Shown: one piece after another, positions 1 through 32,095 of the stretch
Numbering within the stretch: position 1 is the stretch's first letter
Layout of the letters: every line of letters begins with the position of its first letter
Assembly (NCBI GenBank): GCA_030433115.1
Contig: JAUILH010000033.1
Coordinates: forward strand, 1 to 32,095
Reading direction: 5' to 3'
Source of the DNA: Bacteroidia bacterium
GTDB taxonomy: Bacteria > Bacteroidota > Bacteroidia > Flavobacteriales_D > JAUILH01
DNA: 32,095 bases
Notes under the pieces: model-generated
What the model was told of the DNA's origin: nothing
The model's database searches: none
Seen by the model: only the letters and a program-made list of their open reading frames with translations
Program-made: the position numbers and the translations under genes

Positions 1-747
1 GAGATCAAAAAAAACGGTTTCAGGATACGTGAAGCCTATGTTTAAATCGCTTGTCTTTTTGTTCGGATTACCAGGTAGGTCACCTTCACGCTTAAAATGG
101 CTATGGAGGTTGACAAATCCCCTTCCAAATAATTCGAACTGACCAGCCAATTCATCCCAATTCTTGGCTTCAATAAAGTCAGCACGTCTCCGTTTAACAT
201 ATTGCTTCCATGTCACGTCTTTCTTTTGGTTTCTTGTTTCAATGCCCTCCGCATCCAGGCGTTCTATTTCTTTGATCATTTGGCGATACAAATCTTTGAT
301 CTGCTTTTTCGATGGAAATGAAATTGAATCGAGAGGGATTTGATCAGTTGGGTCACCGTTTTCCGTCCGAGTGTCAGATTGAGAAAGAATGTCATCGAAT
401 AATTCGATTTTTATGATCTTTCTTGAACTATTGACCATCACTTTGGATGATTGAGAGGGCATACCAGTGAAATCATAATTGACCAAGTATTGTTGCTCAG
501 ACTGCTTGGTCCATACAGCAGCTTCCAATCTGGGATATTGCTGATAGATTTGAGGAATGATCTGGGCGGCAGCGGCTTTGTCATAATCCCCAATCTTGAA
601 ATCAGCTGACAAATGCGGTTCCAAAACTGAATAATCCTGATTTGCGATTGACTTAACATAGGCATTCAAAGCGGCATTGGAACTATCTTCCTGTCCTATT
701 GAGGTGAGTCCGGAAAAACAAATAATACAAAGTACAAGATACCTCAT
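1..747 (-). CDS. Secreted protein with NTF2/SnoaL-like N-terminal half, partial (C-terminus beyond left edge)
   Basis: An open frame begins at ATG 747 and runs without a stop through base 1, giving at least 249 residues. The N-terminus MRYLVLCIICFSGLTSIGQ is a Sec signal peptide ending in the G-Q junction common in Bacteroidota. Residues about 25-125 (starting NAYVKSIANQDYSVLEPHL) look like an NTF2/SnoaL-type fold: a helix pair followed by strands. From about residue 140 there is a charged helical stretch, then a segment containing GRGFVNLHSHF that I do not recognise. The protein is therefore exported to the periplasm or surface. No catalytic residues can be named, and the missing C-terminus may hold the informative domain or a T9SS signal. 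The next gene is on the same strand 82 bases upstream, so cotranscription is possible but not shown. Confidence 0.7.
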   Translation of the reverse strand, partial: MRYLVLCIICFSGLTSIGQEDSSNAALNAYVKSIANQDYSVLEPHLSADFKIGDYDKAAAAQIIPQIYQQYPRLEAAVWTKQSEQQYLVNYDFTGMPSQSSKVMVNSSRKIIKIELFDDILSQSDTRTENGDPTDQIPLDSISFPSKKQIKDLYRQMIKEIERLDAEGIETRNQKKDVTWKQYVKRRRADFIEAKNWDELAGQFELFGRGFVNLHSHFKREGDLPGNPNKKTSDLNIGFTYPETVFFDL

Positions 748-829
748 CGATTAAATTTTGAGGCAAATTAGGTGCTTACGATTTCAGAAAAAAGGGATTA
801 AGAAATATTAACGTTCGATTTAACATTTT

Positions 830-1489
830 CTAATAGTTAATAATCAAATCCGTCGTATCAAATGGGGTTAAGAAGACCGTTTGATTAACGGTTGAATTCT
901 GTCCATTCTTGGTGACGAATCCTGTTCCGGTCACGTCATGGTTGCCATCATTCAGGCAAACAAAGCTCGTGTCTACTGTCATACCATCAAATTCATGTGG
1001 TGTAGTGCCACAACAAGTTGATCCGCAATCATAGGCTCCGGATGTCAATTGGTAGATGACTTTGTCGTTAGGATCATCCGGGTTCACATTTTTGATGTGT
1101 GCCCTTACCCAGGCCATAGCTCTCATGGTATAATTTCGGGTGTTTTCAGAATCGGTTGATAAATCATCCGGGTTAATAACGTCTTCTTCCCCAAAATGAA
1201 GATTTTTGCTGACAGTGATTTTGTAATCAACGGCATTAACCCTGTCGAAGGTAAAACTATAATTGCCATTTCCATCTGTGGTTATACTTTCAAGTGTTTT
1301 ATAGCTGTTGTTGAAAGTGCCACCACTTACTTCTTTAACCTGAAGCAATACAGTGGCTCCAGCTACACCAGAACCAAGCGTACCGTCAGTCACCTGACCT
1401 TTAATGGTGTATGTAGCTTTTTTGTTCTTGTTACAAGCCCCAAGACAACATCCAAAGGCAAGAAGGCAAATCATTACAAAACGAGTCAT
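830..1489 (-). CDS. Lipoprotein with carboxypeptidase-regulatory-like (CNA-B type) domain
   Basis: The start chosen is ATG 1489 (MTRFVMICLLAFGCCLGAC), because this places a signal peptide directly before a lipobox LGAC; an upstream non-ATG start would add eight residues before the signal. The mature protein would begin at that Cys and be lipid-anchored. Residues about 27-105 (YTIKGQVTDGTLGSGVAGAT, later TTDGNGNYSFTF) match the carboxypeptidase-regulatory/CNA-B beta-sandwich widespread in Bacteroidota surface proteins. The C-terminal half has a Cys cluster, DCGSTCCG, that could form disulfides or bind metal. About 219 aa. No enzymatic function is implied. A TATCTTTA box lies 24 bases upstream of the start. 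Confidence 0.8.
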   Translation of the reverse strand: MTRFVMICLLAFGCCLGACNKNKKATYTIKGQVTDGTLGSGVAGATVLLQVKEVSGGTFNNSYKTLESITTDGNGNYSFTFDRVNAVDYKITVSKNLHFGEEDVINPDDLSTDSENTRNYTMRAMAWVRAHIKNVNPDDPNDKVIYQLTSGAYDCGSTCCGTTPHEFDGMTVDTSFVCLNDGNHDVTGTGFVTKNGQNSTVNQTVFLTPFDTTDLIINY

Positions 1490-1513
1490 GTCTAAATTAC
1501 AATTGAGTTGCAC

Positions 1514-1521
1514 TAAAGATA
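1514..1521 (-). promoter_or_regulatory. Possible -7 box (TATCTTTA) for the lipoprotein gene at 1489
   Basis: On the minus strand the sequence reads TATCTTTA, one base from the Bacteroidota primary-sigma -7 consensus TAnnTTTG, 24 bases before the ATG. No clear -33 TTG is seen, so this is a weak call. Confidence 0.3.
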
Positions 1522-1533
1522 CCTCAATTCTAG

Positions 1534-1728
1534 TTAATTAGACTTGCTCAGGGCGGAAATTTCTCGGTTAACCATATCAAGAATTTCCTGATAGGCATCC
1601 CGCATACCAGCAAATTGAGTGGCTTTTCCGTAATTGTGATTGTTCTTAGACTCCAATATGGTGTCATTAATTTTTGCAAGCTTAGAGTTGATCCAGGCCG
1701 CGAATTCAAGTAGACGTTCTTTTTTCAT
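1534..1728 (-). CDS. Small hypothetical cytoplasmic protein (64 aa)
   Basis: I place the start at ATG 1728 (MKKERLLEFAAWINSKL). The longer frame back to 1794 adds a poorly coding N-terminus that runs towards the terminator of the preceding gene. The product is about 64 residues, helical and amphipathic with no signal peptide, and carries a central polar stretch (ESKNNHNYGKATQFAGMRDA). It resembles short Bacteroidota proteins of unknown function made of two helices. No catalytic motif is seen. It sits alone between a lipoprotein gene and the terminator of the secreted protein at 1866. The reading frame is sensible and distinct from its shadows, but the function is unknown. Confidence 0.55.
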   Translation of the reverse strand: MKKERLLEFAAWINSKLAKINDTILESKNNHNYGKATQFAGMRDAYQEILDMVNREISALSKSN

Positions 1729-1816
1729 AGAGATCAAGTTTGGCGTTAAACAACTAAAAAAGGCAAGGAAGGTTCTAGTATTTACGCGGGGCAATCCTTT
1801 TAGGTTACAGGAACAA

Positions 1817-1846
1817 AAAAAGGGAGAACTGTTGTCCTCCCTTTTT
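1817..1846 (-). terminator. Intrinsic terminator downstream of the 1866-2657 gene
   Basis: A perfect 10-bp inverted repeat, AAAAAGGGAG / CTCCCTTTTT (1817-1826 and 1837-1846), with a 10-base loop lies 19 bases after the stop codon at 1866. On the minus strand it reads as a G/C-containing stem followed by a run of T. Because both flanks are A/T runs it could also act in the other direction. Confidence 0.8.
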
Positions 1847-1865
1847 CAAATACTTTAGATGTAGA

Positions 1866-2657
1866 TTAACGCTTTTTGAATTTCTCCATGGCGTTATCAA
1901 AATTGAGGTAGTAATCACCTCTTTCCAAATTAGATAAATCAATTTCTTTACTCAATCCACGTTTACGGATTTGACCATACATGTCATACACTTCATAAGA
2001 GGTTTCTTCTGTGAAGATCAACTTGTCTGCAGATTTTTTGTATTCAAAGGTTGGTTGCTTTTTATCGGTTACAACGCTCACTGTTTTACTCGACTTTTGG
2101 TCTCCGGCAAGGTTTTTCTGGACAACTCTGAACTTATTTTGTCCTGATACCAACTTAGTTTTAAAACTATAGGCATGAGCATCAGGTGTTCCTTCGCCGT
2201 CTACTTCACCAACTTTCACCCACTTGTTCCATTTGAACTGCTGAACTACATAGGGTAATTTGCCAAGCTCACCCTTGGTCTCCCATTTCAACATGCCATC
2301 ATTGCCAATTTCAATGTTGGTTGTCTCAAATGTAGGCATGGGTTGAAGCACACCAGGATTCAATACTTTAGGTGTACACGGTCCTTCGTACTCAATCTGA
2401 ACAACCACATCTTCACCTTGTTTTAAATCTAAAATAGATAGGTCAATTTCAAAAGCACTGCTTGAAACCTGGTCCGTGGTAATCTTTCCATTAACTCTTA
2501 CAAGAGAAACGGCGAATCCAACACCATTGTCTCCCATGCAGTTGGTAACATAAAGGTTCTTGCTCTGATAAATCCCCTCTATTACAAGAGTTTTATCATC
2601 TGCTTTTACAGAGCCAAAGGCCAAAAGGCATGATAATGAAGCTAATAAGTATTTCAT
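1866..2657 (-). CDS. Secreted protein with probable type IX (T9SS type A-like) C-terminal sorting domain
   Basis: Start ATG 2657 gives MKYLLASLSCLLAFGSVKAD, a classical signal peptide; the Met three codons upstream is also possible. The protein is about 263 aa. Residues about 20-95 form a beta-rich domain (LVIEGIYQSKNLYVTNCMGD) like Bacteroidota N-terminal Ig-type modules, and 110-195 look like a fibronectin-type sandwich. The last 75 residues follow the T9SS type A pattern: strand, YEVYDMYGQIRKRG, IDLSNLERGDYYLNF, then a basic terminus KFKKR. Such tails direct proteins through the type IX system to the surface. The tail match is by eye. The promoter is probably at 2678-2685 and the transcript ends at the terminator at 1817-1846. 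Confidence 0.8.
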   Translation of the reverse strand: MKYLLASLSCLLAFGSVKADDKTLVIEGIYQSKNLYVTNCMGDNGVGFAVSLVRVNGKITTDQVSSSAFEIDLSILDLKQGEDVVVQIEYEGPCTPKVLNPGVLQPMPTFETTNIEIGNDGMLKWETKGELGKLPYVVQQFKWNKWVKVGEVDGEGTPDAHAYSFKTKLVSGQNKFRVVQKNLAGDQKSSKTVSVVTDKKQPTFEYKKSADKLIFTEETSYEVYDMYGQIRKRGLSKEIDLSNLERGDYYLNFDNAMEKFKKR

Positions 2658-2677
2658 GTGCAACATAATTTATTAAG

Positions 2678-2708
2678 CAAATATCTTAAACTTTAGAGCA
2701 CTAAGCAA
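2678..2708 (-). promoter_or_regulatory. Candidate promoter for the secreted T9SS-tailed protein gene
   Basis: On the minus strand a TTG (2708-2706) is followed after 20 bases by GATATTTG (2685-2678), one mismatch from TAnnTTTG. The spacing agrees with Bacteroidota -33/-7 promoters. The start codon is 20 bases downstream. Confidence 0.4.
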
Positions 2709-2751
2709 GTATTGTGCCATGCATTTCATTAAAAAACCGTTAATTTTTTCA

Positions 2752-3006
2752 CTAATGCTTGAACCTTACGAACAATCTTCCATGATTTTTTGAGTCTTTA
2801 TCTATGCGATGGTATTTGTTTTTGATGTCTTTTCGCATTAAAAATCTAAGCACTTTTTTCTTAAGCTGTCCACTTCCTTTACCGGGAATGATCTCAACCA
2901 GGGCAATTTTTCTATCGATGGCTTCCTCAATGATCTCTTCTAAGGCACGATCGATTTCCCGTTCTTTATTGTAGATGTCGTGAAGGTCTAGTTTTAGTTT
3001 AGCCAT
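2752..3006 (-). CDS. Smr-domain protein (84 aa)
   Basis: ATG 3006 starts MAKLKLDLHDIY; the longer frame would only duplicate the end of the upstream gene. This is a stand-alone Smr domain: the LDLH motif at residues 6-9, IIPGKGSGQLKKKV at about 39-52 (the conserved GxGxG-type nucleic-acid loop) and a C-terminal GRLFVRF strand. Smr domains are found in MutS2 and in small proteins, and several have nicking or RNA endonuclease activity. Whether this short version is active cannot be told from sequence. The start overlaps the stop of the upstream ACP phosphodiesterase-like gene by 8 bases, indicating translational coupling in one operon. Confidence 0.85.
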   Translation of the reverse strand: MAKLKLDLHDIYNKEREIDRALEEIIEEAIDRKIALVEIIPGKGSGQLKKKVLRFLMRKDIKNKYHRIDKDSKNHGRLFVRFKH

Positions 3007-3598
3007 TGGATTCGAATATTTTGAGTTTTTGGACGCAAGCCGATTGAATCTCGTCAAAAAACACTAAAAATTCCTTTTCAAATTCTTCAAAATGAAGCAC
3101 AAGGTCCTTGGCAGCAGTCGCCATATTATTGCTAAACTTGGTTCTTCTCGAAAGTCCCTGAAATGTTCGCTCAATGCCTTCTAGATGTGGGTAGTTTCCC
3201 AACCAATTATGGCGAATCATGTGATCGCTGAGGTACTGAGTCTCTTCAGGTAAAATAGCTCTGTTCTCTCTTAATAAACTGTATATACTTTTAGCAAACT
3301 CGTCCAAGTCACTGCCCACGATAATCGACCAGTTTTTAGCCAGCAAATGATCGTAGTAAATATCCAGCACCACCCCGGAATAATGGCGGTAATTCTGCCA
3401 AATGCGCTTCTTGCCCTGTCTGGTCAGTTCATGGTTATCCATAAAATCATCAATGAACCTGTGGAGCAAAATTCCTGTAGAAATCTTCTTGGGGTACTTA
3501 TCCAAAAAACCATAGCCTTTTATGGCATCTCCCATCATGTTTCCAATCAATACTTCCGGATCTTGTCCGCTGAGATAAGCATGTGCGAGATAATTCAT
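2999..3598 (-). CDS. Acyl carrier protein phosphodiesterase-like protein (AcpH/DUF479 family)
   Basis: Start ATG 3598 gives MNYLAHAYLS, the typical family start; the six extra residues in the longer frame are not needed. About 199 aa, close to E. coli AcpH (193). Family landmarks are His6, the GNMMGD segment with Asp24, LLHRFIDDFMDNH at about 45-56 and YYDHLLAKNW near 81-90. Together these form an HD-like metal site. AcpH-family enzymes remove the 4'-phosphopantetheine arm from holo-ACP. The family assignment is good, but the substrate in Bacteroidota is unproven. It is cytosolic and shares an operon with the Smr gene. A perfect TATATTTG box lies 19 bases before the start on the minus strand. 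Confidence 0.8.
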   Translation of the reverse strand: MNYLAHAYLSGQDPEVLIGNMMGDAIKGYGFLDKYPKKISTGILLHRFIDDFMDNHELTRQGKKRIWQNYRHYSGVVLDIYYDHLLAKNWSIIVGSDLDEFAKSIYSLLRENRAILPEETQYLSDHMIRHNWLGNYPHLEGIERTFQGLSRRTKFSNNMATAAKDLVLHFEEFEKEFLVFFDEIQSACVQKLKIFESNG

Positions 3599-3617
3599 AT
3601 TGGCTAATTTACCCAAT

Positions 3618-3625
3618 CAAATATA
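3618..3625 (-). promoter_or_regulatory. -7 promoter box TATATTTG for the AcpH-like/Smr operon
   Basis: A perfect match to TAnnTTTG on the minus strand, 19 bases before ATG 3598. A second, imperfect box (TAAATTAG, 3604-3611) lies even closer. It faces away from the LytS gene that starts at 3687. Confidence 0.5.
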
Positions 3626-3672
3626 AATGACGCCAATTATGTAAAAGCAATTTCCGGTTTCAAATTTGAGCG

Positions 3673-3680
3673 TATCTTAG
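3673..3680 (+). promoter_or_regulatory. Possible -7 box (TATCTTAG) for the LytS/LytTR operon
   Basis: TATCTTAG is one base from TAnnTTTG and ends six bases before ATG 3687, implying a very short leader. No -33 element is evident, so this is weak by itself. Confidence 0.3.
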
Positions 3681-3686
3681 TATTAG

Positions 3687-4742
3687 ATGTCTTGGTCAGT
3701 TTTCCTATACAACAAGAAAGTACAATATTGGGTCGCTCAAATTTTGGGGTGGGCGGCATACTATATTCTTGTATATTTCAGTGCAGAGAGGCTTCAGGAG
3801 TCTGAAAACTGTGAAGTATACTTGGTTATAGTTTATCTCACTTCAATTGTGCTAACGCACGTTTTCAGAATGGTGATTGTTGGCTTCAATTGGTTTAAGT
3901 TCAAACCACTCAATGTGCTTTGGCGTGTTGTGATTGCGTGTATTCTAATTTCGTCTATTGACATTCTGGTAGATTTAGGGTACGAACGGCTGTTGCTGGA
4001 AGAAGAACTCCATACCAAAAGAGAAACGCGTCCCATACTTCTTGGAATCATCATTAAAAGTTTGTTCTACTTCATGTGGTCGGCCATCTACTTTGCTTTT
4101 CATTACATTGGTAAGTCCAGAGCAGAAGAAATAAAGAACATTCAATTGGAAGCGAGTAAAACGGAAATTGAATTAAAAAATTTGAAGGCACAATTGAATC
4201 CGCATTTCATGTTTAACTCCATGAACAGCATCAGGGCATTGGTAGATGAGAATCCCGTTCAGGCAAAGTATGCCATTACCCAGCTTTCTTCCATACTCAG
4301 AAATACTTTGTTGATGGGGAAAAGTAAAATAGTTCCCATTAAAGATGAATTGGCTGTTGTTAAGGATTATTTGTCTCTTGAAGGAATTAGATATGAAGAA
4401 CGCTTAAAGGTGAATTACAAGATTGATGAAAGGCTCATGAATTGTGAAATTCCTCCTATGATGATGCAAACTTTAGTAGAAAATGCAATTAAACATGGGA
4501 TTTCTAAGTTACCAAATGGCGGAAACCTTGATATCACGATTCAGGAACAGGTGGACAGAGTTGAAGTACTCATCGTCAATTCTGGAACCATTCAAAGCGA
4601 GAACCCGGAAACGGGTATTGGCTTGAGAAATACGATCAAACGATTGGACTTATTATATGGAGCGGAGAGCGAGTTTAGCATAAGAAGTGGCGAGCACAAA
4701 GTGACTACCAGATTTATTTATCCAAAGAAAAAAATGTTATGA
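3687..4742 (+). CDS. LytS/YehU-type sensor histidine kinase
   Basis: 351 aa. There are four predicted membrane segments (about 14-31, 43-66, 78-97 and 116-140) with no large extracellular sensor domain, then a short coiled coil. The His_kinase domain has the phospho-acceptor motif QLNPHFMFNSMNSIRAL (His173). The HATPase domain has the N-box LVENAIKHG (Asn266) and a glycine box TGIGLRN (about 309-315). It would autophosphorylate and pass phosphate to the LytTR regulator encoded next, whose ATG overlaps this stop in an ATGA arrangement. The signal is unknown; in this family it may be membrane state or a small molecule. Length and architecture are normal for Bacteroidota LytS-like kinases. Confidence 0.93.
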   Translation: MSWSVFLYNKKVQYWVAQILGWAAYYILVYFSAERLQESENCEVYLVIVYLTSIVLTHVFRMVIVGFNWFKFKPLNVLWRVVIACILISSIDILVDLGYERLLLEEELHTKRETRPILLGIIIKSLFYFMWSAIYFAFHYIGKSRAEEIKNIQLEASKTEIELKNLKAQLNPHFMFNSMNSIRALVDENPVQAKYAITQLSSILRNTLLMGKSKIVPIKDELAVVKDYLSLEGIRYEERLKVNYKIDERLMNCEIPPMMMQTLVENAIKHGISKLPNGGNLDITIQEQVDRVEVLIVNSGTIQSENPETGIGLRNTIKRLDLLYGAESEFSIRSGEHKVTTRFIYPKKKML

Positions 4743-5449
4743 AAGCGATAGTTGTTGACGATGAAAGATTGGCGAGAAAAGAATTGATGTCTTTGCTGGA
4801 TAATTACAAGCAGCTTGAAGTTGTGGAAGAATGCGCCAATGTGGATGAGGCCAAAACAGCCATTGAAAAGCATGGACCGGATTTGATCTTTCTGGACATT
4901 CAAATGCCGGGTAAGAATGGATTTGATTTGATTTCTGAATTGGACAGTGTGCCAAGGGTGGTGTTTGTGACCGCCTACGACGAATTTGCAATCAGAGCCT
5001 TTGAGGTGAATGCCCTTGATTATTTATTGAAACCGGTTCACCCGGAGCGTCTAGATGAAGCCATGAAGAAAGTGTTCGACAATATCATAGATTACAAGGA
5101 ATCCGAACAACGTTTGACAGAGGATGATCAGATTTTCCTGAAGGATGGAGAAAAATGCTGGTTCGTGGCCTTGAAAGATATTCGTTTGTTCGAATCGGAA
5201 GGGAATTATGTGCGCGTTTTGTTTCATAATCACAAGCCTTTGATTCTAAGGTCTTTGAATAATTTGGAGAAAAGACTCGATAGCAAAGTCTTTTTCAGGG
5301 CAAACAGAAAATTCATTATCAATCTAAAATGGGTAACAGGTATTGAACCCTGGTTTAACGGTGGTTTGCAGGTTGAATTAAGGGATGGGGAGAAAGTAGA
5401 AATTTCCAGACGACAAGCCGCAAAATTTAAAGATTTAATGAGCTTATAA
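4739..5449 (+). CDS. LytTR-family response regulator
   Basis: 236 aa. The receiver domain (1-115) has acidic residues D7/D8, phospho-acceptor Asp53 in FLDIQMPG, Thr78 in FVTAYDE and Lys98 in LLKPV. All expected residues are present. Residues about 130-233 form a LytTR DNA-binding domain (LFESEGNYVRVLFHN, ending in EVEISRRQAAKFKDL). It acts as a cytosolic transcription factor paired with the kinase upstream, with a 4-base ATGA overlap. LytTR regulators usually bind pairs of short direct repeats; I saw no convincing pair in this window, so targets probably lie elsewhere. Confidence 0.95.
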   Translation: MKAIVVDDERLARKELMSLLDNYKQLEVVEECANVDEAKTAIEKHGPDLIFLDIQMPGKNGFDLISELDSVPRVVFVTAYDEFAIRAFEVNALDYLLKPVHPERLDEAMKKVFDNIIDYKESEQRLTEDDQIFLKDGEKCWFVALKDIRLFESEGNYVRVLFHNHKPLILRSLNNLEKRLDSKVFFRANRKFIINLKWVTGIEPWFNGGLQVELRDGEKVEISRRQAAKFKDLMSL

Positions 5450-5559
5450 TTTCGTCGGGTTAATACTTCAGTTTATCGTACATCTGTAATTTTTTGTAGA
5501 AATTAATTTGCGATTTTAATTTGATTTATCCAATTTTATAGAGCAAACGCAAACTTAGC

Positions 5560-5955
5560 ATGGAGAAAATTTACGTTGAGGCTACGGCCAAAACACCAAT
5601 GGTTTCATTAGACCCTGTAAGCGGTGTTTTTGAGTTTAAAGGGAAGTCAATTCCCTCAGATGCAGAAAATTTTTATGCCCCAATTATCGACTGGGTGGAA
5701 TCGTACGCCGGTAAGCCAGCTAGTAAAACTGTCATTAACGTGGACCTTGATTTCTTCAATATTTCTTCATCCAAACGATTGTTGTTTATCATGTACAAGC
5801 TGAATGAAATGACAGAAAATGGTCATGACGTTGAGCTTAAATGGCATTATTACAATGATGATGACGACATGTATGAGGTAGGACAAGATTATGCCTTTAT
5901 GGTTAAAATTCCTTTCGAATTTGTCATCAAAGAACGTGCTTTATTGGCTGTCTGA
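5560..5955 (+). CDS. SiaC-family regulatory phosphoprotein (DUF1987)
   Basis: 131 aa, full length for DUF1987. Features that identify it are ATAKTPMVSLDPVSGVFEFKG, IPSDAENFYAPIIDWVESY, the FNISSSKRLLFI segment and a C-terminal GQDYAFMVKIPFEF. In Pseudomonas, SiaC is phosphorylated on a Ser/Thr at the equivalent of the SSSK loop (Ser69-71 here) by SiaB and dephosphorylated by the PP2C protein SiaA; unphosphorylated SiaC activates the diguanylate cyclase SiaD. No SiaB kinase or GGDEF gene is adjacent. A SpoIIE/PP2C protein lies at 15154-17160. The 3' end overlaps the convergent DUF1853 gene by 15 bases. The regulatory target here is unknown. Confidence 0.85.
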   Translation: MEKIYVEATAKTPMVSLDPVSGVFEFKGKSIPSDAENFYAPIIDWVESYAGKPASKTVINVDLDFFNISSSKRLLFIMYKLNEMTENGHDVELKWHYYNDDDDMYEVGQDYAFMVKIPFEFVIKERALLAV

Positions 5956-6804
5956 TGTCGGCCAGGTATCAGGAACCACGAAAATCCTTTGTGTCTCATA
6001 GTATAAACCATGTCGCTTTTCAAGACGCGCAATCAACACGCTTTTGTTGTGTTCAACAATATAGTTTTTGCAATGTTTGATAACCTCAGGCCAACGCACC
6101 GCATCCAATTCTCTTGGGGCAATCTCAACAGGTGAAAACCAATATGTCTTTGGCAGCAAGCACCAATAATCTTGGCGCCCATCGACTTTCTCAAGTTCAC
6201 TTTTTCTCAACCAAACGACCTTGTGTCTCATGTCAAAGTTGAATTCCTCAAACAAGTGACACTTTAAATACAAAGACGACTCTATGTCATCAGGAATAAT
6301 CGTTTTCACAGAATGGTGTGTTACCAATGGAAGTTGCCTGGTTTCCACAGTACTTAATTTGTTTTTAAGGGTATCTCTGGCATTAGGACCAATCCAGGCA
6401 CCTTGATAATGCAGGTAAAATTTGTAGCTCAATTCCCAATGATGAACTTTACCAGATTTAAGGTCCTTAAAAATGAAGTCGATTTCACTCAAAGTAATCC
6501 CCTTATCCACCACTTGAAAATTATGTAACAACAAGTCTAGTCGTGGATGACTCTCAATAAAAAATCGCATCAGGTCCTCTGCGTATTTTCCAATAATATG
6601 GGTCGGACAGTCAGCAATATGCTGCGCAAGCGGTGTTGGCGATTCTGCAAGTTTCTCTAATACTGGTTGAAATTCATCTGCCAATTCTTTAACATAAGTT
6701 TCGGACACCAGACAATTGAAATAGGTAGGTTGTAGGAACAGATCACCGTTGATGAGATACGCCAGATCTCTTACCAATTTGTTATGATATGTTAACTCAG
6801 ACAT
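5941..6804 (-). CDS. DUF1853 family protein, PD-(D/E)XK-nuclease-like
   Basis: 287 aa from ATG 6804. The N-terminus (NKLVRDLAYLINGDLFL) and the core (SEIDFIFKD, then HHWELSYKFYLHYQG) match DUF1853. The order Glu76 (KYAED), Asp109 (EIDF), Glu124 and Lys128 (WELSYK) resembles the acidic/lysine active site of PD-(D/E)XK nucleases, a superfamily that to my recollection includes DUF1853. No substrate is known, and nuclease activity here is only an inference. There is no signal peptide, so it is cytosolic. Its stop lies inside the end of the convergent SiaC-like gene (15-base overlap), so the two transcripts would be antisense at their 3' ends. A TAAGTCTG sequence 11 bases before the start is a poor promoter candidate. 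Confidence 0.8.
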   Translation of the reverse strand: MSELTYHNKLVRDLAYLINGDLFLQPTYFNCLVSETYVKELADEFQPVLEKLAESPTPLAQHIADCPTHIIGKYAEDLMRFFIESHPRLDLLLHNFQVVDKGITLSEIDFIFKDLKSGKVHHWELSYKFYLHYQGAWIGPNARDTLKNKLSTVETRQLPLVTHHSVKTIIPDDIESSLYLKCHLFEEFNFDMRHKVVWLRKSELEKVDGRQDYWCLLPKTYWFSPVEIAPRELDAVRWPEVIKHCKNYIVEHNKSVLIARLEKRHGLYYETQRIFVVPDTWPTSDSQ

Positions 6805-6834
6805 ATAAATCCATGCAGACTTAAATAAAACTAA

Positions 6835-6842
6835 TAACTTTG
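6835..6842 (+). promoter_or_regulatory. -7 promoter box TAACTTTG for the OmpH-like operon
   Basis: A perfect TAnnTTTG match ending nine bases before ATG 6852. It shares the extension TTTGCAGCTT with the box at 18190. The predicted leader is only a few bases. Confidence 0.55.
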
Positions 6843-6851
6843 CAGCTTCAA

Positions 6852-7103
6852 ATGAGACTTGTAGAAGAAATACCGCATCATACTTTTAAAATCTCTGTGT
6901 TTAACTACAACGCAAAGTACATTATAAAGATTGAGTTGGCGCAATTTGAACAATCGTATAAAATTGCGGAGACAAATGTGCAAGGTATGGATCAGCTTAA
7001 ACAGTTACTTACAGAGTCTTTTTTAGAGTCATGCATGAAACGTTTCTTATCCATGCGGGCTGATTTTAATCACAGTTTTGAAAATTTAAGTTATGAAGTT
7101 TAA
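6852..7103 (+). CDS. Small hypothetical protein (83 aa) leading the OmpH-like operon
   Basis: Start ATG 6852 (MRLVEEIPHHTFKISVFNYN) is preferred over the in-frame TTG at 6840, which lies inside the promoter box. The product is a short alpha/beta protein with two beta strands (HTFKISVFNYNAKYIIKIEL) followed by helices, without a signal peptide or cysteine-rich region. It carries YKIAETNV and an acidic/aromatic tail. I do not recognise the family. Its stop overlaps the start of the OmpH-like lipoprotein gene by 11 bases, so the two are almost certainly cotranscribed and translationally coupled. That argues for a role linked to the downstream envelope genes, but the function is unknown. Confidence 0.75.
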   Translation: MRLVEEIPHHTFKISVFNYNAKYIIKIELAQFEQSYKIAETNVQGMDQLKQLLTESFLESCMKRFLSMRADFNHSFENLSYEV

Positions 7104-7767
7104 GATATTAGGTTTGGTGGCAATGGCTGCCATGATGACTGCTTGTGGTGGCGATGATAAAAAGTCTTCTGAAGATGAAGATAGTAAGGCGGAAGGTACA
7201 ACGAAAACCACAACTCAACCTGAAACTAACACAGTCAGAGAAGTAGCCACCAACAATGGAGACATTAAACTGGCCTACATCATTTCTGATTCAGTGATAT
7301 CTAGCTACAAAGGATTTCAGGAAGCCAACAAGACCATTCAAAAGAAGCAAGCTGACTTTGAGACCAGATTGGTGAAAATGGAGCAATCTCTTCAGGCTAG
7401 AAGTACCAAGTTGCAGAACGATTACAACAGTGGGAACTATGTGAAGCTATCTGATATCCAGGAAAGACAGAGTAAATTAGAGAGAGATCAGCAAAGCTAT
7501 GCCATGAGGTTTCAGCAAGAACGAGCAGAGTTGGAAGGTTTGGCTCAGAGACTACTAATGGTGCAACAAAAAGACATTTCTGATTTCATTAAGAATTATG
7601 GTGAGGAAAACGACTACGACATGATTTTGCTTGAACCAGGCGGTTTGATCTATGCTAAAAAGATATACGATATTACCGGAGATGTCATCAATCTTTTGAA
7701 TAAGCAGTATGATGATGGTGTAGCAGAAGATCTCGAGTTGGAAAAAGTGATTGCCGATACGCTATAA
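7093..7767 (+). CDS. OmpH/Skp-like periplasmic lipoprotein
   Basis: 224 aa. The N-terminus MKFKILGLVAMAAMMTAC ends in a lipobox (MTAC, Cys18), followed by an acidic low-complexity linker to about residue 55. Residues about 57-200 fit OmpH/Skp: a strand (IKLAYIISDSVISSYKGF), a long charged coiled coil (QKKQADFETRLVKMEQSLQA onward to about 155) and a closing alpha/beta part (YDMILLEPGGLIYAKKIYDI). Skp chaperones hold unfolded outer-membrane proteins in the periplasm. Here the chaperone would be membrane-tethered by the lipid anchor. It follows the 83-aa gene with an 11-base overlap and precedes DUF4924 by one base. The barrel gene at 8335 would be a natural client, but that is inference. Confidence 0.88.
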   Translation: MKFKILGLVAMAAMMTACGGDDKKSSEDEDSKAEGTTKTTTQPETNTVREVATNNGDIKLAYIISDSVISSYKGFQEANKTIQKKQADFETRLVKMEQSLQARSTKLQNDYNSGNYVKLSDIQERQSKLERDQQSYAMRFQQERAELEGLAQRLLMVQQKDISDFIKNYGEENDYDMILLEPGGLIYAKKIYDITGDVINLLNKQYDDGVAEDLELEKVIADTL

Positions 7768-7768
7768 T

Positions 7769-8320
7769 ATGCTCATCGCTTCTAGTAAATACGAAGAAAA
7801 CATAGCTGAGTACATCTTGTACATGTGGCACTTGGAGGACATGATTCGTGCCTGCAAGTTTAGCATTGAGCTCATTCGACCCAACCTCATTGAACCTCAG
7901 TCAAAGGACCCTCAGGTGCTTCAGAAAATTGAGGATTGGTACCTGGATTTCATGAAGAAAATGCGTCAGGAGGGCATTGAGGAAAAAGGACACTTGGGAG
8001 AATTGAATGACATTCTGATCGAACTGTTGTACTTGCACAATTCCCTTCTGAATATTACTAAAGACAAGACTTACGAGAAACTTTTCCTGGAAGCCCAGCC
8101 TGCTATTAAAGAGTTTAGTAGTAAGGCGAATTCAAGTGCTTTAAATCCAGTTGAGGTGTGCTTAAATGGTCAGTACGCCAAATTATTACTTAAGATTCAG
8201 AAAAAAAACATTTCTCCCGGGACCGAAGAGGCATTCGCTCATTTCAGAAAGGTTTTGGCCTATCTTGCTCTGAGGTATAAAGAAATGAAAACGGGTGTTT
8301 ACACCGCCATGAGCAATTAA
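7769..8320 (+). CDS. DUF4924 family protein
   Basis: The start chosen is ATG 7769 (MLIASSKYEENIAEYILYMW), one base after the upstream stop; the longer frame overlaps the end of the OmpH-like gene. 183 aa, all helical, no signal peptide. The opening segment with EENIAEYILYMWHLEDMIRA is the hallmark of DUF4924, a Bacteroidota family of unknown function. The remainder has long amphipathic helices (EKGHLGELNDILIELLYLHN) and ends RYKEMKTGVYTAMSN. No catalytic residues can be assigned. The tight spacing places it in the same operon as the OmpH-like lipoprotein and the DUF2490 barrel. Confidence 0.82.
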   Translation: MLIASSKYEENIAEYILYMWHLEDMIRACKFSIELIRPNLIEPQSKDPQVLQKIEDWYLDFMKKMRQEGIEEKGHLGELNDILIELLYLHNSLLNITKDKTYEKLFLEAQPAIKEFSSKANSSALNPVEVCLNGQYAKLLLKIQKKNISPGTEEAFAHFRKVLAYLALRYKEMKTGVYTAMSN

Positions 8321-8334
8321 TCAAAATCTAAAAG

Positions 8335-9021
8335 ATGAGAAAGGTTTTAGCAACGCTTGCCTGTGTCTTAATGACCACAATCACTCTGGCACAACCCAAT
8401 CAAAAGGAGGTTGGAGCATGGTACATGTACTTTTGGAATACCCGTTTTGGAGAAAGTAAATTTGGACTTCAAGGTGATTTTCAATTCAGAAACTGGAATG
8501 TCATTGGAGATCTGGAACAATTGCTTTTAAGAGGTGGCTTTACCTATTCCCCAAATCGGGATATAAAGTTGACATTGGGCTATGGAAATGTCACAACAGG
8601 TGCTTATGGAGATGATAAGTCAACAACTGGAGAAAGTAGAATTTATCAAGAGGCTCTTTTTTCAAATTCCATTGGACCCCGAGTAAAATTGACGCATAGA
8701 TTTCGTTACGAGCAAAGATTTGTAGAGAATCAGGATTTTAGAACCAGGTATCGCTACAATTTATTCATGAATATCCCTTTGAACAAACCCACTTTTGAGG
8801 AAAAAACAATCTATCTGGCATTGTACAATGAGCTCTTCATTAATGGTGAGAGAAACATTGGCAATGGCAGGAGTGTTCAAATCTTTGACAGAAACAGAAC
8901 CTACGGTGCGCTGGGCTATATGATCAAAAAGAACTTAAAAGTTCAATTGGGCATGATGCACCAAATCACCAATTCCTGGGAAAAATCGCAGTTACAGGTG
9001 AGCTTGCACCACAAGTTTTAG
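8335..9021 (+). CDS. DUF2490 outer-membrane beta-barrel protein
   Basis: 228 aa with a signal peptide (MRKVLATLACVLMTTITLAQ). The mature part alternates amphipathic strands and turns (GAWYMYFWNTRFGESKFGLQ, LLLRGGFTY, LTLGYGNV, LTHRFRYEQRF, RTRYRYNLFMNIPL, LKVQLGMMHQ) and ends in an aromatic terminal strand, LQVSLHHKF. This is typical of outer-membrane barrels, and the GAWYMYF opening matches DUF2490. It lies 14 bases after DUF4924 and is the last gene of the plus-strand cluster, ending one base from the convergent gene at 9023. Transport or structural role unknown. Confidence 0.85.
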   Translation: MRKVLATLACVLMTTITLAQPNQKEVGAWYMYFWNTRFGESKFGLQGDFQFRNWNVIGDLEQLLLRGGFTYSPNRDIKLTLGYGNVTTGAYGDDKSTTGESRIYQEALFSNSIGPRVKLTHRFRYEQRFVENQDFRTRYRYNLFMNIPLNKPTFEEKTIYLALYNELFINGERNIGNGRSVQIFDRNRTYGALGYMIKKNLKVQLGMMHQITNSWEKSQLQVSLHHKF

Positions 9022-9022
9022 T

Positions 9023-9511
9023 TTATTTTCGGTAGAACCCGAGAAAGATGGTAGTCCAAGTAGAACCGCCATCTTGAGATACCATCCATTCTTGTATCAC
9101 TTCTTTATCTGAGACAGGTGTCCAAATCACCCGATTGATGTTCAGTTTTCCATTTTGTCCTGGAGTCGGATCACTGCTTAAAATCATGGTGTTGTTTATC
9201 AAACCTCCTTTTAAATCCAGAACTCCACCGTAATTATCGACCCAATGTTGGTGCCACAATTTGTCTTTTCGATTGTAATAGTTGATGCTGATTCCGGTAC
9301 TGCCTCCAGCACCGCGCCATTGCTCTCTCATCACACAGCTGTCTTCTTGTATCGTAATGGTATTGTGACCAATGACTTTGTTGGTGGAATCATAGACTGT
9401 CCAATCACCTTCCCAAAAACTAAATTGTTGGTGCAAAGTATCGCAGCAGGCACATTGTGAGCTGCCCCAGAAAGACATGACCATCAGGCAGGAGAAAATA
9501 AGTGTTTTCAT
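9023..9511 (-). CDS. Secreted DUF1579-like protein
   Basis: 162 aa with a signal peptide (MKTLIFSCLMVMSFWGSSQ) followed by a CACC cluster. The mature part starts FSFWEGDWTVYDSTNKVIGH and continues through REQWRGAGGSTGISINYYN and WHQHWVDNYGGVLDLKGG. This is a lipocalin-like barrel pattern typical of DUF1579-type proteins, which measure about 150 aa. No ligand is known. An inverted pairing of stops with the DUF2490 gene leaves a one-base gap, so the two transcripts converge without an obvious terminator. TATCTTAA, a possible promoter box, ends four bases before the ATG. Confidence 0.82.
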   Translation of the reverse strand: MKTLIFSCLMVMSFWGSSQCACCDTLHQQFSFWEGDWTVYDSTNKVIGHNTITIQEDSCVMREQWRGAGGSTGISINYYNRKDKLWHQHWVDNYGGVLDLKGGLINNTMILSSDPTPGQNGKLNINRVIWTPVSDKEVIQEWMVSQDGGSTWTTIFLGFYRK

Positions 9512-9515
9512 GAAC

Positions 9516-9523
9516 TTAAGATA
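9516..9523 (-). promoter_or_regulatory. Possible -7 box (TATCTTAA) almost touching the start of the DUF1579-like gene
   Basis: On the minus strand TATCTTAA matches TAnnTT with two mismatches after it and ends four bases before ATG 9511. Listed because its position matches the short-leader pattern seen at stronger boxes. Confidence 0.25.
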
Positions 9524-9582
9524 GCGTGATCAACTGAAAGAGTAGATGCTTTTTTGATGAGCGGTATTAACTGAGGATTCAA

Positions 9583-10242
9583 TTATTCTTCAACATCACG
9601 CCGACTCATGTATTGATACAGATGAACGTTTTGAATGAGACTGTCAAATGTCACAATGGTTTGAATTGAATCGATCCAGCCGTCACTATGCACATACCCA
9701 TACTCTGAAATTCTGATATCATTTTCATTGAGTTGATAGTTTATTAGTGAATCAAGTATGTTTCCCCCCCATTTGTAATGCATGAAGAAGATTGATTTAC
9801 CAGCTGTGTTGGTGAAAAGCAAGCTCTGTTTTTCCAAAGCATTGGCACCGAAGACTGTTTCACCAATATTAGTAACGATAAAATTGGAATTCTGTTGAGA
9901 ACCTAGAATAAAATAATGATTGCCTTCATCATTAATAAATTCTCTGTGAAATATACTGTCACCATCAAAAAATGGAATTGGGTGTATGTAAGTCATCCAA
10001 AAAGAAGAATCTAGCTCAAGAAAATCGGAAAAATCACGCCGGGTGGTTAAAAATAGTGGTCCATCCAAGTCAGTCAGTTTTGGAAATGGTGTATTCGAAA
10101 CACTGAAAACCGTATCAACTATTATAACTTCCTCAGTAAAAATTGGTTGTCTCGAAATATCTTTTTCTTCATGTTTATTTGAGCTCTTACTTTTACAACC
10201 GCACAGAAGTAAGAGTACGATACCAATTCTCCCTGATTTCAT
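9583..10242 (-). CDS. Hypothetical lipoprotein, coupled to the M42 peptidase gene
   Basis: About 219 aa from ATG 10242, with GTG 10245 as the alternative. The start overlaps the peptidase stop (TGATG), indicating coupling. MKSGRIGIVLLLLCGC contains a lipobox (LCGC), then a polar linker KSKSSNKHEEKDISRQ. The mature part is beta-rich with many aromatic residues (FWMTYIHPIPFFDGDS, HYFILGSQQNSNFIV, IFFMHYKWGGNILD) and ends YQYMSRRDVEE. I do not recognise a family. A run of seven G (minus strand; 9764-9770) in the codons for W-G-G is a potential slippage site. Periplasmic, lipid-anchored, function unknown. Confidence 0.75.
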   Translation of the reverse strand: MKSGRIGIVLLLLCGCKSKSSNKHEEKDISRQPIFTEEVIIVDTVFSVSNTPFPKLTDLDGPLFLTTRRDFSDFLELDSSFWMTYIHPIPFFDGDSIFHREFINDEGNHYFILGSQQNSNFIVTNIGETVFGANALEKQSLLFTNTAGKSIFFMHYKWGGNILDSLINYQLNENDIRISEYGYVHSDGWIDSIQTIVTFDSLIQNVHLYQYMSRRDVEE

Positions 10243-11330
10243 CACTTAATATACCGGAAATCCTGTCCGCTCTTCAGCCTCAATAAACTCTCATACATCA
10301 AACGAATGGTATTTTCCACGTCATCTTTGTGACACATCTCAACCGTTGTATGCATATACCTCAATGGTAATGAAATTAAAGCAGAAGCCACACCATCGCT
10401 TGAGTAAGCAAACGCATCCGTATCTGTTCCTGTCGATCTACTGGCCGCCGCACGCTGAAAAGGAATTTTCTTGCTTTCTGCTGTGTCGATGATGAAGTTT
10501 AAGAGGTTGTTTTGCACTGCCGGACCATAGGTAAGTACCGGACCAGAGCCACCTTTCAAATCCCCTTGTTTAATTTTATTGATCATTGGGGTGTTGGTAT
10601 CATGACATACATCCGTTACAATGGCCACATCCGGCTTAATGCGCTCAGCAATCATTGTAGCACCTCTTAATCCCACTTCTTCCTGCACTGCGTTGACAAT
10701 GTAGAGACCAAACGGTAATTTTTTCTTGTTTTCATGCAGTAAACGAGCCACTTCAGCAATCATCACACCTCCCATTCGATTGTCGAGGGCGCGACCAACA
10801 AAGTTAGACTTGTTCAGTACCATAAACTCGTCTTCATAAGTGATGACACACCCCACGTGAATGCCCATTTCTTCAACTTCCTCCTTTGATCTGGCACCAC
10901 AATCGAGGAAAATATTATCCGGTTTTGGAGGTGTTTCTGTTGATCTGGCTCTGGTATGTATCGCCGGCCAACCAAAAATTGCCTTTACCATGCCTTTCTT
11001 TGTGTGGATATTCACACGTTTAGAAGGCGCTATTTGGTGATCTGACCCACCATTTCGTCTCAAGTATATAAATCCGTCTTTATTGATGTAGTGCACAAAC
11101 CAGGATATTTCATCGGCATGCGCTTCAATTACTACCTTGTATTTAGCTTTTGGATTAATGACACCAACCGTTGTTCCATAGGTGTCAACAAAATGTTCAT
11201 CAATATAATCTTTAATGTAATCCAACCAGATTTCCTGCCCTGGCCATTCAAATCCCGTTGGAGATGGATTGTTCAAGTACTTTTCGATGAAGGCCATCGA
11301 CGATTTAGTCAATATTTTTTTTCTTGGCAT
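10242..11330 (-). CDS. M42 family metallopeptidase (glutamyl aminopeptidase/endoglucanase-like)
   Basis: 362 aa, normal for M42. All expected residues are present: His71 in EAHADEI, bridging Asp183 in RALDNRMGG, catalytic Glu217 and metal ligand Glu218 in VQEEVGLRG, Asp240 in VTDVCHD and His327 in RYMHTTVE. It would be a cytosolic dinuclear-metal aminopeptidase, probably forming a large tetrahedral assembly like the TET enzymes, and would trim peptides. No signal peptide. It is the first gene of a two-gene unit with the lipoprotein gene, which starts at its stop. No convincing promoter box was found; TACCTTCA lies 17 bases upstream of the start. Confidence 0.92.
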   Translation of the reverse strand: MPRKKILTKSSMAFIEKYLNNPSPTGFEWPGQEIWLDYIKDYIDEHFVDTYGTTVGVINPKAKYKVVIEAHADEISWFVHYINKDGFIYLRRNGGSDHQIAPSKRVNIHTKKGMVKAIFGWPAIHTRARSTETPPKPDNIFLDCGARSKEEVEEMGIHVGCVITYEDEFMVLNKSNFVGRALDNRMGGVMIAEVARLLHENKKKLPFGLYIVNAVQEEVGLRGATMIAERIKPDVAIVTDVCHDTNTPMINKIKQGDLKGGSGPVLTYGPAVQNNLLNFIIDTAESKKIPFQRAAASRSTGTDTDAFAYSSDGVASALISLPLRYMHTTVEMCHKDDVENTIRLMYESLLRLKSGQDFRYIK

Positions 11331-11418
11331 GATATTTATATATGACTTGAAGGTAATAAAATTGATTTATTAAAGTGAATTTATTTCCCTGATAGTTATA
11401 GGGATGAAATGATCTTTT

Positions 11419-11426
11419 TAACTTAG
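11419..11426 (+). promoter_or_regulatory. Possible -7 box (TAACTTAG) for the TPR/PorE-like cluster
   Basis: One base from TAnnTTTG, 23 bases before ATG 11450. There is no obvious -33 element. Confidence 0.3.
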
Positions 11427-11449
11427 AGGAATATTTAAATCCGCTTACT

Positions 11450-12529
11450 ATGAAGAAATTACTACTCATTTGTTCGCTTTGCATCTTCAGTAATGTGCTG
11501 TTTTCTCAGGATACATTGAATGTATTGTCTGCAGATACGACTGTTTTCGACAGCAATTATGTAGATCCGGAAGCTCAAAAAAGCTATAACCAGGGCGCTC
11601 TACAACTAGAATCTGGGAATCCATCAGAGGCCATTCAATCTTTCACAAAAGCCATTAAGCTGCACGAGAAATTTGAAAAAGCTTATTTCAACAGAGGCCT
11701 GGCTTATGAAGCATCTGGAGATTTTGGTAAGGCCATTGAAGATTATAAAAAAGTACTTGAATTGAATGATACAGCCCAAAGCGCCTACTATCAAATGGCA
11801 AGGAGCTATGAGGTCAATGGAGATGATGCCAAGGCCGAAGAGGCCTACACGGCTGCCATCAATATTGATCCTAATGTAGCCAAATATTATTACTACAGAG
11901 GTGTGCTTAAGTTTAAAGCAGAAAAGTATGAAGATGCCATCAGAGACTACAACTTAGCTTTGGTGAAGAAATCTAATTACGCCTACGCATACAACGATAG
12001 AGGAAGTGCTAAACGAAAAATGGGGGATTTGGAAGGTGCTGCCGAAGACTATTCAAAAGCCATCAAACACAACCCTAAATTAACCTTTGCTTATAACAAT
12101 CTGGGATCTGTTAAAAGAGCCATGAAAAAGAACAGTGAAGCCATTCAGGAATACACCAATGCAATTCGACTGGATAAGAAGTACCATGTGGCATACAACA
12201 ACAGAGGAAGGGCTTATTACGATCAGGCCAAATACATGAAGGCAGTAAACGACTTTACAGAAGCTATTGCAATCAAAGGGAATTATGCTTTCGCCTACAA
12301 CAATAGAGGAGCCGCTTATTTGAAACTTGAAAAATGGGATGATGCTATCAAGGATTTTAATAAAGCCATTGAATTAGACCCAGACTATGCCTTCGCATAC
12401 CTTAATAGAGGAATAGGAAAGGAAATGAAAAGGGACCTGGATGGCGCTTGCTCAGATTGGCGAAAAGCTCAGGAAATGGGTGTGAGTAGTGCAGAAGCGT
12501 ATTTGTCAGGAGGAGTTTGTAACCAATAA
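11450..12529 (+). CDS. Secreted tetratricopeptide-repeat protein
   Basis: 359 aa. Signal peptide MKKLLLICSLCIFSNVLFSQ, then about nine consecutive TPR units of 34 residues from about residue 35 to the end. The repeated pattern is AYxNRGxAYxxxGDxxxAIxDYxxAIxLxP (for example AFAYNNRGAAYLKLEKWDDA). The last unit has the Bacteroidota variant LDGACSDWRKAQEMG and ends with a Cys near the C-terminus. No enzymatic domain is present, so it is likely a periplasmic or outer-membrane-associated scaffold. It is followed almost immediately by the PorE-like gene, suggesting that the two work together. Repeated codons in the TPR array make this region prone to recombination. Confidence 0.88.
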   Translation: MKKLLLICSLCIFSNVLFSQDTLNVLSADTTVFDSNYVDPEAQKSYNQGALQLESGNPSEAIQSFTKAIKLHEKFEKAYFNRGLAYEASGDFGKAIEDYKKVLELNDTAQSAYYQMARSYEVNGDDAKAEEAYTAAINIDPNVAKYYYYRGVLKFKAEKYEDAIRDYNLALVKKSNYAYAYNDRGSAKRKMGDLEGAAEDYSKAIKHNPKLTFAYNNLGSVKRAMKKNSEAIQEYTNAIRLDKKYHVAYNNRGRAYYDQAKYMKAVNDFTEAIAIKGNYAFAYNNRGAAYLKLEKWDDAIKDFNKAIELDPDYAFAYLNRGIGKEMKRDLDGACSDWRKAQEMGVSSAEAYLSGGVCNQ

Positions 12530-12539
12530 AACGATGATC

Positions 12540-14642
12540 ATGAAAACGATATTTACTTTATTTATGTGTTCTTTTTTGTCCATCGCAGCATTGGGACAAA
12601 AAGATGTGCCATTCGACAAAAGTTTATTTAAGGATAAAAAAGATGCCTTTAAGGCTGCTAAGAAACAGCTGGATGAAGGAGATGCTTTCTTCGAAGGAAG
12701 ATCCAATAAGTTTATGGTGCCACAGTATATTGATGCCATTGAGCCCTACGAAAAGGCCTATGAATTCAATCCAAATAGTGCTGACCTTAATATGAAATTG
12801 GGTATTTGCTATATGAATAGTTTCCACAAGTACCATTCTCTTGATTTCTTCAAAAAGGCGTATAAACTGAAGAACACAGTAGATCCCATGATTCATTACT
12901 ATTTAGGATCGGCTTATCACATTCAATATAAGTTCGATAAAGCCATTCAGGAGTATGAGTACTACCGAAAAACCCTGAACCAAAAAGACCATGCAGATGA
13001 GATTTTTAGAGTGCAGAAGAACATCATGGAGTGTAAAACGGGTAAAAAGATGTACAAAGATCCTGTAAGAGTTTGGATTGATAATCTTGGAGAGAATGTG
13101 AACAGTTCCCACGGAGACTACGCCCCTGTGATCACTACAGATCAATCCAGAATATTCTTTACGTCAAGAAGAGCAGGAAGTACAGGAGAGAAAATGGATG
13201 ACCAAACTGGTGACTATTTTGAAGATGTCTATTACTGCGATTACAAAGATGGTAAATGGCAGAAAGCAGTCAATATGGGCAAAGAGATCAACTCAACCAA
13301 CCATGATGCCTCTGCTGGACTATCTCCGGATGGAAAAAAACTGATCATTTACCTGGGACATGAAGGCATGGGAGATCTGTTCGTGACCGAGCAAAAAGAT
13401 GGTCACTGGTCCAAATTGAAAAGTATCGGTAAAAACATCAATACAAAATATTGGGAACCATCTGCCAGTATCTCTCACGATGGGAAAACGCTGTATTATG
13501 TATCCAACAAACCTGGAGGACAAGGAGAACTGGATATTTATAAAAGTGAGTGGAATGAGGAAAAGGAAAGATGGGAAGAAGGTGTGAACTTAGGACCTAC
13601 TATCAATACCAAGTATAATGACAGGTCTGTATTCATTCACCCTGATGGAAAAACCATGTACTTTTCGTCTCAAGGTCATGAGGGAATGGGCGGATACGAT
13701 ATTTTCTACAGTGTGCTTGGAGAAGACGGTCAGTGGAGTAAGCCTAAAAATATTGGTTACCCAATTAGTACACCTGATGATGATGTAAATTTTGTAATGT
13801 CGGCCAACGGACGTGAAGGTTATTTTGTGTCTTTCCATGAAGATGGTTTGGGTGAAAAAGATATTTACAAGGTTACTTTCCTTGGTCCTGAGAAGGAGCC
13901 CTTGTTGAACAATGAAGATAACCTATTGGCTAGTGTTGCTGCACCTGTTAAAGAGAAGGTAGTGGTGCCTAAAGTAGAAGTTCAGCGATCTGATGTGGCC
14001 GTATTGAAAGGTGTGGTGAGAGATGAGAAAACCAAAAAACCGGTTGCTTCAGTGATTGAGATTATTGATAACGAGACCAACCAGATAGTGTCGACCTTGA
14101 ATACAGATGCAGCCGATGGAAAGTATCTTGTGACCTTGCCATCAGGTAAGAATTACGGAATGGCTGTTAAATCAGCGGATTATCTGTTCCATTCGGAGAA
14201 TTTCTTGTTACCTGCAGCTTCAGGATATCGTGAGTATAAGAAGGACATTGACCTTAAGAAAGTGGAGGTGGGTGCAAAAATCGTCTTGAGAAACATCTTC
14301 TACGATTTGAATAAAGCGACCCTCAGACCAGAATCTAAAGCCGAGTTAGAGCGTTTGATCAAGTTGATGAACGACAACCCAACACTGAAGATTGAGTTGT
14401 CTGGACACACAGATAGTAGAGGGGATGCTGCCTACAACAAAACATTGTCTGAAAAAAGAGCCAAGTCAGTTGTAGACTATTTGGTAGATCATGGCATTGG
14501 AGCTGATAGATTGAAATCTGCCGGATATGGAGAGACCCAATTGCTGATTAAAGATGCCGACATCTACAAGTTGCCTAAGAGTGAACGTGAAGAGGCGCAT
14601 CAGCAGAACAGACGTACAGAATTCGAGATTTTGTCGAAATAA
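12540..14642 (+). CDS. PorE-like protein: TPR, PD40 propeller, CRD and OmpA peptidoglycan-binding domains
   Basis: About 700 aa from ATG 12540 (ATG 12534 is also possible), with signal peptide MKTIFTLFMCSFLSIAALGQ. Domains in order: TPRs at about 30-165; a PD40 propeller at about 175-460 with repeated ISHDGKTLYYVSN / IHPDGKTMYFSSQ / LSPDGKKLIIY units each ending GxxDIY or similar; a carboxypeptidase-regulatory domain from about 489 (VLKGVVRDEKTKKPVAS); and an OmpA C-terminal domain from about 583 (FYDLNKATL, LSGHTDSRGD with Asp, SEKRA with Arg for peptidoglycan binding). P. gingivalis PorE has this same order and tethers the type IX machinery to peptidoglycan. Many paralogs exist in Flavobacteriales, so a T9SS role here is not certain. 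No lipobox. Confidence 0.9.
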   Translation: MKTIFTLFMCSFLSIAALGQKDVPFDKSLFKDKKDAFKAAKKQLDEGDAFFEGRSNKFMVPQYIDAIEPYEKAYEFNPNSADLNMKLGICYMNSFHKYHSLDFFKKAYKLKNTVDPMIHYYLGSAYHIQYKFDKAIQEYEYYRKTLNQKDHADEIFRVQKNIMECKTGKKMYKDPVRVWIDNLGENVNSSHGDYAPVITTDQSRIFFTSRRAGSTGEKMDDQTGDYFEDVYYCDYKDGKWQKAVNMGKEINSTNHDASAGLSPDGKKLIIYLGHEGMGDLFVTEQKDGHWSKLKSIGKNINTKYWEPSASISHDGKTLYYVSNKPGGQGELDIYKSEWNEEKERWEEGVNLGPTINTKYNDRSVFIHPDGKTMYFSSQGHEGMGGYDIFYSVLGEDGQWSKPKNIGYPISTPDDDVNFVMSANGREGYFVSFHEDGLGEKDIYKVTFLGPEKEPLLNNEDNLLASVAAPVKEKVVVPKVEVQRSDVAVLKGVVRDEKTKKPVASVIEIIDNETNQIVSTLNTDAADGKYLVTLPSGKNYGMAVKSADYLFHSENFLLPAASGYREYKKDIDLKKVEVGAKIVLRNIFYDLNKATLRPESKAELERLIKLMNDNPTLKIELSGHTDSRGDAAYNKTLSEKRAKSVVDYLVDHGIGADRLKSAGYGETQLLIKDADIYKLPKSEREEAHQQNRRTEFEILSK

Positions 14643-14645
14643 GCA

Positions 14646-15152
14646 GTGCAGACAGATCTAAATCAGTTAAACCTATTTTTGAAGCTTGTCCTGATCAATT
14701 TATGTTTCGGGACAGGCTTTTTAAATGCCCAAACGTCAACCCCGCCAGACTTAACTGTTGACGACCCTTTTTCCGGAAATTACCGCTATTTAAAATTGGG
14801 GTATCAGCAATTAGATGCTGGCTTCATCACCGCTGGTGCTAAATTTGTAAAGTGGGAAAAAGCCATTTTTTTTAAATCTCATACGATTGAATATGGCTAT
14901 AATCCCTGGGAAAATTTGCATTTGATGAGGTACAACGCAGACCTCACAATCTCCTTTACCAATTTTGGACTAGAAATGTCTTCAGTGACCAATGGAGAGC
15001 AATTCAATGTGGAAGTGCGCCCGCAATTAGGTATCTACTTTATTTATTTTGGGGCGTATTTCGGACCGAATATCTGGTTCAACAAGCATTTTACTGATCG
15101 CTTGAACCGATGGACTTTTAATGTAGAAGTGAATATTCCAATTGGACGATGA
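14646..15152 (+). CDS. Small outer-membrane-like protein downstream of the PorE-like gene
   Basis: 168 aa from GTG 14646, three bases after the PorE-like stop. An in-frame TTG at 14679 would give the cleaner signal peptide MKLVLINLCFGTGFLNAQ, so the start is ambiguous; there is no ATG near it. The mature part is built of amphipathic, aromatic strands (YRYLKLGYQQLDAGFITAG, KSHTIEYGYNPW, YNADLTISFTNFGLEMSS, IYFIYFGAYFGPNIWF) and ends TFNVEVNIPIG. It looks like a short barrel. I do not recognise the family. Its position suggests it is the third member of the TPR/PorE-like operon. It converges with the phosphatase gene, with one base between stops. Confidence 0.75.
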   Translation: MQTDLNQLNLFLKLVLINLCFGTGFLNAQTSTPPDLTVDDPFSGNYRYLKLGYQQLDAGFITAGAKFVKWEKAIFFKSHTIEYGYNPWENLHLMRYNADLTISFTNFGLEMSSVTNGEQFNVEVRPQLGIYFIYFGAYFGPNIWFNKHFTDRLNRWTFNVEVNIPIGR

Positions 15153-15153
15153 T

Positions 15154-17160
15154 CTAAACCTCAATACCCATCACGGAAATGTCATCAATTTGCTCAAGCG
15201 TCCCCATCCAATCCTCGATGGTTTTATTGAGCAGGTCGTGTAAACTTTCCATGTCCATATCCTTGTTGTCAATCAACAGCTGCTTAAAGGTTTTTGATTT
15301 CAATTTTTTGCCTTTAGGACCACCAAACTGATCTGCAAAACCATCAGAAAACATGAACAAGCGGTCTTTGACCTGCAGCTCAAACTCATGGTTATTAAAA
15401 GGCACTGGGTTGAGGTGTTTGCCAACAGGTTGTCTATCCGCTTTAACTTGAATGATCTCTTCTCCTCTCAAGATCCAAAGTGGATTGTTCGCTCCTGCGA
15501 ATTCCAGGGTCTTGGTGGTAAAATTGATTTTGCATAAACTGATGTCCATCCCGTCTTTTACCTCTCTTTCGCCCTCAGCGTTAAAAGTGTCAATGACATA
15601 ACTGGCCAAATGATCAAGAATCTCGGAGGGTTTTTTCAATTTCAACTCTGTTAAACAACGTTTTAAACCGTTTGTACCAACTACACTTACCATTGCTCCG
15701 GGTACACCATGACCCGTACAATCTGCAACCGCAACATACAACCCATCGCCTTCTGTGTGCATCCAATAGAAATCACCACTCACCAATTCTTTTGGCTTAA
15801 AAAGGATGAAGGATTCCGGTAAATAAGATTTAACCACTTTTTTTGCGGGCAGAAGAGATTCCTGAATGTACTTGGCATAGTGGATACTATCCATGATCTC
15901 ATTGTTGCGTTCTTCGAGCGTGTCTTTCTGACTTTGAATGAGGTCGTTTTTGCTCTTAAGTGCCAGGTTGTTCTTTCGTTTTTCATTGTTCCGCTTAATC
16001 AATACAAGCGCCAATACGGACAGTAAAAGTAAGCCCCCAACTACTCCTGCAATAGTCAACTGTTGATTCTTGATCTCTTCATCTTTTTTTGCGGATTCAA
16101 TGGCTTTTAACTCCTTGTCTTTTTCAAGATTTTGGATTTGCTGTTGTTTCTTTTCATTTTGAAAGATGCTCATGTATTTGGCCGAGTTTCTGGACAGGTC
16201 TTCGGCATGTTTTTGATGAAGTTTTGTAGCAAATTCTGCTGCAAAATAATAGGCTGAATCACAATTGCCAAGAGCCCAGTAGCTGCCATGAATCATCTGA
16301 TAAGCAGTTTTGTCGAACTGATTTGAATCCGTTAATGACAACACCAATCTGGCATCTGCCAAGGCATTTTCATAATCCTGAAGTCTGTAGTATAAGTATG
16401 ATCTAGATGCATAGGCAGTGATTAAATCAACTTTATTAGAGTCTTTCTCAAACGCATCAATCGTATAATTCATCCAATAGAAAGCCGAATCTATTTGCCC
16501 CTTCATGGCATATATATTGGTTAAGTTCAAACCAGCATTAGATAATACTTGTCCATAGTATGGAGAATTTGAGCTTTCTGTTTTCAGGGCTAGTAGTGCA
16601 AAGTATTGCGAAGAATCCAGCAATTCAAGTTGTTCCATAATACTGGCTTTCATCCCAAAAGTAGATGACAAATTCAGATAAGTAGTTCCCAAATGATCAT
16701 CATGTTTGGTTTTGATTTTTAACGCTTTATAGGCATACAAGAAGGAGTTATCAAAATCGGAATTGGTTCGATACGCCACAGCCAAGTTGTTGTATACCTT
16801 CCCTAGTTTATGCTCCATTTTCAGTTGATCGTAAATACTGGCAGCCTTACTGTAATGATATAGAGCAAGATCATTGTGATTTTCTAGAGTTTCTATGTCA
16901 GCACTGGTTTTGAGGTATAGAGCGACATATTCATTTTGCTGATTGGTGTCAACGATCTCAAGCGCTCTATCGCTGTATGTTCTGGCAATTTCAGTATCGA
17001 ATTTCTTCAATTCACCGGCTATGAAACACAGAGTTCTGATTCGCTGATCCCTTCTGATATCAAGTTTTAATGAGTCGTTCAGCCGATCAATGCGGTCAAA
17101 GTCCTGCGCAAAGCCGCCAACAGATAATAGCAGCAGGCATAAAGAAATCCAGATTTTCAT
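15154..17160 (-). CDS. TPR-containing membrane SpoIIE/PP2C phosphatase
   Basis: 668 aa. Signal peptide MKIWISLCLLLLSVGGFAQ; periplasmic TPR array at about 60-345 (EHKLGKVYNNLAVAYRTNSD and similar); a transmembrane helix at about 367-387 (IAGVVGGLLLLSVLALVLI); a cytosolic coiled coil; and a SpoIIE PP2C domain at about 450-668. The metal-binding acidic residues are in VSGDFYWM, VAVADCTGHGVPGAM, DGMDISLC and FSDGFADQ, and the chain ends QIDDISVMGIEV. It should dephosphorylate Ser/Thr-phosphoproteins in response to periplasmic input, in the manner of RsbU and SiaA. No anti-sigma/STAS gene is adjacent; the SiaC-like protein at 5560 is a candidate substrate. A 16-bp palindrome lies just upstream. 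Confidence 0.92.
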   Translation of the reverse strand: MKIWISLCLLLLSVGGFAQDFDRIDRLNDSLKLDIRRDQRIRTLCFIAGELKKFDTEIARTYSDRALEIVDTNQQNEYVALYLKTSADIETLENHNDLALYHYSKAASIYDQLKMEHKLGKVYNNLAVAYRTNSDFDNSFLYAYKALKIKTKHDDHLGTTYLNLSSTFGMKASIMEQLELLDSSQYFALLALKTESSNSPYYGQVLSNAGLNLTNIYAMKGQIDSAFYWMNYTIDAFEKDSNKVDLITAYASRSYLYYRLQDYENALADARLVLSLTDSNQFDKTAYQMIHGSYWALGNCDSAYYFAAEFATKLHQKHAEDLSRNSAKYMSIFQNEKKQQQIQNLEKDKELKAIESAKKDEEIKNQQLTIAGVVGGLLLLSVLALVLIKRNNEKRKNNLALKSKNDLIQSQKDTLEERNNEIMDSIHYAKYIQESLLPAKKVVKSYLPESFILFKPKELVSGDFYWMHTEGDGLYVAVADCTGHGVPGAMVSVVGTNGLKRCLTELKLKKPSEILDHLASYVIDTFNAEGEREVKDGMDISLCKINFTTKTLEFAGANNPLWILRGEEIIQVKADRQPVGKHLNPVPFNNHEFELQVKDRLFMFSDGFADQFGGPKGKKLKSKTFKQLLIDNKDMDMESLHDLLNKTIEDWMGTLEQIDDISVMGIEV

Positions 17161-17180
17161 AGTGCAATCATTTGCCCATG

Positions 17181-17196
17181 AATTTAAGCTTAAATT
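17181..17196. other. Perfect 16-bp palindrome upstream of the phosphatase gene
   Basis: AATTTAAGCTTAAATT, fully self-complementary, lies 20-36 bases before ATG 17160. It is in the expected promoter region. It could be an operator for a dimeric regulator, or chance in an A/T-rich spacer. Confidence 0.4.
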
Positions 17197-17267
17197 TTAG
17201 TTCAACAAGTTTGAGTAACTGGAAATGTGGTGCTTAGACGAGATTTGAAGTGGGGTGTCAGAAACTT

Positions 17268-18125
17268 CTACCCAAATATTTCCTTAAAACTATGTGTGGA
17301 TTTCAAACGCACACCTTTTTCTGTCATTTGAAGCAAACAACATTCATTGACAGCGTCATGTTCCAAAAACAAAACGAATTCTTCCTCACAAGCTTTGCTC
17401 AAGAATTTGCTTTTTTCCTCCAGTGTGATCAATGGTCTGGTATCATAGCCCATTACGTAGGGGAGGGGGATGTGTCCAGTACTTGGGAGTAAATCCGCCA
17501 TGAAAACCAATGTTTTTCCTTTATATTGGATGTGAGGAATCATCATACTGTCGGTGTGACCATCCACAAATAACATGTCCATTCCGGGCAAAGCACTTTG
17601 GGTATAATCTCCCGTTCTCTTGATAAAATTGAGTTGTCCCGATTCCTGAATTGGCAAAATATTCTCTTTCAAAAAAGAAGCTTTCTCTCTTGGATTTGGA
17701 TTCACTGCCCAATCCCAATGTCTGTCGTTGCTCCAATATTGAGCATTCTTAAAAACAGGCTCAAATTGATCTGTTGAACCTTTTCGCTTAATGGCGCCTC
17801 CGCAATGATCAAAGTGCAAATGACTCAACACAACATCAGTAATGTCATCAAAAGAAAAACCAGCTGCATTCACACTTTTTTTCAAACTATCGTCTCCATG
17901 TAAATAGTAATAGCTGAAGAATTTCTCGCTTTGCTTATCACCAATGCCCGTGTCAATTAAAGTCAATCGATCACCATCCTCAATTAGCATGCAGCGCATA
18001 GACCACGCGCACATGTTGTTACTGTCAGGTGGATTGGTTCTGCTCCAAATCGACTTAGGAACCACACCAAACATGGCGCCACCGTCTAGTTTAAAATTAC
18101 CTGCATTTACCGGATGAATTGTCAT
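17268..18125 (-). CDS. Metallo-beta-lactamase fold hydrolase (lactonase-like)
   Basis: 285 aa. The signature SHLHFDHCGG gives His102, His104, Asp106 and His107, with further ligands His190 (DGHTDS), Asp211 (FMADLLPS) and His256 (FLEHDAV). All metal ligands for a two-zinc site are present. The length and the order LIDTGIGDKQ then HLHFDH resemble the N-acyl homoserine lactonase/quorum-quenching branch, but that branch also includes other ester and phosphorous-ester hydrolases, so the substrate is unknown. No signal peptide. The start MTIHPVNAGNFKLDGGAMFG is the typical family start. A TATTTTAG sequence 15 bases upstream may be its promoter, divergent from the flavoprotein gene. Confidence 0.88.
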   Translation of the reverse strand: MTIHPVNAGNFKLDGGAMFGVVPKSIWSRTNPPDSNNMCAWSMRCMLIEDGDRLTLIDTGIGDKQSEKFFSYYYLHGDDSLKKSVNAAGFSFDDITDVVLSHLHFDHCGGAIKRKGSTDQFEPVFKNAQYWSNDRHWDWAVNPNPREKASFLKENILPIQESGQLNFIKRTGDYTQSALPGMDMLFVDGHTDSMMIPHIQYKGKTLVFMADLLPSTGHIPLPYVMGYDTRPLITLEEKSKFLSKACEEEFVLFLEHDAVNECCLLQMTEKGVRLKSTHSFKEIFG

Positions 18126-18129
18126 TGCT

Positions 18130-18137
18130 TAATTTTG
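18130..18137 (+). promoter_or_regulatory. Upstream -7 box TAATTTTG, possible second promoter of the flavoprotein gene
   Basis: A perfect TAnnTTTG on the plus strand 64 bases before TTG 18202. With the box at 18190 it would form a tandem pair. It sits just outside the start of the divergent MBL gene. Confidence 0.35.
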
Positions 18138-18189
18138 AGACTAAAATAAGGAAATTGATAAAGCCTCATTAAAAGAGTTTTCATTCTGT

Positions 18190-18197
18190 TAAATTTG
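18190..18197 (+). promoter_or_regulatory. -7 promoter box TAAATTTG abutting the flavoprotein start
   Basis: A perfect TAnnTTTG ending four bases before the TTG start at 18202, so transcription would begin at or next to the start codon. Shares TTTGCAGCTT with the box at 6835. Confidence 0.5.
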
Positions 18198-18201
18198 CAG
18201 C

Positions 18202-19422
18202 TTGGAATTTAATAATGCAACATACGACTGCGTGGTAGTTGGAGGGGGCGCTTCAGGTTGCTTCTTTGCCATTAATTACCAGCTCAAGCACCCGGATCAT
18301 AGTGTATTACTTATCGAGAAGTCAAATAAGTTATTGGCTAAGGTGAAGATTTCCGGAGGAGGCAGATGCAATGTAACACATGCTTGCTTTGACCCGAGAG
18401 AACTGGTGAAATATTATCCTAGAGGTCGTAAAGAATTGATGGGACCGTTCAATAAGTTTCAACCGGGAGACACCATTCAATGGTTTGCAGATAGAGGTGT
18501 GGAGCTTAAGATAGAGGAGGATGGGCGCATGTTTCCTACAACGGATGATTCTCAGACCATTATTGACACTTTTCTGGCTGAGATGGATCGGGCAGGGGTG
18601 GAGATTCGAAAGTCTTGTGGATTAGATAGTGTGAGAAAACAAGATGGACAATTTCACTTAAAAACCACTCAGGGCATGTTACAAGCTTCAAATGTATTTA
18701 TGGCAACTGGTGGCTCTAAAGCTATGTGGCAACATCTTGAGTCAATTGGATTGACAATAATTCCTCCGGTTCCGGCCTTGTTTACCTTCAACATCAAGCA
18801 TGATTTAATTAAGGATTTACAAGGTTTGTCTGTGGCTCATGGACAAGTGACATTGTTGGGGACCAAATATGAAGAACTTGGGCCTGTGCTCATTACGCAT
18901 TGGGGGCTAAGTGGACCTGGGATATTAAAATTGTCTTCCGTAGCCGCAACCTGGTTGGCCGATCAGACATATCGCTTTAAAATTAAGCTCAACTGGAATT
19001 ACAATTATAATTTTGAAGATGTAGTAGATCGCCTGAAGGATTTGAGACAGGAATCGAGCAAGCAATTGGTCTTGGGGCTCAGAGAGTTCAATATCCCCAA
19101 AAGATTGTGGCATAGATTATTGGAGTTGTGCAGAATCAGCGATAAAATGAGACTCGCAGATTTGTCTAACAAACACATTCATGCATTGGCAAATTCTATT
19201 TGTGCGTGTGAATTGGATGTGGATGGCAAAAGTACCAACAAGGACGAGTTTGTGACTACCGGAGGTGTAGATTTAAAAGAAGTGGATTTTAGGACCATGG
19301 AATGCAAGCAAATTCCCGGGTTGTATTTTGGAGGGGAAATGTTGAACATTGATGCATTAACAGGTGGATTTAATTTTCAGGCAGCCTGGACAACTGCTTG
19401 GTTAGCGGCTCAGAATGTTTGA
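18202..19422 (+). CDS. YhiN/HI0933-family FAD-dependent oxidoreductase
   Basis: 406 aa. The N-terminal dinucleotide-binding motif is YDCVVVGGGASGCF with the acidic ribose-binding Glu39 (LLIEK), followed by the family signature KISGGGRCNVTH at about 49-60. The C-terminus has TTGGVDLKEVDFRTMECK, GLYFGGEMLNIDALTGGFNFQ and AWTTAWLAA, all typical of this flavoprotein group. The substrate is unknown. The start is TTG 18202: an in-frame TAA lies at 18190-18192 and no ATG or GTG lies between it and the GGGASG motif that would leave the fold intact. This is a non-ATG start placed four bases from the promoter box. Length is normal (about 400). Confidence 0.9.
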   Translation: MEFNNATYDCVVVGGGASGCFFAINYQLKHPDHSVLLIEKSNKLLAKVKISGGGRCNVTHACFDPRELVKYYPRGRKELMGPFNKFQPGDTIQWFADRGVELKIEEDGRMFPTTDDSQTIIDTFLAEMDRAGVEIRKSCGLDSVRKQDGQFHLKTTQGMLQASNVFMATGGSKAMWQHLESIGLTIIPPVPALFTFNIKHDLIKDLQGLSVAHGQVTLLGTKYEELGPVLITHWGLSGPGILKLSSVAATWLADQTYRFKIKLNWNYNYNFEDVVDRLKDLRQESSKQLVLGLREFNIPKRLWHRLLELCRISDKMRLADLSNKHIHALANSICACELDVDGKSTNKDEFVTTGGVDLKEVDFRTMECKQIPGLYFGGEMLNIDALTGGFNFQAAWTTAWLAAQNV

Positions 19423-19442
19423 TTTTTCAATTTTGCCGTTGT

Positions 19443-19853
19443 TTAGAATTCTTCATCAATAGGTCCTAGAATGCTTTTTGAGGCTTCTGAATAATAGGCA
19501 ATCTGACTTGAACCCATCATCAATCTTGTCCACCAGGAAATGGCTTTAGGGTTTTGTCTTAATACCCGGTAATCATGACCTCTGACAATTTCCGGATAGA
19601 CAATTCGACTCCATTTCTGTCCCTGCATTTCACCGAAGAACACAGATATGTTGAGAGCCGATGAGATCTCATTTAGAAATTGATCCATTCCTGGAATGTC
19701 TCTACTCAATTCATAGCAAGCATCTTCCGATTTAAGGTGGATATATATGGAATACTCGTGACTTTTTTTGCCATATTCAATTTCTCCGATTAACAATATG
19801 TCATCTGTCTCAATTGAAAGTGCCTCTTCTTGATAACTTAAGGTTACGAGCAT
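19443..19853 (-). CDS. Hypothetical protein of 136 aa, family not recognised
   Basis: An intact frame from ATG 19853. The product opens with beta strands (MLVTLSYQEEALSIETDDIL, EYSIYIHLKSEDACYELS), has a central helix (GMDQFLNEISSALNISVFF) and ends with a polar segment (AISWWTRLMMGSSQIAYYSE) and acidic tail GPIDEEF. No signal peptide or membrane segment. I see no catalytic motif. Coding status is supported by the length, the lack of better frames and the tight fit between the convergent flavoprotein stop (20 bases away) and the plus-strand mpl gene. It may be restricted to close relatives. Confidence 0.7.
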   Translation of the reverse strand: MLVTLSYQEEALSIETDDILLIGEIEYGKKSHEYSIYIHLKSEDACYELSRDIPGMDQFLNEISSALNISVFFGEMQGQKWSRIVYPEIVRGHDYRVLRQNPKAISWWTRLMMGSSQIAYYSEASKSILGPIDEEF

Positions 19854-19958
19854 GTGATTTGATATTTGTGGTTCAATTTAGCTTTTTTTTCGTGGGATAT
19901 TCACAGCCTTTATTTAGGAACTCCTTCGCTGTTCGATAAATGTAGAATCATCTCGCAG

Positions 19959-19966
19959 TAACTTTA
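19959..19966 (+). promoter_or_regulatory. Candidate -7 box (TAACTTTA) abutting the mpl start
   Basis: One base from TAnnTTTG; ends four bases before ATG 19971, so the mRNA would be leaderless or nearly so. Similar in placement to 18190 and 25122. Confidence 0.4.
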
Positions 19967-19970
19967 AATC

Positions 19971-21320
19971 ATGAAAGTTCATTTTATCGCCATCGGTGGA
20001 GCCGCCATGCACAATTTGGCCATTGCACTTCATTTAAAAGGATACCAGATCACGGGATCAGATGACCAGATTTTTGACCCCAGCAAATCCAGATTGGAAA
20101 AACACGGTTTGTTGCCAACAGAGATGGGTTGGCATGTGGAGAGAATTCACTCTGATTTGGACGCGATTATATTGGGCATGCATGCGCGTGAAGACAATCC
20201 GGAACTCGCGAAGGCGCAAGAACTCAGACTCAAGATTTTTTCTTATCCCGAATACATTTTTGAACAAACAAAAGACAAAACCAGAGTAGTAATAGGAGGA
20301 AGTCATGGAAAAACTTCTACCACTGCCATGATTTTACATATATTGAATTACCACAATATTGAGAACGACTATATGGTGGGTGCTCAATTGGATGGATTCG
20401 ATTGTATGGTGAGATTGAGTGAAACTGCCAAGATTGCAGTGTTGGAAGGCGATGAGTACTTGTCGTCGCCAATAGATAGACGCCCTAAATTTCATTTGTA
20501 TCGCCCCAACATAGCTCTGGTAACGGGGATTGCATGGGACCATATCAATGTATTTCCCACCTTGGACATTTATGTCGATCAGTTTAGGGAGTTCATTAAA
20601 TTGATTGAATCTGATGGACAACTCATTTATTTTGACGGAGACAATACACTTGAAGTTCTAGCCGAAGACAATGATAGCATTACGGCAATTCCTTACAACA
20701 CACATCCGCATTATATCAAGGATGGCACTACGGTATTGACTTCAGATGACCGAGAATACCCCATTCGCATTTTTGGAGATCATAATTTGCAGAATTTGAA
20801 TGGAGCGCTTCAAGTGTGTATTTGCCTGGGAGTAACAGAATCACAGTTCTATGAGGCCATTCAGACCTTTGGAGGGGCCGCCCGTCGATTGGAACTCATT
20901 GATGAACGAGCATCTTCTGTTATGTATAAAGACTTTGCCCACAGTCCGTCCAAGTTAAAAGCAACCACAGAAGCTCTGAAAAACCAATACCCGGATAGAG
21001 AGCTCATTGCCTGCATGGAACTGCACACTTTCAGTAGTTTGAACAAAGCATTTTTATCTGAGTATGAAGGTGCCATGACAAGTGCTGATAGGGCGCTGGT
21101 TTACTTCAATCCGGAGACCATCAAACACAAAAAACTGGAACCTATTTCCAAAGAAGAAGTGCTTCAGGCTTTTGGGGGCAATAATGTTGAGGTATTTACA
21201 GAATCTGAAGCCATTATTCATGAATTGAAGCAGATTACCTGGGAACAGCGCAATTTGTTGTTAATGACCTCAGGGAACTTTGGTGGGGTGGATTTGGATG
21301 AGTTGGTGAAGGGGCTGTAA
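19971..21320 (+). CDS. mpl: UDP-N-acetylmuramate:L-alanyl-gamma-D-glutamyl-meso-diaminopimelate ligase (murein recycling)
   Basis: 449 aa, close to E. coli Mpl (457). Opens MKVHFIAIGGAAMHNLAIAL, the MurC/Mpl nucleotide-sugar domain. The ATP loop is GGSHGKTSTTAM at about 109-120, and the Mpl-type segment AVLEGDEYLSSPIDRRPKFH followed by GIAWDHINVFPT separates it from MurC. FGGAARRLELI and DFAHSPSK are the C-terminal ligase domain motifs. The enzyme attaches recovered L-Ala-gamma-D-Glu-meso-DAP tripeptide to UDP-MurNAc, so cell-wall fragments are reused. Cytosolic. It stands alone, with a promoter-like box four bases from the ATG, and ends before the hairpin-rich spacer at 21321. Confidence 0.9.
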   Translation: MKVHFIAIGGAAMHNLAIALHLKGYQITGSDDQIFDPSKSRLEKHGLLPTEMGWHVERIHSDLDAIILGMHAREDNPELAKAQELRLKIFSYPEYIFEQTKDKTRVVIGGSHGKTSTTAMILHILNYHNIENDYMVGAQLDGFDCMVRLSETAKIAVLEGDEYLSSPIDRRPKFHLYRPNIALVTGIAWDHINVFPTLDIYVDQFREFIKLIESDGQLIYFDGDNTLEVLAEDNDSITAIPYNTHPHYIKDGTTVLTSDDREYPIRIFGDHNLQNLNGALQVCICLGVTESQFYEAIQTFGGAARRLELIDERASSVMYKDFAHSPSKLKATTEALKNQYPDRELIACMELHTFSSLNKAFLSEYEGAMTSADRALVYFNPETIKHKKLEPISKEEVLQAFGGNNVEVFTESEAIIHELKQITWEQRNLLLMTSGNFGGVDLDELVKGL

Positions 21321-21343
21321 GGGGCTCAATTTACCCTCTCGGG

Positions 21344-21371
21344 ACCGCTACTCAGAGCGCAGCGAAAGAGT
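21344..21371 (+). repeat. Short repeat, copy 1 (28 bp)
   Basis: Contains CTCAGAGCGCAGCGAAAGAG. Copy 2 at 21451-21478 is identical except for one base (C/T near the 5' end). The two are direct repeats in the spacer between mpl and the DUF4199 gene. Confidence 0.75.
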
Positions 21372-21450
21372 TTACCAGTAACCGAGACCTTCGTTCAAGG
21401 ATTAAATTTCTTCTTTTACACTTTTGAAATTACCAATTTAACTTCTTCAA

Positions 21451-21478
21451 ACCGTTACTCAGAGCGCAGCGAAAGAGT
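21451..21478 (+). repeat. Short repeat, copy 2 (28 bp)
   Basis: Direct repeat of 21344-21371 with a single difference. It overlaps the left arm of the 12-bp hairpin at 21470-21521. Similarity continues weakly past the repeats (GAGACCTTCGTTCAAG against GAAGACGTTCACTCAAG). Confidence 0.75.
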
Positions 21479-21556
21479 CTGTTTATTACGAAGACGTTCA
21501 CTCAAGAAGCAGACTCTTTCGTTCTCATTCTTCGAACTCTTAGTATCGTTTAAGAG
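21470..21556. repeat. Hairpin-forming inverted repeats between convergent genes
   Basis: CGAAAGAGTCTG (21470-21481) is perfectly complementary to CAGACTCTTTCG (21510-21521), with a 28-base loop. A second stem, CTCTTA (21537-21542) and TAAGAG (21551-21556), follows. Neither has a clean T-run directly after it. They lie where transcripts from mpl and from rho/DUF4199 converge and may act as a two-way terminator or RNA-end stabiliser. The rest of the 283-base gap shows no gene. Confidence 0.6.
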
Positions 21557-21603
21557 CGAAAGACATATGAACCTAAGACACACAAAATCTCATTGCAAAT
21601 GAG

Positions 21604-22173
21604 TTATTGTCCCTCATGCTTCAACAAAACCTTCCGGTAGAAAACCGAAACTAACAAACTGTAAATAAATGACACAGAAATCATGGATACCAAACTAAAC
21701 AGCATAGCTGATTGCGCACTGATAAACCCTTTTTGGGCATCTCGCATATCATCTAAATAATCATCATAGGTCAAGGAATCCAGGCGTTCATCTTCAGCAT
21801 TATCCTTAAACTTTTCCCAGCCACCTTGCTCTTCAATTCGCTCAGCTTCATGTTTCACACGCGACTCAACTTTGTCCGCCAAATAATCCTTGTCAATCCA
21901 TTTATAGTGAACAAAAATAAATCCAGCAACGATTAAAGCATAAACAGCACCTTGTTTCATTCCAGATTTCACACTTTCTAGAAAAATCAGTCGCCTGTCT
22001 TTTAAGTGAGCAGCTCTAACGGCCAGAAAAATCGCAACGATTAAGAACAACAGATTGGCAGATACCCCAACGGCCAAACCTTCATCTCCCGTTACCTCAA
22101 CATTAAAAAGGATCAGCTTAACAATGATCCATGTCAGTCCCATTATTAAACCAATCCTCTTAGTATCAAACAT
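21604..22173 (-). CDS. DUF4199 family membrane protein
   Basis: 189 aa with four membrane segments at about 8-24, 34-53, 75-90 and 150-175. A charged stretch of about 55 residues (YLADKVESRVKHEAERIEEQ and on) lies between helices 3 and 4 and is probably helical. The topology and length match DUF4199, a Bacteroidota inner-membrane family of unknown function. The gene begins 15 bases after the rho stop on the same strand, so it is probably cotranscribed with rho. No signal peptide is separable from the first helix. Confidence 0.82.
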   Translation of the reverse strand: MFDTKRIGLIMGLTWIIVKLILFNVEVTGDEGLAVGVSANLLFLIVAIFLAVRAAHLKDRRLIFLESVKSGMKQGAVYALIVAGFIFVHYKWIDKDYLADKVESRVKHEAERIEEQGGWEKFKDNAEDERLDSLTYDDYLDDMRDAQKGFISAQSAMLFSLVSMISVSFIYSLLVSVFYRKVLLKHEGQ

Positions 22174-22188
22174 AATCCTTTGGATTAA

Positions 22189-23823
22189 TTAGCCGTTCAT
22201 AGAAATCAAGAACTCCTCGTTACTTTGAGTGTTCTGCATCCGTTCCTTCATGAATTCCATGGCCTCAACCGGATTCATGTCAGCCAAATGCTTTCTCAAA
22301 ATCCAGATTCTCTGAAGCGCTTCTTTGCTCATCAATAAGTCTTCACGTCTTGTACCGGAAGTCAAGATGTCAATAGCAGGGAAAATACGTCTGTTAGAGA
22401 TCTTTCTATCCAATTGCAATTCCATGTTACCAGTTCCTTTGAATTCTTCAAAGATCACTTCATCCATTTTAGAACCTGTTTCTGTTAAGGCCGTTGCCAG
22501 GATTGATAGAGACCCTCCGTTTTCAATTTTACGGGCAGCTCCAAAGAATCTTTTTGGCTTGTGCAGTGCATTGGCATCCACACCACCAGACAATACTTTT
22601 CCTGAAGCCGGTGATACAGTGTTGTAAGCTCTTGCCAATCTTGTGATAGAATCCAAAAGGATACACACATCATGACCACACTCTGTCATTCTTTTGGCTT
22701 TTTCAAGTACCAGATTCGCCACTTTTACATGTCTGTCGGCAGGCTCATCAAACGTGGAGGCAATTACCTCAGCGTTTACACTTCTTGCCATGTCGGTTAC
22801 CTCTTCCGGACGTTCGTCAATCAATAATACAATGAGGTAAACTTCAGGGTGATTGGCTGCGATGGCATTCGCCACTTCCTTCAATAATACCGTTTTACCA
22901 GTTTTTGGCTGTGCTACGATCATCCCTCTTTGTCCTTTTCCAATAGGAGAGAACAAATCCATAATTCTGGTAGACATAGATTCGTTGGCATGACCAGTTA
23001 ATTTGAATTTTTCGTCTGGGAATAGTGGCGTTAAATATTGGAAAGGCACTCTGTCTCTAATGAAATCAGGGTTTCTTCCGTTAATTTTGTCAACTCTGAT
23101 CAATGGGAAATACTTTTCACCTTCTTTCGGAGGACGAACCGCGCCTTCAACCGTATCTCCTGTTTTCAAACCAAATAGCTTGATTTGAGATTGTGATACA
23201 TATACATCATCCGGAGAGGACAAGTAGTTGTAATCAGACGATCTCAAGAAGCCATAGCCATCAGGCATGATTTCAAGCACACCTTCAGAAACAATAATGC
23301 CATCGAAATTGTAGCCATACTGCTCTGCAGCTGATTTTTTCTCACGGTGATTGTTCTTTTTATGGTCGTGTTTATTGTCCCGTCTGTTATTTTTTTGATC
23401 GTTGTTCGATTTCTTCTGTGGGTTATCAGAATTCTTAGATGCATTGTCGTCAGAGCCATTCTCATTAGACTTGTGCTCTCCTTCTGCTTTGCCGTTTTTC
23501 TGCTTGTTCTTGTCGAAACGTTCTCTTCTGGGTCTTCTGTTGTTCGATTTGTCTCCGTCGGACTTGGCGTCTTTAGAATCGTTTGAAGCCTTGTCGTTAG
23601 TTTTCCCTTGATCAGTTTTTGCTGTCTTCTCAGAAGGTGTATCTTTTTTTGGAGCCGTTTCTTTCTTCGGTTCTGCGGCTTTAGGGTTGATGGCTTGTTC
23701 GTCAAGAATTCTGTAGATCAAATCTTGTTTCTTCAAGCTTGTAATTTTTTTGATGTTAAGCCCTTTGGCGATTTCCTTTAAATCTTCGAGCTTTTTTTCA
23801 TTCAATGCTAGAATGTCGTACAT
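22189..23823 (-). CDS. rho: Transcription termination factor Rho with long disordered insert
   Basis: 544 aa against 419 in E. coli. Rho N-terminal helical domain at 1-45; a Lys/Asn/Asp/Glu/Ser-rich disordered insert of about 115 residues (about 48-165); a cold-shock-like RNA-binding domain from about 178 ([20 protein letters not shown]); and an ATPase core with Walker A AQPKTGKT (304-311), Walker [17 protein letters not shown]-loop [16 protein letters not shown] and the RRIFPAIDI region. It forms a hexameric RNA translocase that ends transcription. Gut Bacteroides Rho carries a comparable insert that drives phase separation. The start [20 protein letters not shown] is the family start. The DUF4199 gene follows by 15 bases. 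Confidence 0.97.
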
Positions 23824-23884
23824 ATAAGGTTATTTAATTAGAATAAGTGTTTTTGAAATTTGAAATAGATGTTATTCGATAAAT

Positions 23885-23892
23885 CAAAATTA
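23885..23892 (-). promoter_or_regulatory. -7 promoter box TAATTTTG for rho
   Basis: A perfect TAnnTTTG on the minus strand, 61 bases before ATG 23823. This leaves a leader of about 55-60 bases, longer than at most other boxes in the window. Confidence 0.5.
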
Positions 23893-23919
23893 AAAGCGGA
23901 TCAGAGTGATCATCGCTTT
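23893..23919. promoter_or_regulatory. Imperfect palindrome in the -33 region of the rho promoter
   Basis: AAAGCGGATCA (23893-23903), then GAG, then TGATC-AT-CGCTTT (23907-23919). The arms pair fully apart from a two-base bulge. It lies directly upstream of the -7 box, where RNA polymerase or a repressor would contact DNA, and so could be an operator. Confidence 0.4.
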
Positions 23920-24025
23920 AGAATTGTTACACAAACATACTATAATTTTTTAGCTAATCATGAATCGAGCCAAAATCTTTTGAAAAAACTAACATGATTG
24001 GTCAATTCATGCCAGGGTAAGCTCA

Positions 24026-24054
24026 TTGCCGTAAAACATTGTTGGTTATATTTG
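24026..24054 (+). promoter_or_regulatory. Promoter of the DUF4293 gene (-33 TTG, -7 TATATTTG)
   Basis: TTG at 24026-24028, 18 bases, then a perfect TATATTTG at 24047-24054. ATG 24072 follows 17 bases later. This is the best two-element match to the Bacteroidota promoter in the window. Confidence 0.6.
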
Positions 24055-24071
24055 CCCAAAATTTAGAAGAT

Positions 24072-24623
24072 ATGTTTCAAAGAATACAGTCCATCTACTA
24101 CAGTTTAGCCATTGTTGCACTCATTTGCATGAGCTTCCTTACAATCGCTTCATACTCTACAGAAAAGTCGGGAAACGAATTGTCTTTTAACGTCAGCGCA
24201 ATAGGGGTTGATGCCAAATTAGACGGGGAGGATGAAGTACTCGAGAACTATGAAATCTTGATGGAACAAATGATGGAAGACAAAGGTCTTGACTTATTTT
24301 TTAGCGGAGGAATGGCGCTTTTAATTGCAGGAATTGGTCTGGTTGTATTTGTAATGTTGAGTTTTAAGAAACGTACCAGACAATTGAAATTGGGAAGGTT
24401 CTTGTTCTTGCTTTTTTTGGCTGTTTTCGTAGGAATTATGTTTGCTGTAGACTTTGGGCAGACCTTGTTAGAAGAAAACTTGAATGTGAAAGCGGATGAA
24501 TTTCAAAAAGGCTACGGTGTAGGCATGTTCATGCCCATTGTAGCGGCAGCGTTTATTTTTCTGGCCAACATGCACGTTAAAAAAGACATCAATCTTCTCA
24601 AGTCTGTTGATAGAATCAGATAG
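24072..24623 (+). CDS. DUF4293 family membrane protein
   Basis: 183 aa from ATG 24072 (MFQRIQSIYYSLAIVALICM); an upstream frame extension lies inside the promoter and is rejected. Four membrane segments at about 9-27, 76-97, 109-127 and 148-166, with an extracytoplasmic loop of about 45 residues after the first. The N-terminal QRIQSIYY and C-terminal LANMHVKKDINLLKSVDRIR motifs are the hallmark of DUF4293, whose genes often neighbour rho in Bacteroidota. Function unknown. The stop overlaps the end of the convergent metallophosphatase gene by 8 bases. Confidence 0.87.
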   Translation: MFQRIQSIYYSLAIVALICMSFLTIASYSTEKSGNELSFNVSAIGVDAKLDGEDEVLENYEILMEQMMEDKGLDLFFSGGMALLIAGIGLVVFVMLSFKKRTRQLKLGRFLFLLFLAVFVGIMFAVDFGQTLLEENLNVKADEFQKGYGVGMFMPIVAAAFIFLANMHVKKDINLLKSVDRIR

Positions 24624-25116
24624 GCATTTTACCCAGTTCAATGGCTTCCATGTCCCTGATATTCCCTTGATCCAGAGTGAATCTCAAAACTGTCTGAACT
24701 TTATGAAATCCTTTCTTTCCGGCGGCTCCCGGGTTAAGGCATAAACAATTCACACGTTTGTCGTACTGCACCAGTAAAATGTGTGAATGTCCACATATGA
24801 AAATGTCTGGTGGATTCGTTTGCATGGTTGGTCTGGTAAACTGATTGTAGCTGTAAGGTTTTCCTCCGATATGTGTAATCCAAATATCCTTGCCCTCACA
24901 AGTGAAACGCAGGTTTTTGGGGAATTCTGCACGAATCACATGATTGTCAATATTCCCATAAACAGCCTTAACCGGAGCTATTTCAGCCAACTGATCCGTT
25001 ACCTCCAAAGAACCAATATCACCTGCGTGCCAGATTTCATCACATTCGCCAAAATATTTGGTCAGTTTAGGGTGGAAATAGCCATGGGTATCTGATATCA
25101 AACCAATCCGCTTCAT
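24616..25116 (-). CDS. YfcE/MJ0936-family metallophosphoesterase
   Basis: 166 aa from ATG 25116 (MKRIGLISDTHG), the family start; the longer frame passes through the divergent promoter. Metal-site residues: Asp9 and His11 (SDTHG), Asp33 (HAGDIG), Asn55 (GNID), His82 (THIGGK), His110 and His112 (CGHSHI). All are present, so it should be an active two-metal phosphodiesterase. The physiological substrate is unknown; YfcE relatives cleave phosphodiester model substrates. Cytosolic. It is divergent from truA, with only 32 bases between start codons, and its promoter box forms a palindrome with that of truA. Confidence 0.9.
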   Translation of the reverse strand: MKRIGLISDTHGYFHPKLTKYFGECDEIWHAGDIGSLEVTDQLAEIAPVKAVYGNIDNHVIRAEFPKNLRFTCEGKDIWITHIGGKPYSYNQFTRPTMQTNPPDIFICGHSHILLVQYDKRVNCLCLNPGAAGKKGFHKVQTVLRFTLDQGNIRDMEAIELGKMPI

Positions 25117-25121
25117 GGCAA

Positions 25122-25129
25122 CAAAATTA
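25122..25129 (-). promoter_or_regulatory. -7 box TAATTTTG of the metallophosphatase gene
   Basis: A perfect minus-strand TAnnTTTG ending five bases before ATG 25116. It is the left arm of a 20-base palindrome whose right arm is the truA box. Confidence 0.6.
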
Positions 25130-25133
25130 ATAG

Positions 25134-25141
25134 TAATTTTG
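25134..25141 (+). promoter_or_regulatory. -7 box TAATTTTG of truA
   Basis: A perfect plus-strand TAnnTTTG ending seven bases before the TTG start at 25149. It is an exact inverted copy of 25122-25129, four bases away. Confidence 0.6.
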
Positions 25142-25148
25142 ACGCGAT

Positions 25149-25892
25149 TTGAGGAGATATTTTGTGGAAATAGCATATGACGGATCTAATTACCATGGAT
25201 GGCAAATTCAGCCAAACGCCATCACTGTGCAGCAAATGGTTAATGAGGCCATCTCCAGAATTTTACAAGACAAGAGTATTAACGTAGTGGGGTGCGGAAG
25301 GACGGATACCGGAGTGCATGCCTCACAGTATTTTTGTCATTTTGAAACTAAAAAACCGGTACGTGAAGATTTTGCCTTTCGTCTAAATGCGGTTTTGCCT
25401 GATGACATTGTATCCAGAAGACATTTTGAAGTGGATTTGAATCAACACGCACGATTTGATGCAAGCTCCCGGGCATATCAATACCACGTCATCAATGTTC
25501 CCAATCCTTTTAAACGACAATACACATACCTTATTAGACATGATTTGGATTTTGAGGGCATGAATCTAGCAGCTCAATCATTGATTGGTGAAAAGGATTT
25601 TACGTCATTTTCAAAAGTGCATACAGATACTCTGAATAATAATTGTCATGTCACTTTTGCCAAATGGCGCAATGATAAAGATACGTGGGTGTTCGAAATT
25701 AAAGCCAACCGTTTTTTACGAAACATGGTGCGCGCGGTGGTCGGAACACTACTTGAAGTTGGTTCTGGAAAGATGAATGGTCAAGATTTCGAAAACGTTA
25801 TCCATGCTAAAGATCGCTGTGCGGCAGGCAAATCTGTGCCCGGCAATGCTTTGTTTTTAACCCAGATCAAATACCCTTTTGTTCATGAGTAA
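25149..25892 (+). CDS. truA: tRNA pseudouridine(38-40) synthase TruA
   Basis: 247 aa. Starts RRYFVEIAYDGSNYHGWQIQ after the initiator, the usual family N-terminus; the catalytic motif is GCGRTDTGVHA with Asp53. RFDASSRAYQYHV, FLRNMVRAVVGTLLEVGSG and CAAGKSVPGNALFL follow in the expected order. The enzyme isomerises uridines 38-40 in the tRNA anticodon arm. The start codon is TTG 25149: a later GTG would remove the conserved RRYFVEIAYDG beginning. The stop overlaps the ABC transporter start by 8 bases. Confidence 0.96.
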   Translation: MRRYFVEIAYDGSNYHGWQIQPNAITVQQMVNEAISRILQDKSINVVGCGRTDTGVHASQYFCHFETKKPVREDFAFRLNAVLPDDIVSRRHFEVDLNQHARFDASSRAYQYHVINVPNPFKRQYTYLIRHDLDFEGMNLAAQSLIGEKDFTSFSKVHTDTLNNNCHVTFAKWRNDKDTWVFEIKANRFLRNMVRAVVGTLLEVGSGKMNGQDFENVIHAKDRCAAGKSVPGNALFLTQIKYPFVHE

Positions 25893-27678
25893 GAAAGGCA
25901 CTTCCAATATGGCCGTTTTTAGGCGAATCATGAATTACATGACTCCTTACAGATGGGCTTTTTACAGTGCCGTTGTATTAACACTTTTGGGCTTGGTATC
26001 TGTTTTAAGGCCTTTGATTATTGGTGAAGCTGTCAATGGGTACATTCAGGGCACTAAATCACTACTAAAAGAATGGACCGACCTCAATGTGAGTGCTGAT
26101 CCTAAAAAGGGCTTCTTCTTCTGGATAATGATGATGATCGGGATTTTGCTTTTCGAAGGTATTGTCCAGTTTTTAAGAACCTATATTTCAACCTGGTTGG
26201 GACAATCCATTATTAGGGACTTAAGGGCAAAAACTTACCGGAAAATCAATTCTTTCAGGTTATCCTTTTTCGACAAAAATCCGATCGGAGCTTTGGTGAC
26301 TCGCGTAGTCTCGGATATTGAAGCCATAGCAGAAATTTTTTCTCAAGGAATCATCACGCTCACAGCAGATTTGTTAAGGATATTAATGATCCTTATTTTG
26401 ATGTTCGTGATCAACTGGAAGTTGTCATTATTGGTTTTAATTCCACTACCAATCATGTTTTTAGCAACCAAAGTATTTGCAAGAGCCATGAAAAAGGCAT
26501 TTCAGCAAGAAAGGTCGATGGTGAACAAAATCAACACCTTTGTTCAAGAACACATTACCGGAATGAGCATTGTTCAGATCTTCAACCGGGAGAAAATCGA
26601 GAAACGAAAGTTTGAAGAATTAAACGCAAGTCATCGAGAAGCACACATTAAAGCGGTGTGGGCCTTTTCAATTTTCTTGCCTTTTGTAGAGCTTTTAAGC
26701 TCACTGGCGGCAGCCATTGTGGTGGTGTTTAGTATTTATGCGCTTAGCGGCGATTCTTTTAACGACAAGGCTGTTGGTGAGATTTTTTCATTTGTGATGT
26801 GGATTTCAATGCTTTTCCGACCAATTCGTCAGTTGGCAGATAAGTTCAATGTACTGCAAAGAGGCATGGTGCGGGCAGAGAGAGTCTTCAGAGTATTAGA
26901 TGAAGATGCTTTTGTTCAAGATGAAGGAAAAATTATTCCAGATAAGATCAAAGGCGAAATTGAATTCAAGGATGTTCGTTTCGCGTATAATGAGCCCGAG
27001 TATGTCCTCAATGGAGTTGATTTTACAGTAAATGCGGGGGAAACCATTGCTTTTGTAGGCGCCACAGGAGCTGGCAAGTCGACCATCATAAGTTTGTTGT
27101 CAAGATTTTATGAGCATCAAAAAGGAGAGATTTTAGTCGATGGAAATAGAATTGAGGACTATCAACTTGACGCTTTAAGACAACACATTGCTCTGGTGCC
27201 ACAGGATGTGTTCTTGTTTTCAGACAGCATTCACAACAACATTAGCTTGAAGAACCCGGATATTTCAAGAGAGCAAATTGTTGAAGCTTCCAAAATCATT
27301 GGGGCACATGGCTTTATTTCTCAACTTCCCGGTCAGTATGATTTTGATGTTAAGGAGCGTGGAGGCATGTTGTCTGTTGGTCAAAGACAGTTATTATCTT
27401 TTATACGAGCTTATGTTTACAACCCATCTGTATTGATTTTGGATGAAGCGACCTCTTCAATTGACACTGAGTCGGAGATTTTAATTCAGGAGGCAACAAA
27501 TAAACTCACGGAGGGACGCACATCTGTCATCATAGCTCATCGATTGGCCACTATTCAAAATGCGGATCGAATTTATGTTATGGAAGCCGGTAAAATTATT
27601 GAAGAAGGCACCCATCAAAATTTACTTCAACAAGATGGGCATTATGCACATTTGTTCAAACTTCAGTTTTCCCAGTAG
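25885..27678 (+). CDS. MsbA-like ABC exporter (TMD-NBD fusion)
   Basis: 597 aa from ATG 25885. The membrane domain (about 1-335, six helices) includes FFDKNPIGALVTRVVSDIEA. The ATPase domain from about 360 has Walker A VGATGAGKSTI (about 391-400), Q-loop ALVPQDVFLF, signature LSVGQRQLLSF (Val in place of the usual Gly, common in this subfamily), Walker B SVLILDEATSSID and H-loop IIAHRLATI. It works as a homo- or heterodimer and probably exports lipids or hydrophobic compounds from the inner membrane. The substrate cannot be told from sequence. The start overlaps truA by 8 bases, so the two are coupled. Confidence 0.93.
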   Translation: MSKKGTSNMAVFRRIMNYMTPYRWAFYSAVVLTLLGLVSVLRPLIIGEAVNGYIQGTKSLLKEWTDLNVSADPKKGFFFWIMMMIGILLFEGIVQFLRTYISTWLGQSIIRDLRAKTYRKINSFRLSFFDKNPIGALVTRVVSDIEAIAEIFSQGIITLTADLLRILMILILMFVINWKLSLLVLIPLPIMFLATKVFARAMKKAFQQERSMVNKINTFVQEHITGMSIVQIFNREKIEKRKFEELNASHREAHIKAVWAFSIFLPFVELLSSLAAAIVVVFSIYALSGDSFNDKAVGEIFSFVMWISMLFRPIRQLADKFNVLQRGMVRAERVFRVLDEDAFVQDEGKIIPDKIKGEIEFKDVRFAYNEPEYVLNGVDFTVNAGETIAFVGATGAGKSTIISLLSRFYEHQKGEILVDGNRIEDYQLDALRQHIALVPQDVFLFSDSIHNNISLKNPDISREQIVEASKIIGAHGFISQLPGQYDFDVKERGGMLSVGQRQLLSFIRAYVYNPSVLILDEATSSIDTESEILIQEATNKLTEGRTSVIIAHRLATIQNADRIYVMEAGKIIEEGTHQNLLQQDGHYAHLFKLQFSQ

Positions 27679-27743
27679 TGAAATCTCCATTTTGTAGTTA
27701 ATCAGTCAATAACCGTTGTTCGTCAAAATACATGGAAAACTGG

Positions 27744-27764
27744 GATAAAAAGCTTATTTTTATC
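27744..27764. terminator. Possible A/T-rich hairpin between the ABC exporter and the SprB-type gene
   Basis: GATAAAAA (27744-27751) pairs with TTTTTATC (27757-27764) over a five-base loop. The stem has only one G-C pair, so termination is uncertain. No good TAnnTTTG box was found between it and ATG 27812. Confidence 0.25.
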
Positions 27765-27811
27765 GGATCAAACTCGTTTTTGTTTAGACGAATGTTTTAA
27801 TTGCTCACTTT

Positions 27812-30800
27812 ATGCGGACATTATTTTGCTTACTTTTTGCCGCGCTTATCTCCATTGGCGCCTTCGGCCAAAACACGATACATGTTACAAATGGAAATGA
27901 CACGGGAGCGGGGTCTTTAAGGGAAGCCTTAAGCCTTGCAACAACTGGCGCAACCATCAAAATCGATTTCTCAGGACAACTAGATTTAACCAGTCCATTG
28001 ATTATCAATACTGCTTCTCTTAACATTGAGGGACCTGCACCAATACATTTTAATATCAATGCAGCAGGGGTGTCAGGATCGTTATATGCCATAGAGATTA
28101 ATGCAACGAATGTCATGATTAATGGCATTAAGTTCAGTGGAAAAACAGGGACAGAAAGTTTCTTATTCGTAAATCCAGGCGCTACAGCCACGATTGAAAA
28201 CTGTCATTTCGAGAACAACAACATTTCCGGGGGAGGAGATGGTGGAGCCATCCTCAACGCAGGAAATCTGACTGTGAATCGTTGTAGTTTTTCCACCAAT
28301 TCAGCTGACAATGGTGGTGCTATCTCAAACGTGGACGTTTTAAATGTTTATTTCTGTAGTTTCCATTACTGTGATGCGCTTAACGGAAACGGAGGGGCGA
28401 TTCTGTCCTTAACTGATATAGAAATAGACAGATGTACCTTCTTTCATACGAGAGCTTTAGCTGGAGCTGGGGGGAGTGTTTACATTTCTGGTGTTACCAG
28501 TTTTGCGAAAATGCATGCGTGTTTATTCGACTCAACCAGCAATGCCAGTACTGCAGGTACAGAAGCCGTTGGGGCCAGTGTAGGTGCAGCAGCACTTATG
28601 AACGGAGGAGATATTTCAGATTGTATGATGCTGGATTCTCCTGCTAACTTGAACCTGGTTATTTTTGGCGCGTATAATAATAGCGTTGGAAGCTATCCAA
28701 CGAATATATTCGGCTTGAGAACTGCAGGGGTGGTTACAGATGGCTACGGACTGCAATGGATTCCGGTAACAAATCCTAATGGTACTGCCATAGATGAGGT
28801 TTCCTATCAAACTTCTTTGGTTGGACCAATTGATATCCGCAGGGGACCGGGGCAGGCGCCAATTAACAGCTTTGCTCAGGATATTGGAGCTGTGGAGAAT
28901 TCAAAATTTACTGTCACTACAACAACACCTACGGGACAAGGAAGTATTCAAAATGCCATTTCAGCCATTAATGCAGCTGGTCAAGGTCCCTATTTAATTG
29001 ATTTTGACTATGCAGGCTGGACTCCAATCAACCTGACATCATCCCTTGATGTTTTTATTGGTTCAGATGAATTGTATATTGATGGCTACACGATACCGGG
29101 AAGCAGGGTTCCCGGACCAACTGATGGTTCTAATCCAGTTGTGCATGGAATTACCAATGTAGTACTTGAAGGTCCCTCTGGCACGCAAAATGCCATTAAT
29201 TTATATAATGTTGGTCCTTCCAAAATCAGTGGATTGGCGATAGGCGAATGTGCTGTTGGGATAAACAATTCGAATAGTCAGTCTTTGTCCAATGCGGATA
29301 TTTTTGGATGCCACTTTGGACTGGATCATAACGGAAACGACAATGGTAAATATTGCGACACAAGTATTGTTGTGCGAACGGATTACACGTTGATAGGTGG
29401 AGACCATGAATTTCAAAGAAATGTTTTTGGGGGTATCAATGGACCGGCAAAACCTCATATTTATGTTGAAGGATTAGGCTTTACTGGAACCGCCATTGAC
29501 GGCAACTTTTTTGGATTGGATGGAACAGGAACTGTAGATGTTAATTCTGGTAATGGCAATATAGGTATTGGACTGGTCAATGCCGGCTTTGGATACATAG
29601 GGAGAAATTTGTTCGGTGGTTTGCGAAAAGGAATCATTGTTACGGGAGCTTCTGGTTTCAATATCGAAGAAAATCTTTTTGGTCTTGATGCATGGGGGAC
29701 TGGTTCAATGCCAATTGAAGTTGGTATGGAGATGTCTTCTGTAACAAGTACAAATAACATTGGAGGATCTCAGCTTCAAAACTACTTTTGTTCTGCAAAT
29801 GGAGGTGTTGGCTCCGGAATATATATTGCCAATACAAATCAAAATCAAGAAATAGTTTCTAATTATTTTGGTCTCAATACATCTTTTACTCCCATGGGGA
29901 ATCAATACGGGGTAAAAGTTTTGTCCTCAACCAATGTTCATATCGGACAAACAGGAAATGAAGTCAATTTCATTGCAGCAAGTTCTGTCAATGGAATAGA
30001 ATTGAATAACTCATCCAACTGCATCATTCAACATACTGTTTTGGGCTTAGATACTAATGGATTGAGTACAGCCGGTGTTGGGAATCAAATAGGAATTGAA
30101 TTGAATTCTTCCAATATTAATTCTATTGGAGTACCAGGCGCACCTATTTGGGTGTCAAACAGTGTGTCTCATGGAATTGAACTCAATGCAAGTTCAGGGT
30201 GCCAAATACAAGATGCCAACGTTGGGGTGGACATTAACAATTCACCGGCTGGAAACGGAGGTTCTGGAATAGTTTTATTAAACAGCTCCGGCACATTGGT
30301 CGGAGGCACTGGCGCTAATGAAAGTGTGACAACCGCCTTTTCTACAACACACGGTTTTGACATTTCTGGGGGATCTTCTAACACCAGAATTATTGGAGAC
30401 AGTGTATACAGTAATGGCTCACAAGGCATTTATTTCGATGATGTAACAACCATAGATAACCTCATAGAAAACACCGTTGTCTATGATAATGGAGGCTCTG
30501 CAGAAGGCATTACTTTGAGTGGTGTAGCCAACAATAATGTACCTAGACCAAGCATTCTTGGAGTGAGCAGGTGTGATGGACAAACTCGAGTAAAAGTTCA
30601 ATTCAATAATACTGTTGGAAATGATGCACAAATAGAATTTTTCAGAATACCGAACGGGAGTGAAGATCCCAGTGGTTTTGGGGAAGGAAATGTGCTGCTC
30701 GCATTAATACCTTCGGCAAGCATTCCGACATCACATGTCCAAACATATACCCTTCCTGATGTACCTGCCGGAGATTACATATCATGTATCGTATCTTATG

Positions 30801-32095
30801 GTCTAACCAATAAAAGTACTTCTGAGTTTTCCAATCATTCGCAAGTGGTAGAAGGTCCTGTAAGCAGTTTGGCTTCCAGTACAAATGTGTCATGCTTTGG
30901 TGGAAACGATGGACAAATTTCAGTGACCATTTCCAATGGGGCTGCCCCTCTGGTTTATGATTGGCAGGATGGCGGTCTGACTTTCGCAACTACTCAGAAT
31001 GTAACAGGTTTATCTGATGGAAGCTATGATTTAATTGTGACAGATGATGTGGGCTGTGCAGATACCGCAACCTACTCAGTTACCCAACCCGCGAGTCCGG
31101 TCGTTGTGACATTATCTGGGAGTACCAATGTGATGTGTAATGGCAATAGCGATGGAACCATTGATATTAATGTAACCGGAGGAACCCCTGGAACAACCCC
31201 AATGTACTATTTTGACTGGGACAATGATGGAACAGGAGACACGGATGATCCGGAAGACCTTACTGGTCTCAGTGTCGGATCGTATAGTGTGGTTGCCATA
31301 GATGATAATGGATGTACAGATACACTTTCAGGTTTGATCATTACCGAACCAATGGCCATTTCAGAATCTTCATCGGTAACGTCAAATTATAATGGAGAAG
31401 ACATCAGTTGTTCCGGATTAAGTGATGGAGAAATTACAACGAACATTACGGGAGGCGTTGGTCCGTATACCATCACCTATAATGGAGCAAATCCTCAGAA
31501 TACTTTAACGGGAAATCATGTTCAATCTGGTTTTGCTGCAGGGTCATATATGATTGATGTCACAGACAACAATGGATGTACATGGTCCGGAACAAACGTC
31601 AATGTCACCCAACCTACACAACTGTTCTCAAACCCATCTAAAACGGATGTGTCTTGTTTTGGAGGTTCTGACGGAACAGTGACCGCAGCCGCTACGGGTG
31701 GTGTGCCAGGGTATTCTTATGCGTGGGATAGCGGTTTGGGTGCCGGACAAACACATAATTCAGTGACAGCAGGAAGTTATACAGTAACCGTTACCGATCA
31801 AAATGGATGTATGCATTCTGATTTGGTGACCGTTTCGCAACCGGCAACTGCAGTGTCCGTTTCTGTTGATGCGATTAATGATGCCTCTTGTAATGGCAGT
31901 TCTGACGGCAGCATCCTGATGCTGGTAAGCGGTGGATCTTTTCCTTACAATTATGATTGGGACAATGATGGAACGGGCGATAATGATGATACCAAAGATT
32001 TATACAGTTTACCAGCAGGAACCTATTCATTAGTAGTGACGGATAATAACGGATGCACAGTGGCATCAGGTCCGTACACAATTAACCAACCTGGT
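27812..32095 (+). CDS. Giant beta-helix/SprB-repeat surface protein, partial (continues past right edge)
   Basis: An open frame of 1428 codons from ATG 27812 to the window end, with no stop. Signal peptide MRTLFCLLFAALISIGAFGQ, then HVTNGNDTGAGSLREAL, the usual start of Bacteroidota right-handed beta-helix adhesins. Residues about 35-905 form a parallel beta-helix with many GGAI, FGLD and NxI steps. An Ig/fibronectin-like domain follows at about 910-1015, then five SprB repeats of 76-88 residues (nt 30880-31090, 31091-31351, 31352-31615, 31616-31843, 31844 to the edge). Each has a start like SCxGxxDG, a middle GGxxPY and an end VxDxNGC...Q/EP. SprB is a type IX-exported gliding adhesin, so this is probably secreted the same way; the C-terminal signal lies outside. 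Its function, adhesion or gliding, is inferred. Confidence 0.9.
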   Translation, partial: MRTLFCLLFAALISIGAFGQNTIHVTNGNDTGAGSLREALSLATTGATIKIDFSGQLDLTSPLIINTASLNIEGPAPIHFNINAAGVSGSLYAIEINATNVMINGIKFSGKTGTESFLFVNPGATATIENCHFENNNISGGGDGGAILNAGNLTVNRCSFSTNSADNGGAISNVDVLNVYFCSFHYCDALNGNGGAILSLTDIEIDRCTFFHTRALAGAGGSVYISGVTSFAKMHACLFDSTSNASTAGTEAVGASVGAAALMNGGDISDCMMLDSPANLNLVIFGAYNNSVGSYPTNIFGLRTAGVVTDGYGLQWIPVTNPNGTAIDEVSYQTSLVGPIDIRRGPGQAPINSFAQDIGAVENSKFTVTTTTPTGQGSIQNAISAINAAGQGPYLIDFDYAGWTPINLTSSLDVFIGSDELYIDGYTIPGSRVPGPTDGSNPVVHGITNVVLEGPSGTQNAINLYNVGPSKISGLAIGECAVGINNSNSQSLSNADIFGCHFGLDHNGNDNGKYCDTSIVVRTDYTLIGGDHEFQRNVFGGINGPAKPHIYVEGLGFTGTAIDGNFFGLDGTGTVDVNSGNGNIGIGLVNAGFGYIGRNLFGGLRKGIIVTGASGFNIEENLFGLDAWGTGSMPIEVGMEMSSVTSTNNIGGSQLQNYFCSANGGVGSGIYIANTNQNQEIVSNYFGLNTSFTPMGNQYGVKVLSSTNVHIGQTGNEVNFIAASSVNGIELNNSSNCIIQHTVLGLDTNGLSTAGVGNQIGIELNSSNINSIGVPGAPIWVSNSVSHGIELNASSGCQIQDANVGVDINNSPAGNGGSGIVLLNSSGTLVGGTGANESVTTAFSTTHGFDISGGSSNTRIIGDSVYSNGSQGIYFDDVTTIDNLIENTVVYDNGGSAEGITLSGVANNNVPRPSILGVSRCDGQTRVKVQFNNTVGNDAQIEFFRIPNGSEDPSGFGEGNVLLALIPSASIPTSHVQTYTLPDVPAGDYISCIVSYGLTNKSTSEFSNHSQVVEGPVSSLASSTNVSCFGGNDGQISVTISNGAAPLVYDWQDGGLTFATTQNVTGLSDGSYDLIVTDDVGCADTATYSVTQPASPVVVTLSGSTNVMCNGNSDGTIDINVTGGTPGTTPMYYFDWDNDGTGDTDDPEDLTGLSVGSYSVVAIDDNGCTDTLSGLIITEPMAISESSSVTSNYNGEDISCSGLSDGEITTNITGGVGPYTITYNGANPQNTLTGNHVQSGFAAGSYMIDVTDNNGCTWSGTNVNVTQPTQLFSNPSKTDVSCFGGSDGTVTAAATGGVPGYSYAWDSGLGAGQTHNSVTAGSYTVTVTDQNGCMHSDLVTVSQPATAVSVSVDAINDASCNGSSDGSILMLVSGGSFPYNYDWDNDGTGDNDDTKDLYSLPAGTYSLVVTDNNGCTVASGPYTINQPG
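30880..32095 (+). repeat. SprB-type tandem repeats within the giant gene (five units visible)
   Basis: Unit ends are marked by VTQP, ITEP, VTQP and VSQP; the fifth reaches INQPG at the edge. Units 2 and 5 contain a nearly identical DWDNDGTGD insertion (31214-31249 and 31955-31990), and the units diverge elsewhere. The array probably continues beyond the window. Confidence 0.85.

Follow-up and report, generated by a model that had tools for sequence, protein, structure and literature searches.

A conserved and probably calcium-binding loop in a minority of the SprB repeats of a Bacteroidia bacterium and its relatives

A small fraction of the SprB repeats (PF13573) encoded by a Bacteroidia bacterium and its relatives carry a twelve-residue acidic sequence in one of their loops, and this loop variant is real and conserved and, to judge from its sequence, probably binds calcium. 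Two of these units lie in the window, by which we mean the whole analysed stretch of 32,095 nucleotides. "SprB" is used here as the name of the repeat family, and identity with the SprB gliding adhesin is not implied. That adhesin has a very long repeat array and a type B sorting domain and is moved by the gliding machinery; among the relatives' genes considered below, a type B domain is present in one long array (L181).

The last gene of the window (27812–32095, plus strand) is complete at its 5' end and open at the contig end. Its product starts with a signal-peptide-like segment, followed by a long N-terminal region, which appears β-helix-like by eye and has no match in the Pfam scan, and then by five SprB stretches that score 145.4 bits in total in that scan. 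The calcium-type loop is present in unit 2 (31127–31399), where it is DWDNDGTGDTDD (31214–31249), and in unit 5 (31880–32092), which is truncated by the contig end and where it is DWDNDGTGDNDD (31955–31990); units 1 (30884–31126), 3 (31400–31645) and 4 (31646–31879) are without it (all features are on the plus strand). Units 5 and 2 score 44.0 and 32.6 bits, respectively, with PF13573, both in excess of the 28-bit Pfam cut-off. An earlier note on this DNA had described near-identical acidic sequences within otherwise diverged repeats, and both statements hold, as the two 12-mers stand at the exact ends of the span it had claimed and outside them 26 of the 59 aligned residues (44%) are common to units 2 and 5. 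With the loop included these two units are 52% identical, and the remaining nine pairs of units are 35–45% identical. A three-unit block duplication in the window is not supported, since units 2 and 5 are no closer to one another outside the loop than are other pairs. The same note had called the loop an insertion; the loop is certainly present, but the word is loose, because the loop swaps with others of similar or shorter length (from the W, which is Y in unit 3, to the G of AG-x-Y, the loops of units 1 through 5 have 18, 19, 20, 15 and 19 residues). The eight upstream ORFs that were scanned with Pfam belong to ordinary families (ABC transporter, tRNA pseudouridine synthase, Rho, Mur ligase, HI0933-like, SpoIIE, OmpA/PD40 and TPR), so the neighbourhood gives no pointer to a gliding operon.

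The calcium-type loop is a discrete sequence class. We scored 905 SprB units, 242 from the window's own genome and the rest from relatives' arrays, at eight loop positions (D1, D3, D5, G6, G8, D9, D11 and D12), and the distribution is bimodal: 778 units score 0–4, none scores 5, and 127 score 6–8. The loop stands where other SprB units have loops of 10–28 residues; it is 19 residues long in 117 of the 127 units of the class and 18 in 10, and lengths of 18 or 19 also occur in 175 of the 778 units outside it. Among 118 unique loops, in which conservation at the search-pattern positions is partly selected because the relatives' loci were found by those patterns, D1, D5, G8 and D12 are present in all 118, D9 in 117 and G6 in 116; position 3 is D in 110, S in 6 and N in 2, and position 11 is D in 116, N in 2 and never Cys. 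Position 4 is N in 91 of these loops, position 10 is N in 54 or F in 44, and positions 7 and 13 are variable. The pattern by which the relatives' arrays were chosen fixes D1, W2, D3, D5, G6, G8 and D9, and a second search for related loci used the patterns DWDNDG and GDxDD. D11 and D12 lie outside the first of these, and a loop with neither of them could also be admitted to the class. A second set, which overlaps the first and comprises units less than 80% identical (111 of 116), has D12 in 109 of 111 units and D11 in 108 of 111. PF13573 matches 94 of 95 scanned loop units at E up to 1. The acid and glycine positions of the loop are kept while silent sites and flanks change.

In an Ig-like β-sandwich that is predicted with confidence, the loop connects one strand to another. 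A model of unit 5 built from 95 sequences (the two window units and 93 of the 116 relatives' units) has a mean pLDDT of 96.4 and a pTM of 0.82, with six strands and no helix; in this model the loop links strands 35–38 and 52–55, and block 41–50 has a mean pLDDT of 95. A model of units 2 and 3 together (41 sequences) is middling (mean pLDDT 89.7, pTM 0.73), with values of 86 for block 41–50, the unit 2 loop, and 75 for block 131–140, the unit 3 loop, and at this pTM the predicted arrangement decides nothing about a stiff joint between units. Foldseek found no match to the unit 5 model at E up to 0.001. VIA-align placed the model among Ig-like, fibronectin III and PKD domains with a best Z of 7.4 (the PKD domain 4jrw matches with Z 6.3), a likeness that may be merely that of a common arrangement. 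The loop profile compared with solved structures gave one match, at chance level, and so no useful structure. For the profile of the whole loop unit the best PDB match is the Aureispira grappling hook protein GhpA (9flp and 9fly, E 1.8e-16), and 9fly aligns with the unit 5 model (Z 6.8, 76 residues, 3.1 Å, 22% identity); all 23 of the listed GhpA-match stretches begin at profile position 51 or beyond, past the loop, so the loop itself is unmatched.

Judged by its residues, the loop is likely to bind Ca2+, and we think it a likely structural calcium site of Dx[DN]xDG type, set in one strand-to-strand loop of the Ig-like SprB repeat. The earlier note had likened the spacing of the acidic residues to that of calcium-binding loops, and it does agree, position by position, with both the Dx[DN]xDG motif and thrombospondin type 3 (TSP3) loops. 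In the motif as described by Rigden et al. 2011 (PMC3123361), position 1 is Asp, position 3 Asp, Asn, Ser or Thr, position 5 Asp or Asn and position 6 Gly, and Ca2+ is held by the side chains of positions 1, 3 and 5 and by the carbonyl of the next residue, with later ligands that vary. The SprB loop has the same acids at 1, 3 and 5, the same Gly 6 and the same tolerated residues at position 3; both window copies carry the motif residues at 1, 3, 5 and 6 (the 118-loop counts there are partly selected), and the later acids follow at D9 (117), D11 (116) and D12 (all 118). The contexts described in PMC3123361 include strand-loop-strand settings and an Ig-domain graft, in which rat CD2 gained a new Ca2+ site when a loop of this type was inserted between two of its strands; a word search of its main text finds no mention of SprB or immunoglobulin. 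By this comparison, the side chains of positions 1, 3, 5 and 12 and the backbone of position 7 (with position 9 through a water) would hold one Ca2+ outside the cell, and the ion would lock the loop and so stabilise the unit. In the subtype that precedes the type A sorting tail (below), the same site would firm up the tail-adjacent unit. Stiffening of the whole stalk by calcium, as the earlier note had proposed, is possible.

The resemblance to other calcium loops is close without being complete. TSP3 loops (COMP, 3fby, and thrombospondin-2, 1yo8) share D1, D3, D5, G6, G8, D9 and D12 with the SprB loop, and a COMP example, DSDGDGIGDACD, has its acids and glycines in the same places, but the SprB loop occurs once per Ig-like unit, has Asp and not Cys at position 11, and is not part of a tandem TSP3 array. 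TSP3 repeat identity was ruled out by the lack of Cys at position 11 in the 118 loops and by the single loop per unit; no TSP3 Pfam match was found at E up to 10 with three units and two peptides, a search in which HMMER filters can drop weak matches. An EF-hand-like character, also suggested earlier, is correct for the 12-residue loop with its 1-3-5-(7)-9-12 spacing and fails for the helix-loop-helix, since the unit 5 model is without helices. The SprB loop differs from EF-hand loops further in having Gly and not Ile, Leu or Val at position 8, and Asp and not Glu at position 12. EF-hand identity was therefore ruled out by G8 and by the absence of flanking helices in the model, where the loop connects two strands of a predicted Ig-like domain. 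A comparable setting, Ca2+ in a small extracellular β-sandwich, is described for the PKD-like domain of ColG in PMC3711286, although the ligands named there (Asn795, Lys796, Asp823, Asp825 and Asp864) come from the N-terminus and other loops rather than from one DxDxDG loop. Calcium in SprB repeats is not mentioned in the searched passages of papers on SprB and gliding, and in the open-licence literature we found no paper that names DWDNDG and none that joins Crocinitomix, or thrombospondin type 3, with type IX secretion. The one paper there that brings together SprB repeats and calcium concerns a fucoidanase.

Most SprB units have other loops, and the calcium-type loop is a minority variant. 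The own genome (4.38 Mb, 264 contigs) has 150 scored matches to the Pfam SprB model; a custom SprB profile detects 263 units in the parts of it that were retrieved, and five of these have the loop or a near form of it, two in the window, two on contig C232 (one of them the near form DWSVDGTGDFND) and one on contig C82. A degenerate DNA pattern of the loop gives four matches in this genome and its reversed control none. Compared pairwise, the four full own-genome copies differ by 2–6 silent and 0–1 replacement codons of 12, and the replacements are all at position 10. On C232 an ORF (2962–6861; L053) contains, in its N-terminal part, four DxDGDGDxD stretches resembling FG-GAP calcium blades, and it has both the near form and a full loop, the latter in the last SprB unit before a type A tail. 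On own contig C146 (L036), one frame, 4013 residues long, has dozens of matches to SprB and lacks the calcium-type loop.

The window's family comprises one genome. Within the same order, a looser pattern matches 48 of 299 genomes (its control gives 0 among the matches listed), and a stricter pattern matches no genome besides the own one in a phylum sample of 395. Loci with the loop are found in Crocinitomix catalasitica (L169, L175), C. algicola (L186, L195), Fluviicola MAGs (L140, L173) and Saprospiraceae MAGs (for example L151, L164, L188 and L212), as well as in others. By regular expression, 68 of the 78 loci of the related-locus search have the loop; nine of the remaining ten have DWDNDG or DWDNNG loops that differ in tail or spacing, so that conservation of the later acids is not strict throughout, and L211 is without any. 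Five loci, mostly from Saprospiraceae MAGs (L146, L157, L168, L182 and L204), have DWDNDG loops with differing tails and acid spacing, for example DWDNDGPDAIDDDFEDL and DWDNDGLEDPDNDTQDL, in which the DxDxDG core is kept and the later ligands differ.

The loop units do not recur every third unit, as had been surmised from units 2 and 5. Of the 38 intervals between loop units in 15 representative arrays, which were picked by hand and have two or more loop units apiece, 9 are divisible by three (8.4 expected, P 0.47) and 5 are exactly three (3.8 expected, P 0.33). It is neighbours that are over-represented, with 18 of 38 intervals equal to one where 11.7 are expected (P 0.002). Some arrays show intervals of 3, 3 and 18 or of 3 and 6, and a local three-unit block is therefore possible in those. 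In the 1560-aa ORF of L119 (G405) the loop units recur every 304–306 residues or so in a higher-order repeat whose last unit is without the loop.

A more interesting lead than either every-third spacing or stalk stiffening is the link between the loop and the final SprB unit ahead of the sorting tail. The loop lies 120–139 residues before the stop codon in 88 of 216 unique instances. SprB units stand directly before the tail in 53 of 78 clusters of ORFs that have such units and a sorting-tail-like end, and in 40 of these 53 the last unit bears the loop; when only clusters that have two or more units and one or more loops are taken, the last unit bears it in 33 of 37 where 13.1 are expected (P < 5e-5), counts to which loci mostly picked for the loop and many Crocinitomix paralogues contribute and in which the tail was called by regular expression. 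TIGR04183, the type A sorting domain of type IX secretion (T9SS), was present in all five loop proteins checked, including those on own contigs C82 and C232. The own genome was not selected for the loop, and there the loop is in 2 of 9 last units and 3 of 254 others (P 0.0099); this count includes C82, which was added because NCBIfam shows its tail, and the regular expression alone, which may have missed further tails, gives 1 of 8 (Fisher P 0.14). A proportion of 2 in 9 makes the loop in the last unit a tendency. A fixed last-unit rule was rejected on two counts: 7 of the 9 own-genome last units are without the loop, and 4 of the 37 relatives' clusters (L119, L148, L109 and L112) have loop units of which none is last.

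The loop units before the tail differ from the others. The first SprB cysteine (a Cys in residues 9–20) is present in 1 of 41 pre-tail loop units and in 67 of 70 other loop units, and F occupies position 10 in 32 of the 41 versus 24 of the 70 (5 of 116 units, whose frames end less than 120 residues after the loop, are left out of these counts). Window units 2 and 5 are of the cysteine-keeping kind. Neighbouring paralogue families with products of about 460–810 residues (L150, L159, L172 and L186, for example) end in a last SprB unit that has the loop and is without the first cysteine, followed by a type A tail whose YPNP lies at a near-constant distance of about 57 residues from the loop. The window gene ends with its contig, before any C-terminal sorting domain could appear. 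Contig C82 (L064, minus strand, first 147 aa) opens partway through a loop unit and closes with a type A tail, the stop lying 131 residues from the loop. The 3' part that the window gene lacks could be on this contig, but the two contigs do not overlap, and others (C208, C260 and C107, for example) also end inside SprB arrays. That the loop unit without the first cysteine might be a dedicated junction module for T9SS type A cargo, in which Ca2+ outside the cell would set the last domain and so steer export, release or anchoring, is an idea we regard as rather improbable.

Three other explanations of the loop deserve weighing against a structural calcium site. It might be a metal-free acidic hairpin kept for solubility, for salt tolerance or for packing on the neighbouring unit; SprB loops do vary widely and many are polar, and the model predicts the loop confidently in the absence of metal. 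General acidity, however, explains neither G6 and G8 nor the exact spacing, and the acids stand at fixed places while positions 4, 7, 10 and 13 vary, so we consider such a hairpin unlikely. Recent copying with no function, by unit duplication or gene conversion, could account for the likeness of units 2 and 5, and the excess of adjacent loop units reported above speaks for it. On the other side, these two units are only 44% identical outside the loop, the loop occurs both in units that have the first cysteine and in units that lack it, and the own-genome copies differ silently at 2–6 of 12 codons, a pattern that speaks against recent copying; this explanation has hardly any claim to be correct.

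In adhesins calcium can bridge a ligand, and the loop could be an adhesive or ligand-binding patch, for a glycan or a partner protein and with or without calcium, rather than a structural brace. Surface adhesins with SprB-like repeats are indeed described in PMC11205867. Against such a patch, the positions of ligand type are near-invariant across many proteins, unlike those of a specificity patch, and a site that is frequently beside the sorting tail is not expected of a contact patch; we judge this explanation very unlikely.

The structural calcium site is thus the reading we prefer, at the strength given above. Since both the loop and its repeat are defined, and the loop often lies beside the sorting tail, the role of calcium there can be tested directly. 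If calcium is bound, the Ig-like SprB repeat would be a further setting to add to the Dx[DN]xDG contexts described in PMC3123361.
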